Position numbers and translations under genes: made by a program
Assembly: GCF_006740685.1 (NCBI RefSeq)
Contig: NZ_CP035425.1
Span: 349,687 to 413,686, forward strand
Direction of reading: 5' to 3'
Source: Candidatus Nitrosopumilus sp. SW
Lineage (GTDB): Archaea; Thermoproteota; Nitrososphaeria; Nitrososphaerales; Nitrosopumilaceae
DNA length: 64,000 nt
Notes under the pieces: model-generated
The model's input: only the letters and a program-made list of their open reading frames with translations
Told to the model about the DNA's origin: nothing
The model's database searches: none
Shown here: positions 1 to 64,000 of the stretch, piece after piece
Numbering within the stretch: position 1 is the first letter of the stretch
Layout of the letters: each line of letters begins with the position of its first letter

Positions 1-2
1 TC

Positions 3-488
3 AATATAGAATATGCAGTTTCAAAAAAACCACTAGCAACTGCAGGTCAACTCAAAACAGCTGAAGAATTTATCGATGATACTTTTGTTTGTGTGTATGG
101 GGATTCAATTTTTGATTTTAGTCTTAGAAACATGATAAAACAACACAAAGCAAAGAAAGCATTTACAACTATGAGCCTATATGAATACAAAACCAATTTG
201 GAATATGGAGTAATCAATACTTCAAAGACAGGTAAAGTAACAAGTTGGGAAGAAAAACCAGAGATTAAAGCAAATATCAACATGGGATGTTATGTCATGG
301 AACCAGGCATTTTGAAATACATTCCAAAAAACAAACCATACGGAATGGATGATGTAATCAAAAAAGCAATGAAGAATAAAAAATTAGTTAGTAGTTTTGT
401 TACAAAAAAAGGATTTATGGATATTGGAAATAAAGAATCATACAAACAGGCAAATGAAGAATTTGCAAAGAAATCTAAAAAGAGGTAA
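3..488 (+). CDS. NDP-sugar nucleotidyltransferase, C-terminal part (cut by window start)
   Basis: This is a sugar-1-phosphate nucleotidyltransferase of the glucose-1-phosphate thymidylyltransferase/GlmU-like superfamily, which joins a sugar phosphate to a nucleotide. The frame is open to the window edge, so the N-terminal signature loop is missing. Visible are the 'VYGDSIFDF' metal-binding strand, 'LEYGVI', 'WEEKP' and a 'MGCYVMEPGIL' segment, all in family order. The protein stops without a left-handed beta-helix domain, so it lacks a fused acetyltransferase. A GNA1-like acetyltransferase follows 3 bases later. That pairing suggests amino-sugar nucleotide (UDP-GlcNAc-type) synthesis, but the exact sugar is inferred. 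Confidence 0.85.
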   Translation, partial: NIEYAVSKKPLATAGQLKTAEEFIDDTFVCVYGDSIFDFSLRNMIKQHKAKKAFTTMSLYEYKTNLEYGVINTSKTGKVTSWEEKPEIKANINMGCYVMEPGILKYIPKNKPYGMDDVIKKAMKNKKLVSSFVTKKGFMDIGNKESYKQANEEFAKKSKKR

Positions 489-491
489 AAA

Positions 492-929
492 ATGAGTGAA
501 CCAATAATAAGAAAATTAGGAATTGATGATTTGCAAAATGGATTTCTCACTACATTGGATTCATTAAGAAAGGCAAGTCATATTGACAAAGATAAGGCAG
601 AAAAAATTTTCAAGAAAATTGATTCAAATCCAGATTATACAATAGCAGTTGCAGAGATAGATGGAAAGATAGTTGGATCTACCACACTATTGATTGAACA
701 GAAATTCATTCACAATGGAGGATTAGTAGGTCATATCGAGGATGTAGTTGTGGACAAAAATTTCCAAGGGCAAAAAATTGGAGAGAAAATTATGAAATAT
801 CTTCTTGAAATTGCCAAAAACCAAGGCTGCTACAAGACAATTTTAGATTGCACTGAGGATGTCAAACCATTTTATGAAAAATTAGGATTTAAACAAGTTG
901 CAAATGAATTAAGATTTGATCACGTTTAG
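492..929 (+). CDS. Glucosamine-6-phosphate N-acetyltransferase-like GNAT protein
   Basis: A 145-residue GNAT acetyltransferase closest in pattern to eukaryotic GNA1, which makes GlcNAc-6-phosphate from glucosamine-6-phosphate and acetyl-CoA. Seen: 'GHIEDVVVD' (residues 80-88) followed by the acetyl-CoA loop 'FQGQKIG' (91-97), then 'GCYKTILDC' (112-120) and 'FYEKLGF' (127-133), the GNA1 order. Length matches the family. It lies 3 bases after the nucleotidyltransferase with a 'gaggtaaaa' stretch before ATG, so they are probably one operon. The GNAT family is certain; the substrate is inferred from motif and neighbour. It converges with the next gene with a 4-base overlap. Confidence 0.88.
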   Translation: MSEPIIRKLGIDDLQNGFLTTLDSLRKASHIDKDKAEKIFKKIDSNPDYTIAVAEIDGKIVGSTTLLIEQKFIHNGGLVGHIEDVVVDKNFQGQKIGEKIMKYLLEIAKNQGCYKTILDCTEDVKPFYEKLGFKQVANELRFDHV

Positions 930-1372
930 AAATATTCTTTTTTTGGACGAGGTTTTCTGACTTTCATCAAACGTATTCCAAAATAAATTACAGGTGCAGA
1001 TAATGCCATAAACAAAGGCGGCATAATCAAAACAGTATCTGTAATGTATGGTTCAGCAATTTTATCAATTAGAGTTTGAGAAAATGCCATTCCAGTAAGT
1101 AAGATAAGTCCATCTGCAATAAGCATGGCACCTATTTTTTTAGAACCATAATACTTTGACAAAATGAATGCAACTGCAGCTAAAATTCCTCCAGGTGCAA
1201 TGGTTATTGAAATGAATTGAAGAAGTTTTGGATTTGCAAAATTATCAGGATCAATTGGAAGATCAGAAGTGTTAGGATCATCAAACATGAACATGTAAAG
1301 TGAACTAACTACTAGAACAAATAGTACAAAAAACGCAATACTTCCAAGTCCTAACCATTTTTCAAGTTGCAT
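926..1372 (-). CDS. Hypothetical four-helix membrane protein
   Basis: A 148-residue protein that I do not recognise. It has four likely transmembrane helices at about residues 9-29, 52-72, 78-97 and 112-135. An acidic, proline-containing loop (about 31-48) follows helix 1, and the C-terminus is basic (from 'KVRKPRPKK'), which predicts a cytoplasmic tail. There are no catalytic motifs. The gene stands alone on the minus strand and overlaps the end of the GNAT gene by 4 bases. Confidence 0.75.
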   Translation of the reverse strand: MQLEKWLGLGSIAFFVLFVLVVSSLYMFMFDDPNTSDLPIDPDNFANPKLLQFISITIAPGGILAAVAFILSKYYGSKKIGAMLIADGLILLTGMAFSQTLIDKIAEPYITDTVLIMPPLFMALSAPVIYFGIRLMKVRKPRPKKEYF

Positions 1373-1412
1373 AATACATCAGATATTTAGTTGAATAATA
1401 AACTATTCAGAA

Positions 1413-2429
1413 TCATACAATTCCAACTAGATTAGCTAGTTCTTTTCTACAGGCAGCACCAAGTTTTTCTGCAGCCTCTTCAGGAGAAACATCATTTAAG
1501 AAAATTCCATATCCACGTTCTAAGCCAGACCAGGATTTTGTGATTGGGTAAATTTCAATATGCCAATGAATCTGTCTACTATTTTTCTTCTCAGGAGAAA
1601 GGTGAAAGACTAGGTTGTATGATACATTTTTGATAGTTTGAGATAATCCCCCAAGAGTTGCCCTTAGAATTAGGGATAAATCATTGATTTCTTTTTGAGT
1701 GATTTTTGAGAAACTTGTTGTGTGTTTCTTTGGTGCAATCCAAAACTCATAAGGATAGGATGGAGACCAAGGGCAAAATGCGATAAAGCCTTCAGTTTGA
1801 AGAACCTGTCTAGGACCACTAATTTCCTCATTAACAGTCTGACACATTGGGCACACACCCTTTTCATTTAGAATTTTGTGGGATGCCTCTGCCTCCTCTT
1901 CAATGATTGGAGGTATTGTAGAGAATGTCAATATGTTAAGATGAGGATGAGGTGTGGTGCTACCAGAGAGTTCTCCTTGATCAGCATAAATTGAAACGTA
2001 TGTTACTCCTTTTTGAGTATAAAGCCATCTTAATCGGTCTTGAACAACTACTAAAATGTTGGACCACTGTTCAGTATCAATTGTTGCAAAAGTATCTTTT
2101 TGGTTTGGAGAAGCAACAACAATGTAATGATATCCATATGCAGGTTCACTGTAAAATGGCCTATCACTGTAGGAGTTTTCAGTGTCAATTGATACAATTG
2201 GATTTTTGCTTTCAAAAACTCGGATTGACCATCCTTCAACAAATTCATCATCACTATCTTGTAATCTTTGTAGCATTCCATCTTTTGCAACAAGAGACAA
2301 AACAGAAGGATTTGTCATGGATTCATTTCCAGGAGCAAAAGGAGATTTTTTTGAATCTTTAACTTTGTCATCTTTTTTTGAGACAATCATGAAACGCTCA
2401 GAAACATAATCTTTGCGCATATCTCCCAT
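1413..2429 (-). CDS. Galactose-1-phosphate uridylyltransferase-like (GalT/HIT superfamily) protein
   Basis: A 338-residue GalT-like nucleotidyltransferase. The 'MGDMRKDYVSERFMIV' N-terminus is GalT-like, which is why the ATG at 2429 is preferred to one 54 bases upstream; a TATA-like element lies about 28 bases before it. Motifs are 'TPHPH' (residues about 159-163, active-site His) with Asn two residues later where classical GalT has Gln, a CxxC pair (193-196), and the second-domain 'HWHIEIYP' (from 288). GalT transfers UMP between sugar phosphates. The Gln-to-Asn change means ADP/UDP-sugar phosphorylase activity is also possible. Substrate unknown. Confidence 0.8.
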   Translation of the reverse strand: MGDMRKDYVSERFMIVSKKDDKVKDSKKSPFAPGNESMTNPSVLSLVAKDGMLQRLQDSDDEFVEGWSIRVFESKNPIVSIDTENSYSDRPFYSEPAYGYHYIVVASPNQKDTFATIDTEQWSNILVVVQDRLRWLYTQKGVTYVSIYADQGELSGSTTPHPHLNILTFSTIPPIIEEEAEASHKILNEKGVCPMCQTVNEEISGPRQVLQTEGFIAFCPWSPSYPYEFWIAPKKHTTSFSKITQKEINDLSLILRATLGGLSQTIKNVSYNLVFHLSPEKKNSRQIHWHIEIYPITKSWSGLERGYGIFLNDVSPEEAAEKLGAACRKELANLVGIV

Positions 2430-2657
2430 AATTGTAATTAGAAGTAAATGTCTGTTAAAACGTTTACTAAGATCCAATGACATCTCAAATTAGAAAATAT
2501 TTTTGTAAAAAATTTCTAAAAAATAATAAAATACGAATTTCATCAAAAAATACTTCTTTTCAGAAATTAAAAAAATAATGTTCATATTGTTTTGATCGCA
2601 AAATTTGTTGCAAGCTTTAAAGGAGAGCACTAGGTCTGGATTAAACAGAGGGAGATC

Positions 2658-3944
2658 ATGGATAATTCTGATATTCATATGATTTACGTTCTTTTAGATG
2701 GTGTAGGAGACCTTCCACATCCAGATTTAGATGGAAAAACACCATTAGAGGCGGCAAATACCCCAATTTTAGACAAAATTGCAAGTAATGGGGCAATTGG
2801 CGAAGTGATTTCTGTAGGAAAAGGCATTGCACCTGAATCAGATATTGCAGTATTCAACATGTTAGGATACAAATTCAAACATGAAGATTATGCAGGTAGA
2901 GGAGTAATTGAGGCAATAGGAATTGGCATTGATTTTAAAGATGGAGATCTTGCATTAAGAGGAAATTATTCGACCTTAGATGAACAGGGAGTCATCATTG
3001 ATAGAAGAGCAGGACGACATATTGAAAAAGAAGATGCAGATGGAATAGCAAAAGAGATTGAAGAGAAGATAAAGTTCTCAAATCCAGATACATCAGTGGT
3101 AGTGTCACCAACAATTGGTCATAGAGTGACGGTTAGAATTAGAAACAATTCAAAGAAATTATCATCAAAAATTACAAACACGGATCCAGCATATAGTAAC
3201 ATTGGAGGTATGGGAGTAGCAAAAGCTGTTGGGGATTTTTTGAAGATTGAAAAATGTTTACCTTTAGAAGATATTGAAGATGCAAAATCAACTGCAAATA
3301 CAGTAAATGAATTCTCAGAACAAACAATAAAAATTTGTAAAGAAAGTCAAATTAACAAAAAACGAGAGGAGCAAGGAAAAAAGAAGCTCAGTTGTATTTT
3401 ACTTAGAGATGCAGGAAACAAGTATCCAGATGTAATACCAATTAATGAAAAATATGGTATGAATTTTTCATGCATTGTAGATATGCCAGTAGAGTTAGGA
3501 ATTTCAGAAGTACTAAAAATGAAAGCTTTTGAAGCCGGAGGATTAACTGATTATGAAGAAAAAGCAAGAGTTGCCGCTAAAGCAATGGAGACTCAAAATT
3601 CAATCTATGTTCATCTTAAAGGTCCTGATGAGTTCGGACATGATGGCGATGCCATAGGTAAAATGAAAAATATTGAGGAGATTGACCAAAGATTTTTCAA
3701 AACACTTGTTGAAAACATAGATACTAACAAAGTAGCAATAGTAATTTCAGCAGACCATTCAACGCCATGTATTAACAAAGGACATAGTGACGACCCAGTT
3801 CCAGTATTAGTGTCAGGAGACTTTATTAAAAAAGACGGAACAACAAGAATGACCGAAGAGCAAGCAAAGAAAGGAAGTATTGGTCTTCTTCAAGGTGCAG
3901 AAGTTGTCACAAAATCTTTAGAATTAATCAAATCTCAAACGTAG
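2658..3944 (+). CDS. apgM: 2,3-bisphosphoglycerate-independent phosphoglycerate mutase (archaeal type)
   Basis: A 428-residue member of the alkaline-phosphatase superfamily that interconverts 3- and 2-phosphoglycerate in gluconeogenesis/glycolysis. The N-terminal metal site 'VLLDGVGDLPHPDLDGKTPLE' begins near residue 11; 'GHDGDAIGKM' and 'ISADHSTPC' near the C-terminus supply the remaining metal-binding Asp/His residues. The length fits archaeal aPGAM. The start is preceded by 'gagggagatc', a good ribosome-binding sequence, and by a TATA-like 'ctttaaagg' about 40 bases upstream. The window also encodes phosphoglycerate kinase, so two lower-glycolysis steps are present. It overlaps the next, convergent gene by 17 bases. 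Confidence 0.95.
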   Translation: MDNSDIHMIYVLLDGVGDLPHPDLDGKTPLEAANTPILDKIASNGAIGEVISVGKGIAPESDIAVFNMLGYKFKHEDYAGRGVIEAIGIGIDFKDGDLALRGNYSTLDEQGVIIDRRAGRHIEKEDADGIAKEIEEKIKFSNPDTSVVVSPTIGHRVTVRIRNNSKKLSSKITNTDPAYSNIGGMGVAKAVGDFLKIEKCLPLEDIEDAKSTANTVNEFSEQTIKICKESQINKKREEQGKKKLSCILLRDAGNKYPDVIPINEKYGMNFSCIVDMPVELGISEVLKMKAFEAGGLTDYEEKARVAAKAMETQNSIYVHLKGPDEFGHDGDAIGKMKNIEEIDQRFFKTLVENIDTNKVAIVISADHSTPCINKGHSDDPVPVLVSGDFIKKDGTTRMTEEQAKKGSIGLLQGAEVVTKSLELIKSQT

Positions 3945-4488
3945 TTAACTTATTTTTTTGTTGCATTTCCATTGCTTTAGTTCTGATCATATCTACATCA
4001 ATAGAATGATATGTAGAGGGAGAAGTTCCTAATTTCTCTAGTACCCTTCGAAGCATTCCAATTCCAATGCTCAATTCATCCTTTTGAGCATGTGCAAAAG
4101 CAACAGCCATTAGAATAATTCCTTGAACAATTTCTTTTTCTCGCCCAAAACATTTTTTCCAAACACCTTCAAATGCTTCATGACTTTCCCAGAATCTTTC
4201 ATTGTTAAAATAGAATATTCCATCAGTGATTCCTTTTTCTTTATCTATTTCTTCTTCAAAGACATGGCGAATATTATCAATAGGACCAATTGGAGATAGT
4301 TTTTCAATTAATTTATCAAGATCTTCTTTTTCAACAGACACATCTAATTCAACAAATTTTTTGGCAATTCTGGCAACTCTGATTGAAGCATTCATGTCAG
4401 ATGCCAGATCTCTTGCTTTGTAAACGACTTCGCGTGAATGTTCAGGACCATAACGAGTATTTTTTAAATGCAGCATGTATCGTTCCAT
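3928..4488 (-). CDS. DUF309-domain protein
   Basis: A 186-residue protein. Its second half (about residues 88-160) carries the DUF309 signature: 'FNNERFWESHEAFEGVWKK', then 'QGIILMAVAFAHAQK', a helical bundle of unknown biochemical role found in bacteria and archaea. The first 85 residues are charged and mixed alpha/beta and match nothing I know. The 3' end overlaps apgM by 17 bases in convergent orientation. Family assignment is firm; function is unknown. Confidence 0.85.
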   Translation of the reverse strand: MERYMLHLKNTRYGPEHSREVVYKARDLASDMNASIRVARIAKKFVELDVSVEKEDLDKLIEKLSPIGPIDNIRHVFEEEIDKEKGITDGIFYFNNERFWESHEAFEGVWKKCFGREKEIVQGIILMAVAFAHAQKDELSIGIGMLRRVLEKLGTSPSTYHSIDVDMIRTKAMEMQQKNKLTTFEI

Positions 4489-4539
4489 AGTAGGATTTAC
4501 CTCAGATTTTCTTAAATTTCTTATCTATTTCAATCAAGG

Positions 4540-4547
4540 TTTATATG
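4540..4547 (+). promoter_or_regulatory. TATA box of rps24e
   Basis: 'tttatatg' lies about 28 bases before the ATG at 4572. This is the archaeal TATA-to-start spacing for a leaderless transcript, and it favours 4572 over the in-frame ATG at 4545, which falls inside the box. Confidence 0.55.
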
Positions 4548-4571
4548 AAATATCTAAAGGATTTTGGGTAC

Positions 4572-4976
4572 ATGTCCATAATTGAGACCGTTACAGACGT
4601 AGATAACACCTTCCTATCCAGAAGAGAGCTTACATGTAATTTTGCAGGATTGGCAGGAAAACTCAAAAAACTTGAGGCAGTAGACATGATTACTAAAGAA
4701 TTCAAACTTGATGGTAAAGTAGTGATCCCAATGAGATTACAAACTCATGTTGGAAAGCCAATTGTAACAGGAACTTTCTTTGTTTATGAAGATGAGGGAT
4801 TGGCTAAAAAACACGTAAACCCAACAATTTTCTCAAGATTAGAAAAATCAAAAGCAAAACTTGCAGAAGCCGAAGCAGCAGCACAAGAAGCTCCTGCTGA
4901 AGAAGCTCCTGCTGAAGAAGCTCCTGCTGAAGAAGCTCCTGCTGAAGAATCCAAAGAAGAGGAGAAAACTGAATAA
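4572..4976 (+). CDS. rps24e: 30S ribosomal protein S24e
   Basis: Small-subunit ribosomal protein of the archaeal/eukaryal S24e family. The core reads '[16 protein letters not shown]' at the N-terminus (family pattern: a strand, then 'N.LL.RRE') and later '[23 protein letters not shown]'. The start is placed at 4572 because the family N-terminus begins just before this strand and a TATA box sits at the right distance; an in-frame ATG exists at 4545. The last 30 residues are an acidic Ala/Pro/Glu tail made of four identical 15-base DNA repeats, an unusual extension. Its stop overlaps the S27ae start by one base ('taATG'). Confidence 0.92.
4887..4946 (+). repeat. Four tandem 15-base repeats in the S24e acidic tail
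   Basis: Four perfect copies of 'gaagctcctgctgaa', each encoding Glu-Ala-Pro-Ala-Glu in frame. Perfect DNA identity suggests recent slippage expansion. Confidence 0.95.
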
Positions 4977-5149
4977 TGGCAGGTAAGAAAGGTTCCAGTC
5001 CAAATGTATATTCATACTACAAAGTAGACGGAGACAAAGTTTCAAGAATTAAAAAAATTTGTTCAAGATGTGGTAAAGGAGTTTTCATGTCTGAACACAA
5101 AGATAGACACACATGCGGAAAATGTGGATTAACAGAATTTAATCAATAA
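4976..5149 (+). CDS. rps27ae: 30S ribosomal protein S27ae
   Basis: A 57-residue zinc-ribbon ribosomal protein. Four cysteines in two CxxC pairs ('[22 protein letters not shown]', residues about 29-50) form the zinc site; '[21 protein letters not shown]' is the family signature. It follows S24e with the stop and start overlapping by one base, the usual archaeal S24e-S27ae order, so it is translationally coupled. It is easily missed because it is short. Confidence 0.97.
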
Positions 5150-5161
5150 AATATTTTCAAA

Positions 5162-5875
5162 TCAATATAATTTCTTTTTACGTATCTTAGAACTCTTTTC
5201 TTCTAATTGTTCAATTTTAGAAACAAATGCAGGATCAAGTTTAATTTTTGAAAGAGCATCTGCAGGTAATTTTACAGTGTTTGAATCTAAAGAAATGTTA
5301 GTTTTAGGAAGATTTCGATCAATCCAAAATTTTGTAACCTTATCTTCAAGTTTATAATCACGGAACCCAGCTGGAAATTTTTTTGTTATGTGATTTAACA
5401 ATGTACGATCTTTGAATACAACTCTAGGTTCAAACAACCTAGTTTCGTCACTGTATACGTTTTCAAATAGATTTCCAGAGATTTCATCGGATAGCAACTC
5501 CATCTTTGAAATTTTTCTTATTAATTCTAAAAAATGTAGAAACTCATGTGCCAAAATTGCATGTATTGTACCTTTGAGACCATATGCCACCAGAGGTGCA
5601 GAAATTTGAATGACAACCTGAAATTTATCCTCAAATACAACAGGAATAGTTCTTGCAAATAAAATTCCATATTCATAAGAATTTGGATTAGGAGAAGAGA
5701 TTACCAGAGAGGGTTCCACATATGCTACAGGATAACGTATTCCAGATGCTTTTTCAATTCTGTTAATTCCTGCAATAGTAATTGGAAAACGTTTGAGTGT
5801 AAGATCATACACATCATCAGGAATAATTCCTTTAGAATGTGCATCTTTGAAGCGTACTAGTGGATCCAATATCAT
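5162..5875 (-). CDS. Putative zinc metallopeptidase-like protein (HEFLH motif)
   Basis: A 237-residue protein without an obvious known family. 'AILAHEFLHFLELI' places a zincin HExxH motif at residues 110-114 inside a predicted helix. A possible third ligand is Glu126 or Glu131 in 'ELLSDEISG'. The C-terminus is Lys-rich and probably coiled ('EQLEEKSSKIRKKK'). No signal peptide is seen, so it is predicted cytoplasmic. Peptidase activity is an inference from the motif alone; it could be an inactive or structural zincin. Confidence 0.75.
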   Translation of the reverse strand: MILDPLVRFKDAHSKGIIPDDVYDLTLKRFPITIAGINRIEKASGIRYPVAYVEPSLVISSPNPNSYEYGILFARTIPVVFEDKFQVVIQISAPLVAYGLKGTIHAILAHEFLHFLELIRKISKMELLSDEISGNLFENVYSDETRLFEPRVVFKDRTLLNHITKKFPAGFRDYKLEDKVTKFWIDRNLPKTNISLDSNTVKLPADALSKIKLDPAFVSKIEQLEEKSSKIRKKKLY

Positions 5876-5911
5876 CCCTCGACAATTTTGAATGTAAAAA
5901 GGTTGATTTGA

Positions 5912-6010
5912 TTAAGATCTAGGTTTTCCAGATTTTGCTTTCTTTTTTCTTCGTGTTTCTGCTCTTTGATCAGCATGTCTTTGATGTTTACCTTTTTTTC
6001 TTATCGGCAT
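5912..6010 (-). CDS. Tiny very basic protein (32 aa)
   Basis: An open frame of 32 codons starting at ATG 6010: 'MPIRKKGKHQRHADQ...' ending '...KKKAKSGKPRS'. About half the residues are Lys, Arg or His. A TATA-like 'agttaattg' (6031-6039) sits about 25 bases upstream, consistent with its own leaderless transcript. It lies between pus10 and the HEFLH gene on the same strand. Composition and size resemble small ribosomal proteins such as bacterial bTHX, but I see no real homology. Coding status is likely; role unknown. Confidence 0.6.
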   Translation of the reverse strand: MPIRKKGKHQRHADQRAETRRKKKAKSGKPRS

Positions 6011-6045
6011 GACATTTTGAAATATTCAGAGCTAGTTAATTGTTA

Positions 6046-7191
6046 TCATTTTACTTCAACGTCATGAAAATCAAATTCAAGGCATTTACAGGGAATATTA
6101 AGAGTCTGACTTATTCCAGGAGAAACATCATCGCCAGTAACAAACCGTTTTACAGGTAAGCCGCCTTCAAACTTGAAAAATAATGTAAAAGAAGTATCGT
6201 CATGTTTCTTGTGTTTTATGGAAAATATTTTTTTCTCAGAGCGTTTTCCAGATTTCTCATAAACAACAATAGGGTTTTGAGTGAGATTTTTTAATTTCTG
6301 CAAAAGTTTCGAATCAATCTTTGAAGAAGTGGAAATTTTTGCCTCAACTGATGAATTAAATTTCAGAGGTTTTTTTGGAGAGTCAAGAACAATTTTCAGA
6401 TTATTAACTTTGGTATGTTTTAGATTTACAGAAGATACTCTCAGATTTCGTTTGTGAGGGTTTTGAATTTTGACAAAAAATGGTCGTCCCGTACCCAAAA
6501 CTAAGCTTGATTTATCCTCACCACCAATCCAGGTGAATTTAGCAGTGGTTCCACCTAATTTTTTAAAAAGAAATTGGGATATTTCTCCTTCAACACTATC
6601 ATACTCAGTGATTCCATGAAAATCACAAATTCTACATCCTTTACCAGAACAATTTGAACAAGATTTTTGTTTTTGCAAAAAACCTCGTATCGATTTAACA
6701 TATCTTCCAGATAGAGTCAAAGATTTGGATCTTATATCACAAGACTCATCTTTTAGATTGACAGTAAAAACAATTTCAGGATCCAAATAATCAAATGTTT
6801 TCTGGGTTTTTTTAGAAAACAGTTTTCCTAATTCTTTTGTGATATCAGTCTTTATTCCATCAATTCCTTTTAGTTTGTATTTAGACCGTACAATATCATC
6901 TCTGTCTATAATTGAGGGTTTTATTATTGCACCAACACTAAATGAAGAATAAGAGTAGGAAGATGCAGAATCAAGCATCATATTCAAAAAATAATTCAAA
7001 TTATCAAATAGATTTTTACAAATGTAACATCTTTGAGCAGATTTTAAATTTTTCTTTAGTTTTTTTCCAAGAAGTTTGTTTGATGAAAGATGGAGTTGTT
7101 TTGAAAACAACCGTCCTAGACAATGTTCACATAAATCATATTTTTTTAATATTTGGTTTGCGATGGGAATAATTTTCTGATAAGTAGTCAT
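6046..7191 (-). CDS. pus10: tRNA pseudouridine synthase Pus10
   Basis: A 381-residue protein expected to make pseudouridine 54/55 in the tRNA T-loop. The N-terminus has the Pus10 zinc module ('CEHCLGRLF' at 21-29, CxxC at 55-58). A second Cys cluster follows at about 178-189 (CxxC, then CxxC). The catalytic region reads 'WIGGEDKSSLVLGTGRPFF' (221-239). The Asp of the 'GRED' motif is kept (Asp226) but the Arg before it is Gly, and the usual 'VDVR' is absent. The surrounding 'GTGRPFFVKIQNPHKR' is typical. It stands just downstream of srp54 in the same direction. Confidence 0.9.
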   Translation of the reverse strand: MTTYQKIIPIANQILKKYDLCEHCLGRLFSKQLHLSSNKLLGKKLKKNLKSAQRCYICKNLFDNLNYFLNMMLDSASSYSYSSFSVGAIIKPSIIDRDDIVRSKYKLKGIDGIKTDITKELGKLFSKKTQKTFDYLDPEIVFTVNLKDESCDIRSKSLTLSGRYVKSIRGFLQKQKSCSNCSGKGCRICDFHGITEYDSVEGEISQFLFKKLGGTTAKFTWIGGEDKSSLVLGTGRPFFVKIQNPHKRNLRVSSVNLKHTKVNNLKIVLDSPKKPLKFNSSVEAKISTSSKIDSKLLQKLKNLTQNPIVVYEKSGKRSEKKIFSIKHKKHDDTSFTLFFKFEGGLPVKRFVTGDDVSPGISQTLNIPCKCLEFDFHDVEVK

Positions 7192-7216
7192 TTTAGAGGG
7201 AAGATCGTTTTTACGG

Positions 7217-8545
7217 TTAGCCCAATCCCATTCTTCTAAGAGTGCCTTGCATCTGTCTACCTTTTGAGGCCTTCATCATATTCTTAGAATTTTTATAATT
7301 TTTCATCAATTCTTTAACTTCACCCTCAGGCCAACCTGAACCACGTGCAATCCTTTTGATTCTAGAGGAATTCAACAATCCTTCTGGGTCTGCCTTTTCT
7401 TGAGTAGTCATACTTTGAATAATGTATCTCCATTTTGAAACTCTATCTTCCATTTGATTTACTTGGTCATCTTTTACCATTCCAGAAAGACCAGGCATAC
7501 TTTCAAGAATTCCCTGCAACGAACCCATTTTAGTTACTTCTTCTAACTGAGAAAGAAAATCTTCCATGTTCATTTTTCCACTAGAAATTCTTTTCATTCT
7601 ATCATCATCACTTTCACTTTCCAAACGTTTTGCCAAATCCAAAACAGCTTGAATATCACCCATCCCTAACAGACGTCCAACAAACCTTGTTGGAGAGAAT
7701 TTTTCTAAATCATCAATTCGTTCACCAGTACCAATGTACATAATTTGTGCACCAGTTGCAGCAGATGCAGCTAATGCACCACCGCCCTTTGCAGAACTAT
7801 CTAGTTTTGTAATTATTACCCCACCGACAGGAATTGTTTTATGAAATGCTTCAGCTTGATTGAAACATTGTTGTCCAATTGTTCCATCAATTACAAGCAG
7901 TGCTAAATCAGGATCTGCAACTTTGTTAATTCTATCCATCTCTTCAAGAAGATCTTTTTCTTCTTTGTGACGTCCAGCTGTATCAATCAGAATAACATCC
8001 AATGGTTGCCCTTCAAAATGTTTTAGACCATTTTTTACAATACTAGGAGAGTCTTTGTTATTTTCTTCACCGTATACTTCGACGTTTGATTTTTCACACA
8101 TTGTTTTTAGTTGTACTAATGCACCAGGGCGGTAGGTATCAGCTCCAATAACACCAACTTTGTATCCTTGCCTAGTCAAGAATTTAGCAAGTTTGGATGC
8201 AACAGTGGTTTTACCACTCCCTTGAATTCCAAGCAAAATGATTTTGTTTTGTTTTCCAGGTTTAAAATCAAATTCAGATTCGTTTCCAAGTAGATTTGCA
8301 AGTTCATCATATAGAATTTTGACAATGTGATCTTTTCGAGACAGGCCTGGAGGGGGAGTCTCATTGAGAGCACGTTCTTCCAAGTGTTTTGTGATTTCAA
8401 GTACCAATCTCACGTTAACGTCAGATTGTAATAGGGCTCTTTGAACATCCTTTGAGAGTTCTTTTATTAATTCCTCATCTATTCCTGAGGATTTTACAAT
8501 CTTCTTGATTGCGTCACCTAAACTACTCTTAAGTCCATCAAGCAT
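7217..8545 (-). CDS. srp54: Signal recognition particle GTPase SRP54
   Basis: A 442-residue SRP54/Ffh that binds signal peptides and delivers ribosomes to the membrane with SRP19 (also in this window) and 7S RNA. N domain about 1-90; G domain with P-loop 'GIQGSGKTT', 'DTYRPGAL', 'DTAGRH' and '[13 protein letters not shown]'; then an M domain with Met-rich helices ('[12 protein letters not shown]', '[16 protein letters not shown]', '[18 protein letters not shown]'). Length is usual for archaea. Its start overlaps the end of dph6 by 8 bases, indicating a dph6-srp54 operon. Confidence 0.97.
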
Positions 8546-9227
8546 TGTAATTCAATTCCGCATCCACTATTTCAAACCTTCCTCTATAACCATCCCATTT
8601 TTTTTCTGCACGATTAATTTTGATCGAGTTAGAAAATAAAGGGCAATCAATTACAAATGTTTCAGCTTCACCACCTTCAAAATTTAAATTAAATCCAAAC
8701 TTGTCAGAAAGTTTTCTTAAAGTTTCAATTTCAGAATGTCCAATTGTTTTTCCCAACCACGAATCATCCAATCCATCAGAAGACACAGTGATCATAATGA
8801 AAACAAAGTTTGCATCAAGTAAATCATTCATGTATTGTTCAGGCTCTAAACCCCACAAAGGTGCAACTACAGTCAAACCATATTTTGAGCAAACTTTTTC
8901 AAATTTTTCTTTTTGAAAATTACTTTTGATTCCACCATGTACTATTCCTTCAATATCATACTTATTTTTGGCAGTTTTTAGTAAATTTTCCAATAAAGAA
9001 AGTTCATCTTTTGTATCATTAGAATTAGAATCAATTGTAATTTGTGGAATTTGCATTGATTTTGCTTGTAGTTTTGTCCATTGTATATTTGGGTGATGAA
9101 GTAAGTGACTTTCGTCAGATTTTGTAAATACACTTAGAAGACATTTAATTTCATGCCCTTGTTTTTGTGCCAAATGTATAGCATAAGTGCTGTCTTTTCC
9201 ACCAGAAAACAGAGAAGCAAGTTTCAT
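8538..9227 (-). CDS. dph6: Diphthine--ammonia ligase (Dph6)
   Basis: A 229-residue N-type ATP pyrophosphatase that makes the last amidation of diphthamide on elongation factor 2. The PP-loop 'LFSGGKDSTYAIHLA' is at residues 6-20. The family motif 'EGIVHGGIKSNFQKEKFEKVC' is near 96-116, with 'GEAETFVIDCPLF' near 187-199. The position between the eIF5A/sRNA unit and srp54 places it among translation genes. It overlaps srp54 by 8 bases. Confidence 0.93.
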   Translation of the reverse strand: MKLASLFSGGKDSTYAIHLAQKQGHEIKCLLSVFTKSDESHLLHHPNIQWTKLQAKSMQIPQITIDSNSNDTKDELSLLENLLKTAKNKYDIEGIVHGGIKSNFQKEKFEKVCSKYGLTVVAPLWGLEPEQYMNDLLDANFVFIMITVSSDGLDDSWLGKTIGHSEIETLRKLSDKFGFNLNFEGGEAETFVIDCPLFSNSIKINRAEKKWDGYRGRFEIVDAELNYNA

Positions 9228-9270
9228 TTTATAAAAAAATCAATCCAACAATTGTTTAAGTTTATTCAAA

Positions 9271-9335
9271 GGACGCTTCAACACTCATAATCGTCATCAT
9301 AAATCAGACGGCTTTTCCGATAATCATCAGCATCC
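9271..9335 (-). ncRNA. Box C/D guide RNA, predicted to guide C34 methylation of elongator tRNA-Met
   Basis: Read on the minus strand from 9335: terminal stem GGATGC, box C TGATGA (9329-9324), 16 bases, box D' CTGA (9307-9304), 3 bases, box C' ATGATGA (9300-9294), a 12-base guide (9293-9282), box D TTGA (9281-9278), one A, then GCGTCC, which pairs with the opening stem (one T-G pair). The 12-base D guide complements 'CACTCATAATCG', which contains an anticodon loop CTCATAA. Counting five bases from box D lands on the C of CAT, position 34. Box D is degenerate (TTGA for CTGA). It begins 4 bases after the eIF5A stop, so it is probably processed from that transcript. Confidence 0.78.
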
Positions 9336-9338
9336 AGA

Positions 9339-9749
9339 CTATGTCTTAATGCGCATGATTTTAGTTTTGTCCATTACAACCCAGTATTCTACATTTTGTC
9401 CGTTTTCTAGTTTTCCTTTAACTTCATCATCAATCAATGTAACATCAATTGTTTCAAAAGTTTCAGAATCCATTAGTTGAACAGTATCACCAGTCATGGA
9501 GATAATTTGTCCTACTTTTTTGTTAATCATAGGTACATGGATTTGCATGCTGACAGGTCCTACGTGTGGTCTTTTTTGACCATCAAAAATACCCTCAGCA
9601 ACAATTCTGGCTTTTGCTGCACCGTGTTTTCCTGGTTTTGATGTATCATATTCTACGATTCTACATGGTTCGCCACTTGGTTGATCTGAATGTGGCAGTA
9701 AAATGTAAGACCCAATCTTTAATGAACCAAGATCAGAAGGTTTGCTCAT
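9339..9749 (-). CDS. eif5a: Translation initiation factor 5A
   Basis: A 136-residue aIF5A, which helps ribosomes through difficult peptide bonds. The hypusination loop 'TSKPGKHGAAKARI' spans residues 36-49; Lys41 is the modified lysine by comparison with the family. An SH3-like N-terminal domain is followed by an OB-fold C-terminal domain ending 'VVMDKTKIMRIKT'. A box C/D RNA begins immediately after its stop on the same strand. Standard length, no oddities. Confidence 0.97.
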   Translation of the reverse strand: MSKPSDLGSLKIGSYILLPHSDQPSGEPCRIVEYDTSKPGKHGAAKARIVAEGIFDGQKRPHVGPVSMQIHVPMINKKVGQIISMTGDTVQLMDSETFETIDVTLIDDEVKGKLENGQNVEYWVVMDKTKIMRIKT

Positions 9750-9783
9750 GCAAAAATAGTTTTTGGTCGAATATTTAACTTTT

Positions 9784-10392
9784 CTACTTTAGTTGTTCTA
9801 AAATTGAAAGGCTCATCAAATTTGTCATTGCAAGGCCTTTTCTGTTAGCATCACGTCTTGTTTGATCACAGTATTTTTTAACACTTTGATGACTCTTTTC
9901 ACTGGCAACTTCAATAACAATGATATTTTCAGAATAAGGGAATGTGAATTTGGAGGGATTTTTACAAAATGTTTCCATGTTTCCCATTCCTGCAGACTCG
10001 ATTTGGTCTTTTTTTACCAATAAATGAGCAATTTCAGAAACATCGTCATCTTCACCATATTCCAAATAATAGACAGATACAAAATTGACATCCCCTAGAA
10101 CTTCATGTTGGAATAGATCGTCTTTTACATTAAAGACAAAAGATGTTTTTTCTTGATTATTTTCAACAAGATCATCTGTAATTTTTGCACTGTCTTTGAA
10201 TTTAGCTAAAAGATAATGGTTAGTAGAATCTGAAAAATAGGGTTTGCTTTCAGATGAAAATGTACCAGTAACAAAATACAATCTTTCAATATTTTTTGAG
10301 TTCAACCATAATTCTTTTAGTTCAATTGACTCATGGGTATGAAGATAAGGGGCACAAACATAACCAGAATAAGATAGTTTTAGTTCAGACAT
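9784..10392 (-). CDS. Hypothetical protein, 202 aa
   Basis: Not recognised. It is a soluble mixed alpha/beta protein without signal peptide or membrane helix. Notable segments are 'YAPYLHT'-like near the start (C13 and H18-H20), an acidic 'EYGEDDDVSEIAHLL' and a C-terminal 'YCDQTRRDANRKGLAMTNLMSL' helix. It sits upstream of eif5a on the same strand with a 34-base gap, so it may be co-transcribed. No function can be assigned. Confidence 0.75.
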   Translation of the reverse strand: MSELKLSYSGYVCAPYLHTHESIELKELWLNSKNIERLYFVTGTFSSESKPYFSDSTNHYLLAKFKDSAKITDDLVENNQEKTSFVFNVKDDLFQHEVLGDVNFVSVYYLEYGEDDDVSEIAHLLVKKDQIESAGMGNMETFCKNPSKFTFPYSENIIVIEVASEKSHQSVKKYCDQTRRDANRKGLAMTNLMSLSILEQLK

Positions 10393-10460
10393 TAAACAAT
10401 CAACATTTTTGAAGAGTATTTATGCTTATATTGATAAGTCGATCAAATCGCTACGATAGT

Positions 10461-10469
10461 TTTTTAATA
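10461..10469 (+). promoter_or_regulatory. TATA box of tRNA-Tyr
   Basis: 'tttttaata' is centred about 28 bases upstream of the first tRNA base, the expected archaeal promoter spacing. Confidence 0.5.
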
Positions 10470-10492
10470 GCAGTAAACTTCGTTTTTCTTGT

Positions 10493-10619
10493 CCCGTGGT
10501 AGCTCAGCCTGGTAGAGCTTCCGGCTGTAGTTGTTGGCTTTAGATGGCTGACCGAATAACAGCATATCAGGCATACAGAAACCGGGTTGTCGGTGGTTCA
10601 ACTCCGCCCCGCGGGACCA
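10493..10619 (+). tRNA. tRNA-Tyr (GTA) with a 50-base intron
   Basis: Acceptor CCCGTGG pairs with CCGCGGG (10609-10615); the C1-G72 pair is the archaeal Tyr identity. D arm GCTC/GAGC (10502-10518). Anticodon stem tccgg (10520-10524) pairs with ccggg (10582-10586). Loop C-T-GTA-G (10525-10530) resumes with A at 10581. The 50-base intron 10531-10580 sits at the canonical position between 37 and 38. T arm ggtgg/ccgcc around ttcaact. Discriminator A 10616; CCA is encoded (10617-10619). Confidence 0.96.
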
Positions 10620-10714
10620 CATAATATTCTATAAAAAAATAATTGTAAAAATAATAAAAAGATAGACTAGGTTAAGAAAACATAAGATGAAATCTTAAAT
10701 TAAAAATTCATTGT

Positions 10715-10906
10715 CTACTCTGTTTTTTTGACTTTTTGTGCTGCTGGGCCTTTTTTGCCTTCACCGATTTCAAACTCGACTTTATCGCCTTCGTTGATGA
10801 ATCCGTCTACATCTGTTTTGTGAACAAATAGATCGTCTCCACCTTCTCTTTCAATAAAACCAAAGCCCTTAGTACGGTTAAACCATTTTACGGTACCTTG
10901 TTCCAT
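10715..10906 (-). CDS. csp: Cold-shock domain protein
   Basis: A 63-residue single cold-shock domain, an OB-fold that binds single-stranded RNA/DNA. RNP1 'KGFGFIER' (residues 13-20) and RNP2 'DLFVHKTDV' (25-33) are intact, and '[15 protein letters not shown]' is the universal start. Cold-shock proteins of this kind are bacterial in origin but are found in mesophilic thaumarchaea, where they probably act as RNA chaperones. It lies between tRNA-Tyr and eif1a, in the same direction as eif1a. Confidence 0.96.
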
Positions 10907-10951
10907 TTAGTTTTGAAATGATTTCCTCACTATATTAACTAAGGTATTTAA

Positions 10952-11263
10952 TTAGAAATCTTTTGGAATATGTCCATTTTCCTTTAGCCATTCAACTTGT
11001 GGAAGTGTAAATCTCCAAACAATGTCGCCTTTTTCAGCTTCGTTAAAGTCCCATGGTGCAATAATTACAATATCATTATCTCTTATCCAAACTCTTCTCT
11101 TTAATTTTCCTCGAATTCTACCGCGTCTTGTAACATTGTCGGTACATTTGATTAAGACATTTTCACCACCAAGCATCTTGAGAACTCTGCCAAAGAGTTC
11201 ACCTTCTTCAGGAAGACGGATTTCTTTTAATGCACTTTCACTTTTAACTTGGCGCTTACCCAT
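10952..11263 (-). CDS. eif1a: Translation initiation factor 1A
   Basis: A 103-residue aIF1A, an OB-fold factor that occupies the ribosomal A site during initiation. The signature 'LPEEGELFGRVLKMLGGENVLIKC' and 'RGRIRGKLKRRVWIRDNDIVII' cover the OB-fold, with a short basic N-terminus ('MGKRQVKSES') and a C-terminal 'QVEWLKENGHIPKDF'. Standard family length. Confidence 0.97.
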   Translation of the reverse strand: MGKRQVKSESALKEIRLPEEGELFGRVLKMLGGENVLIKCTDNVTRRGRIRGKLKRRVWIRDNDIVIIAPWDFNEAEKGDIVWRFTLPQVEWLKENGHIPKDF

Positions 11264-11347
11264 GATAGTAATTTACATTATTAGCATATAACTGATAGGT
11301 TTTTGATTTTCACAATAAGTTTTATGCGTTAAAATCAGAAAGAAATT

Positions 11348-11911
11348 ATGGAATTCCATTGTATTGATGAGTGTTCTCAATGCTGCATTGAAAGAGAATA
11401 CTATCCCAGTAAAAAATTTGGAAAGATTGGAGTGCTCATATTACCAGATGAAAAAGAAAGAATGGAAAAATTAGCAAAGGAAAATAATGTAGATGTCAAA
11501 ATTTTACCTAGAATAGGAATTTCAAATGATAGAGACACAATTCCAACTAAAATTTTAGCATATCAAATGATGGGAATTGAAAAAAATGGAAATACTTGTC
11601 CGTTCTTAGATACAAAAAGTGGAAACAAATCACCCCATAATGGATTCCCATGTAAAATTTATGAGGATAGACCTCTTGCATGTAGAACATACCCACTAAT
11701 TGAATCAGAACCAATCACACTTGATGAAAAATGTAAATTTTGTAAAGAGTTCAAAACAGCAAATGAGAATCTAAATTCTGAAATTGAGTCTTTGTTAAAA
11801 ATCAAAGAACATATGAATACAGAGATGCCGTTTATTTGGAGATTTGCAACAGAGGTTGGAGAAGACCAAGATAGCAATCTGTTTGAAACTGGTTGGTTCT
11901 TAGAAGAATAG
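11348..11911 (+). CDS. YkgJ-family cysteine-cluster protein (putative Fe-S or zinc)
   Basis: A 187-residue protein of the CxxCxxCC (YkgJ/UPF0153) family. The N-terminal 'CIDECSQCCIE' (residues 5-15) is the family cluster; later 'CPFLD', 'CKIYEDRPLACRTYPL' and 'CKFCKEF' supply further conserved cysteines. Members are thought to bind a metal or Fe-S cluster, but the reaction is not established. It is divergent from eif1a and has a TATA-like 'gttttatgcg' about 25 bases upstream of its ATG. Confidence 0.88.
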   Translation: MEFHCIDECSQCCIEREYYPSKKFGKIGVLILPDEKERMEKLAKENNVDVKILPRIGISNDRDTIPTKILAYQMMGIEKNGNTCPFLDTKSGNKSPHNGFPCKIYEDRPLACRTYPLIESEPITLDEKCKFCKEFKTANENLNSEIESLLKIKEHMNTEMPFIWRFATEVGEDQDSNLFETGWFLEE

Positions 11912-11974
11912 ACATTCATGGCACAGGTATAGAATTAGCCAAAAATACAAAAGGCATGAGAATTCATAACAAGT

Positions 11975-12475
11975 ATGAGTGAAGATGCTTGGTCTAATTT
12001 AGACAAAGTAGATCAAAAAATCATTGAAATTCTTAACAACAATGCAAGAACGCCATCAAAGGAAATTGCTTCAGAATTAGAAAAGTCAGGACATGATGTT
12101 TCGGACAGAACGATTAGAAAAAGAATAGAGCGTTTGGAGAAAAGTGGAATCATCAAAGGATACAAAGCAGTTCTAACAGATGTTTCTGGAATTAACAAGT
12201 ATCAATCAGTTATGATGAAACTAAAACCATCAAAATCACTTGAAACAGTTAGAGATTCCATTATAGAATTTGTTAAAAAATTAAACAATTACGTTCTTGT
12301 TGCAAATATGGAAGGAGAGTGGAATATGCAAGTAATTGTACAAATTGAATCTGAAAAAGATAACACATCAGAAAAAATTGTAGAGAAGTTTTCTGAAGAG
12401 TTAATTGATTATAGAATTAATGAAATAGACATCAGAGAGGTAAACATTCTCAATATGTCACTTTTATTATTGTAG
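11975..12475 (+). CDS. Lrp/AsnC-family transcriptional regulator
   Basis: A 166-residue regulator. An N-terminal winged helix-turn-helix (about residues 7-60: 'VDQKIIEILNNNARTPSKEIASEL', then 'VSDRTIRKRIERLEKSGIIKGY') is followed by an alpha/beta RAM-type ligand/oligomerisation domain (about 70-160). This arrangement is typical of archaeal Lrp proteins, which assemble as dimers or octamers. Target and ligand are unknown. The 3' end overlaps the convergent TPR-REC gene by 9 bases. Confidence 0.92.
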   Translation: MSEDAWSNLDKVDQKIIEILNNNARTPSKEIASELEKSGHDVSDRTIRKRIERLEKSGIIKGYKAVLTDVSGINKYQSVMMKLKPSKSLETVRDSIIEFVKKLNNYVLVANMEGEWNMQVIVQIESEKDNTSEKIVEKFSEELIDYRINEIDIREVNILNMSLLLL

Positions 12476-13216
12476 TAGAGCATATTCAGTTTCGGCTACA
12501 TCTATTGCCTTTTTGACTTCATCAAGAGTGAAAGGTTTCTGTATAAATGCAGATACACCAGAACTAAGTGTTTTGTTTACACGTTCAGTAGTTTTTTCAT
12601 CAGCAGTAATTACTACAATTTGCAAATCTAATTTTTCCTTAAGTAATTTTTCTGCAACAGCATCACCTTCTAGATCAGGTAACCCCATATCTAAAAGAAG
12701 TATAGGATGTTTTCCTTCAGAGAATAAATTTTTACATCCTTTAACACCAGTCTTGCCATTTTCAAAAACATGAATATCAGAGTAACCTAATTTTTCAACA
12801 TAAGTTTGTAATTTTAGTGCTATAGCTTTACTGTCATCAATAATTACAATAGGTCTTGTAATTTGAAGAGGTTCTGAAAACATTGTTTTTGCCTTTTGAT
12901 AAGTATCTCTTGCTTTGTCAAATTTTCCCAAACTCAAAAAACATTTAGAAGCACAAAGTAATGCACCCTTTACATTATCTGCATCTTTTTGTGTAGAATA
13001 TTTCAAAAATAAATTTCCAGCTTCTGTGATTTCATTTTCAGATTCTTTTCCATGTTGTTTTTTACATTCAGCAGCTAACAAATACAGTAATGCAGACTTT
13101 ACAGGTTCTGATTTTTTTACAGATTCAGCTTGATTGGTAAATAAAGTATGAGCAGTAATGAATTGTTTATTTTTTAGATGAGCTAATGCAACTTCACTGC
13201 CAGTTTTAACATCCAA
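12467..13216 (-). CDS. TPR-like N-terminus fused to a CheY-type receiver domain
   Basis: A 249-residue protein. Residues 1-115 are helical repeats of TPR/SNAP type ('AHLKNKQFITAHTLFTNQA', 'CFLSLGKFDKARDTYQKA'). Residues 121-245 form a full receiver domain: acidic pair Asp127-Asp128, phospho-acceptor Asp176 in 'LLLDMGLPDLEGD', Thr204 and Lys227 in 'QKPF'. There is no output domain, so it probably signals through protein contacts made by the TPR part. No histidine kinase is near by. The receiver is certain; the partner is unknown. Confidence 0.9.
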   Translation of the reverse strand: MDVKTGSEVALAHLKNKQFITAHTLFTNQAESVKKSEPVKSALLYLLAAECKKQHGKESENEITEAGNLFLKYSTQKDADNVKGALLCASKCFLSLGKFDKARDTYQKAKTMFSEPLQITRPIVIIDDSKAIALKLQTYVEKLGYSDIHVFENGKTGVKGCKNLFSEGKHPILLLDMGLPDLEGDAVAEKLLKEKLDLQIVVITADEKTTERVNKTLSSGVSAFIQKPFTLDEVKKAIDVAETEYALLQ

Positions 13217-13262
13217 TATTCATCATAGTGTTTTTTGATTTAATAAGATTTACAATAATCAA

Positions 13263-14315
13263 TTATGGGTTAATAACTGCACGTCCAAGGATCTTACGTG
13301 CTTTAAGATCTTCTAATGCAGTATTTGCTTCATCAAGAGAATATCTTTTTGAGATAACTGGATTGATGGTTCCTTTTCTTGCAAGCGCAAGTAATTCCAC
13401 CATATCATTATAGTTTCCAGTGTATGCACCTTGAATTGTAATTGATTTGAGTGGAACAGTAACAAGAGACAACTCCAAAGAACCACCAAACAATCCAACT
13501 AAAACAAGATTTCCTCTTTTTCTCAATACTGTCAAACCAGTTTTTACTGTAGGAGGAGCATTAACAAAATCAACAACACTGTCTGCGCCCTTATCATTAC
13601 ATATTGACATTATTTTTTGAACAGTATCAGGATCTTTAGAATTTACAGTAAAGTGAGCACCCATTTCTTTGGCAGTTTCTAATTTTGCATCATCTAAATC
13701 AACACAAATAATTTTTGCATCAGTGATCTCACTAGCAATTTGAACACCCATCAATCCTAATCCACCAGCTCCAACAATTACAATAAATTCTGGAGAATTT
13801 TGGTTTGCTTTTTTGATAGCAGTGTATGCAGTAAGTCCAGAACATGCAAGAGAAGTTGCAGAATCAGGATCAACACCATCAAGTTTTGCTAAATATTTAG
13901 AATTAGGAACTAAAACATAATCAGAATAACCACCATTTTGAAATAATCCCATTGATTTTGGAGTATCACATAGATTTTCATTTCCAACTTTACATGCAGG
14001 ACATTCACCACAACCCATCCATGGAAAAACTAGTACATCATCACCTACAGAAACATTAGAAACATTTTCTCCAATTTCTTCAATAGTTCCAACAATTTCA
14101 TGACCAGGTGTTACAGGATACTTTACACCTCGATCAGTAACTTTCAAAAATTGACCATCCCCAAGATCATATCCACCCTCCCACAGATGCAAATCACTAT
14201 GACATACACCCTCAGATTTTACCTTAAGTAAAACTTGAGTTCCAGAAGGTTTTGGGTTTTCAGATTCAGATATCGTAAGAGGTTCATTTGGACCTGGAAT
14301 TCGAGCAGATTTCAT
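13263..14315 (-). CDS. adh: Zinc-dependent alcohol dehydrogenase (MDR family)
   Basis: A 350-residue medium-chain dehydrogenase. Catalytic zinc ligands lie in 'GVCHSDLHLWEG' (about residues 36-47) and 'GHEIVGT' (about 72-78). The structural-zinc loop 'CGECPACKVGNENLC' is complete, and 'GAGGLGLMGVQIA' is the NAD(P) Rossmann motif. 'CVDLDDAKLE' places an Asp after strand 2, which favours NAD over NADP. It probably oxidises or reduces an alcohol or aldehyde; substrate unknown. Monocistronic on the minus strand. Confidence 0.93.
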   Translation of the reverse strand: MKSARIPGPNEPLTISESENPKPSGTQVLLKVKSEGVCHSDLHLWEGGYDLGDGQFLKVTDRGVKYPVTPGHEIVGTIEEIGENVSNVSVGDDVLVFPWMGCGECPACKVGNENLCDTPKSMGLFQNGGYSDYVLVPNSKYLAKLDGVDPDSATSLACSGLTAYTAIKKANQNSPEFIVIVGAGGLGLMGVQIASEITDAKIICVDLDDAKLETAKEMGAHFTVNSKDPDTVQKIMSICNDKGADSVVDFVNAPPTVKTGLTVLRKRGNLVLVGLFGGSLELSLVTVPLKSITIQGAYTGNYNDMVELLALARKGTINPVISKRYSLDEANTALEDLKARKILGRAVINP

Positions 14316-14409
14316 GAAATGACTTTTGTGATTAACAATATAAGAGTTGACTGGAAATGAGAAAAAAATAGAGCCCTTAGATATTATTGAATAGGAAGAG
14401 AATATTTGT

Positions 14410-15087
14410 GTGAGTGAGTCACCTACACCCGATAGTATTTCTCAAGAACCAGTAAACATTCTCTTTAGTCCTCAATCAGTTGTTAAAAAAGACGTGTGGG
14501 AGATTGATTTAATCCAAATTTTGAATTTATTAATAAAAATTCTTGAAAAATCAGGTAAGAAAGATCTCAAAGTAGCAGGAATGGCAGCTTTATCATCATC
14601 ACTGATTTACAGAATGAAAGTTGAAAGTATTTTTGCATTACAACGAGCAGCAATGCAGAAAAAACCAATGCACCAAAGAACAGATGTAGATATTGATTTA
14701 ATCGACATGCCATACAGACACGAATCAACATATCCAGTATCATTAGATGATTTGTTAGGATTATTACAAAATCTGATTGGTACAATTGCAAACCCTCAAT
14801 CAAGAAGAAATAGACAGGTGGAGATCGAGCCAATCGAAGCACCAGACTTTCAAGAATATTTTATTTCACTTGAGAGTATAATTGGAAAATACGAAGACTT
14901 GGTTATGAAAAAAATTGCAAGTACAGGATTTGGATTACTCCAAAATATAATTGCAGAATTAGACGCAGTAGATTCAATCAGATGTTTCTTTGCAATATTG
15001 TTTTTGGCAAGAGATCAAAAAGTGGATTTAGAGCAAGTTGAAGATGATATTAAAATCACAATGATAAAAGAAGAATTAACAAACTGA
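14410..15087 (+). CDS. scpA: Segregation and condensation protein A (kleisin)
   Basis: A 225-residue ScpA-like kleisin that would bridge SMC heads in chromosome condensation. The N-terminal part has the ScpA pattern 'VWEIDLIQILNLLIKILEKSGKKDLKVAGMAALSSSLIYRMK', and a winged-helix C-terminus ends 'VDLEQVEDDIKITMIKEE'. The start is GTG at 14410; no ATG fits. It is followed after 53 bases by scpB, so the two form an operon. A bacterial-type ScpAB pair occurs in several archaeal lineages, including thaumarchaea. Confidence 0.88.
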   Translation: MSESPTPDSISQEPVNILFSPQSVVKKDVWEIDLIQILNLLIKILEKSGKKDLKVAGMAALSSSLIYRMKVESIFALQRAAMQKKPMHQRTDVDIDLIDMPYRHESTYPVSLDDLLGLLQNLIGTIANPQSRRNRQVEIEPIEAPDFQEYFISLESIIGKYEDLVMKKIASTGFGLLQNIIAELDAVDSIRCFFAILFLARDQKVDLEQVEDDIKITMIKEELTN

Positions 15088-15140
15088 TCAAAAATGAAGA
15101 AAGGGTTTCTTTAACTATATTTTCAAGGATGGACAAATAA

Positions 15141-15719
15141 TTGGCTAAAATCGAAAACATGGATGAGGCAACAGCTAGGGTAGAAGCTGCACTTTATTCA
15201 GCAGGCAGACCTCTACGAGTAGAAGATATTATTAGAGCCTCAGGCACAGAGTCAAGAACAAAGACATTAGAAATTCTTCAAAACATTATGAAAAAGACAA
15301 AGTCTGCCTTTAAAGCACTTGAAGTAGTCATACTTCCGGATGGATCCTATGTAATGCAACTAAAACCAGAATATAGCGCCACAGTCAAAAGATATGCTTC
15401 AAAACCAGTTCTTCCAAATGCCACCCTTAAGACATTATCATATATTGCATATCAACAACCAATATCATCAAAACAACTTGTAGAAGTTAGAGGTTCTGGA
15501 GTTTATGCACATTTGAAAGAACTAAGACAACTAGATTACATAAGTCATCAAAATGTTGGCAGAATCAAAATTTACACTACAACAGAAAAATTCCAAAAAT
15601 ATTTTGGAATTCAAGGAGATGTTGAAGATCTAAAACAGAGATTATTCTCAAAGGTAAGAAAAACTGCAAGTGCAAGACATACAAATCCTGTACCTCAAAT
15701 AGCATCAGAAGTAAACTAA
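15141..15719 (+). CDS. scpB: Segregation and condensation protein B
   Basis: A 192-residue ScpB with two winged-helix domains: 'ARVEAALYSAGRPLRVEDIIRAS' (about residues 9-31) and 'TLKTLSYIAYQQPISSKQLVEVRG' (about 93-117), then 'YAHLKELRQLDYI'. ScpB dimers bind the ScpA kleisin in the SMC complex. The start is TTG at 15141 following a 'aggatggacaaataa' stretch. It is downstream of scpA in the same direction. The basic Ser/Ala-rich C-terminus is probably disordered. Confidence 0.92.
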   Translation: MAKIENMDEATARVEAALYSAGRPLRVEDIIRASGTESRTKTLEILQNIMKKTKSAFKALEVVILPDGSYVMQLKPEYSATVKRYASKPVLPNATLKTLSYIAYQQPISSKQLVEVRGSGVYAHLKELRQLDYISHQNVGRIKIYTTTEKFQKYFGIQGDVEDLKQRLFSKVRKTASARHTNPVPQIASEVN

Positions 15720-15787
15720 GCAAATTTTTTAGTTTAAGGCTAATTTTTTGCGTTTTGTATAAATTAGAGTGATTCAGACAAGTTTTC

Positions 15788-16171
15788 GTGAGAAAATCAG
15801 TAGAGAATTTAGCAACCAGTAAAACAACTGGAGGAAGAAGACATCCACTTAGAATTAGACGAAAGTATGAAACTGATAGATATCCAAATGAAGCTGTAAC
15901 AGGAGCTCAAGTAACAGTAACAAGACATGTTCGTGGAAAGAATAGAAAAACAGCTGTTAAAACAATTGATTTTGTTAACCTTGCAACAGGAGATGCAAAA
16001 GTAAAGAAAACAAAAATTCTCAAAGTATTAGACAATGCAACAAACAATGATTACAAAAGAAGAGGCATCATTACAAAAGGTGCAATACTTGAAACACAAG
16101 AAGGTAAATGCAGAGTTGTTTCAAAACCAGGACAAAACGGAATCGTTAACGCAATTTTAGTTAAGGAATAA
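15788..16171 (+). CDS. rps8e: 30S ribosomal protein S8e
   Basis: A 127-residue archaeal S8e with the typical 'TGGRRHPLRIRRKYETDRYPNE' N-terminus and 'RGKNRKTAVKTIDFVN'. Start GTG at 15788, with a TATA-like 'tttgtataaa' about 30 bases before it. It is followed one base later by srp19, so the S8e-SRP19 pair is co-transcribed. This pairing is common in archaea. Confidence 0.96.
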   Translation: MRKSVENLATSKTTGGRRHPLRIRRKYETDRYPNEAVTGAQVTVTRHVRGKNRKTAVKTIDFVNLATGDAKVKKTKILKVLDNATNNDYKRRGIITKGAILETQEGKCRVVSKPGQNGIVNAILVKE

Positions 16172-16172
16172 A

Positions 16173-16472
16173 ATGAAGGATTACGAACACATCGTAATCT
16201 GGTTGGATTATTTCAACAAGAATTTAAAAAAATCAAAAGGTAGAAGATTAGGATTAGAGAGATGTGTTTTTGATCCTTCATTGAAAGAATTGATGGATGC
16301 AGCAAAATCGGCAGGGTTTGAAATCACAGAATCAGATGACAAAGTAAGATTTCCTAAAAGACCATTTGTCAGGTCAGGATACATTGTTTTACCAAAAGGA
16401 TCCTCCAAGACAAAAATTCTTAACAAAATTTCCGAAAAACTTGTTGCAAAAAGGTCCAAACAATCAAAATAA
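16173..16472 (+). CDS. srp19: Signal recognition particle 19 kDa protein
   Basis: A 99-residue SRP19, the RNA-binding protein that folds 7S RNA so that SRP54 can bind. Family motifs are 'VIWLDYFNKNLKKSKGRRL' (residues 8-26) and 'KRPFVRSGYIVLPKGSSKT' (about 63-81). Its partner SRP54 is encoded about 8 kb away on the other strand. It begins one base after rps8e. Confidence 0.93.
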   Translation: MKDYEHIVIWLDYFNKNLKKSKGRRLGLERCVFDPSLKELMDAAKSAGFEITESDDKVRFPKRPFVRSGYIVLPKGSSKTKILNKISEKLVAKRSKQSK

Positions 16473-16515
16473 AATCAAATCTAGCTCTTAGCTAAAGTAA
16501 AGTTGACAGAAGTCT

Positions 16516-16531
16516 ATGATAAGAATATCAT
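16516..16531 (+). promoter_or_regulatory. Inverted repeat upstream of gar1
   Basis: ATGATA-agaa-TATCAT forms a six-base-pair hairpin or palindromic site between srp19 and gar1, 16-31 bases before the TTG start. It could be a regulatory site or an RNA hairpin; nothing more can be said. Confidence 0.35.
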
Positions 16532-16546
16532 GATTAGTGTTTTTAA

Positions 16547-16816
16547 TTGCAGGAGGTAGGCGAAATAATGCACCTAGCCGGTAGTGGCAGGGTAATCATT
16601 CAACTATCTAACAAATTAGTTGAAGGACAGATACTCTGCGACGAAAAGGGAACTAGAGTTGCAAAAGTAATGGAATTGATTGGTCCAGTAAGGAGACCAT
16701 TTGCATCCGCAACTCCGTTAACAAACAACATCAAAAAATACATTGGCAAAAGTGTTTTCGCAACAGAACATTCTCCTGACAATTCAAAGAAAAAATTTAG
16801 GAGAAGAAGAAAATGA
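16547..16816 (+). CDS. gar1: H/ACA RNP component Gar1
   Basis: An 89-residue Gar1-like protein of H/ACA pseudouridylation RNPs. The beta-barrel core reads 'GSGRVIIQLSNKLVEGQILCDEKGTRVAKVMELIGPVRRPFASATPL', ending in a basic 'KKKFRRRRK' tail. The start is uncertain. TTG at 16547 gives 'MQEVGEIMH', which lines up with the family's first strand (Pyrococcus 'MKRLGKVLH'). An ATG at 16568 has a strong 'aggaggt' ribosome-binding site 10 bases upstream, inside the longer frame. Homology favours TTG. Its last 4 bases overlap the TFB start (ATGA). Confidence 0.87.
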   Translation: MQEVGEIMHLAGSGRVIIQLSNKLVEGQILCDEKGTRVAKVMELIGPVRRPFASATPLTNNIKKYIGKSVFATEHSPDNSKKKFRRRRK

Positions 16817-17769
16817 ACATACTAGAAAAACAAAACTGTCCTGAATGTCAGGCAACAGTAGTTAATGACATGCAGAACGGTGAAATAATCTGCTCTGGTT
16901 GTGGCGTAGTAGTCGATGATCAAGTAGCAGATTATGGTCCAGAAACAATAAGTTCGAATCTCGAAGACAAAATGAAGTTAGCAAGAGCAACCGGACAAAC
17001 AACTTATTCCCAACACGATTTGGGAATTACAACTGAGATAGCAATTAGTACAAAGGACTTTAGTGGAAAAACAATCAACCACGAAGTTGCAAACCAAATG
17101 CACAATCTCAGAAAGTGGCAACAAAGAGTAAGAGTGTCCACACCAAAAGAAAGACGACTTGCAAATGTTTTAACAAAAATGGGAGAAACATGTGATGGTC
17201 TAGGTCTTTCAAAGAATGTGTTGGAGACTGCTTCTATGATATACAGAAACTTGGATGGACATGTTGATGTGAAGGGAAAGTCAGTAGTAAGCATTACAGC
17301 AGCTACAATTTACATGGCATGCAAACAATGTGATGTAGTAAGATCACTAGAAGAAATTATTCGTGGAATATGTCCACCAAAAGATGTTAAATCAAAAACA
17401 AAACTTGCAGCAAGATACTATAGAACCATGGTAATGGAAATGGGACAATTAACTGCCCCAGTTGTAACCATGGACAAATACATCTCAAAGATAGCAAACA
17501 TGACACAAACTGAGGTCAGAGTTGAGAGACTAGCCTTAGAAATAGCAGAGAAAACAAAAGACAGTAGCATTGCAGATGGAAAAGCTCCAAATGGAATTGC
17601 TGCAGCATATCTCTATGTGTCATCAGTCCTACTTGGTCAAAACGTGCTCCAAAGAGACGTTTCAAGTATTGCAGGAGTAACTGAAGTTACTATCAGAAAT
17701 AGATGTAAAGAGATTCTAACAAATTACAAACTCAAAATTACTTTGAGACCATCTCTGGCCAAATATTAA
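16813..17769 (+). CDS. tfb: Transcription initiation factor TFB
   Basis: A 318-residue TFIIB homologue that recruits RNA polymerase to TBP-bound promoters. The N-terminal zinc ribbon is 'CPECQATVV...CSGCGVVV' (residues 9-35), followed by the B-reader region and two cyclin folds (about 115-205 and 210-305; 'VVSITAATIYMACKQC' and 'APNGIAAAYLYVSSVLLGQNV'). It is translationally coupled to gar1 by a 4-base overlap. Archaeal genomes often carry several TFBs; this one looks complete. Confidence 0.97.
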   Translation: MNILEKQNCPECQATVVNDMQNGEIICSGCGVVVDDQVADYGPETISSNLEDKMKLARATGQTTYSQHDLGITTEIAISTKDFSGKTINHEVANQMHNLRKWQQRVRVSTPKERRLANVLTKMGETCDGLGLSKNVLETASMIYRNLDGHVDVKGKSVVSITAATIYMACKQCDVVRSLEEIIRGICPPKDVKSKTKLAARYYRTMVMEMGQLTAPVVTMDKYISKIANMTQTEVRVERLALEIAEKTKDSSIADGKAPNGIAAAYLYVSSVLLGQNVLQRDVSSIAGVTEVTIRNRCKEILTNYKLKITLRPSLAKY

Positions 17770-17770
17770 C

Positions 17771-17794
17771 ACCCCCCCCTCTTTTCATTTTATT
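17771..17794 (+). terminator. Pyrimidine-rich terminator after tfb
   Basis: A run of C followed by 'tcttttcattttatt' begins two bases after the tfb stop. U-rich tracts of this kind terminate archaeal RNA polymerase without a hairpin. The assignment is by position and composition. Confidence 0.4.
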
Positions 17795-17834
17795 ATCAAA
17801 ACTACACGTTAGGATTAGCTAAATTTCGTCGGTA

Positions 17835-17843
17835 TTATATATA
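17835..17843 (+). promoter_or_regulatory. TATA box of sufC
   Basis: 'ttatatata' is centred 25 bases before ATG 17864. This implies a leaderless mRNA and selects 17864 over the in-frame TTG at 17855. Confidence 0.65.
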
Positions 17844-17863
17844 GAAACAAAACATTGCGCAAC

Positions 17864-18634
17864 ATGGCAGTTCTTGAAATCAAAGACCTTCATGTAACAA
17901 GAGAAGGAAAAGAAATTCTCAAAGGAGTTAATTTGAAAACAGGACCTGGAGAAGTTCATGCCATTATGGGACCTAACGGTTCAGGAAAAAGTACATTAGC
18001 TTACACATTACTAGCACATCCAAAATACGAAGTAACACAAGGAGATATTTTATTGGACGGAGAGAGTATTTTAGAATTAACTGCTGATGAAAGAGCAAAG
18101 AAAGGATTATTCTTAGGATTTCAATATCCAACAGAAGTTTCAGGTGTAGGATTTTCTCATTTTCTCAGAACAGCTTACAACTCTCTAAGTAAAGCACTTG
18201 AAGGTGATGATAGAGAAGTGTTTATCACAGTAAGAGAATTTCAAAAATATCTTAAAGAGAATTTAGAAAAAGTTGGATTAAAAGAAGAATTTCTTTCAAG
18301 ATATCTTAACGAGGGTTTCTCAGGAGGAGAGAAAAAAAGAGCAGAAGTATTACAAATGGCAGTACTGAAACCAAAAATTTCAATTTTAGATGAACCTGAC
18401 TCGGGCTTAGATATTGACGCAGTTCAAGCAGTTGCAAAAGCAATTAGTCAAGTTTCAGGCAAAGACGCAACAGTGATTGTCATTACACACTATGCAAGAA
18501 TTCTAAAATTCCTAGACAAACTTGACTTTGTTCACGTATTTGCAAGAGGTAAAGTTCTCAAAACAGGAGATGCATCTCTTGCAGACAAACTCGAATCAGA
18601 AGGGTATGATTGGGTTTTAGAACAAACTGCATGA
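17864..18634 (+). CDS. sufC: Fe-S cluster assembly ATPase SufC
   Basis: A 256-residue ABC-type ATPase that powers the SufBCD scaffold. Walker A 'GPNGSGKSTLAYTLL', the SufC-specific 'FLGFQYPTEVSGV', the signature 'FSGGEKKRAEVLQM', Walker B 'ISILDEPDSGLDID' and the H-loop 'VITHYARIL' are all intact. The start is ATG 17864, chosen from the TATA spacing. It is unlinked from sufBDSU, which lies about 14 kb away on the other strand, so its expression is controlled separately. Confidence 0.96.
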   Translation: MAVLEIKDLHVTREGKEILKGVNLKTGPGEVHAIMGPNGSGKSTLAYTLLAHPKYEVTQGDILLDGESILELTADERAKKGLFLGFQYPTEVSGVGFSHFLRTAYNSLSKALEGDDREVFITVREFQKYLKENLEKVGLKEEFLSRYLNEGFSGGEKKRAEVLQMAVLKPKISILDEPDSGLDIDAVQAVAKAISQVSGKDATVIVITHYARILKFLDKLDFVHVFARGKVLKTGDASLADKLESEGYDWVLEQTA

Positions 18635-18663
18635 TTAAATTGTAAAAAAAATTCATTATCAAA

Positions 18664-18876
18664 TTGATTTACAAAGTTCAAGTAGTGTTTTCTAAAGAAT
18701 TTTTTCAAGTCGAGGATGGAGAAATAACTATTGGAATAAAATCAAAACCAATCAAAGGGGAAGCAAACAAAGAAGTCATCAAAAAAATCGCAAAACATTT
18801 TGGAGTTACTACATCACAAGTTAAAATAAAGTCAGGGCATAAATCAAAAGAAAAAATCATAGAAATCTCACAGTAG
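18664..18876 (+). CDS. DUF167/YggU-family protein
   Basis: A 70-residue protein of the YggU/DUF167 family. 'IGIKSKPIKGEANKEVIKKIAKHFGV' and 'VKIKSGHKSKEKIIEI' match the compact beta-alpha fold. Start TTG at 18664. It follows sufC after 29 bases in the same direction. The molecular role of this widespread family is unknown. Confidence 0.88.
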   Translation: MIYKVQVVFSKEFFQVEDGEITIGIKSKPIKGEANKEVIKKIAKHFGVTTSQVKIKSGHKSKEKIIEISQ

Positions 18877-18921
18877 AAAATCTAGTTTTTGTTTAAATAG
18901 GGTTTTCAAATTGTACAGAAC

Positions 18922-19599
18922 ATGTCAGAGAATAATGAGCAATATTATTTCAATTTCTCATTTTTCAAAGTTGATCCAAAATGGAGATGGATGGCAGATT
19001 TAGCAAAAGAAGAATCTGCAAAAGAAGTAGAGAACATTTTAAAAAACTCAGGAATAAGATATAGGGCATATTCTAATTTAGGATTAAGAGATGATGCAGA
19101 CTTTCTACTATGGTTTGTTGGAAATTCATTAGAAGAAATTCAAAAGGCCATCGAAAAATTATACAAAACTGTTTTTGGAAAATATATCATTCCATCTAGA
19201 ACATATCTATCATGTTCAAGGCCATCAATCTATGTAAAAGGACAAGGGAAAGAACATGGATTCGTTACAGGAATGGAGCCAAAAAAACATGTGATAGTAT
19301 ATCCATTTACAAAAACTCGAGAATGGTATCTCTTACCTCAAGAAAAAAGACAAGAGATAATGGATGAACATATTGAAGTTAGTAAAAAATATCCACAAGT
19401 AATTCTAAACACAACATACTCGTTTGGAATTCATGATGAAGATTTTATGTTAGCATTTGAAGTTGACAATGTTAGGGACTTTCAAGACTTGATAATGGAT
19501 TTGAGGGAAACCCAAGTTTCATCATACGTAAAAAATGACATTCCCATGATTGTTTGTATCAAAAAGGATATTGTGCCACTAATTTCCAGTTTAGGATAG
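18922..19599 (+). CDS. Chlorite-dismutase-family haem protein (possible coproheme decarboxylase, ChdC/HemQ-like)
   Basis: A 225-residue Cld/DyP-superfamily protein. 'VYPFTKTREWYLLPQEKRQEIMDEHIEV' (about residues 126-153) is the family core. Tyr127 of the YPxxKxREWY motif corresponds to the redox Tyr of coproheme decarboxylases, and His150 to the proximal haem ligand. 'NTTYSFGIHDEDFMLAFE' (163-180) follows as expected. Chlorite dismutases have a distal Arg that I cannot place here, so ChdC-like activity is more likely than chlorite breakdown. The nearby AhbAB and hemA/hemB genes support a role in haem metabolism (inference). Confidence 0.85.
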   Translation: MSENNEQYYFNFSFFKVDPKWRWMADLAKEESAKEVENILKNSGIRYRAYSNLGLRDDADFLLWFVGNSLEEIQKAIEKLYKTVFGKYIIPSRTYLSCSRPSIYVKGQGKEHGFVTGMEPKKHVIVYPFTKTREWYLLPQEKRQEIMDEHIEVSKKYPQVILNTTYSFGIHDEDFMLAFEVDNVRDFQDLIMDLRETQVSSYVKNDIPMIVCIKKDIVPLISSLG

Positions 19600-19674
19600 A
19601 ATTTCAAAGGTGCAAATAGCGGATAAACATAAATGAAGAAATTTTAAACATCTCTTAAAATCAAGGTGTGAAAG

Positions 19675-20673
19675 ATGAAATACAAAAAACTAGGTAAGAG
19701 TGGAATCGAAGTTTCTGAGATAGGATTTGGTGCATGGAGTATTGCTTTAGATTGGTGGGGAAAAAAAGTTGAAGAAGATGAAGCTAAAAGAATGCTAAAA
19801 AAAGCATATGATTTAGGAATTAATTATTTTGAAACTGCAGATATGTATGGGAAAGGAAAAAGTGAGAAATTAATCGGCGAAGTTTTCAAAGGAATGAGAG
19901 ATGAGGTTGTTATTTCAACAAAATATGGTTATGATTTTTCAAATGTTGAGCAAATCGGACATGCAGAATTACCACAAAACTATAGTCCAGAATATACAAG
20001 AAAAGCAGTTGATGCATGTTTAGAAAGATTGCAAACAGATTATCTTGATTCATTAGGATTGCACAATCCAAAATTACATCATGTGAGAAATGATGAGACC
20101 TTCAAGACTATTGATGAATTAATGGATGAAGGAAAGATCAGAGCAGCTCAAGTTGCATTGGGTCCAGCAATAGGATGGACACAAGAAGGGCTTGAAGCAA
20201 TGGATAGAAAAAGCATATCATCAATTCAAACAGTTTACAATATCTTAGAACAGACTCCAGGAAATGAGTTAATTCAAAAAGCTGAAAAAGAAGACGTCGG
20301 AATTCTTGTTAGAGTTCCAGATGCATCAGGAATTCTAACTGGAAAAGTAAAAGCAGATACTGTAATTCCAGCAAATGATCATAGAAAAGATAGAAAGATG
20401 GAATGGAGAAAATCAGCATTAGAAAAAGTAGAACAATTCAGACCAATTGCAGAACGTAACGGATTAAACATTACAGAATTTGCAATTAAATTCATTTTAT
20501 CAAAGAATAAGATTGCATCAGTGTTACCTACTGTTGTAAGTGAAGAAGAAATCGAAATGTTTGCAGCAATTTCTGATGGAAAATATTTGAGTTCTTCAGA
20601 TATGAAAGAAATTGATGATTTGTACAACACATGGCCAGAATACGAATTAAAAGCAACACCACAAGCAAGTTAA
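19675..20673 (+). CDS. Aldo/keto reductase
   Basis: A 332-residue NADPH-dependent oxidoreductase with a TIM-barrel fold. The catalytic region reads 'INYFETADMYGKGKSEKLIGE' (Asp and Tyr of the tetrad, about residues 49-69), with the Lys in 'VVISTKYGYDF' and the His in 'LGLHNPKL'. The N-terminus 'KLGKSGIEVSEIGFGAWSI' is typical of the family. Physiological substrate unknown. Monocistronic, though only 7 bases from the next gene. Confidence 0.93.
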   Translation: MKYKKLGKSGIEVSEIGFGAWSIALDWWGKKVEEDEAKRMLKKAYDLGINYFETADMYGKGKSEKLIGEVFKGMRDEVVISTKYGYDFSNVEQIGHAELPQNYSPEYTRKAVDACLERLQTDYLDSLGLHNPKLHHVRNDETFKTIDELMDEGKIRAAQVALGPAIGWTQEGLEAMDRKSISSIQTVYNILEQTPGNELIQKAEKEDVGILVRVPDASGILTGKVKADTVIPANDHRKDRKMEWRKSALEKVEQFRPIAERNGLNITEFAIKFILSKNKIASVLPTVVSEEEIEMFAAISDGKYLSSSDMKEIDDLYNTWPEYELKATPQAS

Positions 20674-20680
20674 TTTGCAA

Positions 20681-21019
20681 ATGGATTTTTCAATAGATTC
20701 TCAAAAAACTCTAGAAGTTATAGAAAGAATGAAGCTTGCCAAAATAGGAGAATACAAAAAATGGGAAGCAATAATTAAAAAAATAAAAAAAGACATTCCT
20801 CTAAACCAAGGAGAATTAGAATATTATACTAATTTAACACGAATTTACAAAGATTCCACTATTACAAGTAGAAGTAAGATTTACCACACGAAATTATCAG
20901 AACATGATGAAAAACCTCCATGTAAAGAGTGTGGGGAAAGTTCATTATTTTATTGCAATATGAACGACCAATATTTTTGTACAATTCATGTCGTAGGACA
21001 TGATGAAAATGAGATTTAG
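20681..21019 (+). CDS. Small protein with a B-box-like zinc-binding C-terminus
   Basis: A 112-residue protein (an alternative TTG start at 20675 adds two residues). The first 75 residues are helical and Lys-rich. The last 30 hold C-x2-C-x7-C-x7-C-x2-H-x3-H ('CKECGES...CTIHVVGH', residues 81-107), spacing reminiscent of a B-box zinc finger. It overlaps the convergent siroheme decarboxylase gene by 4 bases. No function known; metal binding is a prediction. Confidence 0.75.
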   Translation: MDFSIDSQKTLEVIERMKLAKIGEYKKWEAIIKKIKKDIPLNQGELEYYTNLTRIYKDSTITSRSKIYHTKLSEHDEKPPCKECGESSLFYCNMNDQYFCTIHVVGHDENEI

Positions 21020-22041
21020 GAAGCAGGGACTTTTTCTTCTAAAGAGAAAGAGTTTTCAACAAAATACTCCACACGAGTTTTTTTGAATTCACGTGAACTA
21101 AAGAGAATTTTATAATCATCAACATGAATTTGATCCTGAATTGTCTTTGCCATTTCATTTGCCTCATCATGAGTTTTACAATGAATCATTGAAAAAACAT
21201 TGTAAGGCCAGTCGGGATATGTAGGACGTTCATAGCAATGACTAACTTGAGGAAAAGCACCAAGTTGTGCACCAACATCAGAAATTTTATCTTCAGGAAC
21301 TTTCCATACAATCATCCCATTTGCAGTAAATCCAACTTGTCTGTGTCTTAATATGGCAGCAAATCTTCTCATCACTCCAATTTCTTCATAGTGTTTCATC
21401 TTTTCAAATAATTCATTTTCAGTTATTCCAAGATTATTTGCTGCTTTGACAAAGGGTTCATCGACGATATCCATATCTTTTTGCAATTCACGGATGAAGT
21501 TTTTGTCTTCTTCAGTTGGTTCAAATTTTACATTTTTGATTTCTTTCTTTTCTTCAGTTGGAGCAACATCATGTTTTTTTTCATCAACCATGTCTAATTT
21601 TACACCAATTTTGAAGAGTTGTAAAGTAGGAAGCATTCGTACTTTTTTAATTCCTTTTAACACATTGAATTTATCAAGTTCTGTTTTCAAATCAGAGCCG
21701 GGTGGAACAGCTAAAGTAAACCAAAGATTGAATTGGTGATCACGTTCATAATTATGACTAACGCCAGGATGTCGATTAATTTGACTTGCAACAGATTCTA
21801 GTTTATCATGTTCAATTTCCATAGCAACCAAAGAGCTGGTATAACCAAGTTTTCTAGTATCAAAAATTGCACTGAGTTGTCGTAAAACACCAATTTCTTT
21901 AAGTTGTTTAAGACGCCTTTTTACAATTTCAGGAGTAGTATCAAACTTCTTTGCAATTTCGTCAAAAGGTCTAGTAACAAGAGGAAATGTCCATTGAATT
22001 TCATTAAGAAGTTCTTTGTCTAGTTCATCCATAGATGTCAT
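21016..22041 (-). CDS. ahbAB: Siroheme decarboxylase, fused AhbA-AhbB
   Basis: A 341-residue protein of two consecutive Lrp-like units. Each has a winged helix and an AsnC-type domain carrying the siroheme-decarboxylase signature: 'HPGVSHNYERDHQFNLWFT' in the first half (about residues 91-109) and 'FPQVSHCYERPTYPDWPYN' in the second (about 257-275). A charged linker lies between (about 152-178). AhbA/AhbB remove two carboxyl groups from siroheme to give didecarboxysiroheme on the alternative haem route. The two subunits are usually separate. It is divergent from the precorrin-2 dehydrogenase/hemA/hemB genes. The competing reading, an Lrp regulator, does not explain the VSHxYER motifs. Confidence 0.88.
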   Translation of the reverse strand: MTSMDELDKELLNEIQWTFPLVTRPFDEIAKKFDTTPEIVKRRLKQLKEIGVLRQLSAIFDTRKLGYTSSLVAMEIEHDKLESVASQINRHPGVSHNYERDHQFNLWFTLAVPPGSDLKTELDKFNVLKGIKKVRMLPTLQLFKIGVKLDMVDEKKHDVAPTEEKKEIKNVKFEPTEEDKNFIRELQKDMDIVDEPFVKAANNLGITENELFEKMKHYEEIGVMRRFAAILRHRQVGFTANGMIVWKVPEDKISDVGAQLGAFPQVSHCYERPTYPDWPYNVFSMIHCKTHDEANEMAKTIQDQIHVDDYKILFSSREFKKTRVEYFVENSFSLEEKVPAS

Positions 22042-22133
22042 ATGACAAGGACTCCCTCATTCAATTAAAAATGTAGCTGGTAGTACATGTAGAAATTTTA
22101 ATACATAAATAGAAATCGAAGGGTTTTTGATCG

Positions 22134-22787
22134 ATGATAGTAGACCTAAACCTTCAAGACAAATCAGTAGTTGTGATTGGGGGCGGAAATGAAGCGCAAA
22201 AAAGAATCAATTCTTTGATTAGACAGGGGTGTGACATTACAATAATTAGCGATAAAATCATTCCACAAATTACAAAACTTGTCAAATCAAAAAAAATTCA
22301 ATTAATAAAACAAAAAATCCAAGATACTAAATTCATTTCAGAATTGAACCCAGATATCATAATTACAACAACTAATGATAAAAAATTAAATCAAAAAATC
22401 ATCAATGCGGGAAAAAAGAAAAAAATCATTACATATAGTTCAGATAATCCTGAAGAAAGTGATTTCTCAAATCCTGCCATAATTGATTTTGAAAAAATGA
22501 TTCAAATTGCAATTTTCACAGGAGGGCGAAGTCCTGCAATGTCAAAAAAACTCAAAAAAAAATCAGAAGAGGTGTTTAAAAAAATCATTACAAAAGAAGA
22601 CATTGGACAAATCAAAATTCAAAAGATCGCAAGAGATATTGCAAAAGAGAAAATTGCAACTATAACAGAAAGAAAAGCATGCCTTCGCAGTATCATGACT
22701 GATAATGAGATTGATCAGTTAATAAAAGACGGTCAGATGAAAAAAGCTGAAAAGAGAGCCATTACAATAGTGAGGAATTGGAAATGA
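22134..22787 (+). CDS. Precorrin-2 dehydrogenase / sirohydrochlorin ferrochelatase (CysG N-domain/Met8 type)
   Basis: A 217-residue protein that oxidises precorrin-2 to sirohydrochlorin with NAD and, in Met8-type enzymes, inserts iron to give siroheme. 'KSVVVIGGGNEAQKRINSLI' is the NAD-binding start; 'IITTTNDKKLNQKI' holds the candidate catalytic Asp; 'FTGGRSPAMSKKLKKKSEE' is the typical dimerisation/chelatase segment. It heads the hemA-hemB operon, overlapping hemA by 4 bases, with TATA-like 'ttttaatac' about 30 bases before its ATG. Whether it chelates iron is not provable here. Confidence 0.9.
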   Translation: MIVDLNLQDKSVVVIGGGNEAQKRINSLIRQGCDITIISDKIIPQITKLVKSKKIQLIKQKIQDTKFISELNPDIIITTTNDKKLNQKIINAGKKKKIITYSSDNPEESDFSNPAIIDFEKMIQIAIFTGGRSPAMSKKLKKKSEEVFKKIITKEDIGQIKIQKIARDIAKEKIATITERKACLRSIMTDNEIDQLIKDGQMKKAEKRAITIVRNWK

Positions 22788-24049
22788 ATCAAAATATCAT
22801 TAATGCACGTGTGACTTTTCGTAATTCACCAATCCATATTTTAGAACAATTTACAATAAAAGACATTGAAGAGGCATATGAGCAATTCAAGAGACATTCA
22901 GGATTAGATGAATGTGTCATAATTCAAACATGTAACAGAATTGAATTGTTTGGAAAATCAAAAAATCAAGAAATAGACAAGATAAAGAAAACATGGGCAT
23001 CATTAACAGAATTGGAAGAACAAGTTTTTGATGAAAACATGGAAGTAGAAGAAAATCAAAATGCTTTGCATCATTTATTGAAACTAACTTCAGGCTTGGA
23101 TTCCATGGTATTAGGAGAAGAGCAAATTCTAGGTCAAATAAAAAACTCCATTACTTCTGCAAGAGAGAAAAAAGCATCAGGTCAACATCTTAACACATTA
23201 TTTGACAAGGCAATCAAGATAGGTACCAGAATCAGAAACTCCAGTGGAATTGGTAAAGGTGGGATATCAGTAGGTTCAATGGCAGTAAAACTTGCAGAAG
23301 AAAACATTGATGAGTTAAAAACAAAAAAAACATTATTGATTGGAACGGGTGAAGTTTCCACACTAGTTGCAAAATCATTACAAAGACGAGGTTATGCATT
23401 TGATGTTACCAGTAGAACACTTAGCAGATCAGAAACATTTTGTGAGACCATGGGAGGAAATCCAGTCAAATTTGAAGAAGTTCTTTCAGGATTTGATAAT
23501 TATGATGTGATATTTGTTGCAACAACTGCCCCATATTTTCTTGTAACATATGAACGAATTACAGAGGCAATGAAAGATAAAAACAAAGGAATGATGATTT
23601 TGGATTTATCAAATCCAAGAACAGTGGATGAAAAAGTTGCAACTATTGGAGGAGTAAAATTGATGAATCTTGATCAAATTGCAGAAATGGTTGAAAAGAA
23701 CATGAATGCAAGATTAAACAAGGTAAAAACCGTTGAAAATATAATTAACGAAGAAGTATCTGTATTAGAAGCCTCAATGAAAAGACTGGAAGCAGAACCA
23801 CTGGTAAAAGATGTGTTCAAGAACATTGAATCACTTAGAGCAAAAGAGTTGCAAAAGGCACTTCAGATGTTAGACGAAAAAGATGAGAAAAAAATCAAAA
23901 TTATCGATGAGTTAACTAAAGCAGTAGTTGAGAGCATTGTTTCAACACCGATGAACAATATCAGAAAAGCTTCTGAGCAAGGCAATCCAGAGGTAGTAGA
24001 TTTAGCAAGCAAACTCTTTGACTATAAAAAAGAAGAACAGACTGACTAG
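22784..24049 (+). CDS. hemA: Glutamyl-tRNA reductase
   Basis: A 421-residue enzyme that reduces glutamyl-tRNA to glutamate-1-semialdehyde, the first step of C5 tetrapyrrole synthesis. 'IIQTCNRIELFG' carries the catalytic Cys (about residue 48), 'LTSGLDSMVLGEEQILGQI' is the substrate/tRNA motif, 'LLIGTGEVSTLVAKSL' the NADPH motif, and the C-terminus is a long dimerisation helix. Start ATG 22784 overlaps the upstream stop (ATGA); a TTG six bases earlier is possible. A tRNA-Glu (CTC) gene is also in this window. Confidence 0.96.
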   Translation: MNQNIINARVTFRNSPIHILEQFTIKDIEEAYEQFKRHSGLDECVIIQTCNRIELFGKSKNQEIDKIKKTWASLTELEEQVFDENMEVEENQNALHHLLKLTSGLDSMVLGEEQILGQIKNSITSAREKKASGQHLNTLFDKAIKIGTRIRNSSGIGKGGISVGSMAVKLAEENIDELKTKKTLLIGTGEVSTLVAKSLQRRGYAFDVTSRTLSRSETFCETMGGNPVKFEEVLSGFDNYDVIFVATTAPYFLVTYERITEAMKDKNKGMMILDLSNPRTVDEKVATIGGVKLMNLDQIAEMVEKNMNARLNKVKTVENIINEEVSVLEASMKRLEAEPLVKDVFKNIESLRAKELQKALQMLDEKDEKKIKIIDELTKAVVESIVSTPMNNIRKASEQGNPEVVDLASKLFDYKKEEQTD

Positions 24050-24080
24050 GATTATATTTTACCCAAAGAGAATTTCTAAT

Positions 24081-25061
24081 ATGTCATTTCCAACCAGACG
24101 TCTACGTAGATTAAGAACATCAGGTAAAATGAGAGAGTTGGTTCAGCAGACCACACTTTCTCCAAAAGATTTCATTTGTCCAGTATTTGTTCAAGAAGAT
24201 CTAAAGACAAGAACCAAAGTTGAATCAATGACAGCAATTGAAAGACTACCATTAGAGGATGTTAACGATGAAGTTGGAACCATTAGTGATTTAGGTATTC
24301 CTGCAATAATGTTATTTGGAATTCCAACTCAGAAAGATGATGCAGGTTCTTCTGCATTTGATGACAATGGGATTGTACAAAAAGCAATTTCTCAGATTCG
24401 AGAAAACTTTGGAGATAAGATGGTAATTATGGCAGATGTATGTTTATGTCAATTTACATCCACAGGACATTGTGGAATTATTCAAGGAAATAAAATTGAT
24501 AACGATACAAGTTTAGAAACACTTTCAAAGATTGCAGTAAGTCAAGCAAAAGCAGGAGTTGACACAGTTTCACCTTCTGCAATGATGGATGGTCAAGTTG
24601 CAGCGATTAGAAAAGCACTTGATGATGAAGGATTTTCAGATGTCTCAATAATGTCTCATTCTGCAAAACATCGTTCAAACTTTTATGCACCATTTAGAGA
24701 TGCAGCTGAATGTGCACCAAAGTTCGGAGACAGAAAAACATACCAGGTTCCATATACAAATGCAAGAGAAGCAATGATGGAGGTAGAAACAGACATCAAT
24801 GAAGGAGTAGACATTGTTATGATAAAACCTGCATTATCATATTTGGATTTAATTGCAGAAACAAGAAGAAAATTCAATGTTCCAGTTGCAGCATACAGTG
24901 TTTCTGGAGAATACGCGCTGGTAAAGGCCGCTTCACAGTTAGGATATGTCAATGAAAAAGACATGACAGAAGAAATACTGTATTCAATAAAGAGAGCGGG
25001 GGCAGATATGATAGTAACTTATTTTGCAAAATCTGCTTCAAAATTTCTTCAAGAATCATGA
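24081..25061 (+). CDS. hemB: Porphobilinogen synthase (ALA dehydratase)
   Basis: A 326-residue enzyme that condenses two 5-aminolevulinate molecules. 'MADVCLCQFTSTGHCGII' supplies three cysteines for the catalytic zinc, so this is the zinc-type enzyme. The Schiff-base lysines are in 'MSHSAKHRSNFYAPFRDAA' and 'IVMIKPALSYLD'. The family N-terminus 'SFPTRRLRRLRTSGKMREL' places the start at ATG 24081, 31 bases after hemA; the frame is open further upstream into hemA but that extension is not family-like. Confidence 0.96.
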   Translation: MSFPTRRLRRLRTSGKMRELVQQTTLSPKDFICPVFVQEDLKTRTKVESMTAIERLPLEDVNDEVGTISDLGIPAIMLFGIPTQKDDAGSSAFDDNGIVQKAISQIRENFGDKMVIMADVCLCQFTSTGHCGIIQGNKIDNDTSLETLSKIAVSQAKAGVDTVSPSAMMDGQVAAIRKALDDEGFSDVSIMSHSAKHRSNFYAPFRDAAECAPKFGDRKTYQVPYTNAREAMMEVETDINEGVDIVMIKPALSYLDLIAETRRKFNVPVAAYSVSGEYALVKAASQLGYVNEKDMTEEILYSIKRAGADMIVTYFAKSASKFLQES

Positions 25062-25369
25062 GAAACGACGAACGTTACGAGATTCAAAGGGCATTTGATT
25101 TACTTCCACATGTCATTGGTGCAAGTTGGGCTTCAGTTGAATTCAGAATGAAAGGTATCAAAAAACCTACAAGAGAAGAATTCCGTGAAAAAACTCTAGA
25201 GTACCTAAAGATGGTCGAACCAGTCTTTGAATCATATCCTAATGATGAGGAATTTGATGCAATTCGAAAATATATCGATTTTAGAAAAAATGAGGAATAT
25301 GAAAAGATAGTTTCAGGATTGAATAAAGAGATTGAGAAGAGATACGATAGATATGTCGATTATGGTTAA
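25058..25369 (+). CDS. Hypothetical protein coupled to hemB
   Basis: A 103-residue, highly charged helical protein that I do not recognise. It starts within the hemB stop (ATGA, 4-base overlap), so it is translationally coupled to the tetrapyrrole operon. Segments such as 'IQRAFDLLPHVIGASWASVEFRMKG' near the start and 'EIEKRYDRYVDYG' at the end have no known motif. A role linked to tetrapyrroles is only suggested by position. It overlaps the convergent HD gene by 4 bases. Confidence 0.75.
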   Translation: MRNDERYEIQRAFDLLPHVIGASWASVEFRMKGIKKPTREEFREKTLEYLKMVEPVFESYPNDEEFDAIRKYIDFRKNEEYEKIVSGLNKEIEKRYDRYVDYG

Positions 25370-25986
25370 ACTTCTTGTTTTAGTTGTTTAAGATAGTCTT
25401 TTAGAATTCTTGTTCTTCTTTTTGCCTCAATCTTTCCAGATTTTGTATTCATGAGAGATTCTAGTTTAAGCAGTTTCTGAAAGAAATGGTCCACAGTCCA
25501 TGTGTTGTCATCAGGACTTCTTTTTTTACAAAATGGGTCATTGATGTTGTAAAAAGGTCTCTTTAAAGAGCCACCTGTAGCAAAAACCCGAGCAATACCA
25601 ATTGCGCCTAAGGCATCTAATCTATCTGAATCTTGGAGAATTTTTCCTTCAATAGTTTCAGGGGTTTTCTTTTGAGAGAAACTATGATCACGAATAGCAT
25701 CTGAAATTATTGTAATTTCATTTTCATCAAAGTCATATTTTTTTAGGATTTGTTTTGACTTTTTTGCACTCTCAATTGAAGACATTTTTGAGCGCTTATC
25801 AGATTTCGGATAAGAGATAATATCATGTAATAATACAGCACTTAAAACTAATTTCTCATTTGCGTTTTCTTTTTTGCAGATTTTTTGTGCAGTTTTGTAT
25901 ACTCTCATAATATGCTCAAAGTCATGAGCAGGATCATTTACCATAATTTTTTTTATATCTTGTTTAAGTAATTCAAGAACGTTCAT
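25366..25986 (-). CDS. HD-domain phosphohydrolase
   Basis: A 206-residue metal-dependent phosphohydrolase. Metal ligands are His25 in 'HDFEHIMRVY', His54-Asp55 in 'SAVLLHDII' and an Asp in 'ILQDSDRLDALGAIG', the HD pattern. 'RVFATGGSLKRPFY' is shared with the YedJ/YpgQ-like subgroup. Likely a nucleotide or pyrophosphate hydrolase; substrate unknown. It begins one base before the DedA-type gene ends, so the two are probably co-transcribed. Confidence 0.9.
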   Translation of the reverse strand: MNVLELLKQDIKKIMVNDPAHDFEHIMRVYKTAQKICKKENANEKLVLSAVLLHDIISYPKSDKRSKMSSIESAKKSKQILKKYDFDENEITIISDAIRDHSFSQKKTPETIEGKILQDSDRLDALGAIGIARVFATGGSLKRPFYNINDPFCKKRSPDDNTWTVDHFFQKLLKLESLMNTKSGKIEAKRRTRILKDYLKQLKQEV

Positions 25987-26607
25987 TTAGAATCTCCATA
26001 TTTTTGGTTTGACAAATTTAATTTTTCTCTGAGTAATTAATACTGTCCAATTAATAGATGCAAATAGAACAATGACTCCGATTCCCACACCATCAATTAA
26101 TAAAATTCCAGTTAAGCGATCCTCAAAGATTTCCAAGAAAGGTTGTAAAACAGCATTCCCAAAGTAAATCATTATGATGTATGAAATAGTTCTTCCAAAC
26201 CAAAATCCAACATAGATACCAATACTTTTTGCACGCATCAATCCATAAGTGATAAACAACATATTGCTTGGCAGAGGGGTTGCGCCAAAAAGAAATGATG
26301 CAAGCAAATAACCATATTTTTTGTGATTAAGATAATCACCAATTATGTCAAGATTTGATTTTTGTTCTTCCCCAACGAATTTTCTAAATAATCCACTAAT
26401 CTTTTTGAGAAAGAACCTACCAATAGTGGCACCCGTTGCGCCAACCATAGCAAGAAAAACTACATTCAAGCTAGGATCAAGAAGGTAAAATGAGGTCAAT
26501 ACAATCCAGCTTGGAGGCATTAAGATTGGAGATGCATTTACAAGAATTAATGCAAGAAAAATTCCAAGATATGATAATTCTCCAAAAATTTCAAAAATAT
26601 CTACCAT
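25987..26607 (-). CDS. DedA/VTT-domain membrane protein
   Basis: A 206-residue membrane protein with five or six helices. The VTT pattern is visible: 'GELSYLGIFLALILVNASPILMPPS' near the start, a GATGATIGRFF re-entrant-type segment, then 'FLFGATPLPSNMLFITYGLMR' and 'FWFGRTISYIIMIYFG'. DedA/VTT proteins are implicated in lipid flipping and membrane homeostasis. Directly upstream of, and coupled to, the HD hydrolase gene. Confidence 0.83.
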   Translation of the reverse strand: MVDIFEIFGELSYLGIFLALILVNASPILMPPSWIVLTSFYLLDPSLNVVFLAMVGATGATIGRFFLKKISGLFRKFVGEEQKSNLDIIGDYLNHKKYGYLLASFLFGATPLPSNMLFITYGLMRAKSIGIYVGFWFGRTISYIIMIYFGNAVLQPFLEIFEDRLTGILLIDGVGIGVIVLFASINWTVLITQRKIKFVKPKIWRF

Positions 26608-26762
26608 CTTTCAAAGAATATGCTAGTTTTTTTGCTTCTAAACCCTTGGATCAGTATGCAGTCACAAAAAAATTTCATTATGATCTAAAAAATTAAAAAA
26701 ATTACATGTTTTTCAAAACAATGATCAGGTATTGTAAAAAATTGGATCAATCATGCAATATC

Positions 26763-26770
26763 TTTATAAG
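26763..26770 (+). promoter_or_regulatory. TATA box of the small C2H2 zinc-finger gene
   Basis: 'tttataag' is centred about 27 bases before the ATG at 26793, so the transcript is predicted to be leaderless. Confidence 0.6.
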
Positions 26771-26776
26771 CAAATT

Positions 26777-26794
26777 ATGCCTATAGTTAGGCAT
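26777..26794 (+). promoter_or_regulatory. Perfect inverted repeat over the transcription start of the C2H2 gene
   Basis: ATGCCTA-tagt-TAGGCAT is an 18-base palindrome with 7-base arms placed between the TATA box and the ATG and overlapping the start codon. This is where an archaeal repressor would block initiation, so it is a candidate operator, perhaps for self-regulation by the zinc finger it precedes. Confidence 0.45.
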
Positions 26795-26915
26795 GTCCGA
26801 GATTGTTTGGAAGTGTTTTAGATGCAATCTATCTTTCAAGGACGAAGATGTGGCAGAAATGCACAAACAAATTTCAGAACATTCTGTAAGCAAAGTTAAA
26901 GCAATTGTAGCATAA
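26793..26915 (+). CDS. Single C2H2 zinc-finger microprotein (40 aa)
   Basis: A 40-residue frame with the classical C2H2 pattern: Cys8-x2-Cys11-x12-His24-x5-His30 ('WKCFRCNLSF ... MHKQISEHS'). Aromatic and hydrophobic residues (Phe15, Met23) stand where a finger core needs them. A clear TATA box and a palindromic operator-like sequence precede it. It is too short for usual gene callers. It may bind DNA or RNA, or act as a protein-interaction module; target unknown. Confidence 0.75.
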   Translation: MSEIVWKCFRCNLSFKDEDVAEMHKQISEHSVSKVKAIVA

Positions 26916-26948
26916 TTTCAAAAATTTACAATTTTGTAGAAAATATAG

Positions 26949-27050
26949 TGCAGAGAGTGGGATTTGAACCCACGAACTCCTAAAAGAAGGGATTTCCTAT
27001 TTTGGAAGATCTTGAGTCCCTCTCGGTTGACCGGGCTTCGATATCTCTGC
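26949..27050 (-). tRNA. tRNA-Leu (CAA) with a 17-base intron
   Basis: On the minus strand, acceptor GCAGAGA pairs with TCTCTGC (26950-26956). The anticodon stem AGGGA/TCCCT encloses C-T-CAA-G and A. Anticodon CAA is at 27014-27012. The 17-base intron 26994-27010 lies between positions 37 and 38 and can fold as TTCC/GGAA. A long variable arm (cttc/ggag) marks a class II Leu tRNA, and T arm GTGGG/CCCAC encloses TTCAAAT. Discriminator A at 26949; CCA is not encoded. Confidence 0.94.
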
Positions 27051-27171
27051 AATGAGAATGGACAAAGAGCAGTATTTTTCGATTACTATTTTGACAGATT
27101 TGAAAAATGATCTATTAATTTGAAGAAATTTTAACAAAGCTTATAATCGTGCGCAGTAGACTCAAAAACAC

Positions 27172-27486
27172 ATGGCAGAATTCATACCAATTTCACAAGT
27201 AAAAAAAATGCGAAGTGGAATAAATGCTAAGGCAGAAGTAAAAAGCAAAGGAGATCCAAGAACTGTTAATCTAAAAAGTGGAGGAACAGTAGATGTCTGT
27301 GATGCTGTTATAGCTGATGGTGAAACTGAAGATGACCAAATGAAATTGACATTATGGGGAGATGACATCAAAGCAGTGAATGTTGGGGATGTTGTTGTAA
27401 TCACAAATGGATACACCAATGAATTCAAAGGTGAAGTCTCTTTAACAAAGGGCAAATTTGGTCAGATGGAAGTAAATCCTCAATAA
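27172..27486 (+). CDS. OB-fold single-stranded nucleic-acid-binding protein (RPA/SSB-like)
   Basis: A 104-residue single OB-fold: 'GINAKAEVKSKGDPRTVNLKSGGTVDVCDAVIAD' then 'MKLTLWGDDIKAVNVGDVVVITNGYTNEFKGEVSLT'. The 'LTLWGDDI..V..GDVV.I.NGY' pattern is that of archaeal RPA/SSB OB domains. No zinc finger or acidic tail is present, so it is a minimal version. A TATA-like 'gcttataat' lies about 30 bases before its ATG. A role in DNA replication or repair is inferred. Confidence 0.87.
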   Translation: MAEFIPISQVKKMRSGINAKAEVKSKGDPRTVNLKSGGTVDVCDAVIADGETEDDQMKLTLWGDDIKAVNVGDVVVITNGYTNEFKGEVSLTKGKFGQMEVNPQ

Positions 27487-28088
27487 TTTCTTTTATTATC
27501 ATAATTATTTTTCAGATCAACTAGAATTACTATAATGCCAATTATCAAAACAATAACACCCAAAATTAACAAAAAACCAGACACCATCAAAGGTAGAACC
27601 ATATTCATAACAGGAGAATCAGGATTTGTAAAAGATTCAGAATTTTCTGGATCCTCAGAAAACATGACAATTACAGTGACATCATCAGTACCAAGATTTT
27701 GGATTTCAAGATTTAATGTGTCAGATTGAGATATTTCTAATACTTCAAAAAGAATGGGTTCATCTTGTACAAATGTTCCATAGTCATCACCAAAAATATT
27801 TGTGATTGTTATAGATAATTTATCCCCAGCCTGATAATCAAGAATTTGAATACCCCACAAAATAGGAATGTCAGAAGAATAAGTGGAGTAAGAAAAATAG
27901 GCTGAATCATCAGGCATGATTTGAATTTCATTAGAAATTTCATCAAACATACCTTCAAACAATGAAGATACAAACAAATCACCAGGACCAGTAACATTAG
28001 TTGGGATAGCAGACACAGCAATTGAAAGAGAAATAATTACCAAAACTATTCCAGAGACGGCAATTACAGGTCCATGTTTTTTCATCAC
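27480..28088 (-). CDS. Hypothetical membrane-anchored protein with an extracytoplasmic domain
   Basis: A 202-residue protein. An N-terminal helix (about residues 8-28, 'VIAVSGIVLVIISLSIAVSAI') and a C-terminal helix (about 167-193) flank a soluble beta-rich domain with many Asp/Ser/Tyr residues. That domain probably lies outside the membrane. No family is recognised. The last 7 bases overlap the OB-fold gene, convergent. Confidence 0.75.
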   Translation of the reverse strand: MMKKHGPVIAVSGIVLVIISLSIAVSAIPTNVTGPGDLFVSSLFEGMFDEISNEIQIMPDDSAYFSYSTYSSDIPILWGIQILDYQAGDKLSITITNIFGDDYGTFVQDEPILFEVLEISQSDTLNLEIQNLGTDDVTVIVMFSEDPENSESFTNPDSPVMNMVLPLMVSGFLLILGVIVLIIGIIVILVDLKNNYDNKRNY

Positions 28089-28147
28089 TGAAATTCAGAT
28101 AAAACCTGCTTTAATATCATAGGAAATTAAACGAAGAAATATTTTTT

Positions 28148-29251
28148 CTAACGTTTTCGTTTCTTTTTAGCTGCAGTTTTTCTTGCTGGTTTCTTTTTAG
28201 CTGCAGTTTTTCTTGCTGGTTTCTTTTTAGCTGCAGTTTTTCTTGCTGGTTTCTTTTTAGCTGCAGTTTTTCTTGCTGGTTTCTTTTTAGCTGCAGTTTT
28301 TCTTGCTGGTTTCTTTTTAGCTGCAGTTTTTCTTGCTGGTTTCTTTTTAGCTGCAGTTTTTCTTGCTGGTTTCTTTTTAGCTGCAGTTTTTCTTGCTGGT
28401 TTCTTTTTAGCTGCAGTTTTTCTTGCTGGTTTCTTTTTAGCTGCAGTTTTTCTTGCTGGTTTCTTTTTAGCTGCAGTTTTTCTTGCTGGTTTCTTTTTAG
28501 CTGCAGTTTTTCTTGCTGGTTTCTTTTTAGCTGCAGTTTTTCTTGCTGGTTTCTTTTTAGCTGCAGTTTTTCTTGCTGGTTTCTTTTTAGATGCAGTTTT
28601 TTTCTTATCTAGAATTTCTTTTAATTTTGAGGATGCTTTCTCTAATGCTTTCTTTGCAGATTCTTCAGATTTTTTTCTGATTTCCAATTCTTTAACAAAT
28701 TTTTCAGCTGCTTTCTTACTAGACATCATTGTCTCACGCAGAGAGGGTTTTGATTGAGATTGTTTTTGAATTTTAGTAGAAAGTTTTGATTGTATGCTAT
28801 CGAATTTGGCAACATCATCAGTGATTTTTTTTGCAGTTTTTTGTCTGCTTTTAATTTCAGAAGTTAACTCCTCAACACGGTCTGTTAGTGAGCGTAATCG
28901 AGATTCAGCAAGTTGTTTTTCTTCAGGATTTTCAGAAAATTCAATTTCCTGTTCAGTTTGCTCAATGGCTTCTTTTTCCCTAGTTAGACGCTCTTCAGCA
29001 GTCTGAATTAGTCTTTGGATACTTTCCAATTGGGAATTTTTTTGATTTAAAACGCTAGAAACATCTGAAGCATCTTCTTTCTCAGATTCTATTTTTCTGT
29101 CAATAGAGTTAAGACCTGATGAAGAACGTCTATGAGCTGAAAGAACTTCTTTGAGTTGTTTTTCTGCTTTTTTTCTTAGTTTAGTTGCTTCTTGTTGTTT
29201 TTTACGCAGTTGCAAAACTGTTTTTTCTAATGATGCCAATAATTCAAACAA
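28148..29251 (-). CDS. Coiled-coil protein with a histone-H1-like KKKPARKTAA repeat tail
   Basis: A 367-residue protein in two parts. Residues 1-215 are a long Glu/Lys/Gln-rich coiled coil resembling SMC-type arms. Residues about 220-367 are 14 in-frame copies of the decapeptide AKKKPARKTA plus a degenerate copy, ending KKKRKR. The tail resembles eukaryotic H1 and bacterial HctB/AlgP-type tails that bind DNA non-specifically. There is no membrane segment. Chromatin binding or RNA binding is an inference from composition. Thaumarchaea have few other basic-tail proteins, which makes this one notable. Confidence 0.85.
   Translation of the reverse strand: MFELLASLEKTVLQLRKKQQEATKLRKKAEKQLKEVLSAHRRSSSGLNSIDRKIESEKEDASDVSSVLNQKNSQLESIQRLIQTAEERLTREKEAIEQTEQEIEFSENPEEKQLAESRLRSLTDRVEELTSEIKSRQKTAKKITDDVAKFDSIQSKLSTKIQKQSQSKPSLRETMMSSKKAAEKFVKELEIRKKSEESAKKALEKASSKLKEILDKKKTASKKKPARKTAAKKKPARKTAAKKKPARKTAAKKKPARKTAAKKKPARKTAAKKKPARKTAAKKKPARKTAAKKKPARKTAAKKKPARKTAAKKKPARKTAAKKKPARKTAAKKKPARKTAAKKKPARKTAAKKKPARKTAAKKKRKR
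28171..28590 (-). repeat. Fourteen perfect 30-base tandem repeats
   Basis: The unit begins 'ctgcagtttttcttgctggt' on the plus strand and repeats every 30 bases with no visible substitution across 14 copies (420 bases); the next copy at 28591 diverges. Each unit encodes ten residues. Perfect identity, including third positions, points to recent slippage or gene conversion. Confidence 0.97.
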
Positions 29252-29375
29252 ACCAAAAGAGTCGATTAAGTTGTTAATATAATCATGATTTGACTTACCA
29301 GTTAAGAAAATTAACTAATAATGATCGCAAATATCATTTTTTAAAAAATATTAGTCAAGATATCTGACTATTACT

Positions 29376-29687
29376 ATGGATTTTCATCCAAAAGACTTGC
29401 CAGTAACAAAAACATATGATCTCAAAGACGAAAAAGATGCATCAAATGCGGTTGAAGACATGGTGAGTGTTGGATTTCAAGGTAAAAAAGAAGGATTTCG
29501 AGTTTTAATGCCAAAAGAATCCAAACTTGCAAAAAGAATCGGATATACAGTAACCACTGGAGTCACTCATGGATTAAGACAAAAAAATGAAATTCGAGAT
29601 ATCAGATATTGGACATATCATCATGATGATGAACATTATGCAATAGTTTTGATTAGTAATTCAGCATTAACAGAGTTAGGTTTTTGA
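29376..29687 (+). CDS. Hypothetical protein, 103 aa
   Basis: An unrecognised soluble protein: 'DLKDEKDASNAVEDMVSVGFQGKKEGFRVLMPKES' then 'TVTTGVTHGLRQKNEIRDIRYWTYHHDDEHYAIVLIS'. The His/Asp/Glu-rich 'YHHDDEHY' (about residues 81-88) could bind metal. It is divergent from the coiled-coil/H1-tail gene and shares a 124-base intergenic region with it. It overlaps the convergent PAP2 gene by 12 bases. Confidence 0.75.
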   Translation: MDFHPKDLPVTKTYDLKDEKDASNAVEDMVSVGFQGKKEGFRVLMPKESKLAKRIGYTVTTGVTHGLRQKNEIRDIRYWTYHHDDEHYAIVLISNSALTELGF

Positions 29688-30344
29688 TTTGTCAAAAATT
29701 TTGTATAGTTTTGTTCTATTTGCCATAACGCCGGCAAGCATGATTCCAATAACTGTTCCACCTATCACATCCATCGGATAATGCTGTAAAACATAGATTC
29801 GACTCAAAGAGATCATTACAGGATATAAGAACAGTAAATACGCACCCCTGGGGAATCGTTCAGATAATGCATACCCCAAGATAATTCCAAATATCATAGC
29901 TCTGGCAGCATGCCCAGATGGGTAAGAGGCATCAAATCCACCCTCACAGAAGAGGGCAAAAGTGTCACGACTGATTTCTACAGGGAACTCTACACCCTCA
30001 TAATCAAAATCAGGTCTATCACGATCAATTCCACATTTTATGTATCCAGTAAGGAGAGTAGACAATACAATCAATATCATCAGGGTAATTCCTATCCTTC
30101 TGGTTTTTGGAATAATTAACATCACAATTCCAAAGACCAACATGTTAAAAACATCGCCACTTTCTGTAACATACTGCATTATGATGTCAAGTGTAGGATT
30201 TCCAACATTTTGAGAGAAAAACGAAACTATACTTTGATCAAAACTTTCAGTAATTCCAGAGTACACTAATCCAGTTAAAATCAAAAATAAAATTGTCAGC
30301 AATACAAATGAACGAGACCTAATATCAAAAAGCCAGTTTTGCAA
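29676..30344 (-). CDS. PAP2-family membrane phosphatase
   Basis: A 222-residue integral membrane phosphatase of the PAP2 superfamily (lipid phosphate or polyprenyl-pyrophosphate phosphatase). Its three motifs are 'KCGIDRDRP' (KxxxxxxRP), 'YPSGHAARA' (PSGH) and 'SRIYVLQHYPMDVIGG' (SRxxxxxHxxxD). Five or six membrane helices carry them. In archaea such enzymes often recycle polyprenyl carriers or dephosphorylate lipids; substrate unknown. Confidence 0.9.
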   Translation of the reverse strand: MQNWLFDIRSRSFVLLTILFLILTGLVYSGITESFDQSIVSFFSQNVGNPTLDIIMQYVTESGDVFNMLVFGIVMLIIPKTRRIGITLMILIVLSTLLTGYIKCGIDRDRPDFDYEGVEFPVEISRDTFALFCEGGFDASYPSGHAARAMIFGIILGYALSERFPRGAYLLFLYPVMISLSRIYVLQHYPMDVIGGTVIGIMLAGVMANRTKLYKIFDKSKT

Positions 30345-30480
30345 TCAATCAAACTCCATATACGCATCTTTTAATTTTTGTCAATAGATAAGTTTTGGAA
30401 ATCATTATTTTTGAAAATAAAGTTTACAGAATAATTCTGATCGGCTCAAAGAATTTAACCAAGTGCATAATAGAAAAGTC

Positions 30481-31689
30481 GTGAAGGTACTCACACTTGA
30501 TGATTTTGACTTAAAAGGTAAGACCATTTTTTTGAGAGTGGACATGAACTGTCCAATAGACCCAGAAACTATGGAAATTTCAGGTACCAAAAGAATTGAA
30601 GAAGCCATAGAAACACTACAATCACTAAAAGAAGCCAAAGTAGTTGTTGCATCACACCAAGGAAGAGTTGGGAATAATGATTATACTGGAATGGACAAAC
30701 ATGCAAAAGTTCTTGAAAAATTAATGAATAGAGAAATAAAATATGTTGAAGACGTTATTGGTGAAGCTGCACAAAATGCAATTAAAAATTTAGAGAATGG
30801 AGACATTCTACTTTTGGATAATCTGAGATTATGTGCTGAAGAAAATTATGAATTTACTCCAGAGAATGCAGCAAAAACAATCATGGTAACTAGATTAGCA
30901 AAACTATTTGATCTCTGTGTGTTGGATTCATTTCCTAGTGCACACAGATCACATCCGTCAATTGTCGGATTTCCACAAGTATTACCTGCATGTGCAGGAA
31001 GAATAGTTGAAAGAGAAGTTAGAAATCTTGATGAAATCATGACTGTTGCAAAGGCTCCTCATGTCATAGTTTTAGGAGGATCTAAAGTTCCAGATAGGCT
31101 TGAGGCAATCAAATTACTTATTCAAAACGGCAGAGCAGATCATGTCTTACTAACAGGATTGATTGGAAATGTATTCATGCGTGCACAAGCCAGGATCAAA
31201 TCATCACTTGGAATTAAAAGAGAAGAAGAAGTCGTTGCAAAAGCCCACACATTGATAGGAGAGTATCCAGACGTCTTTGCAACACCAGTAGACATTGCAA
31301 TTGACAAAGATGGTGAAAGAGTAGAGATGGATGTAAGAGAGATGGGCAAAGGTGATAAGATTTTTGATTTAGGTCCAAAAACTGTAGAATATTATTCAAA
31401 ATTAATTGCAGGTGCAGGAACAGTATTCATTAGTGGTCCAGCAGGATTTTTTGAAAAAGAAAATTTTAGTTTTGGAACGAAAGCATTACTAACTGCAGTA
31501 GCAAATTCAATGGCAACAACAATTGTTAGTGGAGGTCACTTAACAACAGCATTGAAACAACAAGGATTAGCAGATAAAATTAATCACATTAGTACTGCAG
31601 GAGGAGCACTTGTTCTATATCTCACGGGAGAGAAATTACCAATGATAAAAGCATTAGAAGATGCTAGAGTAAAACACCAATCTAAATAG
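30481..31689 (+). CDS. pgk: 3-phosphoglycerate kinase
   Basis: A 402-residue archaeal PGK transferring phosphate between 1,3-bisphosphoglycerate and ADP. 'KTIFLRVDMNCPID', 'VVASHQGRVG', 'LLDNLRLCAEENYEF' and 'DSFPSAHRSHPSIVGFP' are the substrate motifs; 'FISGPAGFFE' and 'SGGHLTTAL' belong to the nucleotide domain. GTG 30481 is chosen because a TATA-like 'gaatttaacc' lies about 27 bases upstream; another GTG at 30463 would add six residues. With apgM it supports gluconeogenesis. Confidence 0.95.
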   Translation: MKVLTLDDFDLKGKTIFLRVDMNCPIDPETMEISGTKRIEEAIETLQSLKEAKVVVASHQGRVGNNDYTGMDKHAKVLEKLMNREIKYVEDVIGEAAQNAIKNLENGDILLLDNLRLCAEENYEFTPENAAKTIMVTRLAKLFDLCVLDSFPSAHRSHPSIVGFPQVLPACAGRIVEREVRNLDEIMTVAKAPHVIVLGGSKVPDRLEAIKLLIQNGRADHVLLTGLIGNVFMRAQARIKSSLGIKREEEVVAKAHTLIGEYPDVFATPVDIAIDKDGERVEMDVREMGKGDKIFDLGPKTVEYYSKLIAGAGTVFISGPAGFFEKENFSFGTKALLTAVANSMATTIVSGGHLTTALKQQGLADKINHISTAGGALVLYLTGEKLPMIKALEDARVKHQSK

Positions 31690-32026
31690 TAGATTTACAC
31701 GAAGAGTTTGGACAAACTCGTTCTTCAGATTTTCCAAGAAAGACGTCCTGATCACAAGCATTGCAATGTAATTTTTCAACGGTATCAAATAGTTTCAGAT
31801 GAATGGTAGTAAAATTCTGAGCAACATTTCTTGCAAGACCAGAATCACAAAGATCATTGACAAAAGTTTCGATATCATCAATTATCCATGAAGGATCAAT
31901 GTCACCATTTGCTTTGAGAATTTCAAATATGGAGTCATTTGTAAAAATAGTATCAATTTCATTGAATTTCTCAAATATTATTTTCCTTATTTGAATTTCA
32001 ATTGGAGTTGTAGGCGTAAAACTCAT
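31682..32026 (-). CDS. Hypothetical protein with C-terminal zinc ribbon, in suf operon
   Basis: A 114-residue protein. A helical N-terminal domain (about 1-80; 'EIQIRKIIFEKFNEIDTIFTND') precedes a zinc ribbon 'CNACDQDVFLGKSEERVCPNSSC' (about 88-110). It begins 1 base after sufU and is the last gene of the suf operon. It might be a regulator or an Fe-S delivery partner; neither is demonstrated. It overlaps pgk by 8 bases, convergent. Confidence 0.8.
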   Translation of the reverse strand: MSFTPTTPIEIQIRKIIFEKFNEIDTIFTNDSIFEILKANGDIDPSWIIDDIETFVNDLCDSGLARNVAQNFTTIHLKLFDTVEKLHCNACDQDVFLGKSEERVCPNSSCKSTI

Positions 32027-32027
32027 A

Positions 32028-32471
32028 CTAGTACAGGTTTGCTGCCTCTTCTTTTAATTTATCTACATCTTCTGAATTTTCAAGATGTTTTCCAATGTAG
32101 GTATAAAGAGCAGATTTGAGTACCTTTAGAGAAAGCAAAGCACATTTGATTCTAACTGCTTGCAAGTGTTCTAATCCCAATTCACTTAGGACATCATTTT
32201 TTTCAATATTTCTTACATCATCAAGACTTTTGCCTTTAGTGATTTCAGTCAAAACTGAAGAACATGCCATACAAATTGCGCATCCCTTACCATGAAATTT
32301 GATATCAGTCACTTTATTGTCGTCAATTTTCATATCAATGTCAATACTGTCACCACATAACGGATTTGAATCATGGAAGGTTACATCATGGTTTTCTATT
32401 TCACCATAATTTACAGGATTTCTTGAATAATCTACAATCATTTCATGGTAAATGTCAGCATTACTACTCAT
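32028..32471 (-). CDS. sufU: SufU/IscU-type Fe-S scaffold or sulfur-transfer protein
   Basis: A 147-residue SufU-like protein. The three conserved cysteines are in 'NPLCGDSIDID' (about residue 39), 'GKGCAICMACSSVL' (about 66) and 'RIKCALLSLKVL' (about 111), with the Asp of NPxCGD intact. It accepts sulfur from SufS and passes it to the SufBCD scaffold. Its start overlaps the sufS stop by 4 bases (ATGA type). An additional Cys within 'CMAC' is unusual against the common 'GCAISxAS'. Confidence 0.92.
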   Translation of the reverse strand: MSSNADIYHEMIVDYSRNPVNYGEIENHDVTFHDSNPLCGDSIDIDMKIDDNKVTDIKFHGKGCAICMACSSVLTEITKGKSLDDVRNIEKNDVLSELGLEHLQAVRIKCALLSLKVLKSALYTYIGKHLENSEDVDKLKEEAANLY

Positions 32472-33712
32472 AACTTAAACACCTTTGCCACCGTATTTAA
32501 TGAATTAACAAGTACATCAATATCTTCTTTAGTGTTGTAAATGTAAAAACTTGCTCTTGAAGTAGCTGCAACATTTAGTCTCTCCATCAAAACTTGTGCA
32601 CAGTGATGACCAGAACGTACTGCAATTCCTTCTTCATCAATAATTTGTGCAACATCATGAGGATGCACATCTGCAAAATTAAATGAGATCACACCTCCAC
32701 GTTTAGACATATCTTTTGTTCCATAGATATGAAGTCCTTTAACATTAGATAATTTTTCAATAGCATATTTTGTTAGTTCAATTTCATGTTCGCGGATATT
32801 ATCCATTCCAATTTTAGTTAGATAGTCAACTGCTGCACCCAATCCTACAACATCAGCAATATTAGGAGTTCCAGCTTCAAATTTGTAAGGCAAGTCATTC
32901 CAAGTAGTCTCATATTTGTGAACTTCACGAATCATATCACCGCCACCGTGGAAAGGGCTCATTGTATTGAGCACAGATTTTCTAACCCATAGAACACCAA
33001 TTCCAGTCGGACCCAGCATCTTATGGCCAGAAAATGCAAAAAAGTCACAGCCTAAATCTTCAAGGTCAACTTTCATGTGAGGAACTGCCTGAGCTCCATC
33101 TATCAAAGTAGGAACACCTGCTGCCTTACATTTTTCAATAATTTTTTTAGCATCAGTAATGGTACCAAGTACGTTAGACATTAGGCTAAATGTAACAAGT
33201 TTCACTTTACCGGTTGCAAGATGTTTGTCAAGATCATCTAGAATTAATTCACCATTGTCATCCATTCCAATGTATTCTAGTTTGGCACGTTTTTCTTGGG
33301 TAAGAAGTTGCCATGGAACAATGTTACTATGATGCTCATATTCAGTAGTGACAATAATATCGCCCTCATTGATGTGAGGTCTTCCCCACGCATATGCAAC
33401 TAGGTTAATTGCTTCAGTGGTACCTCTAACAAAGATTATTTCTTGTCTATCTTTGATGTTAACAAATTTTGCAATTTTATCTCTGGTGTTCTCATAAGCT
33501 TCTGTTGCTTCTTCAGCTAATGCATAAACTGCTCTATGGATATTTGCGTTATGATTTTGATAATAGTCAGTAATAGCATCAATTACTTGATTTGGTTTTT
33601 GTGTAGTAGATGCATTATCAAGATAAACTAGATGTTTGTTATCGCGTACAGTCCTTTCAAGTATCGGAAAGTCTTTTCTTAAATTTTCAAATGAGGATTG
33701 AGTGCTTTGCAA
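32468..33712 (-). CDS. sufS: Cysteine desulfurase SufS
   Basis: A 414-residue PLP enzyme that takes sulfur from cysteine. 'VYLDNASTTQKPNQVIDAI' is the N-terminal motif, 'FFAFSGHKMLGPTGIGVLW' holds the PLP lysine, and 'AVRSGHHCAQVLMERL' the catalytic Cys near residue 370. This is the SufS (class II) pattern. It is 16 bases downstream of sufD and overlaps sufU. Confidence 0.96.
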   Translation of the reverse strand: MQSTQSSFENLRKDFPILERTVRDNKHLVYLDNASTTQKPNQVIDAITDYYQNHNANIHRAVYALAEEATEAYENTRDKIAKFVNIKDRQEIIFVRGTTEAINLVAYAWGRPHINEGDIIVTTEYEHHSNIVPWQLLTQEKRAKLEYIGMDDNGELILDDLDKHLATGKVKLVTFSLMSNVLGTITDAKKIIEKCKAAGVPTLIDGAQAVPHMKVDLEDLGCDFFAFSGHKMLGPTGIGVLWVRKSVLNTMSPFHGGGDMIREVHKYETTWNDLPYKFEAGTPNIADVVGLGAAVDYLTKIGMDNIREHEIELTKYAIEKLSNVKGLHIYGTKDMSKRGGVISFNFADVHPHDVAQIIDEEGIAVRSGHHCAQVLMERLNVAATSRASFYIYNTKEDIDVLVNSLNTVAKVFKL

Positions 33713-33728
33713 ATTTTAATTTCTCCTG

Positions 33729-35129
33729 TTATCGGTATTTGTAGTGTTGTTCAATTTCAGAATCTTCGTTATATCTTGTCTCTTCAATTTCAACGAATTT
33801 TGCTAGTTCTTCATCAGTGTTGATTGTTAATTCACGGTTTTCCCACTTTGATTCAATAAGATATGCAATCCATGCCCTCACTTGAAAAGACATTTTTCTT
33901 GATAATGGCTCCAAAAAGCCTTCAACAATAGTTCTTTCAGCCTCCTCATGACTCAAACATCTGGTTTTAAGGTAGAATATTTGCTCTTCATCAATTTGTG
34001 CTACAGATGCAGAGTGGGTTGCTTTAACATCATTTGTTAGAATTTCAAGTCCAGGAATTGCATCAGATTTTGCATTTTTGTCTAAGAGGATAGAGCGACC
34101 AGACAAAAAGGAATTTGATTTTGCAGCATTTTCTTTAATTCTAATCATTCCTTTGAAAAGAGATTTTGATCTGTTTCTTAGAATAGATTTTTCTACAACT
34201 CTAGCTTCAGTTGCAGGACTTTGATGGTTCATGTTTGTCTGAATATCAAAGTGTTGATCATTGTTTCCAAACACAACTTCAGATTCATTAGAAGATGCGC
34301 CAGTGCCATTAAGATAGTAATCAATTTTGTATCGAGATAATACAGAGCCAAATAATCCAGAATACCAATTTACCTTAGAATCTTGTGCCAAATCAGTTCT
34401 TCTAGTAGAGAAATTAACAGAGTTTTGGTCCATCATCTGTAAAGTTGTAATATTTAATTCGGCATTTGCTGCAACATTTGTGTTAAGTAATTCAAGGTAT
34501 GCTTGCTGAGAATCAGCCTTTGGAGAGTATAATTCTTGAACAATAGATGCTTTACTACTTTCATCTGCAAAGATGACATTTCTAGATATTATGGATAATC
34601 CATCATCAGACAAGCAAGATAAGAAGTGAATTGGTTTTTCCACAACCAAGTTTTTTGGAATGTGAATAAACACACCAGAGTTGAATGCAGCATTGTTTAA
34701 GGCAGTAAATTTGTCATCATTGGAATTGGATGCCTCTAGTGCTTTTTTCACAAGTTCAAAATTGTTTTGAATTGCATCAGAGATAGAGGAAATAACCAAG
34801 CCCTGAGATTTTAGATCATCAGGAAGATTAATTCTGTGAATGTTAGTTCCTATTTGAATAATACAAATTTCATTTTCTAATTCTCCAAGTCTCCTTTGAA
34901 GAAAATCAGGAATTGTATCTCTTGTTGAAGAAGCAATTGAAATTTTTTCAGGGTTTAGTCTTTTTGCATCAGTATATTTATTGTAAAGAGGAGACATCTC
35001 AATTGGAAGTGTACTGTAAATTGAAAGAGAGTCCTTTCTGTAGTCTTTTAACCAGTCAGGTTCATTTCTGGATGAAGAAATTTCATTGATGTGAGATTCA
35101 TCAATTTTAGATAGTGTTTCTTGAGACAT
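33729..35129 (-). CDS. sufD: Fe-S cluster assembly protein SufD
   Basis: A 466-residue SufBD-family scaffold subunit with a right-handed beta-helix core and a C-terminal helical domain ('YLKTRCLSHEEAERTIVEGFLEPL' is the SufBD signature). It partners SufB and SufC. It follows sufB after 19 bases. It lacks the SufB-type Cys/Glu path, as expected for SufD. Confidence 0.93.
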   Translation of the reverse strand: MSQETLSKIDESHINEISSSRNEPDWLKDYRKDSLSIYSTLPIEMSPLYNKYTDAKRLNPEKISIASSTRDTIPDFLQRRLGELENEICIIQIGTNIHRINLPDDLKSQGLVISSISDAIQNNFELVKKALEASNSNDDKFTALNNAAFNSGVFIHIPKNLVVEKPIHFLSCLSDDGLSIISRNVIFADESSKASIVQELYSPKADSQQAYLELLNTNVAANAELNITTLQMMDQNSVNFSTRRTDLAQDSKVNWYSGLFGSVLSRYKIDYYLNGTGASSNESEVVFGNNDQHFDIQTNMNHQSPATEARVVEKSILRNRSKSLFKGMIRIKENAAKSNSFLSGRSILLDKNAKSDAIPGLEILTNDVKATHSASVAQIDEEQIFYLKTRCLSHEEAERTIVEGFLEPLSRKMSFQVRAWIAYLIESKWENRELTINTDEELAKFVEIEETRYNEDSEIEQHYKYR

Positions 35130-35148
35130 TTTACCACAACCAATAGGA

Positions 35149-36549
35149 TTATCCTACAGAATCATCCATCTCAAGTTTTATCAGACGGTTCAACTCTACT
35201 GCATATTCCATTGGAAGTTCTTTTGTAAATGGTTCCATGAAACCATTAACAATTAGAGACAATGCTTCTTCTTCTGTAAATCCTCTAGTCATAAGATAGA
35301 AGATTTGTTCATCTCCAATTTTTCCAACTGTTGCTTCATGAGTAATTGTTGCATCTTCCTGATTGATTTCCATGTACGGATAAGTGTCAGTCTTGGATGT
35401 ATCATCAAGTAATAGTGCATCACATCTTACAGTAGATTTTACATTGGTAGCTCCTTTTGCCACATTGAGTAATCCTCTGTAAGTGGAACGACCATCCAAT
35501 CTACTTACAGATTTGGATGTAATTTTAGAGGTAGTATTTGGTGCCAAATGAACCATTTTTGCGCCAGTGTCTTGGTGTTGACCCTTGCCTGCAAATGCAA
35601 TAGAGAGTGTTTCACCATAAGCACGTTCACCCATAAGATACACTCCAGGATATTTCATGGTAAGTTTACTTCCAATGTTTCCATCAATCCATTCAACTGT
35701 TGCACCTTCATATGCATAAGCTCGTTTTGTTACAAGATTGTAAACATCGTTACTCCAGTTCTGGATTGTAGTATATCTTAGATGTGCGTCTTTATGTGCA
35801 ACTAGTTCAACAACTGCAGAGTGTAATGACTCTGAAGAGTAAACAGGAGCAGTACAACCTTCGATATAGTGTACGTCTGCACCTTCATCTACAATGATCA
35901 ATGTTCTTTCAAACTGACCAATGTTTTCAGCATTGATTCTAAAGTATGCTTGAAGTGGCATGTCAACTTTGACACCAGGTGGAACATAGATGAATGAACC
36001 ACCACTCCAAACTGCACTGTTTAGTGCTGCAAATTTATTATCTTCAGGAGGAATGATTTTTCCAAAGTATTTTTTGAAAATCTCTGGATGTTCTTTTAAT
36101 GCAGCATCAGTGTCTAAAAACAAAACACCTTGTTTTGCCAAGTCTTCTCTTAAACTGTGATACACAACTTCAGATTCATATTGTGCACCAACACCTGCCA
36201 AGAATTTCTTTTCAGCTTCTGGAATTCCTAATTTGTCAAAGGTATTTTTGACATCTTCAGGTACATCATCCCAGTTCTTTTCTGCTTTCTCAGATGCTTT
36301 TGCATAATAGTAGATATTTTGAAAATCAATGACACTGAGATCTCCACCCCAAGTTGGCATTGGTTTTTTCATAAAGATTTCAAAAGAACGTAATCTAAAA
36401 TCAAGCATCCATTGAGGTTCATCTTTCATTTTACTGATGCCAATTACAGTATCCTTAGTCAGGCCTTTCTTGCTAAGGTGGACATACATTTCTGTAGAGT
36501 CCTTAAAATCATATTTTGAATAATCCATGTCAAGGTTTTCAGTTGCCAT
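35149..36549 (-). CDS. sufB: Fe-S cluster assembly protein SufB
   Basis: A 466-residue SufB, the main scaffold subunit. '[28 protein letters not shown]' is the family N-terminus, '[27 protein letters not shown]' the central motif, '[22 protein letters not shown]' contains a conserved Cys, and '[19 protein letters not shown]' the C-terminal motif. Start ATG 36549 is chosen because a TATA box is centred 24 bases upstream; a TTG lies six bases earlier. First gene of the sufB-sufD-sufS-sufU operon. Confidence 0.97.
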
Positions 36550-36566
36550 GAGCAAAATAACCCCGT

Positions 36567-36579
36567 TATATTATAAATA
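36567..36579 (-). promoter_or_regulatory. TATA box of the sufBDSU operon
   Basis: On the minus strand 'atttataatataa' is centred about 24 bases before the sufB ATG, predicting a leaderless operon transcript. Confidence 0.6.
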
Positions 36580-36717
36580 CATGAGGAAAAGTAGGCAGAG
36601 CTAAATAGGTAGAGCTAAAGTCATCAGGTTTAGATTATTTTTTGATTTCATATTCAATGGTTTGTAAAAGATTTCAAAAGATTTGAGTTGATCATAAGAC
36701 TTGCTAAAAAATCAAAA

Positions 36718-38814
36718 TTAAGATTGTTTAGCAGATGCTGTTGCTTCTGGAGGAGAGTTGATTGGATCAACAGTTATCTTTACTGTATCAGTAGCTTGTC
36801 TTCCATTATCATCAAATACCTTTAATTCAAAGACCAGAACTTTGATTTCATTATTTGCAACTGTGGGGCTAGTAAATGATGGAGTCAAACTAGAGCTAGA
36901 AGATAAATTTACTTTTTCACCAGAAATTTGAGTCCAAGTAAATTTCAATGGTTGATTTTCAGGATCACTACCAGTTCCATCAAGAGAAACTCTTACATTT
37001 TCATTTACAATTCTATCATTTCCAGCATCAGCAATAATGTCTTGATTCAAAGTATTCTTTACAGTCAATACAAGACTATCAGATGCACTAAGTGTGCCAT
37101 CACTGACAGTACAAGTTAAAGTGATTTTAGAGTCTTTTACAACACTTGGAGCAGTAACTGTAGTTTTTCCTGATGATGAATCAGTGAATTTAGCATTAGA
37201 TTGAGTAGACCAAGTAAATGTTAAACTATCACCATCAGGATCTACTCCACTACACATGATATCAACTAGTGTATTTTCATAAACAGTTCTATCATCACTA
37301 GCAGTTGCAATAGGGGCACCATTTTCTGGAGATACGAATACTACAACTTGATCAAAGCCTTTTTGATCAGTAGTGTCAGTGACAGTCAATTGGAAAGAGA
37401 GACGTTTTGATTCAGAAGGTAGTACTTCTGGAGCTTTAAAGTTTAGAGATTTGCCAGATTTATTGAAATCCACCATATCACCAGATAGTTGTTTCCAAGA
37501 GAATGTGAGTTCATCACCATCAGCGTCGGCACCAGAACCAACAATGGTTACATCACTACCGCTAACTACTCTTTTGTCAGGTCCGGCTAAAGCACTTGGG
37601 GGAGAATTTCTATCAGTAACAAAGACAGTCATAGAATCTGAATCTGAATTTCCATGAGTATCAGTTACAGTAAGTTCGAAGACTAGTTTCTCAGACTCGG
37701 CAACTTTTGGTGTGAAAAAGTAAATTGAAAATGAAGCTCTTTCATAGAAGTCCACAGGGGTTCCAGATTTTTGAATCCAAGAATATTTTATTCTGTCACC
37801 ATCTGGATCAGTTCCAGTTCCATCTATCTTTACAAGAACATTTTCAGTTTTAGTTTGATCAGGTCCTGCATTTGCAACAGGAGAGCCATTTGATGGTAAT
37901 ACCTTAACCATTGCTAAAGCATTTGCCCATCCATTTCCAGGAGAATAGCCGGTTACTTGGAATGACAAGATTTTTTCAGTATCACCAACTTGGGGGGCAA
38001 TAAAACTTACTTCTTGACCACTGTAAGAACTAAGAGTTACAGAAGGGCCAATTAATTGAACCCATGTATATCGTATATCTGAACCATCTAATGTCTTACC
38101 AGTAGCACTAAGTGTAACATCATCTCCCTCATAGACAGTCTGAATTGGTCCAACATCTACAGAAATTCGTTTGTTATCAATAAGATTAGAAAACAAGAAT
38201 ACATTTACACTATCAGTTGCAGTTCCACCAAATCCATCATTAACAGTTACCTCAAAAGTTAGTGGTTCAAAATTTGAAAAATCCAGATAAATTGGTTGAA
38301 GTGTGATATGTTTTTCATTGGTGCTAACTAGATTAACGTCCTGACCAGCAGTTTGTTTCCATTTGTAAGTTAACACATCCCCATCAGCGTCAGAGGCAGT
38401 AGGAAATATGCTCATTGCATTGATGTTTTGTAATACAACTTTATCACGTCCAGCATCAATTACTGGAATGTGATTTTCAGGATTAACTATGACTTCAACA
38501 GTATCAGAGCTGCTTGCGCCAAGTGGATCAGTAATTGTTAGTTCAAATGTTAAAACTTTGATTTCACCATTTTTCACATCAGGTGCCATGAATGTTGGTT
38601 CAGGGACAGAATAGGAAGATAGTTTGACAGGTTCGCCATAAATTTGGGTCCATTTGAAGATGAGATCTTCATCATCTGCATCATAACCTTCACCTACCAG
38701 AGTCACCATTTTGTTTTCAATGACATCAACTGATTCTGCATGAACAAAATGATTTGAGACACTACCTACAGCAATCAATGTAAAAATCAAAGGTAGTAAA
38801 ATAAGTAATTTCAA
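36718..38814 (-). CDS. Secreted PKD-repeat surface protein
   Basis: A 698-residue exported protein. A signal peptide (about residues 1-26, 'LLILLPLIFTLIAVGSV' ... 'VHA') precedes seven PKD-like repeats of about 95 residues. Each has the pattern 'AGxDxxVxENxxVxLxGxGxDPDGDxLxYxWxQ' then 'FxAPxV' and 'LTFxLTVTD'. No C-terminal membrane anchor is visible, and the chain ends with 'SPPEATASAKQS', which looks like the first residues of an eighth repeat. Such proteins are thought to mediate cell-surface adhesion; its location relative to the S-layer is unknown. Confidence 0.88.
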   Translation of the reverse strand: MKLLILLPLIFTLIAVGSVSNHFVHAESVDVIENKMVTLVGEGYDADDEDLIFKWTQIYGEPVKLSSYSVPEPTFMAPDVKNGEIKVLTFELTITDPLGASSSDTVEVIVNPENHIPVIDAGRDKVVLQNINAMSIFPTASDADGDVLTYKWKQTAGQDVNLVSTNEKHITLQPIYLDFSNFEPLTFEVTVNDGFGGTATDSVNVFLFSNLIDNKRISVDVGPIQTVYEGDDVTLSATGKTLDGSDIRYTWVQLIGPSVTLSSYSGQEVSFIAPQVGDTEKILSFQVTGYSPGNGWANALAMVKVLPSNGSPVANAGPDQTKTENVLVKIDGTGTDPDGDRIKYSWIQKSGTPVDFYERASFSIYFFTPKVAESEKLVFELTVTDTHGNSDSDSMTVFVTDRNSPPSALAGPDKRVVSGSDVTIVGSGADADGDELTFSWKQLSGDMVDFNKSGKSLNFKAPEVLPSESKRLSFQLTVTDTTDQKGFDQVVVFVSPENGAPIATASDDRTVYENTLVDIMCSGVDPDGDSLTFTWSTQSNAKFTDSSSGKTTVTAPSVVKDSKITLTCTVSDGTLSASDSLVLTVKNTLNQDIIADAGNDRIVNENVRVSLDGTGSDPENQPLKFTWTQISGEKVNLSSSSSLTPSFTSPTVANNEIKVLVFELKVFDDNGRQATDTVKITVDPINSPPEATASAKQS

Positions 38815-38901
38815 CAGAAGTTGTAGATCTTTGAAGTATTTAACGAATATGGTGTTTTTTAATTAAAACAATTTAAAGACACAAAGTTCCACAAATGGAA
38901 A

Positions 38902-39711
38902 TTAATTTGAAATTACGGATTTTAGTGAATCAAAAGAACCCTGAACAGTATGTACTTGAGACACAGTGTTTTGTACATTAAATTTTTTTAATTCATCAGC
39001 GGTGAAAGGTCCAATTGAGACAACAGATAATTTTTCCAACATTTGAACTAAAGCAGATTCATCAAAGTCCTTAGTCATTATTTCAAAAAAGCCTCTAACA
39101 GAAGATGCACTTGTAAACACTACACCATCAACCTTGTTTTGTGAGAACAATTCTCTAAATTCATTCCATTGTGTTGTGTCTCTAAATGCACATACATCAT
39201 ACAGATGAATTTCAAAAACATCAATTCCAATTTTGTTTAGTAATTCTTTGAGAAATGGGGTAGATGCGCCACTCCTAGGAACTATGACTTTTTTTCCAAC
39301 AGCGTTGAGCTGTGTGAATAATTCTCCCACGCCAACTGACGAAAACGTTTCTGAAGGTTGATGATTTACTTTGATTCCCTGTTCCTCAAGGGCAATAGTG
39401 GTTTTTGGTCCAACTGAAATTACAATTGTGTTTGCAATTGCCAGTTGAAGAGTTTCAAGTTTTCCCAAGTCTTTTGCAGTATCAAAAAGTAATTTGACAG
39501 CTTTTGAACTCATAAAAACAGAGTAATCAGGATTGTATGATTTTACAGAATCTAAAAATTCATCGACAATTTTCTCCCCCTTGCTAACAAGTTCAATTGT
39601 TGGTAGTGCTATCGGAATTGCATTATTTTGTTTAGCAAGTGAAATGAATTCGGCAGCATCATCATGTGAACGAGTGATTGCTATAGTTTTTCCATCAAGC
39701 ATTATTTCCAC
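38902..39711 (-). CDS. hemD: Uroporphyrinogen-III synthase
   Basis: A 269-residue HemD that closes hydroxymethylbilane to uroporphyrinogen III. Sequence conservation in HemD is low. The recognisable parts are the N-terminal 'GKTIAITRSHDDAAEFISLA', 'SVFMSSKAVKLLFD', 'IVPRSGASTPFLKELL' and 'DGVVFTSASSVRGFFE'. It is the last gene of the hemL-hemC-sumT-hemD operon and overlaps sumT by 10 bases, which supports the assignment. Confidence 0.92.
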   Translation of the reverse strand: MEIMLDGKTIAITRSHDDAAEFISLAKQNNAIPIALPTIELVSKGEKIVDEFLDSVKSYNPDYSVFMSSKAVKLLFDTAKDLGKLETLQLAIANTIVISVGPKTTIALEEQGIKVNHQPSETFSSVGVGELFTQLNAVGKKVIVPRSGASTPFLKELLNKIGIDVFEIHLYDVCAFRDTTQWNEFRELFSQNKVDGVVFTSASSVRGFFEIMTKDFDESALVQMLEKLSVVSIGPFTADELKKFNVQNTVSQVHTVQGSFDSLKSVISN

Positions 39712-40442
39712 CCAATAGTTTCTGATAAATCAACAACATTTCCAATTATAATATTAGCAGGAGGAGTTATTTTATTTTCTTTAACTTTTTTTGCAATGTT
39801 TGTGACGGTTCCTTTGATCATTTTTTGTTTAGGAGTAGTACCGTTTTGAATTACTGCAACGGGGGTTTTTTTATCCATACCACCTGCAATGAGTTGTTTA
39901 CAAATAATATTGATTCTAGACAAGCCCATCATTATTACTATGGTGTCAACAGACTTTGCAAGTCGTTTCCATTTTACAATCTCTTGTTTCTTTTCAGGAT
40001 CTTCATGGCCAGTTACAAAGACTACAGATGAGGCATATTTTCTATGAGTAAGAGGAATTCCAGCATAAGTGGCAGAGCCGATTCCAGAAGTAATACCTGG
40101 AACAATTTCGTATTTTACTTTATTTTCTTTAAGGAATTCAGCTTCTTCGCCACCACGTCCAAAGATGATAGGATCTCCTCCCTTTAGTCTAACAACATTC
40201 TTTTTTGATTTTGCATATTTTACCATCAAATCATTTGTGGTGTTTTGATGAGTAGTGTCATCACCTACTGCTCTACCAACATAGACTTTTTCAGCTTTTT
40301 TTGGAATCATTGAGATGATTTTTTTGCTTACCAGTCTATCATACAAAACGACATCTGCCTTTTGCAATAATTCAACTGCACGAAGTGTAATCAGCTTACT
40401 GTCTCCAGGTCCTGCTCCAACAAGATACACTTTTCCTGTCAT
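39702..40442 (-). CDS. sumT: Uroporphyrinogen-III C-methyltransferase (SUMT)
   Basis: A 246-residue SAM-dependent methyltransferase that converts uroporphyrinogen III to precorrin-2, the branch point to siroheme and cobalamin. 'VYLVGAGPGDSKLITLRAVELLQKADVVLYDRLVS' is the N-terminal signature, 'VVRLKGGDPIIFGRGGEEAEFL' the SAM/substrate loop, and 'GIPLTHRKYASSVVFVTGHE' follows. It overlaps hemC by 4 bases and hemD by 10. Its product feeds the precorrin-2 dehydrogenase at 22.1 kb. Confidence 0.96.
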   Translation of the reverse strand: MTGKVYLVGAGPGDSKLITLRAVELLQKADVVLYDRLVSKKIISMIPKKAEKVYVGRAVGDDTTHQNTTNDLMVKYAKSKKNVVRLKGGDPIIFGRGGEEAEFLKENKVKYEIVPGITSGIGSATYAGIPLTHRKYASSVVFVTGHEDPEKKQEIVKWKRLAKSVDTIVIMMGLSRINIICKQLIAGGMDKKTPVAVIQNGTTPKQKMIKGTVTNIAKKVKENKITPPANIIIGNVVDLSETIGWK

Positions 40443-41374
40443 GCCTTATTCCACTCCTCTACTTTTTCTCTCCAATTTAATGCAAGATCATTTACACCCT
40501 TCTCACGTAATTCTTCTCCTGCACTTTGACCAAGAGATTTGGGGTTGTTCTTATCTCCAGTTTTACTTACGTGAAGAGATTGTTTTCCATCAACAGAAAA
40601 AGCTGTCACAGTTAAAGTCATCTCAGACCCATTAGACCTTGCATATGCCCCAACAGGGAATCGGCATCCAGAATCAACAAAGTCAGATAATGCACGCTCT
40701 GCCTCTATTTCTAAACGAGAATCAGAATCTTCAATTTTTTTTAGCATCTCAATTGTTTTTGAATCATCTGCTCTTGCAACAATGGCTATTGCACCCTGGC
40801 CAGGAGATGGTGAAAAATCATCAGTGGACAATTCTGTATATTTTACATTTACATCTAATCTAGAAATTCCTGCCTTTGCAAGAACTATTGCATCATAGTT
40901 TTCCCCAGACGCTTTTTTGATTCGAGTTTCAATGTTTCCACGAATTGGTTTTACTATAACATCAGGTCTTTTTCGAGATACTTGTACTGCTCGTCTAAGT
41001 GAACTTGTTCCAATTACTGCTCCAGATTTGATGGAATCAAGAGTAGAACCATCTGAGGAGATAAACACATCATTTACAGTTTCTCTTTTAGGAATACAAG
41101 CTAGAATCAGATTTTCATCTAATTGAGAAGGAACATCCTTTAGACTGTGAACTGCAAAATCGACTTCTTTTTGCGCAACCGCCCTGTCAATTTCTTTTTC
41201 AAAAATTCCTTTTTGATCTATTGTAAATAGAGGTCTACTGTCAATATCACCTTTTGTTGTAATTGTTTTAATTTCATATTCAGTATCAGGATTTACTTTT
41301 TTTAATTCCTCTATTACCAAGTTCGTTTGAGCAATTGATAATTGACTTCCTCTTGCACCTACAACATACTTCAA
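40439..41374 (-). CDS. hemC: Porphobilinogen deaminase (hydroxymethylbilane synthase)
   Basis: A 311-residue enzyme that links four porphobilinogens. 'VVGARGSQLSIAQTNLVIEEL' begins the protein; 'DFAVHSLKDVPSQL' carries the catalytic Asp/Lys region; 'RRAVQVSRKRPDVIVKPIRGNIETR' the substrate arginines; and 'SGCRFPVGAYA' the Cys that holds the dipyrromethane cofactor. It overlaps both neighbours by 4 bases, so it is translationally coupled. Confidence 0.97.
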   Translation of the reverse strand: MKYVVGARGSQLSIAQTNLVIEELKKVNPDTEYEIKTITTKGDIDSRPLFTIDQKGIFEKEIDRAVAQKEVDFAVHSLKDVPSQLDENLILACIPKRETVNDVFISSDGSTLDSIKSGAVIGTSSLRRAVQVSRKRPDVIVKPIRGNIETRIKKASGENYDAIVLAKAGISRLDVNVKYTELSTDDFSPSPGQGAIAIVARADDSKTIEMLKKIEDSDSRLEIEAERALSDFVDSGCRFPVGAYARSNGSEMTLTVTAFSVDGKQSLHVSKTGDKNNPKSLGQSAGEELREKGVNDLALNWREKVEEWNKA

Positions 41375-42645
41375 TTTTTCACCGATTTTAGAGCCAAATG
41401 ATATGCATCAAGTGTTTTGTTTAGATCATTTTCTGTATGTGCATCAGACAAGAAAACTACTTCAAACTGAGAAGGCGCAATGAATATTCCTTTTTTGAGT
41501 AGAGTGTTGAACATCTTTTGGAATTTCTTTGCGTTTGCTTTCTTTGATGTTTCATAGTTTGTAACAGGTTTATTTGTAAAAAAAATCTGGAACATTGATG
41601 CTGTAAAATTAATTTGGTGAGGAATGCCCATATCAGTTGCCATATCATCTAAAGCAGTAGAAAATAGAAGGTTGAATCTTTCAAGTTTAGAGTATAGTTT
41701 GTTTTTGAGTTTGTTTATGGTCTTAATTGATGCAATTGCAGCACTTACTGATATAGGATTTCCAGCAAAGGTACTTGCCTGATAGACCTTACCACCGGGG
41801 GAGAGTAAATCCATTATCTCTTTTTTGCCACCCACTGCAGAAATGGTAAATCCATTGCTTAGAGATTTGGCCATGGTAGTAATGTCAGGTTTTATTCCAA
41901 AGTGCTCTTGCGCACCACCAGGTGCAACTCTAAATCCAGTAACTACTTCATCAAAGATTAATGGAATGTTGTTTTCTTTTGTAATCTTTCTCAAATCAGA
42001 TAGAAAATTTTTCTCAGGCAGAATCAACCCCATGTTAGCTAGGATTGGTTCAACAATTACACCGGCAATGTCTTTATTTTTTTGAATTGTTTTTTGTAAA
42101 TCTTCAATGTTATTGTATTGAACTACCAAAGTATTCTTTGATACTTCATCCAACCCACCATCAGAAACAGAAATGCCATTATGGGCAGAACCAGAACCAG
42201 CTTTTACTAAAACAGAATCATGAGCTCCATGATAACATCCTTCAAACTTGATTATCTTTTTCTTTTTTGTAAATCCACGTGCAAGTCTAATTGCAGTCAT
42301 TGTTGCTTCACCGCCGGTGTTCATTAACCGAACTTTGTCAATTGAAGGAAAATTAGCAATGATTAGTTTTGCAAGTTCAGTTTCTGCTTCTGTGGGAGTA
42401 CAGTAAAGAGTACCTTTTGCAAGTTGTTTTGAAACAGAATTAATAATCTCTTTTCTTCTGTGTCCCAAAAGTAATGCCCCATAGCCATTACAAAAATCGA
42501 TTAGTTTTCTATTATCAGCATCCCAAATGTATGCGCCATCTGCCTTTTTTGTGAAAAATGGATATGGCTCAAAATATCTAACAGGACTGTTGACACCTGA
42601 GGGAGTTACTTTTTTGGCATCTGAGAATAGTTTAGAATTACTCAA
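41371..42645 (-). CDS. hemL: Glutamate-1-semialdehyde 2,1-aminomutase
   Basis: A 424-residue PLP enzyme that forms 5-aminolevulinate. 'PSGVNSPVRYFEPYPFF', 'NGYGALLLGHRRKEI', 'LMNTGGEATMTAIRLARG' and 'MAKSLSNGFTISAVGG' (PLP lysine) are diagnostic. The start is set at TTG 42645. This gives the usual length and begins 26 bases after the aquaporin stop; the frame extends upstream into the aquaporin gene but that part ('MICGYIGLLLLWGPLL') is not family-like. First gene of the hemL-hemC-sumT-hemD operon. Confidence 0.94.
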   Translation of the reverse strand: MSNSKLFSDAKKVTPSGVNSPVRYFEPYPFFTKKADGAYIWDADNRKLIDFCNGYGALLLGHRRKEIINSVSKQLAKGTLYCTPTEAETELAKLIIANFPSIDKVRLMNTGGEATMTAIRLARGFTKKKKIIKFEGCYHGAHDSVLVKAGSGSAHNGISVSDGGLDEVSKNTLVVQYNNIEDLQKTIQKNKDIAGVIVEPILANMGLILPEKNFLSDLRKITKENNIPLIFDEVVTGFRVAPGGAQEHFGIKPDITTMAKSLSNGFTISAVGGKKEIMDLLSPGGKVYQASTFAGNPISVSAAIASIKTINKLKNKLYSKLERFNLLFSTALDDMATDMGIPHQINFTASMFQIFFTNKPVTNYETSKKANAKKFQKMFNTLLKKGIFIAPSQFEVVFLSDAHTENDLNKTLDAYHLALKSVKN

Positions 42646-42670
42646 TACAAGGTGATGATTTTGGTCATTA

Positions 42671-43354
42671 TTATTCGTAATTTGAGGTTCTTTGGGCTTG
42701 AAATTTGCCCCGAAATAGAAACGCCACAATAATGGTCCCCACAAAAGGAGCAGTCCAATATAACCACAAATCACTCAGAGTTCCAGATAATAAAGCAGGA
42801 GCAAGTGCTCTTGCAGGATTCATAGAAGCACCAGAGATGAATGCTAAAAACAAAATATCCAATCCAACAATACCTCCAATTGCAACACCACTAAATCCTC
42901 TCAATCCTTTTGTGTATACAACATAGAAAATCACTCCCATAAGCAATGCAGATGCCAATACTTCAACTGGAAAAATCAAAGATAATGAAAAATCATAGTT
43001 GGGTGCATTTGCACCAAGATTTGCTTTCTCACCAATTACTTTGAGAACAAACAACGAACCTAACAATGCACCAATAATTTCTGCTGCAAAATAATATAGA
43101 ATCTGAATTTTTGTAATGTGGCCTGTGATATAATATCCAATAGTTACTGCAGGATTAAAGTGAGCTAGAGAGATTTTTCCAAAAGAATAGACACCAATTA
43201 GCAATGCAACAAATGGTGCAACTGCTGCAAAAGGAATTCCTAATTGTCCATCAAAAAATTCTGCATCATAAACAATAGATCCTGTTGCAAATACAACAAG
43301 AATGAATGTTCCAATTAACTCTACAGTAAAAATTTGTAAATTAGAATAAGCCAT
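42671..43354 (-). CDS. Aquaporin (MIP family), possible arsenite/glycerol channel
   Basis: A 227-residue six-helix channel. Both NPA boxes are intact: 'AHFNPAVTIG' (about residues 64-73) and 'ASMNPARALAP' (about 177-187). It lies 3 bases downstream of an arsenate-reductase-like gene with an ArsR regulator just beyond. Aquaporins in bacterial ars operons (AqpS) export arsenite, so that function is plausible here; water or glycerol flux is the alternative. The selectivity-filter residues cannot be judged by eye. Confidence 0.92.
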   Translation of the reverse strand: MAYSNLQIFTVELIGTFILVVFATGSIVYDAEFFDGQLGIPFAAVAPFVALLIGVYSFGKISLAHFNPAVTIGYYITGHITKIQILYYFAAEIIGALLGSLFVLKVIGEKANLGANAPNYDFSLSLIFPVEVLASALLMGVIFYVVYTKGLRGFSGVAIGGIVGLDILFLAFISGASMNPARALAPALLSGTLSDLWLYWTAPFVGTIIVAFLFRGKFQAQRTSNYE

Positions 43355-43357
43355 TTT

Positions 43358-43756
43358 TTATTTCTCAAGAGATTCAATTAATTGTAAAACTTTTTTTAAA
43401 ATTTGATCACGAATCTCCCTAACATCATCAATTGGTTTTTCTTTAGGGTCAGAGATATTCCAATCAAGGACCTCATTTACAAATAACGCAGGGCATGATT
43501 CTTTATCCATACACCCCATGTTGATTGTTTTTAACGAAGTCTCAATCATTTCATTAGAAAGATTCTTTGGAGATTGTTGCATCATGTCAATTCCAATTTC
43601 TTTCATCACCTCAACAACTATTGGATTTAGTTGAGAAGAAGGGGCAGTACCTGCACTAATTACATCATATTTTGAGGGAGCATATTTTCGAAAAAATGCC
43701 TCAGCCATCTGGCTTCTACCGGCATTTTCTACGCATACAAACAGCACATTTTCCAC
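43358..43756 (-). CDS. arsC: Arsenate reductase (LMW-phosphatase/thioredoxin type)
   Basis: A 132-residue protein of the low-molecular-weight tyrosine phosphatase fold. The P-loop is 'VCVENAGRSQMAEAF' (CX5R). A Cys pair in 'MGCMDKESCPALF' (C-x5-C) matches the resolving cysteines of thioredoxin-coupled ArsC, and 'WNISDPKEKPID' has the general-acid Asp. GTG 43756 is chosen because a TATA box (43776-43785) is centred 25 bases upstream; a TTG at 43774 lies next to the box. It neighbours aquaporin and ArsR genes. Confidence 0.9.
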   Translation of the reverse strand: MENVLFVCVENAGRSQMAEAFFRKYAPSKYDVISAGTAPSSQLNPIVVEVMKEIGIDMMQQSPKNLSNEMIETSLKTINMGCMDKESCPALFVNEVLDWNISDPKEKPIDDVREIRDQILKKVLQLIESLEK

Positions 43757-43775
43757 ACTATCACATAAATACAAG

Positions 43776-43785
43776 TTTATATAAA
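43776..43785 (-). promoter_or_regulatory. TATA box in the arsC/arsR divergent region
   Basis: 'tttatataaa' (also near-palindromic on the other strand) is centred 25 bases upstream of the arsC GTG. It lies only about 17 bases before the arsR ATG, so both promoters overlap here and ArsR bound at this place could control both. Confidence 0.5.
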
Positions 43786-43796
43786 TTTAAATTGAT

Positions 43797-44096
43797 ATGA
43801 ATGGTGTTAGTCTCTTAAAGTGTATTTGTGATGAAACAAGATTTGAGATTCTAGAATTATTACAAAAAAACAAGGAATTATGCGTTAATGATTTTGTAGA
43901 AAAATTAGAAAAAGATCAACCACTAGTTTCACATCATCTCAAGACACTCAAAATATGCGGAATTGTAAAATCAAGAGATGAAGGAAAAAAGGCAATGTAT
44001 GCAATTTCAAATAATCAGTTATCAGAATTAATATCAAATGTCACAAATGCAAGCAAAAAGATGCCAGTTTTGTGTTCAGATGATTTTTGTTGTTAG
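43797..44096 (+). CDS. arsR: ArsR-family transcriptional regulator
   Basis: A 99-residue winged-helix repressor ('LLKCICDETRFEILELLQKNKELCVNDFVEKL...PLVSHHLKTLKICGIV'). In classical ArsR the arsenite site is CVCD in helix 3; here it reads 'ELCVND', so one Cys is missing. The C-terminus ends in '...CSDDFCC', which offers three extra thiols for a different metal site. It is divergent from arsC/aquaporin, which it probably controls. Its end overlaps sbtB by 4 bases, convergent. Confidence 0.92.
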   Translation: MNGVSLLKCICDETRFEILELLQKNKELCVNDFVEKLEKDQPLVSHHLKTLKICGIVKSRDEGKKAMYAISNNQLSELISNVTNASKKMPVLCSDDFCC

Positions 44097-44398
44097 AATT
44101 TTTCAGGTCGTAGTACACCAACATCACTAACATAAAGAACAATAGCAAAATTTGCAAACAGAGTTCGGGATATTTCTTCTACGACATCTTGTAATTTTTC
44201 TTCTCTTAGAATTACTTCAACTTTGACATTCTTTTCATTTTTTAATCCCTGTCCACGCAAACCACGGGCACCATTTCCATCAACCTCATAAGTGGTGTAT
44301 CCAGTAATTTCATGTTTTTTTAGAATTTCAATAATATTTTCTTGGGCTAAAATCTCACAGGTAATTGTTAATAGTTTGACATCGTATAGTTTCATCAT
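44093..44398 (-). CDS. sbtB: SbtB-like PII signalling protein
   Basis: A 101-residue PII-like protein. The signature is the T-loop/active region 'GYTTYEVDGNGARGLRGQG' (about residues 34-52), matching cyanobacterial SbtB ('GYT.YEG.G.GSRG.R'), which binds cAMP/AMP and gates the bicarbonate transporter SbtA. The gene overlaps the end of the sbtA-like gene by 44 bases, so the two must be expressed together. Nucleotide preference is unknown. Confidence 0.88.
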   Translation of the reverse strand: MMKLYDVKLLTITCEILAQENIIEILKKHEITGYTTYEVDGNGARGLRGQGLKNEKNVKVEVILREEKLQDVVEEISRTLFANFAIVLYVSDVGVLRPEKF

Positions 44399-45476
44399 AA
44401 TCCCCCGTAATGAAATTGAATAAGTCTATCGCTCCTTCACCAGAGTGAACAAGTGTAGATATGGTAAACAGGATTGGTAATGTGACAATGATGTTAAATG
44501 GAAATGTGATTCCTAAAGCAGATGTGATATACAAACTTGGTTTTGCTTGAGGAATGGCATGACGTAAAACTGCAGGAGCAGCAATAAAAGAAGCACTAGC
44601 CATGAGCAAACCAAACATGACTGCACCTCCCACGCTCAATCCTAGTGCAGTTGATACTAAAACACCAATTATGCCATTGAATAGAGGAATAATTATAGCA
44701 AATGCAGTAAGAAAAATACCCACTTTTTTGATATCATCTAATCTTTGACCAGCAATTATTCCCATTTCAATCATGAAAATCACTATTGCACCAGTAAACA
44801 TATCATCAAATACAATTTTGATTGGTTCAAATCCATCCTTGCCGATAATGTAACCAATCACAATACTACCAAGAAGAATAACAATTGCCTTTCCGGTAAT
44901 GGAATCGTGTAGGACTTTGGAGAGTTTTGTCTTTGTTTGGGTTAACCCAATATCGATTTCGGAGGGATCAGTATCTGAAAAAGACTGTTTCTTTGCCCTG
45001 ATCTGTTTTGCTACTGCCATATTTGTCATAAATATTGCTAGAATGAATGCAAGAGGTTCCAGTACTGCAAGAATTGCTGCAATGTATCCTTCAGACGACA
45101 CTCCTTGATTTTTCAAAAACGACAATCCAACAGAAAAGTGTACTGCACCTACTGCACCATAAGTTGATGCTAGTGCGTAAGAATCAAAGAGATTGAATTT
45201 TCCTAATCGTCTAAGAATTTGATAGTGATTTAACGTAAACAACAATGACAATCCAATTGCAACAAACATTGGAATCAACATATTTTCAAATCCAGTGTTG
45301 CGCATCTCAATTCCTCCATGAAGACCAATTGCAGCTAAAAGATAGATAGGTAAGAATTCAGAAATCGCTTCAGGAATCTTCAAGTCAGATTTTATTCGAG
45401 CTGCAATAATTCCAAACAAGAAGAAAAGAATTATCGGAGTAAGAAGATTAGCTTGTATTAATTCTAGAATTTCCAT
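44355..45476 (-). CDS. sbtA: SbtA-type sodium-dependent bicarbonate transporter
   Basis: A 373-residue membrane protein with about ten helices in two inverted halves. SbtA signatures are 'LPIYLLAAIGLHGGIEM' (about 43-59), 'ASTYGAVGAVHFSVGLSFL' (about 107-125), 'MASASFIAAPAVLRHAIPQAKPSLY' (about 296-320) and 'ALGITFPFNI'. SbtA imports HCO3- with Na+ in cyanobacteria; an autotrophic ammonia oxidiser using bicarbonate-fixing carboxylases would benefit from it (inference). It is coupled to sbtB. Confidence 0.9.
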   Translation of the reverse strand: MEILELIQANLLTPIILFFLFGIIAARIKSDLKIPEAISEFLPIYLLAAIGLHGGIEMRNTGFENMLIPMFVAIGLSLLFTLNHYQILRRLGKFNLFDSYALASTYGAVGAVHFSVGLSFLKNQGVSSEGYIAAILAVLEPLAFILAIFMTNMAVAKQIRAKKQSFSDTDPSEIDIGLTQTKTKLSKVLHDSITGKAIVILLGSIVIGYIIGKDGFEPIKIVFDDMFTGAIVIFMIEMGIIAGQRLDDIKKVGIFLTAFAIIIPLFNGIIGVLVSTALGLSVGGAVMFGLLMASASFIAAPAVLRHAIPQAKPSLYITSALGITFPFNIIVTLPILFTISTLVHSGEGAIDLFNFITGDYDETIRCQTINNYL

Positions 45477-45520
45477 GAAGATATTTCAGCCAAATTGTGC
45501 TTGAATAAAAATGAAAAGAA

Positions 45521-46513
45521 TTAGACAGAGATGAAAAGATGAATCAAGTAAGTGAATCCAATTCCAAATGCTGCAGCACCAGGAATAGTGATTATCCATG
45601 CATAAATGATTTGTTTGCCTACTTTCCATCGTACAGCACGTTTTCTTCTAGCAGCTGCTGAGCCCATAATAGTTCCAGTAATTGCATGAGTAGTACTTGC
45701 AGGAATTCCAAAATATGCAAATATTGCAAGCATTAGACCTCCACCAGTTTCAGCACAAAATCCCTGATATGGTCTTAATCTTGCAACTTTGACACCAAGT
45801 GTTTTGATAACTTTGTATCCACCAAAGAAGGTTCCCAATCCCATAGCTGTAGCAGCAGCAAGAATTACCCAAATAGGCATTTCAAATTCTTCCATAAATC
45901 CTGTTGAGACTAAAATTAAAACAATTATTCCCATAGTCTTTTGTCCATCATTTGCACCATGAGTTAAAGCAAACCAACCTGAAGAAATTATTTGTAATTT
46001 ACCAAAAGTTTTGTTTACAATAGCCGGCCGTCTGCTTGCAAAAATAGTAATTATTAATCCAGTTAAAAGTAAACCAAAAATTATCCCACCTATTGGCGCA
46101 ATGACAATTCCTGCAAAAACTTTGGTCAATCCACCATAAACTAGTTTTTCAAAACCTAATCCAGCTATTCCTGCACCCATTATTCCACCAACAAGAGAGT
46201 GACTATTTGATATGGGCAATCCAAAGTAAGTACAAACTGTACTCCAAGTAATCGCACCTGCAAGTCCTCCAATTATCATATAGATTGTAATGTCATCCAT
46301 GCTGACAATTCCTTTTGCAATGGTAGATGCTACTGCAACACCAAAAATAAAAGGTCCAACAAAATTTGCAACAGCGGACAAAGTAACTGCATGTAGAGGT
46401 TTGAGAACACGGGTTCCAATTACAGTTGCAACAGAGTTAGCAGAATCGTTGAATCCGTTAACAAAATCAAAGATTAAGGCGACAATTATTGCACCAATTG
46501 CTAACTCTAACAT
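45521..46513 (-). CDS. pit: Inorganic phosphate transporter, PiT family
   Basis: A 330-residue transporter with about ten helices. The PiT repeat motif occurs twice: 'DFVNGFNDSANSVATVIGTR' (about residues 16-35) and 'FALTHGANDGQKTMGIIVL' (about 185-203); 'YFGIPASTTHAITGTIMGS' is also typical. It imports phosphate with H+ or Na+. The upstream DUF47 gene, 8 bases away, is its usual partner. Confidence 0.95.
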   Translation of the reverse strand: MLELAIGAIIVALIFDFVNGFNDSANSVATVIGTRVLKPLHAVTLSAVANFVGPFIFGVAVASTIAKGIVSMDDITIYMIIGGLAGAITWSTVCTYFGLPISNSHSLVGGIMGAGIAGLGFEKLVYGGLTKVFAGIVIAPIGGIIFGLLLTGLIITIFASRRPAIVNKTFGKLQIISSGWFALTHGANDGQKTMGIIVLILVSTGFMEEFEMPIWVILAAATAMGLGTFFGGYKVIKTLGVKVARLRPYQGFCAETGGGLMLAIFAYFGIPASTTHAITGTIMGSAAARRKRAVRWKVGKQIIYAWIITIPGAAAFGIGFTYLIHLFISV

Positions 46514-46521
46514 CTCATCAC

Positions 46522-47151
46522 CTAGGTATATTTCAAAACAATATCTTCAACCACATCAGCTACATCAACACATCTGTCTGATGCAGTTTCTATGGATTCA
46601 TAGATATCTTTAAGTTTGATAATATGGATTGCATCATTGCTTTCAAATAATTCTTTAATTGCATCTCTATACAAATCATCAACTTTATGTTCAATATCAC
46701 TGGTGTTTCTACAGTGATCAATCATATCTTGTGGATTTTTTATGCGTTTTAGTTTTGATACCATATACTGAACCTCCTTTGTAGCTTTGTTAAGTTCTTC
46801 AACCATTGTTTGAGTAAAGGGTGGAGGAGATTCTATTTTGTAGCTGTACAACCTAGCAGCAATTCCATCGACAAAATCAATAACATCATCTATTTTTGAC
46901 GCTATTCTTTGCATATCTTCCCGATCTAAAGGAGTGATGAAAGTTTTGTTTAGTGCTGCAAAAATTTCACGAGTATAAACGTCGCCTTCACTTTCTAGTC
47001 GACGAACTTTTTCCATTTTTTCTAGGTTTCCTAAATCATTTAGATATTCAATCAATGCTTCAGAGGTTTCTACGGCCTTTGATGCCAAATCATTTAGAAT
47101 TGTTAGAATTTCATTTTCATTGGATTTTACCCAAGATAACCATTGTCCCAT
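46522..47151 (-). CDS. DUF47/PhoU-like accessory protein of the phosphate transporter
   Basis: A 209-residue all-helical PhoU-like protein (DUF47). 'VRRLESEGDVYTREIFAALNKTFITPLDREDMQRIASKIDDVIDFVDG' is the family core with the metal-binding 'E..xD' repeats. DUF47 proteins are encoded next to Pit transporters and are thought to regulate them. First gene of the DUF47-pit operon; a palindromic sequence lies about 53 bases upstream. Confidence 0.93.
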   Translation of the reverse strand: MGQWLSWVKSNENEILTILNDLASKAVETSEALIEYLNDLGNLEKMEKVRRLESEGDVYTREIFAALNKTFITPLDREDMQRIASKIDDVIDFVDGIAARLYSYKIESPPPFTQTMVEELNKATKEVQYMVSKLKRIKNPQDMIDHCRNTSDIEHKVDDLYRDAIKELFESNDAIHIIKLKDIYESIETASDRCVDVADVVEDIVLKYT

Positions 47152-47203
47152 AGTTTTGCAGATGTAATATTGGAATTAAGACTAGTGAACATACAAACTA
47201 TTG

Positions 47204-47220
47204 TTCTATATAGAAACATG
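47204..47220 (-). promoter_or_regulatory. Palindromic promoter element upstream of DUF47-pit
   Basis: TTCTATATAGAA is a 12-base palindrome extended by 'acatg'. The same 16-base sequence, inverted, occurs at 49003-49018 upstream of the exported three-repeat protein. It contains a TATA-like core, so it may be both TATA element and operator. Confidence 0.5.
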
Positions 47221-47230
47221 ATTCAAGACA

Positions 47231-47245
47231 GATCATAAAATGATC
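47231..47245. promoter_or_regulatory. Inverted repeat GATCAT-aaa-ATGATC
   Basis: A perfect 6-base-arm inverted repeat lies between the exported three-repeat protein and the DUF47 gene. It could be an operator for DUF47-pit or a weak hairpin terminator for the gene before it. Function not determined. Confidence 0.35.
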
Positions 47246-47295
47246 GTAAACATAGAAACTTTTCAATAGAAAAATAAAAGAAAAAAAGAGTGAGA

Positions 47296-48924
47296 TTACT
47301 CTACGTAAAATCCACGTTCCCAACGATCAGTGTTTCTAAGATCGTTTGAACTTATGTTGTCTGCTTTTTGTACTTCAAACATTGCATCATAGACTGGATT
47401 GTTTGGGGTGTATCCTTGGCATTCAAAGTCAAAAATATTCTCTAATGCAAATTTGTTTTTGACATAGCTTTCCTCAGTATTTGGATCTGTTTCAACAACA
47501 TAATCTGTTACTCTACAGTTAGAATAGTTGAATCCACGAATTACTTCACCATCAGATACAATTTCAACATCAATATCTGCAAGGTCTTTTAATGCAGTTC
47601 CCTTAACAGTTTGATATTTGATATTTTTATCTACGTAATTATACAGCATTGGATAATCACCTACAATTCCTCTCAATTCCAGTGTTGGAGCAACAGTTTT
47701 TCGTGTGAATTTTTGAGCAGCAACATCTTTGTCACCGTTTTCATTATCAACGTTTTCAGTTGTAGTCAACACTTCATTTTGTTTGAACATTGAGAATTCT
47801 ATTGTTTCAATGCCATTAGGGAAAGTAAATGTTGTAATTACATCTAAGCCTTGATCAGTGTTTTGCATAGATTCCATATAGACATTTGAGAGTTGGGTGA
47901 CTTTCCAAATAGGAGTGTCACCACGTAGTTCATCATAGTACATGTTAATTGGAGTTAGTCCAGAACATGTGAACCTCATGGTATTGACTACTACAAATCC
48001 ACTCTTTCCAGTAAAGCCTTCTTCTTTGTCAGAAACAGTATTAATTTGAGCATCACTGACAATACATTCTCTGAAATTAAATCCTCTTAGAGTTTCATCA
48101 CCATTTGAAAATTCTACCTTAGCGTCAAAATCTTCATTTGATGCATAAGAGGTTCCAGAGATTGCTCGTGCATTATCAATTACATCGAAAAGTAATGGAT
48201 AGTATTCCAAAATACCTTCAACTTCAAATTCTGCAACAACATTTTCAGATGAATCTTCATATGCTGAAACTAGATTAAACACAGGGAATTCAATTTTTTC
48301 TGCACCATCATCAAACATGAAAGTTACAGAAGTGCTTGTATCTTTTGCAAATGTAAATCCAGAGTCACCAAAATCAGTTAATGATTCTGTGGGCATTACA
48401 AATTCATTATTTGAATTTACACCACTACATACAAAGTCTATCTTATCAACAACTGCAAATCCAACTTCTTTGAAATAGCTCTCATAATCATTTGAATCCA
48501 AAGTTTCAACTTGATAATTATCAACTCTACAGTTGTTATAATCAAGAGATACTATAGACTCGCCATCTTTCATAAAATTAGCATCAACATCAAAGTATTT
48601 CATTTGATAATCAAATGCTGCATTTGAGAATCTGTATTTGTATGCCTCATCCATTGCTTCATGCAATAATGGAGATTTTGTAACAGTTCCTTCTACTGAA
48701 AATGATACTCCAGAGTCATCTACAAAGTTTTCACCCATATCAAAGACAGGAAAAGAATGTACCTCAACGCCATCTCTAAAGGTAAAAGTTAGTACTGGGA
48801 CAACATCACCGATCATTTTGTATTCTCTGTCTTCTGCAAATACATTAGAAGTTCCAAATGATGCAAATGCAATTGTTGCAATAATGCTAAACACTGCAAT
48901 GTTTTGTACGTTTTTGAAAGTCAT
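47296..48924 (-). CDS. Exported protein with three internal repeats
   Basis: A 542-residue secreted protein; signal peptide about residues 1-30 ('IAVFSIIATIAFASFGTSNVFA'). Three repeats of roughly 160-180 residues each contain 'TFxFxDGxExxxFPxF', a 'VEGxxxxxPLL' strand, 'GFNxxxCxV' and 'FxCxGxxPxN', giving two conserved Cys per repeat, probably disulfide-bonded. No membrane anchor is visible. I do not recognise the family; it looks like a thaumarchaeal cell-surface protein. A palindromic promoter element shared with DUF47-pit lies upstream. Confidence 0.8.
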   Translation of the reverse strand: MTFKNVQNIAVFSIIATIAFASFGTSNVFAEDREYKMIGDVVPVLTFTFRDGVEVHSFPVFDMGENFVDDSGVSFSVEGTVTKSPLLHEAMDEAYKYRFSNAAFDYQMKYFDVDANFMKDGESIVSLDYNNCRVDNYQVETLDSNDYESYFKEVGFAVVDKIDFVCSGVNSNNEFVMPTESLTDFGDSGFTFAKDTSTSVTFMFDDGAEKIEFPVFNLVSAYEDSSENVVAEFEVEGILEYYPLLFDVIDNARAISGTSYASNEDFDAKVEFSNGDETLRGFNFRECIVSDAQINTVSDKEEGFTGKSGFVVVNTMRFTCSGLTPINMYYDELRGDTPIWKVTQLSNVYMESMQNTDQGLDVITTFTFPNGIETIEFSMFKQNEVLTTTENVDNENGDKDVAAQKFTRKTVAPTLELRGIVGDYPMLYNYVDKNIKYQTVKGTALKDLADIDVEIVSDGEVIRGFNYSNCRVTDYVVETDPNTEESYVKNKFALENIFDFECQGYTPNNPVYDAMFEVQKADNISSNDLRNTDRWERGFYVE

Positions 48925-49002
48925 TAATATGAAAAAGTGAAATTTTCATTATAAGTTGAATCATCATTCTCTATTTGTATAACAATGCAATAGATAGTCA
49001 AC

Positions 49003-49019
49003 ATGTTTCTATATAGAAA
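49003..49019 (-). promoter_or_regulatory. Palindromic promoter element upstream of the three-repeat protein
   Basis: TTTCTATATAGAAA (49006-49019) is a 14-base perfect palindrome about 82 bases before the start codon. It matches the element at 47204-47220 in inverted orientation, which suggests a shared regulator. Confidence 0.5.
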
Positions 49020-49066
49020 ATAGCTTCAAAGACATTCTAAATCAATAGAATAAGTATTAAGAAAAA

Positions 49067-50644
49067 TTATTCATTACAGTTTAGAAAGATGTTTTCTTTA
49101 GAATCATAGCAGTTGTCATTCTCAGAACCGCCATCAAGTACATCAGAGCCGGCTCCACCATAAATTACATCAAATCCTGAATCTCCTTTAAGAATGTCAT
49201 GACCTCCGTTTCCACTAATGGTGTCATATCCATCATTACCATATACAACATCATCACCACCTCCACCAAAGATGCAGTCATTTCCTTCCATACCACTAAT
49301 GATATCATTTCCTTCTAATCCAAAGATTAGATCATCACCAGAAGTTCCCTGAAGAACATCATTATCATCAGTTCCAATTATCATGTTGTAATCAGAGTAG
49401 ATGTTTCCACATGCAAAGACTGTGATGTTTTGATAATCTTCAGATGTATTTCCAGCATTATCAAATGCAATCCATGTTACCTTGCTTACACCCAAAGAGA
49501 ATGCCTCAGGAGCATTATTCAAAATTGTTTTAATTCCACTGTGTAAATCCTCAGCAATTGCATCACCTATTGATACAGGAGTAAATAGATCAGTTGCCTC
49601 TAATTTTATGTCACTTGGAGCCATAATTACAGGATCAATGTCATCAAATTCATATCCTTCAGTTATTTCTGGAACAATAATTTCTGTTGTATGAATAATT
49701 TTTGTTTCATCATAAAAGGGGGTTTCAAATGATTTTATTTTATGTGCAGCAGAATCCACTACCAATAATTCACCATGAAATCCCAATGCAATATCGGTTG
49801 GATCAACAAAAGAATTTCCAAATGGTCCTAGTTGTTCAAATATATCTAAACGTAAATCGTCATCAAGTTCAAGATGCAAAACTCTATTGTCTGCAGAGTT
49901 TATGACAAAAATTTTTCCATCAAAATCAACAGTGATTCCTTCAGGAGCAAAGACATAGTTTGTACTACGTAGTGGATAAGATTCAATCAAAATTCCATCA
50001 GAAGTAAATTTTTCAATTTTACGATTTCCCTTATCTGTAACATAGACATTTCCATTCTCATCAACTGCAATTCCAGTTAAAATAAGAAATTGATCATGAT
50101 TCATACCACCAGAACCAAAAGACAATACAAATTCACCATCTGTGGTGAATTTCTGAATTCTGTAATTATCAGCATCTACAACATATACAAAATTAGAGTC
50201 TACTGCAATATCTTTAGGAGATTTTAATTCACCTTCATTATTACCATATTTTCCCCATTCATCTACAAAGATTCCATCAAGTGTAAATTTTTGAATTTTA
50301 TGCAAGTTTTGATCTGCAACATAAACAAAATCAGAATCAACTGCGACACCAGAAGGATGATGAAATTGACCTGATAATTTTCCACTTTCTCCAAAGTTAA
50401 GAATGAATTCACCAGAACTAGAGAATTTTTGAATGCGTTTATTTCCTAAATCACTAATGTATGAATTTCCTTCAGCATCAACTGCGATAAATTGAGGGTA
50501 TGAAAGATGGCCAGGAGTTGAGATTCCAAACTCGCCCCATTCGGCAAGAAAATCATAATCACCTGATGCAAATGAAGGAGTCATAGTACCAGATATCAAA
50601 ATTACTGAAAGAATTATTGTGATTACAGGTACTGTGTTCAACAA
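49067..50644 (-). CDS. Exported NHL-repeat protein with RTX-type calcium-binding C-terminus
   Basis: A 525-residue secreted protein. After a signal peptide (about 1-27) come six NHL repeats ('PQFIAVDAEGNSYISDLGNKRIQKFSSSGEF' type) forming a propeller, then a short HYR-like region ('FSLGVSKVTWIAFDNAGNTSE') and about eight nonapeptide RTX turns ('GLEGNDIISGMEGNDCIFGGGGDD'), ending with two Cys. RTX turns bind Ca2+ outside the cell. Role probably surface binding or adhesion; no enzymatic residue seen. Confidence 0.9.
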   Translation of the reverse strand: MLNTVPVITIILSVILISGTMTPSFASGDYDFLAEWGEFGISTPGHLSYPQFIAVDAEGNSYISDLGNKRIQKFSSSGEFILNFGESGKLSGQFHHPSGVAVDSDFVYVADQNLHKIQKFTLDGIFVDEWGKYGNNEGELKSPKDIAVDSNFVYVVDADNYRIQKFTTDGEFVLSFGSGGMNHDQFLILTGIAVDENGNVYVTDKGNRKIEKFTSDGILIESYPLRSTNYVFAPEGITVDFDGKIFVINSADNRVLHLELDDDLRLDIFEQLGPFGNSFVDPTDIALGFHGELLVVDSAAHKIKSFETPFYDETKIIHTTEIIVPEITEGYEFDDIDPVIMAPSDIKLEATDLFTPVSIGDAIAEDLHSGIKTILNNAPEAFSLGVSKVTWIAFDNAGNTSEDYQNITVFACGNIYSDYNMIIGTDDNDVLQGTSGDDLIFGLEGNDIISGMEGNDCIFGGGGDDVVYGNDGYDTISGNGGHDILKGDSGFDVIYGGAGSDVLDGGSENDNCYDSKENIFLNCNE

Positions 50645-50712
50645 ATAGTAATCTCAAAATTTCTCAAAGATTAACAGAGTGAACAATTGTTTGATTTTTT
50701 GTCAACTTTATC

Positions 50713-51498
50713 TCAAAACGGTTTGTTTACTTCACGTGTAAACACATAGCTTGCAAGACCTACCATCACCAATACAAAGACAAAGATAATTCCAAGGCTA
50801 AGAAAAACAGACACCCCACCTTCAGACACACCGGTCATCATCTCTCGTACAAGCAAAACAGTATAGGTTACAGGGTTTAGTTTTGCGACAGTTGCAAGCC
50901 AATTTGGAAGTAATTCCAGAGGAAACAAAGCAGGGCTTAGCATAAACAAAGGCATGCCAAGGAAATTGATAATTCCCCAAAAAGTTTCCTGAGATTTTGC
51001 AGTGGCTGCAACCATTACAGAGATTCCAGAAAATCCTAAAGAAAACAAAATTACAATTGCCATAATTGGTGCAATCATGATTGGGTTTGGAAATGTTACA
51101 CCAATTGCCAAAGCAATTCCCAAAATCAAACTAGCTTGCAAGGCCGCAATTAATGATATTGCAGACATTTTTCCTAGTGCAATTGCAGAACGAGAAATTG
51201 GAGATGTTAATGCCTTATTCATAAAACCATAACGTCTATCCCACAAAGTATTGACACCACCAAAGATACTAGTAAAAATTGCAGTAAGTATAATGACACC
51301 AGGTGCCATAAATTCAATGTATTCACCTTCAAAACCAACTGACTGAATTAGTGGTTGAGTTCCTGAAAAGGTATTTCCAATAACTATTATCCAAATTGCA
51401 GGTTGTATCAGTCTAATTAAAACACCACTTCGAGATTTTTTGTATCTCTTGAGTTCTCTCCAAAAAATCGTATAGGTATCATACATCAAAGTATTCAT
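50713..51498 (-). CDS. ABC-2 type transporter permease (DrrB-like)
   Basis: A 261-residue permease with six helices and the ABC-2 motif 'LTSPISRSAIALGKMSAISLIAA' then 'NFLGMPLFMLSPALFPLELLPNWL'. It pairs with the ATPase gene, overlapping by 4 bases. The family exports drugs, lipids or polysaccharides; substrate unknown. Arg/Lys-rich N-terminus is cytoplasmic. Confidence 0.92.
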   Translation of the reverse strand: MNTLMYDTYTIFWRELKRYKKSRSGVLIRLIQPAIWIIVIGNTFSGTQPLIQSVGFEGEYIEFMAPGVIILTAIFTSIFGGVNTLWDRRYGFMNKALTSPISRSAIALGKMSAISLIAALQASLILGIALAIGVTFPNPIMIAPIMAIVILFSLGFSGISVMVAATAKSQETFWGIINFLGMPLFMLSPALFPLELLPNWLATVAKLNPVTYTVLLVREMMTGVSEGGVSVFLSLGIIFVFVLVMVGLASYVFTREVNKPF

Positions 51499-52496
51499 GC
51501 ACGTAGCCTCTTCATTTTTGCGTGTTCTCGTTTTCGATTAAATGTTCCATCATCATCTCTAATTTCATGTCCAGTGTAAGAGATGAAAACATCATCAAGG
51601 GTTGGTTGAGTTAAAGAGATAGAAGTGATTTTGATTCCAATGTTGGATGAAATTTGAAAGACTTTTGGTATAACTTCGGTCCCATTTGATACAAAGAGAG
51701 TAAGTTTAGAACCATCCTCGTTGATTTTATTTACAGATTCTATTTTTTGAAGTTCAGACAAAAAGGAATCACGAGAAGGGTTTTCTTCAATTACAACTGA
51801 AATAACTTCATTTCCCATAGCATTTTTCATATTTTTAGGAGAATCAATTACCTGAATTTTTCCACCATCAATAATTCCAATTCTATCACAAAGTTGATCA
51901 GCCTCTTCCATGTAGTGAGTTGAAAGAAATATGGTCATCTCAAACTCATCATGAATCTTTTTGATATACTCCCAGATTTTTCTCCTAGTTTGGATATCCA
52001 ATCCAACTGTAGGCTCATCAAGGAACAAAACTTTTGGCCTGTGGAGTAAACCTCCTGCAATATCCAGTCTCTTCCTCATTCCACCAGAGTAAGTTACAAC
52101 AGATTCATTTTGCTTGTCAGATAGTTCAATTAAATCTAGAACTTCATCAATTCTTGAATCAATTTCATTTTTTGGGATATGATTGAGTTTTGCTTGCAAT
52201 AAAAGATTTTCACGTCCTGTAAGATATTCATCAACAGTGGTTTCTTGTTGTACATATCCAATATTTTCACGAACCTTTTTTGGATCAGTCATTACATTGT
52301 ATCCAGAAATCAATGCTTGTCCAGATGTTGGTTTTAACAAAGTTGTTAGAATCATCATTGTTGTACTTTTTCCTGCACCATTGGGTCCAAGAAATCCAAA
52401 GATTTCACCATTTTCAACAGTAAAGGAAATATCATTTACTGCAATTACATCACCAAATGATTTTGTCAGAGATTTTGTTTCAATGGAATACAACAC
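51495..52496 (-). CDS. ABC transporter ATP-binding protein (DrrA-like)
   Basis: A 333-residue ATPase: Walker A 'GFLGPNGAGKSTTMMILTTL', Q-loop 'YVQQETTVDEYLTGREN', signature 'TYSGGMRKRLDIAGGL', Walker B 'VLFLDEPTVGLD', H-loop 'LSTHYMEEADQL', and the DrrA-type C-terminal domain 'TQPTLDDVFISYTGHEIRDD'. GTG 52496 (or TTG 52493) is preferred because a TATA-like 'tttataatt' lies about 20-25 bases upstream; a TTG at 52514 would overlap it. Operon with the permease. Confidence 0.92.
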   Translation of the reverse strand: MLYSIETKSLTKSFGDVIAVNDISFTVENGEIFGFLGPNGAGKSTTMMILTTLLKPTSGQALISGYNVMTDPKKVRENIGYVQQETTVDEYLTGRENLLLQAKLNHIPKNEIDSRIDEVLDLIELSDKQNESVVTYSGGMRKRLDIAGGLLHRPKVLFLDEPTVGLDIQTRRKIWEYIKKIHDEFEMTIFLSTHYMEEADQLCDRIGIIDGGKIQVIDSPKNMKNAMGNEVISVVIEENPSRDSFLSELQKIESVNKINEDGSKLTLFVSNGTEVIPKVFQISSNIGIKITSISLTQPTLDDVFISYTGHEIRDDDGTFNRKREHAKMKRLRA

Positions 52497-52582
52497 ATAG
52501 ATCGCATTTTTCAATTATAAATTGCTAAGGATCCAACACCAAGCCACAAAAAAAATTTAAGGAGTGATTATAGAGTTGTTAC

Positions 52583-52681
52583 ATGAAAGGATTATGTCAG
52601 AAATGTCACTCATCAAATGTCGAGGTTACAGTAGAGGAAGGAATTCCTGTTTGTGGAAACTGTACTAAGAAAACAGAATAA
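52583..52681 (+). CDS. Zinc-ribbon microprotein (32 aa)
   Basis: A 32-residue frame of the form 'MKGLCQKCHSSNVEV...GIPVCGNCTKKTE', with two CxxC pairs (Cys5/Cys8 and Cys24/Cys27) spaced like a ribosomal-type zinc ribbon. A TATA-like 'aatttaagg' lies about 25-30 bases upstream. It stands alone between the ABC operon and the PRC-barrel gene. Coding is likely from the motif; function unknown. Confidence 0.65.
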   Translation: MKGLCQKCHSSNVEVTVEEGIPVCGNCTKKTE

Positions 52682-52714
52682 GCAGATTTTTGAAAAAAAG
52701 AAATTAAAAAAGAA

Positions 52715-53167
52715 TTATTCAAGATGTTTGAATTCTTCTTTGGTCATTCTTAAAATGACTTTTTCTCCAATTCCCCAAATTTCAGATTTGGATAGAATTT
52801 TTGAATGCATCAATCCGTCTGATACTTCGATTGATTCTAACTCATTAGTATCAGGGTTTCTATGCAATCTCTTAACTTTGCCAACTTTATTTTGGTCAAT
52901 ATCAGTTACCGGAATTCCTGTTCGGACAGGAGGTCTACAAAGTAGCAGTGTTTCTTCAGAGAATTTGTCAATATAATCATCTGAGAGAAAATAATCCTTG
53001 TTAAATCCTTGATGGATTGTAACACCAGATACGGTAAGTGTGTCCTGATTGATGTGAATGTGTTTGACTTTACCGTACTCTATTCCTTCTCTGTCTATTA
53101 CTTTTTTTCCAGTAAATGTATCTGCAGTGGCCAAATTTGATGGCATTCCTTCTAGTTTTACTGACAT
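52715..53167 (-). CDS. PRC-barrel-like protein
   Basis: A 150-residue soluble protein with two PRC-barrel-like units: 'ADTFTGKKVIDREGIEYGKVKHIHINQDTLTVSGV' and 'RTGIPVTDIDQNKVGKVKRLHRNPDTNELESIEV'. PRC barrels occur in RimM and in photosynthetic reaction-centre H subunits and often bind RNA or protein. ATG 53167 is preferred; upstream ATGs would push the start across the divergent reductase gene (53256). Function unknown. Confidence 0.75.
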   Translation of the reverse strand: MSVKLEGMPSNLATADTFTGKKVIDREGIEYGKVKHIHINQDTLTVSGVTIHQGFNKDYFLSDDYIDKFSEETLLLCRPPVRTGIPVTDIDQNKVGKVKRLHRNPDTNELESIEVSDGLMHSKILSKSEIWGIGEKVILRMTKEEFKHLE

Positions 53168-53255
53168 GGTTTGAAATATTGGGATTTGTTTATCATACCA
53201 AATATCAGAAATTTCTATCAATGGGGTTAAATTACTTGACAGAAGAAAGTTACGC

Positions 53256-53573
53256 ATGAAGATTTCAGAAGAGTTGTTTCGACCCATTCTTATCACCAGA
53301 GGAAGAAAGACAGGAAAAGAGCACGGAGTAATGTTAAGGGCAGTAAATCATAATGGAAAAATCTATTTTTCAAGACACAGGCCTGATGGAGACTGGTTTC
53401 AAAATGCCATTGCAAACCCTCAAGTAAAAATACAATACAAAGACTCAACATTTACTGGACAAGCAAAACTAGTTGAAGATGAAGAGTTGAATAGAAAAAT
53501 TTCAGAGTTAAAATATCCAGGTGAAGAAAGAGCAAAAGAAAAAAGAGTTACAATAGAAGTGACACTAGACTAG
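53256..53573 (+). CDS. Deazaflavin-dependent oxidoreductase-like protein (DUF385 family)
   Basis: A 105-residue split-barrel protein of the F420/FMN-binding nitroreductase (DUF385) family: 'ILITRGRKTGKEHGVMLRAVNHNGKIYFSRHRPDGDWFQNAIANPQVKIQYKDS' is the family pattern 'TxGRKTGxxxxxxL...GxxxxxxSxxGxxxxWxxNlxAnPxVxv'. It is short against typical members (about 130-150). Cofactor F420 is plausible in thaumarchaea. A TATA-like 'gttaaatta' lies about 27 bases before its ATG. It overlaps the HTH gene by 4 bases, convergent. Confidence 0.85.
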   Translation: MKISEELFRPILITRGRKTGKEHGVMLRAVNHNGKIYFSRHRPDGDWFQNAIANPQVKIQYKDSTFTGQAKLVEDEELNRKISELKYPGEERAKEKRVTIEVTLD

Positions 53574-54283
53574 TTTGATTTTTTAAATTTCCACAGATAG
53601 TAGATAGTCAAACCGCCCAAGATTATTGTGATTATTACAAATGGGATGGATAAATCAATACCAGAAACGCCTGAATCAATTGCCTTTTCTGAAATTTCCA
53701 TACCTGCGGAGAGATCTTGTGATTCAGATTCCATCATTGGTGCGGATGCCATAATAGATTCTGCAGACTCATCAAAAGATTCGATACGTCTTGATTCTTC
53801 AATTGTAAACTGTTTGGTGTTTTCCAGTGTAACTGTTTTGTTTTGAAATGAAGCCAAGGACAATAATCCAGAAAGTCCAGTAGCAATTGCAAGTCCTGCA
53901 ACTTTGTAGATATGTCTAAAAGAACGAACCAAAAGTTTACTCTCTTTAGTTTTTTCAGACAATTTTGGTGGAACAATCACAATGCTGAATTTTGTTGCAG
54001 AATAAACCTTCATGTCTTGAGATTTTGAGTTCTTTTCAATTTTTGAAATCTTTACAACACCCAAATCCTGTAATTTGTTAAGATGGTATTTTACTAGCTG
54101 AAGTGAAATGTCAGTCTTTTGCGCAATCTGATTTGCAGTCATCTCTTCATTGAACAATAATTGTAAGATTTCACGACTCGAATCATTTGTAAATAGTTCC
54201 CCAAATGACTTTATTTTATCATCATCTGTGGCTAGAATTTTGATTTTTTCAGTTAATCCATCATCTGGATTTTCAGCAGACAT
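53570..54283 (-). CDS. Membrane-tethered ArsR-like winged-helix regulator
   Basis: A 237-residue protein. Residues about 25-85 are a winged helix ('NDSSREILQLLFNEEMTANQIAQKTDISLQLVKYHLNKLQDLGVVK'). A membrane helix follows (about 127-147, 'AGLAIATGLSGLLSLASF'), then an extracytoplasmic Ser/Glu-rich stretch and a second helix (about 210-231). Such one-component regulators sense outside signals and bind DNA directly. It is divergent from the exported beta-propeller gene (119-base gap) and probably regulates it, an inference. Confidence 0.87.
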   Translation of the reverse strand: MSAENPDDGLTEKIKILATDDDKIKSFGELFTNDSSREILQLLFNEEMTANQIAQKTDISLQLVKYHLNKLQDLGVVKISKIEKNSKSQDMKVYSATKFSIVIVPPKLSEKTKESKLLVRSFRHIYKVAGLAIATGLSGLLSLASFQNKTVTLENTKQFTIEESRRIESFDESAESIMASAPMMESESQDLSAGMEISEKAIDSGVSGIDLSIPFVIITIILGGLTIYYLWKFKKSN

Positions 54284-54402
54284 TAGAATTGAGTATGTGA
54301 ATCTTGAATATGTAAGTTGTTTGGTAAAATCCCAATTTCACTAATCCTTTTATCTTAAACTACCAAGGAATAGTAATCACTAAAACTGATGAAACAAAAA
54401 AG

Positions 54403-56655
54403 ATGATAAGAATGAGTTCAAAAACAATAATTCCAATTGCAGTAGCCATTTCGGTAATAGTAACAGCAGGAATTATGTATGCCATATCTTTTGATCAAGA
54501 ACCACAAATTAGAGTTGTTACTGAAACCCTTGAACCAGAAGTAATCTATATTGACAAATCAATTTCTAAATTCTTTGAAGGAACAAACGACATAAAGAAA
54601 ATTTCATCGCAAGAAGAACTAGTTTCAATCCTTGAAGCATCATCAATGTTTGGAGGAGGATTCTATGATCCAAGAGTAAGAAACATGGCAGTGGATGATA
54701 TGGTAATGTTTGAGACAGCAGAGTCTACAGGAGTTCCAGTTCCTTCAGCAGAACCAATGCCAACTGATGGTGTTTCTAAAGTTCAAGGAGGAACTGATTA
54801 TTCAACAACAAATGTTCAAGTGCAAAATGTCGATGAACCAGATTATCTCAAAAACGATAACAAGTATGTATACATTGTTTCAAGAAATACACTTTCAATT
54901 ATTGATGCATATCCAGCCGAAGATGCAAAACTAATTCTCAAAATTGCACTAGACATTGAATCACAGTACATTCAGAACATGTTCCTCAATGATGATAGAT
55001 TAGTGATATTTTACAATGGACAAAGTGATGATGAGATCATTCCACAATTTGACTTTATTCCAAGACCATCTTACAATCCAGTTACCCACGCATTAATTGT
55101 GGACATATCAGACAAAGAAAATCCTGAAATTCTCAAGGATTACTCTATTGATGGACATTTCAGAGATGCAAGAATGATTGGAGATTATGCTTACTTTGTT
55201 ACAAATAACCACATCAACCACCAATACCCAAGACTTCCAGTAATAATGGAGGATTCGGTAAGAATCATGACACCTGATGCATTTTATTTTGATAACGTTG
55301 AAGAGTTTTCAAACTTTAGCACATTAACTGCTATTGATATTTTTGGAGACACAATAAACTCTGAGACATTCTTGATGGGGTATTCAGGTTCATTCTATGT
55401 ATCTGAAAATAATTTCTATTTGACATATCAACAAAACATGCCATTTGGATATTATGAAAATTCATCACGCGATAGATTCTACGACGTAATTGTTCCATTA
55501 TTGCCAAATGATATTCAAAATGAAATAAAGTCCATTCAAAGTGATTCCTCATTAAATGCATCACAACAATGGTCAAAGATTTCAGAATTGATGCAAGACT
55601 CCTATAACAATATGGATAAAAAAGAAAAAGAAATACTATTTGAAAAAATCAGAGAGGCACTAAACGAGTATGATGCAAAGATTCAGGAAGAAAATAGAAA
55701 GACCATCATTCATAAAATTTCAATTGATGAGGATAAAATAGAATATGTTGCAAAGGGAACAGTGCCAGGAAGGTTACTAAACCAATTCTCCATGGATGAG
55801 TCAGGAGACAGATTCAGAGTTGCAACAACAATTGAATATTATATTCAGCATGAAGGAATGGTTCGTTCTAATGCAGTGTATGTTCTAGATGAAGAACTTA
55901 ACATAGTTGGAGAACTAGAAGATATTGCACCTGATGAGAGCATATTTTCATCACGATTTATGGGAGACAGACTATATTTGGTGACATTCCAGCAAATTGA
56001 TCCATTCTTTGTAATTGATTTATCAACAGACACACCAAAAATTCTGGGAGAGTTAAAGATTCCAGGATTCTCAAATTACTTGCACCCATATGATGAAGAA
56101 CACATCATCGGTATCGGTAGAGATACTAAAGAAATGGACAATGGAAGGGTTCAGCAATTAGGAGTAAAGATTGCATTGTTTAATGTAGCAGATGTAAGTA
56201 ATCCCAAAGTTGTGGATGACTACATAATTGGAGATAGTTCAACCCAATCAGAATCACTGCACAACCACAAGGCGTTTTTCTTTGATAAAACAAGAAATGT
56301 TCTATCTATTCCAATTAGTTCAGATGTTGAAAGTCTAGATGACATTACAAGTTCCAAGATGTTTGCACCAGACTATAACAGATGGAGTGGATTTTACGTC
56401 TTTAATCTGGATAAGGTAGAGGGATTTAATGCAAAAGGAACCATTACTCATTCAGATAGCGATTGGAGATACTATGGAATGAATAGCGCAAGAACATTCT
56501 ACATTGACGATGTGCTATACACAGCATCACAAGGATACTTGAAGATGAATTCATTTGAAGAACTAGATGAAATCAATTCAATAAAACTTGAGAACACTGG
56601 CAAGTTCATAGATTACATGGAAGAGCCAGTAATGGAACTAGAGCCAATTAGATAG
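54403..56655 (+). CDS. Exported beta-propeller-domain protein
   Basis: A 750-residue protein with an N-terminal signal/anchor helix (about residues 5-28, 'IIPIAVAISVIVTAGIMYAI'). The rest matches the secreted C-terminal beta-propeller family (PF09826): 'TTNVQVQNVDEPDYLKNDNKYVYIVSRNTLSIIDAYPAE', many propeller-blade strands ('IVDISDKENPEILKDYSI', 'FVIDLSTDTPKILGELKIPGFSNYLHPYDEEHIIGIG'). It is probably anchored outside the cell; role unknown. Divergent from the membrane-tethered regulator. Confidence 0.88.
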   Translation: MIRMSSKTIIPIAVAISVIVTAGIMYAISFDQEPQIRVVTETLEPEVIYIDKSISKFFEGTNDIKKISSQEELVSILEASSMFGGGFYDPRVRNMAVDDMVMFETAESTGVPVPSAEPMPTDGVSKVQGGTDYSTTNVQVQNVDEPDYLKNDNKYVYIVSRNTLSIIDAYPAEDAKLILKIALDIESQYIQNMFLNDDRLVIFYNGQSDDEIIPQFDFIPRPSYNPVTHALIVDISDKENPEILKDYSIDGHFRDARMIGDYAYFVTNNHINHQYPRLPVIMEDSVRIMTPDAFYFDNVEEFSNFSTLTAIDIFGDTINSETFLMGYSGSFYVSENNFYLTYQQNMPFGYYENSSRDRFYDVIVPLLPNDIQNEIKSIQSDSSLNASQQWSKISELMQDSYNNMDKKEKEILFEKIREALNEYDAKIQEENRKTIIHKISIDEDKIEYVAKGTVPGRLLNQFSMDESGDRFRVATTIEYYIQHEGMVRSNAVYVLDEELNIVGELEDIAPDESIFSSRFMGDRLYLVTFQQIDPFFVIDLSTDTPKILGELKIPGFSNYLHPYDEEHIIGIGRDTKEMDNGRVQQLGVKIALFNVADVSNPKVVDDYIIGDSSTQSESLHNHKAFFFDKTRNVLSIPISSDVESLDDITSSKMFAPDYNRWSGFYVFNLDKVEGFNAKGTITHSDSDWRYYGMNSARTFYIDDVLYTASQGYLKMNSFEELDEINSIKLENTGKFIDYMEEPVMELEPIR

Positions 56656-56664
56656 AATTTCAAA

Positions 56665-57306
56665 TCAAACAATGTGGATTATTGTACTTAGACCTCTTTT
56701 TTCCATTTCAACGTCATTTTCAATTTCATAAATGGTAACCGTAAATGAAATGACATCTCGTTGTTTTGCATTTTCTGCATGAAGTTTTAGATGAATATCC
56801 ATAAGATCAAAATCTTCTTGCGGCAGATCTGTTTCATCCAAATATGCACCACATGTAGATTCTATTCTAAATCGGTCATCTTTGAAGTGATATCCCAGTC
56901 TCACTTTTCGGCCTTCTCTTCCGCTTGCCTTTACATTGACATCAATCACTCCAGGTTTTGCTTCAGTATAGCTTGGAGTTTTGTTTACAAAAACTCCAAT
57001 TTGAAGAGGTTTTCCAGCAGTAGATTCTGCCATTTTTTGAATTCCATCATTCATAACAACATCAATTGCAGGAATTGATGTTGCTACTTTTGCAATCCAA
57101 GTATTTGTTTTAGTAATAGTTGCACGAATTCCTTCCCTTCTTCTCTTATCTTCATCTTCAGGTAATTTGTAATAATCAACCCAAGCCTCATAATCATGAG
57201 AAATATCCTCGATAAAGTCCATACATGTTCTTTGATAAGAATTCACATCAGTTGTTCTCTCTGACTCATCACCAATTCGCATAGAATCATCAGTTGGCAT
57301 TGCCAT
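56665..57306 (-). CDS. Hypothetical protein, 213 aa
   Basis: Not recognised. A cytoplasmic-looking alpha/beta protein with Asp/Glu-rich N-terminus ('DDSMRIGDESERTTD'), a helix 'AWVDYYKLPEDEDKRRREG', and beta-rich C-terminal half ('KVRLGYHFKDDRFRIEST', 'DVISFTVTIYEIEND'). Neither signal peptide nor membrane helix is seen. It is convergent with the beta-propeller gene and divergent from the 158-residue protein. Confidence 0.75.
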   Translation of the reverse strand: MAMPTDDSMRIGDESERTTDVNSYQRTCMDFIEDISHDYEAWVDYYKLPEDEDKRRREGIRATITKTNTWIAKVATSIPAIDVVMNDGIQKMAESTAGKPLQIGVFVNKTPSYTEAKPGVIDVNVKASGREGRKVRLGYHFKDDRFRIESTCGAYLDETDLPQEDFDLMDIHLKLHAENAKQRDVISFTVTIYEIENDVEMEKRGLSTIIHIV

Positions 57307-57388
57307 ATTCTAACCCAATCAAAGTTCTAAAAAAACCAATCTGGAAGAAAATTAATGATTATAATAGGAATTTCTTTTCAAAATAATC

Positions 57389-57865
57389 ATGATATTTTCA
57401 GAATTAATTTTGGATCTTCAAAATGCATTGAAAAAAGACTTGGCACAGATTAGATTTCTCTTAAAGAAAAATCCTGCAATGGGGTACACAAGAATTGTAG
57501 ACATTGGAAAAGAGGTAGGTAGAAAATACAACATCAAACTAGTTGTAAATTTTCCAAAAGAAGGAAGGATTGAAGAATTCGAGATGTATGGGAAAAGAGA
57601 TTTGAGTTTGATTGTAGATTATGAAAGAAAACGATTTCCAATAGAAAGAGAGCAGATTAAACAAAAGGCATTAGAATTCTTGGGAGATGTTCAGACTGAA
57701 GATGCATACATGTACGAAAATAAAGAAGGGGTTAGAGTATTTGGAGAGAATTGGAAGATTGACATTTTGCCTCATTCAGTCCATATTTGGACAGAATTTG
57801 ATGATAAAGTTACAGCATTTTGTAATTGGTTGATGGAAAACGCATACCAGATGAAAAAGAAATAG
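57389..57865 (+). CDS. Hypothetical protein, 158 aa
   Basis: Not recognised. It has a helical N-terminus ('ELILDLQNALKKDLAQIRFLLKK'), a mixed central domain with many Lys/Glu/Tyr, and a Trp-rich C-terminus ('WKIDILPHSVHIWTEFDDKVTAFCNWL'). Neither membrane helix nor known motif is present. It is convergent with the TPR gene, 1 base apart. Confidence 0.75.
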   Translation: MIFSELILDLQNALKKDLAQIRFLLKKNPAMGYTRIVDIGKEVGRKYNIKLVVNFPKEGRIEEFEMYGKRDLSLIVDYERKRFPIEREQIKQKALEFLGDVQTEDAYMYENKEGVRVFGENWKIDILPHSVHIWTEFDDKVTAFCNWLMENAYQMKKK

Positions 57866-57866
57866 T

Positions 57867-58226
57867 CTATAATCTTTCCAGTTGATCAAGTAAATCATGA
57901 GCCTCATGATTTTTTGGATCAACTTTTAGAATTTGTTCACAACAATCAATGGCTTCAGATTTTTGTTCCAAGGCCAAGTGAACATTAGTTTTGAGTCTAA
58001 GCATTTCAATATCTGTTTGGTTGAGTTGGAATGCTTTTTCAAAATAGGGCAAAGCCTTTTTTGGTTCATCAACTAAAAAGTAGACACTTCCCATAATGAA
58101 CATAAAATCATGATCATTAGAGTATTCAGATTCTAAACTTTTTCCCAGTTGGATTGCATCTTCATAATTTCCCTGAGTTATCAATTTTTTTATTTTTCGT
58201 TTAGGATGTTTGAAAAGACCAACCAT
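57867..58226 (-). CDS. TPR-repeat protein
   Basis: A 119-residue protein with at least three tetratricopeptide repeats ('FMFIMGSVYFLVDEPKKALPYFEKAFQLNQTDI', 'LKTNVHLALEQKSEAIDCCEQILKVDPKNHEAHDLL'). A basic N-terminus precedes them ('LFKHPKRKIKKL'). TPR proteins mediate protein-protein contacts; partner unknown. Confidence 0.87.
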   Translation of the reverse strand: MVGLFKHPKRKIKKLITQGNYEDAIQLGKSLESEYSNDHDFMFIMGSVYFLVDEPKKALPYFEKAFQLNQTDIEMLRLKTNVHLALEQKSEAIDCCEQILKVDPKNHEAHDLLDQLERL

Positions 58227-58272
58227 TTTTCTTCAAAAAATTTTCAGTTATTCACAATTTGAATGTAGGTAA

Positions 58273-59745
58273 TTATGAAGAAATTCTCATGATTCCTTCT
58301 TTGATTAAGAATTGAATTCCTTGAACAAAGGAGTTATCATCAATTGAGCCATCTGCCCACCATGCAGCGTTTTGTTTAATCCAGGATGGGATTTCATTGG
58401 AAGAGCCTGTACCTTGTGCAGTTGGAGGGATTTTCATTATTCCTTCTTTGATTAAGAATTGAATTCCTTGAACAAAGGAGTTATCATCAATTGAGCCATC
58501 TGCCCACCATCCTGCATTATTCTTAATCCATTCAGGTATTTTTTGAGGAGTTGTATCTACAGGAGGGACAACAGGTGTGCTTCCTTCACCAGCAAAGATA
58601 GTTACTGGAATTTCAACATAATCTGAAGAAGAAGAAGGTACAATTCCTTCAGGAGCTAATCCATAAATCCAGATAACATAATTTGCCTTACCTGGAGGTT
58701 CTTGAACCACCATATCCATTATGTATTGACCAGATGGAGAATAGAGATATTGTCTTCCTTCTTCTTGTGCCATAGAACGTAATGGAGTCAAGTTATCATC
58801 TACAACTAGAAAATCAAATTGCACTTGATTCAAAAATTCGGTGTCATCAAATTTACTGATAAATTTTATGAGCCATTGCATCTCACATCCTTGAACAGGT
58901 TCTTCAGGACCATAAAATACATGAATCTGGTAATCAAAATTAGATGTAGGTTTCTTTATAGCAACATCTCTTTCAAAGTCAGTATCACATCCTTGAGCTG
59001 AAAAAGTATCAGCAGTAGATACAATTCCTGAGAAAGGACTTGTAGAGACGTTTTCTTTGTAATCAAGTAATTCAAATTTGTATTCAGCTGGAGGAATTCC
59101 TTCAGATACATGAGTTAATGTATGAGCTTTTACAGGAAATGGAAACTCGTCAACAATCCATACTTTACTTAGATAACCACCAGTTTTCCAACCAATTTGA
59201 ACAGTATCCCAAGTTCCAGATGAAATTGTAATTTCTTCTATTAGTTTAGGAAGAACTTGTTCTCCACCAATGTTTCCAATTTTTCCCCAAGAAGTAGCGC
59301 TAAATGCTTTTGGTCCTTTTCCACCTGCACTATCATCAGATGTTGCAAATGCAGATAACCATGCAACTGAGGATTTGAATGCACCTCTATACACACCTAA
59401 TTCTGGACTTCCACCGGTTGGTTCAGGTGCAATCTTTCCTAATTCCATTTCACCAACAATTACTTTGTTACCATCATAAACAACAACTTCAGCTAACCAC
59501 TTTGTCTCAGTCCCAACTTGCTTGTCACCTTTTATCCACATATCAAGACCAAATTCAGCACATTCTTTGTAGTCTACATGACACATGTTATAAGAAAAAT
59601 AATCACCATGTTTGAGACCCTCTCCAACATACCAAGTTCCCTCTTTATCAACACCGCCAGATTGGATTTGAGCAAATGCCGAAGGGATCATCAATGTCCC
59701 TAAAAGGAACACCATAAGAATTGGAAGGAAGGATAGTTTATTCAA
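58273..59745 (-). CDS. Exported protein with C-terminal WWADGSIDD repeats
   Basis: A 490-residue secreted protein. Signal peptide about residues 1-25 ('LPILMVFLLGTLMIPSAFA'). The central region is beta-rich with Cys pairs and shows no known domain. The C-terminus has two nearly identical copies of a repeat containing 'NAGWWADGSIDDNSFVQGIQ' and 'FLIKEGIM', common in thaumarchaeal surface proteins and possibly a cell-wall-binding or anchoring unit. The two copies share 72 identical bases. Confidence 0.85.
   Translation of the reverse strand: MNKLSFLPILMVFLLGTLMIPSAFAQIQSGGVDKEGTWYVGEGLKHGDYFSYNMCHVDYKECAEFGLDMWIKGDKQVGTETKWLAEVVVYDGNKVIVGEMELGKIAPEPTGGSPELGVYRGAFKSSVAWLSAFATSDDSAGGKGPKAFSATSWGKIGNIGGEQVLPKLIEEITISSGTWDTVQIGWKTGGYLSKVWIVDEFPFPVKAHTLTHVSEGIPPAEYKFELLDYKENVSTSPFSGIVSTADTFSAQGCDTDFERDVAIKKPTSNFDYQIHVFYGPEEPVQGCEMQWLIKFISKFDDTEFLNQVQFDFLVVDDNLTPLRSMAQEEGRQYLYSPSGQYIMDMVVQEPPGKANYVIWIYGLAPEGIVPSSSSDYVEIPVTIFAGEGSTPVVPPVDTTPQKIPEWIKNNAGWWADGSIDDNSFVQGIQFLIKEGIMKIPPTAQGTGSSNEIPSWIKQNAAWWADGSIDDNSFVQGIQFLIKEGIMRISS
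58292..58363 (-). repeat. 72-base direct repeat, copy 1
   Basis: Identical over 72 bases to 58439-58510; both encode the 'WWADGSIDD..QFLIKEGIM' unit. Spacing of 147 bases equals 49 codons, so the repeat is in frame. Confidence 0.95.
58439..58510 (-). repeat. 72-base direct repeat, copy 2
   Basis: Second copy of the in-frame direct repeat described at 58292-58363. The identity at DNA level suggests recent duplication or conversion between the two units. Confidence 0.95.
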
Positions 59746-59837
59746 ATCTAAAAAAAATTGTTAAAAGAGATAGTTAAACGTTATTCAACTTGGTTCAAAT
59801 AAGCAAATATAGAGGAAAAGTTAGAGATTGACTAGAA

Positions 59838-60005
59838 ATGTGCGAATGCTCAAAAGTTCACTTGTTTGAAGTAGAATTCAAGTTAGATGGAATGAATGTT
59901 GTTCCAACACACAAAAACTGTGGATACGCACTAGATTCAAAACAAAATGACAAATTCCAAAAAGAGTTAGTGAAATCTTGGGGATTTGATGAGGAAGACG
60001 AATAA
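59838..60005 (+). CDS. Small CxC-containing protein (55 aa)
   Basis: A 55-residue frame starting 'MCECSKVHLFEVEFKLDG' and ending in an acidic 'KSWGFDEEDE'. Cysteines 2, 4 and 28 with His8 and His25 could bind a metal. It lies next to, and convergent with, the Cys-rich peptide at 60041-60184. No homologue recognised. Coding is likely by codon periodicity and lack of stops, but not certain. Confidence 0.6.
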   Translation: MCECSKVHLFEVEFKLDGMNVVPTHKNCGYALDSKQNDKFQKELVKSWGFDEEDE

Positions 60006-60040
60006 TTTTAAAAATAAAAGAAAAAATTGGAATAATCCAA

Positions 60041-60184
60041 TTACATGTCTTTAGTAGCTTCTTTACAAACGTCAGTATTACATTTGCAGTCTGCACTACA
60101 GATGCAGTGACCTTGCATTGCACAATCACATGCATATTCTGGATCGCCGCTATCAGCTTCGCATCCACATGCTTGATCTGTCAT
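60041..60184 (-). CDS. Metallothionein-like Cys-rich peptide (47 aa)
   Basis: A 47-residue frame of nine Cys and one His, mostly as CxC pairs: Cys6-G-Cys8, Cys19-D-Cys21, Cys27-I-Cys29, Cys33-K-Cys35 and Cys40, with His26 beside the third pair. No aromatic residue except Tyr17. This is the pattern of metallothioneins that bind Zn, Cu or Cd. A TATA-like 'ttttaaaata' is centred 25 bases before the ATG. A separate reading frame (96 residues) covers the same DNA but lacks any such pattern. Metal binding is a prediction. Confidence 0.75.
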   Translation of the reverse strand: MTDQACGCEADSGDPEYACDCAMQGHCICSADCKCNTDVCKEATKDM

Positions 60185-60203
60185 GACAAATCATAATCAT
60201 ACT

Positions 60204-60213
60204 TATTTTAAAA
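60204..60213 (-). promoter_or_regulatory. TATA box of the metallothionein-like gene
   Basis: On the minus strand 'ttttaaaata' is centred about 25 bases before the ATG at 60184, implying a leaderless mRNA. Confidence 0.55.
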
Positions 60214-60237
60214 GGTTAGTGCAAGTGTATAGAACCA

Positions 60238-61119
60238 TTATTCTGAACATGTGGCAAGTAAAGCATTACAAGAGTTTTGGATCAAGTCAGCCTGGTGTAA
60301 TAAAACATTAGAGTCAGCCTCAATGTCAAAAGCTGTTTTTAAGACATGAATAAGATCATGATTTCTACTCAGGGTGTTTTTGATTTTGATGAAATTTTCC
60401 TTATTGACATATCCCAGATAAAAATAACAGTCTGAAATCATGGAATTTTTTACAAAATAATCATGTTTTTGCTGAATAATTTGAGAATGATTATTCTTTT
60501 CAATCATATCAGAAAAGCCCATAGTAGATTTTACCATACGTTCAAGTAAAACAGGGGTTGCCCGTTCGATTCCAACTGTTTGTGTAACAACAGAGATGTG
60601 CTCATTAATTGGAGATTTTGCAAATTTTCTCAAAGAATCAAGCATGTGTGTTGGCCCCAATCTTTTGTTATTTAGAGAAGTGATTGCATCAGCCAGAAAA
60701 AATGCGGCGCATTTTTGCCAGCAAGGAGCAAAATCATCAGAGTTATCAATTGACTCTTTTGTCTTTTGGCAACAAAACATTGATTCGATCAAAGAGTTTT
60801 TTGCAAAATCAGCAAACAAAGATGGACGTTTTTCTTTAATTTTTGATAAAAACATTCGAAGTTCCCAAGAGGGGTCTTGAATAATTTGCAGATCAGCATA
60901 TTGCAAAAGTTTCTTTGAATTTGTTTCAGAAAAAGTTCCATGATGAAGAACAAACATTTCATCATCAATTGAGATGATTTTGCTGAGTTCATCTTTGTCA
61001 TCAAAGACAACAACATCATATCCACAAGAATCAAAAAAATTTTCAGAAACTCTACATCCACCCAAGCCTACAGGAAAATCAGATAAACCTAGTTTCTCAG
61101 GAATTTTTTGTAAATCCAT
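60238..61119 (-). CDS. Hypothetical protein, 293 aa
   Basis: Not recognised. Mixed alpha/beta N-terminus ('LSDFPVGLGGCRVSENFFDSCGYDVVVFDD') then an all-helical region with 'FCCQKTKESIDNSDDFAPCWQKC' and several more cysteines. Neither signal peptide nor membrane helix is seen. Cys richness hints at metal or redox chemistry, without firm motif. It lies downstream of tRNA-Glu in divergent orientation. Confidence 0.75.
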   Translation of the reverse strand: MDLQKIPEKLGLSDFPVGLGGCRVSENFFDSCGYDVVVFDDKDELSKIISIDDEMFVLHHGTFSETNSKKLLQYADLQIIQDPSWELRMFLSKIKEKRPSLFADFAKNSLIESMFCCQKTKESIDNSDDFAPCWQKCAAFFLADAITSLNNKRLGPTHMLDSLRKFAKSPINEHISVVTQTVGIERATPVLLERMVKSTMGFSDMIEKNNHSQIIQQKHDYFVKNSMISDCYFYLGYVNKENFIKIKNTLSRNHDLIHVLKTAFDIEADSNVLLHQADLIQNSCNALLATCSE

Positions 61120-61197
61120 GTAAAAGGATATTCTAGATTTTCTATAAATGACCTAACTCACAAAGTTTAACAAATTCATGTAAAGTCAAAACCTTTC

Positions 61198-61207
61198 CTT
61201 TAAATTG
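61198..61207 (+). promoter_or_regulatory. Promoter of tRNA-Glu
   Basis: 'cttt' with 'aaattg' forms a TATA-like element about 28 bases before tRNA-Glu. It is framed by an inverted repeat AACCTTT (61190-61196) and AAAGGTT (61212-61218). Confidence 0.4.
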
Positions 61208-61230
61208 AGACAAAGGTTGTTTTGGATTAA

Positions 61231-61305
61231 GCTCCTATAGTGTAGTCCGGTTAAGCATACAGCCCTCTCAAGGCTGTGACCCGGGTTCAAATCCCGGTGG
61301 GAGCA
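61231..61305 (+). tRNA. tRNA-Glu (CTC)
   Basis: Acceptor GCTCCTA pairs with TGGGAGC. Anticodon stem CAGCC/GGCTG encloses C-T-CTC-A-A; anticodon CTC is at 61267-61269. T arm CCGGG/CCCGG encloses TTCAAAT. Discriminator A at 61305; CCA is not encoded. No intron. A T-rich tract follows. Confidence 0.96.
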
Positions 61306-61363
61306 TTTTTCTAATTTTTAAAAAAATTGTTTCTTTAAATAACAAATTGATTAGACGGTACTA

Positions 61364-62020
61364 GTGGGATTAAGAGACATAGAACTAAAAGAAGAATATC
61401 GTTCAGACATTGATGATATTGTAGCAGAATTTTTCTTTCCATGTCTGGGGCATTGTATTGAATATGATAGATGTGTAGATTTTTTGTCAATTCAAACACT
61501 AGCCACAATTGCTATGGCCTTTGACAACTTTGCAATAGGAAAGGCAAAATTGAGAATGGTCACAGGACATAGGTTCAGAACAGAAGATCTTAATGTATTT
61601 ACAAAACTCTTCTCTGAAAAATACACAAAATCATTTGAAGGGAAATTTATCAAAGATTCAAAAATACAAAAATTACAAAATATCGTTAACAAGGGTCAGA
61701 TTGAATTAAAGATTGCAATTCCAAATTCTGAACAAATAGCAGACTCTTTTTCAGAAAGAATTGGGATATTTAGAGATGAAAAAGATGATGCGGTTGCATT
61801 TACAGGAACATCAAGAGAATCATTTTCTACTCAAACCAGAGACTTTGAATCAGTTGACGTATTTACATCCTGGAATGACAAATCAAGAGTAGCAAGAAAG
61901 ATGAAAGACTTTGAAGAGTTGTGGGAAAACAAAACAAAACATTTGGAGGTTTATGATTTTATGTATGCTGAAGAAAAAAATCTGCTAAAATATTCTTCAG
62001 ACTGGATTCTCAAAGATTAA
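61364..62020 (+). CDS. PLD-like (phospholipase D superfamily) domain protein
   Basis: A 218-residue protein starting at GTG. The C-terminal half reads 'KIAIPNSEQIADSFSERIGIFRDEKDDAVAFTGTSRESFSTQTRDFESVDVFTSWND' then 'RVARKMKDFEELWENKT', the PLD-like nuclease domain found at the N-terminus of SNF2/DEAD-type helicases. The usual HKD His is replaced ('FSERIGIF'), so activity is doubtful. It occurs without a helicase. It follows tRNA-Glu, so a remnant of a mobile or defence island is possible. Confidence 0.7.
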   Translation: MGLRDIELKEEYRSDIDDIVAEFFFPCLGHCIEYDRCVDFLSIQTLATIAMAFDNFAIGKAKLRMVTGHRFRTEDLNVFTKLFSEKYTKSFEGKFIKDSKIQKLQNIVNKGQIELKIAIPNSEQIADSFSERIGIFRDEKDDAVAFTGTSRESFSTQTRDFESVDVFTSWNDKSRVARKMKDFEELWENKTKHLEVYDFMYAEEKNLLKYSSDWILKD

Positions 62021-62573
62021 ATGATTCTTCTAGTCTTGCCTTATTTTCATAAAAGTTCATCTTGTTGATTTTGTAATAGATTACTTCACCACGACGTTCA
62101 ATAACTGCAATTATTGGCTCCTTTCCCATTTGAGAAATCTCCTGAATCTTTTTTTGTAAATTCCCCATCTTTTCTTGTTGCCCTTCATTTAGACCAAATA
62201 TCAAAAATTTTGCCCCTTTCTCACCAAAGTGCCCTCTTTCATACACTCTAAAATCAGAGCCAAATCCAAATCCATCTTTTACAACATAACCCCTATTTCT
62301 CAGATCACGATAGATCAGAAATTTGGTTAAAATTTCAGAATCAGTCTTTTGACAAATATTCATAAAAAAATCAAAATCGATTTGTTTTTTGCCTTTCTTT
62401 AGGATCAGTTTGTTCGTGTACAAGAGATAAAGAGCCTCAAATTGTTTAAGGAATAGTTTTTCTTTTTCAATTTCTCCATATCCCTTTAGTTCAAGTTCAT
62501 GAATCATATTCTTATCAACAATACAGGCCTGATCTGAGACCAATGTGCCTCTAACTAAAGGGGTATCTTCCAT
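62010..62573 (-). CDS. endA: tRNA-splicing endonuclease (EndA-like)
   Basis: A 187-residue protein. 'FLIYRDLRNRGYVVKDGFGFGSDFRVYERG' (85-114) is the EndA signature, and 'GKEPIIAVIERRGEVIYYKI' (150-169) the C-terminal one. Of the three catalytic residues, Tyr111 and Lys151 are kept. The His expected 10-11 residues after the Tyr is replaced: the 'HAK' position reads 'GAK' (120-122). It could be a structural subunit of a heteromeric enzyme, or use His115. ATG 62573 is selected by the TATA box at 62598-62606. Two intron-containing tRNAs in the window need such an enzyme. Confidence 0.88.
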   Translation of the reverse strand: MEDTPLVRGTLVSDQACIVDKNMIHELELKGYGEIEKEKLFLKQFEALYLLYTNKLILKKGKKQIDFDFFMNICQKTDSEILTKFLIYRDLRNRGYVVKDGFGFGSDFRVYERGHFGEKGAKFLIFGLNEGQQEKMGNLQKKIQEISQMGKEPIIAVIERRGEVIYYKINKMNFYENKARLEESFNL

Positions 62574-62597
62574 GATGAAAAGAAAACCAAATGATTT

Positions 62598-62606
62598 CCA
62601 TATAAG
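62598..62606 (-). promoter_or_regulatory. TATA box of endA
   Basis: On the minus strand 'cttatatgg' lies about 29 bases before ATG 62573. Confidence 0.5.
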
Positions 62607-62640
62607 CATTGGAAAATACGAATGAATGTCTTCTAACCGT

Positions 62641-62648
62641 TAAAATAT
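62641..62648 (+). promoter_or_regulatory. TATA box of rpl10e
   Basis: 'taaaatat' is centred about 27 bases before ATG 62672, in line with a leaderless mRNA and with the family N-terminus. Confidence 0.5.
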
Positions 62649-62671
62649 GGGCATTCAGGCATTATCATAAC

Positions 62672-63181
62672 ATGCATGGTGCTAATTATAGAGAAGGAAA
62701 TGGTCAAGTCTTTACCAGAAGAAAGTACATCAAAGGTAAGCCACAAATTAAAATTGCAAAATTTCAAGGTGGTAAAAGAGGAACTTATCAGTATTGTGTA
62801 CAATTATGCATTAATGAGAAAATGCAATTAAGACACATGGCAATTGAATCAACAAGATTGGCAGCAAACAAAACACTAGAAAAAACAACTGGTGAATCAG
62901 GATATTATTCAAGACTTAGAATTTATCCACATAACATGTTAAGAGAAAATAAACAAATTGCAACTGCAGGTGCAGACAGAATTTCAGAAGGAATGAGAAG
63001 AGCTTGGGGAAAAGCAACCAGTTTAGGTGCAAGAGTAAAAGAGGGTCAATGCATCATGGAACTTTACGTTAATGGTGACGCTCACTTGGCAGCAGCAAAG
63101 AAATCACTCAAAAGTGCATGTGTAAAATTACCAGGAACACCAACAATCAAAGTTGTTGAATGGAACAAACCATCACCATAG
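62672..63181 (+). CDS. rpl10e: 50S ribosomal protein L10e
   Basis: A 169-residue ribosomal protein of the archaeal/eukaryal L10e (L16-type) family. 'LRIYPHNMLRENKQIATAGADRISEGMRRAWGKATSLGARVKEGQCIM' is the family core. The start is placed at ATG 62672 ('MHGANYREGNGQVFTRRKYIKGKP') from the family start and the TATA box; the frame is open 21 codons upstream, but that extension is not family-like. It overlaps the convergent 87-residue gene by 9 bases. Confidence 0.93.
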   Translation: MHGANYREGNGQVFTRRKYIKGKPQIKIAKFQGGKRGTYQYCVQLCINEKMQLRHMAIESTRLAANKTLEKTTGESGYYSRLRIYPHNMLRENKQIATAGADRISEGMRRAWGKATSLGARVKEGQCIMELYVNGDAHLAAAKKSLKSACVKLPGTPTIKVVEWNKPSP

Positions 63182-63436
63182 ATTCTCCAAATCAGATTTC
63201 TTGTTTTGAATAAATTCTAAAAATTCTTCAAATTCAGTTTTTGTTGGATCTCTATTCAAAATCCGTTTTGACTGATAATAAAATGCATTGTAGATTCTCC
63301 CAACAACTATACCCAATGCAAAAGATTTAGAATTATCAATGTTTGACAACAGGGAAATTAATTGTTTAATTTCATCTTTGTTTGAAATTGTTTCTTGAAT
63401 TTTTTCTTCAATCTTTTTTAGAAGAACTTTATCCAT
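63173..63436 (-). CDS. Hypothetical helical protein, 87 aa
   Basis: A short all-helical protein ('VLLKKIEEKIQETISNKDEIKQLISLLSN' and 'EFEEFLEFIQNKKSDL'), with a small hydrophobic middle part 'SFALGIVVGRIYNAFYY' too short for a confident membrane helix. Not recognised. It is convergent with rpl10e. Confidence 0.7.
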   Translation of the reverse strand: MDKVLLKKIEEKIQETISNKDEIKQLISLLSNIDNSKSFALGIVVGRIYNAFYYQSKRILNRDPTKTEFEEFLEFIQNKKSDLENLW

Positions 63437-63499
63437 AGGGATTCTTCATTAAAATAGTTAAAAACAGTTTAATATCCAAATTCAGCCTCTAGGTTTGTT

Positions 63500-63576
63500 G
63501 CAGTTATAGTACAGTCTGGTTAGTACTCGTGCTTGCCAAGTACGTGACCCGGGTTCAAATCCCGGTAACTGCACCA
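63500..63576 (+). tRNA. tRNA-Gly (GCC)
   Basis: Acceptor GCAGTTA pairs with TAACTGC (63566-63572). Anticodon stem cgtgc/gtacg encloses T-T-GCC-A-A with anticodon GCC at 63535-63537. T arm CCGGG/CCCGG encloses TTCAAAT. Discriminator A 63573; CCA is encoded (63574-63576). No intron. A TATA-like 'tttaatatc' lies about 28 bases upstream. Confidence 0.95.
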
Positions 63577-63577
63577 T

Positions 63578-64000
63578 TTATGGATTTTTAGGGATTAGAG
63601 CAGATTTTATAATTTCTAGTGCATCATGAGCTTTTTCAGGTCGAGGAAGTTGAATTGCAATAACATTATCTTTACCATATTGAGATTCAGGTGAGTTTAG
63701 TACAAGCATAGAGGTGTTAGCAAGTGCTTCAAAAAATTTCAGATCATTCTTTGCATTAATGAGAAATTTTTCAGTGATATTTCCAATTGAAAAAGTCAAA
63801 ACAACTTCAACAAAGACATTTCCTAATCCATCTTGAAAAATATTCAAATCAGTGTTTACTGAAAATGGTTGTCCTTCAATTTTTGCTCTAATAGTTCCGT
63901 ATTTTGTTGCATCAACTACTATGCACGGAGTTTCTTTTCCCTCAAAATCAAAAGTTGTGATGCCAGTATGGACTTGCTCTAGCATTCGTTTTAGTTCATC
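63578..64000 (-). CDS. Hypothetical protein, running to the window edge
   Basis: At least 135 residues from ATG 63985; the frame stays open to the window end ('DELKR' precedes the Met), so the true start may be outside. Beta-rich ('TTFDFEGKETPCIVVDATKYGTIRAKI', 'GNVFVEVVLTFSIGNITEKFLI') with a helical C-terminus ('EKAHDALEIIKSALIPKNP'). Not recognised. Terminates 2 bases after tRNA-Gly, convergent. Confidence 0.7.
   Translation of the reverse strand, partial: DELKRMLEQVHTGITTFDFEGKETPCIVVDATKYGTIRAKIEGQPFSVNTDLNIFQDGLGNVFVEVVLTFSIGNITEKFLINAKNDLKFFEALANTSMLVLNSPESQYGKDNVIAIQLPRPEKAHDALEIIKSALIPKNP

Follow-up and report, generated by a model that had tools for sequence, protein, structure and literature searches.

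We analysed a window of 64,000 nucleotides (64 kb) from the genome of a marine ammonia-oxidising archaeon of the Nitrosopumilaceae. On its minus strand we found a one-strand cluster (window 7217-11263) that contains eIF1A, a cold-shock protein, a 202-aa protein, eIF5A, a box C/D RNA of 65 bases, diphthamide synthase and SRP54. The original prediction had placed the RNA four bases behind eIF5A. The adjacency and the Pfam identity of eIF5A were borne out, and the RNA stem begins three bases, not four, after the eIF5A stop codon (9341-9339). The features of the locus are as follows.

9339..9749, minus strand: eIF5A gene (Pfam PF21485, PF01287), directly upstream, the probable host transcript
9271..9335, minus strand: box C/D guide RNA, stem to stem (covariance model R1 matches 9270-9336 at 93.6 bits)
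9330..9335, minus strand: terminal stem, 5' strand GGATGC, paired with 9271-9276
9324..9329, minus strand: box C, TGATGA (TGATGA in 62 of 66 distinct relatives, TAATGA in 4)
9308..9323, minus strand: D' guide TTATCGGAAAAGCCGT, 16 bases, with 10 Watson-Crick pairs to 23S rRNA
9309-9318, minus strand: pairing part of the D' guide, positions 2-11, N+5 base G at 9312
9304..9307, minus strand: box D', CTGA (66/66 distinct relatives; the search pattern allowed CTGA among other forms)
9294..9299, minus strand: box C', TGATGA (66/66, as the pattern required; the covariance model recovers the box independently)
9282..9293, minus strand: D guide CGATTATGAGTG, 12 bases, with 10 Watson-Crick pairs to tRNA-Met
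9283-9292, minus strand: pairing part of the D guide, positions 2-11, N+5 base G at 9286
9278..9281, minus strand: box D, TTGA (66 distinct Nitrosopumilaceae sequences: TTGA 42, ATGA 24)
9271..9276, minus strand: terminal stem, 3' strand GCGTCC, covarying among relatives
8538..9227, minus strand: diphthamide synthase, the next same-strand gene (Pfam PF01902, E 1.5e-59)

Read from 9335 to 9271 on the minus strand, the element is GGATGC-TGATGA-TTATCGGAAAAGCCGT-CTGA-TTTA-TGATGA-CGATTATGAGTG-TTGA-A-GCGTCC, and the six terminal-stem pairs are G-C, G-C, A-U, U-G, G-C and C-G. The four boxes, the six-pair stem, the 12-base D guide and the 16-base D' guide were all present as originally described. So was the degenerate box D (TTGA), where relatives carry TTGA, ATGA or CTGA, the last in several members of family f3 and seen, for instance, in L201-L204. 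A few distant members recovered by the covariance model have TGACGA, TGATGG or TGATGT as box C'. The base preceding box C (UGAUGA) is C, not the purine of the archaeal consensus RUGAUGA. A box/spacing descriptor with a stem of at least 4 pairs found one match in the 64-kb window, namely this RNA, and none in 60 Markov-1 random windows. Rfam at the gathering score gave no match at the RNA or in seven relatives.

Like archaeal box C/D sRNAs, the element has boxes C, D', C' and D in this order, guides of about 10-16 nt beside boxes D and D', a terminal stem of six covarying pairs joining boxes C and D, and a same-strand ORF close ahead. Both guides form 10-bp duplexes with their targets in N+5 register, about 9-10 bp being expected of the class, and the boxes and guides are kept in relatives. 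Nothing categorical sets it apart, although most Nitrosopumilaceae members have NTGA in place of CTGA as box D. The class of archaeal C/D sRNAs is already known; the RNA at 9271-9335 is a new addition to it and combines a tRNA guide with an rRNA guide.

Conservation of the RNA and covariation of its stem

The covariance model, which is independent of the box search pattern, found the RNA in 58/60 genomes of the genus, in 142/151 genomes of the family (22/22 genera) and in 213/250 genomes of the class, counts that include a few weak matches to other C/D RNAs, chiefly near E = 0.01 in the class search. Matches across genera reached E about 1e-23. Additional matches of 25-46 bits in relatives belong to other C/D RNAs and do not represent copies of this one. 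Two high-quality genomes of the family gave no covariance-model match, which may reflect filtering, assembly gaps or true loss. Loss of the boxes in related genomes, the observation that was to count against the original prediction, was not seen among the relatives compared.

We also compared the regions downstream of eIF5A in 110 loci from two collections. The RNA lay within the fetched DNA in 91 loci, which reduced to 66 distinct sequences. The D guide core GATTATGAGT was invariant in all 66, with the pattern partly requiring this core, and the D' guide core GGAAAAGCC was likewise invariant and lay outside the pattern's requirements. Box D' was invariant as well. Guide position 1 and positions from 12 onwards varied among relatives.

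The terminal stem showed changes on both sides at 6/6 pairs, with 96% of cells paired. We counted 39 doubly changed cells versus 7.1 +/- 2.1 in shuffles, in an alignment that was fitted to the stem and included six paralogues. A MAFFT alignment without structure fitting gave 12 versus 2.6, leaving the picture unchanged. When the stem was slid as a control, pairing dropped to 31-47%.

The two guides and their predicted targets

The genome has a sole elongator tRNA-Met gene (G000:C1:1175032-1175145, minus; locus L033). Positions 2-11 of the D guide, GATTATGAGT, pair perfectly with ACTCATAATC of this tRNA (A31-C40), placing the fifth base from box D opposite C34 (N+5). Comparison of the guide with the genome's tRNA-Met genes, suggested as a check at the outset, thus recovered the predicted target. 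The initiator tRNA and tRNA-Ile(CAU) matched at only 7-8 bases versus 10 bp in the elongator, so the D guide discriminates among the CAU tRNAs; position 39 is C39 in these two tRNAs and U39 in elongator tRNA-Met. An exact 12-base search for the complement of the D guide matched only the RNA's own locus, and it missed the tRNA because pairing spans positions 2-11, not all 12. The tRNA-Met was found by reading all tRNA genes, because ARAGORN misses several intron-bearing ones, tRNA-Met included. A match to tRNAs of this quality arose in 0.8% of trials with shuffled guides.

The tRNA-Met gene is interrupted between bases 30 and 31, a non-canonical site, by an intron of about 39 nt, so the D-guide target is contiguous in both the precursor and the mature tRNA. 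The 3' exon begins at A31 and reads ACTCATAATCTGG. The exon boundary and the mature sequence ...CCAG-A-CTCATAA-T-CTGG were confirmed by the relative L245, in which the intron is absent; many relatives keep the intron site, with variable intron length. The elongator tRNA-Met genes recovered all share this target, except for the distant L248, whose stem differs beyond base 40. Since the target is invariant, covariation cannot test the D arm. Judged from the sequences, the D guide very probably directs 2'-O-methylation of the wobble base C34 of elongator tRNA-Met. The statement that C/D RNAs methylate this base in other archaea agrees with sR-tMet of haloarchaea (PMC4033218); in addition, a C34 guide is predicted in Pyrococcus (PMC7994747), and the modification was shown in humans with SNORD97/SCARNA97 (PMC6601510).

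The D' guide had been described as lacking a target that could be named, which no longer holds. We found that its positions 2-11, GGAAAAGCCG, pair perfectly with CGGCUUUUCC of the 23S rRNA. In this genome's 23S, the A-loop U2552 follows the N+5 base at a distance of 42 bases, which makes the latter C2510 in E. coli numbering, a base near the ribosome's catalytic (peptidyl-transferase) centre. The counterparts of C2510 are human 28S Cm4456 and Arabidopsis 25S Cm2880, and Cm4456 is placed 42 bases before Um4498/U2552, the same spacing as in this genome (table, PMC11542601). With shuffled guides, a match to rRNA of this quality arose in 0.4% of trials. Both guides pair over exactly positions 2-11, a length that equals the upper limit of 10 bp given for duplexes in C/D RNPs (PMC7089733, citing Yang et al. 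2016).

The rRNA comparison covered 50 genomes, and the site was obtained in 39. Members of Nitrosopumilaceae carry CGGCUUUUCC there; the other families examined carry CGGCUCUUCC. The D' guide of Nitrosopumilaceae is GGAAAAGCC or GAAAAGCC, and that of families f3 and f17 is GGAAGAGCCG, indicating that guide and rRNA changed together: rRNA U with guide A in Nitrosopumilaceae versus rRNA C with guide G in the other families examined. Placed on the rRNA of other families, the Nitrosopumilaceae D' guide would form only 4-6 contiguous pairs. This compensation may be a single evolutionary event, yet it is direct. With a 10-bp match in register and guide-rRNA covariation, the D' guide very probably directs methylation of 23S C2510.

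Two groups depart from this scheme. In four genomes of genus g9 (L215, L216, L238, L239), GAGT of the D guide stands one base nearer to TGA, or one base farther from it, than usual, so that strict N+5 would miss C34; in this genus the D' duplex is only 8 bp. The phylum-level covariance search gave eight matches outside the class, six of them weak and with neither guide present. The other two belong to family f20, where the RNA lies 125-360 nt behind eIF5A and keeps the D' guide (GAAGAGCCG) with a different D guide; a search for a target of that D guide assigned none.

Other C/D RNAs were also observed. The same genome has a second one at G000:C1:710135-710197, minus (L281), with related copies at L221, L222, L226 and L282. 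Its D guide GGATCTTGAGTT base-pairs to ACTCAAGATC in the tRNA-Leu(CAA) whose intron-bearing gene lies at window 26949-27050, minus, with C34 at N+5. This tRNA gene and another intron-bearing one at 10493-10616 (plus strand), apparently tRNA-Leu(CAA) and tRNA-Tyr respectively, are found by Rfam and missed by ARAGORN. A further C/D RNA in relatives (L283 801-866, minus; relatives L223-L225) has the D guide GTTTGCCGAATT, with an 11-base match to AATTCGGCAAA at position 1789 of the window genome's 23S.

The eIF5A neighbourhood

The RNA is usually 3 nt behind the eIF5A stop codon. Across 80 named loci, counted with an approximate regular expression, the distance was at most 25 nt in 44, 26-150 nt in 17 and greater in 6; the RNA was not found nearby in 13. 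A diphthamide synthase motif was on the same strand in 62/80 loci, and in one genome, L109, the RNA takes up all the DNA that separates eIF5A from diphthamide synthase. Several other genomes have 0.4-1.7 kb between eIF5A and the RNA, or the two on different contigs, with full anatomy and guides retained. The eIF5A linkage is old within the order and not absolute. Co-location with eIF5A and diphthamide synthase hints that parts for translation elongation may be supplied in concert.

Some genomes appear to have acquired a mobile element between eIF5A and the RNA. Such loci are L071, L085, L228 and L230/L285, seen upstream of the C/D RNA, and L073/L284, seen behind eIF5A. There, an intact eIF5A end is followed by at least 1.1-1.7 kb of foreign DNA and then, immediately ahead of the C/D RNA, by a remnant, for example ACTAAAATCATGCGCATTAAGAGTTAA; the eIF5A 3' end looks like an integration site. 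In L073, a 393-aa ORF about 30 nt behind eIF5A has tyrosine-recombinase-like motifs as judged by eye only. This ORF had no real match in Pfam, PHROGs or PDB, a search for relatives on viral contigs found none, and a one-sequence structure prediction gave pLDDT 44. eIF5A is absent from the protein-gene integration targets that PMC6563490 lists in its main text. Several relatives (L107-L123) share a conserved eIF5A-C/D RNA spacer, AATCATAGCACTAAAAT.., which resembles the eIF5A 3' end and is possibly an old insertion scar.

Alternative readings, known guides and proposed action

Nothing beyond short box motifs in AT-rich DNA would favour a chance resemblance in intergenic DNA. This reading has a negligible probability and is refuted by conservation, with matches at E about 1e-23 across genera and covariation of both the stem and the guide-rRNA pair. 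It is also improbable that only the tRNA-Met guide is used and that the D' guide is an orphan, with its match to rRNA a mere coincidence. The tRNA-directed C/D sRNAs of Pyrobaculum, which resemble this RNA in guiding the tRNA wobble position, do have one guide reported as targetless (review, PMC7994747), and the D' duplex shrinks to 8-9 bp in some genera. In our RNA, however, the second guide matches 23S rRNA over 10 bp in register, a match with a chance of about 0.4% for a shuffled guide. Its core is invariant in 66 distinct sequences though the pattern did not demand it, it follows the rRNA U/C difference, and the D' half is retained in family f20 despite the different D guide. The target base is moreover methylated in humans and plants.

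The RNA could act chiefly as a chaperone for folding or splicing of 23S rRNA and pre-tRNA-Met, with methylation being secondary. Such roles are among those proposed for archaeal double guides (PMC4644070, PMC7994747), and the intron of the target tRNA immediately adjoins the guided stretch. But the N+5 register hits two positions that are methylated elsewhere, and a pure chaperone would not need such a register, which makes this reading very improbable. The usual position 3 nt behind the stop codon would also suit an L7Ae-binding k-turn that regulates the eIF5A mRNA from within its 3' UTR, instead of a free guide RNA; one RIP-seq report suggests L7Ae translational regulation in archaea (PMC5539422). 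We consider this extremely improbable, since a UTR element would not retain two target-matching guides, and full anatomy and guides persist in several genomes where 0.4-1.7 kb separate the RNA from eIF5A or the two lie on different contigs. The RNA at 9271-9335 is highly likely, from the sequence comparisons, to be a dual-guide archaeal box C/D sRNA for tRNA-Met C34 (D guide) and 23S C2510 (D' guide).

Among known guides, the closest include sR-tMet (RF02163) and sR41 (RF01126), which share a D guide with UAUGAG in register with box D and align over that part. We presume the target of sR41 from its guide; sR-tMet targets C34 of elongator (pre-)tRNA-Met, as predicted here. Their D' guides differ from that of our RNA, and the likeness may reflect common ancestry or convergence. 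The RNA scores below the gathering score for every Rfam family, reaching 16.9 bits versus 50 for RF02163 and 24.5 bits (E 4.3e-4) versus 54 for RF01126. It functions, we propose, like sR-tMet/sR41 and is not filed there because it is far below these gathering scores.

Human SNORD97/SCARNA97 also targets C34 of elongator tRNA-Met through its D guide, and SNORD97 is located in a translation-factor gene, in an intron of EIF4G2 (PMC6601510). The rRNA position of our D' guide corresponds, by numbering, to that of SNORD49A/B (28S Cm4456 = E. coli C2510), which guide Cm4456 in humans (PMC9941101). These human RNAs differ in being a eukaryotic snoRNA/scaRNA, with sequence homology not claimed, and separate eukaryotic snoRNAs, respectively. 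We know of no second guide of the rRNA kind in SNORD97/SCARNA97 and of no tRNA guide in SNORD49A/B.

We infer the following course of action for the dual-guide RNA. It would probably be co-transcribed with eIF5A, trimmed out of that transcript and shielded by the L7Ae, Nop5 and fibrillarin that assemble on it; release and protein protection are described for archaeal C/D RNAs adjoining ORFs (PMC7994747). In the assembled RNP, the D guide would position C34 of elongator (pre-)tRNA-Met under fibrillarin, five bases upstream of box D, and the D' guide would position 23S C2510 five bases upstream of box D', with 2'-O-methylation at both sites as the predicted outcome. A wider reading, in which one RNA from the eIF5A transcript couples the tRNA-Met C34 mark, the 23S mark and a translation-factor mRNA as a unit dating to the class ancestor or earlier, is conceivable and rather unlikely. 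The D' half and the eIF5A neighbourhood also occur in family f20, a lineage outside the class.

The interest of the RNA lies in its paired tRNA and rRNA targets, its guide-rRNA covariation and its old link to eIF5A. The apparent orphan guide was solved through a one-base difference between the rRNAs of the families compared. The result is a strongly supported guide, with both targets named, for a group of mesophilic archaea in which few C/D RNAs have been described. In humans, the counterparts of the predicted sites, tRNA-Met C34 and 23S C2510, are each methylated with an RNA of their own (SNORD97/SCARNA97 and SNORD49A/B), and the case therefore bears on the age of both marks.
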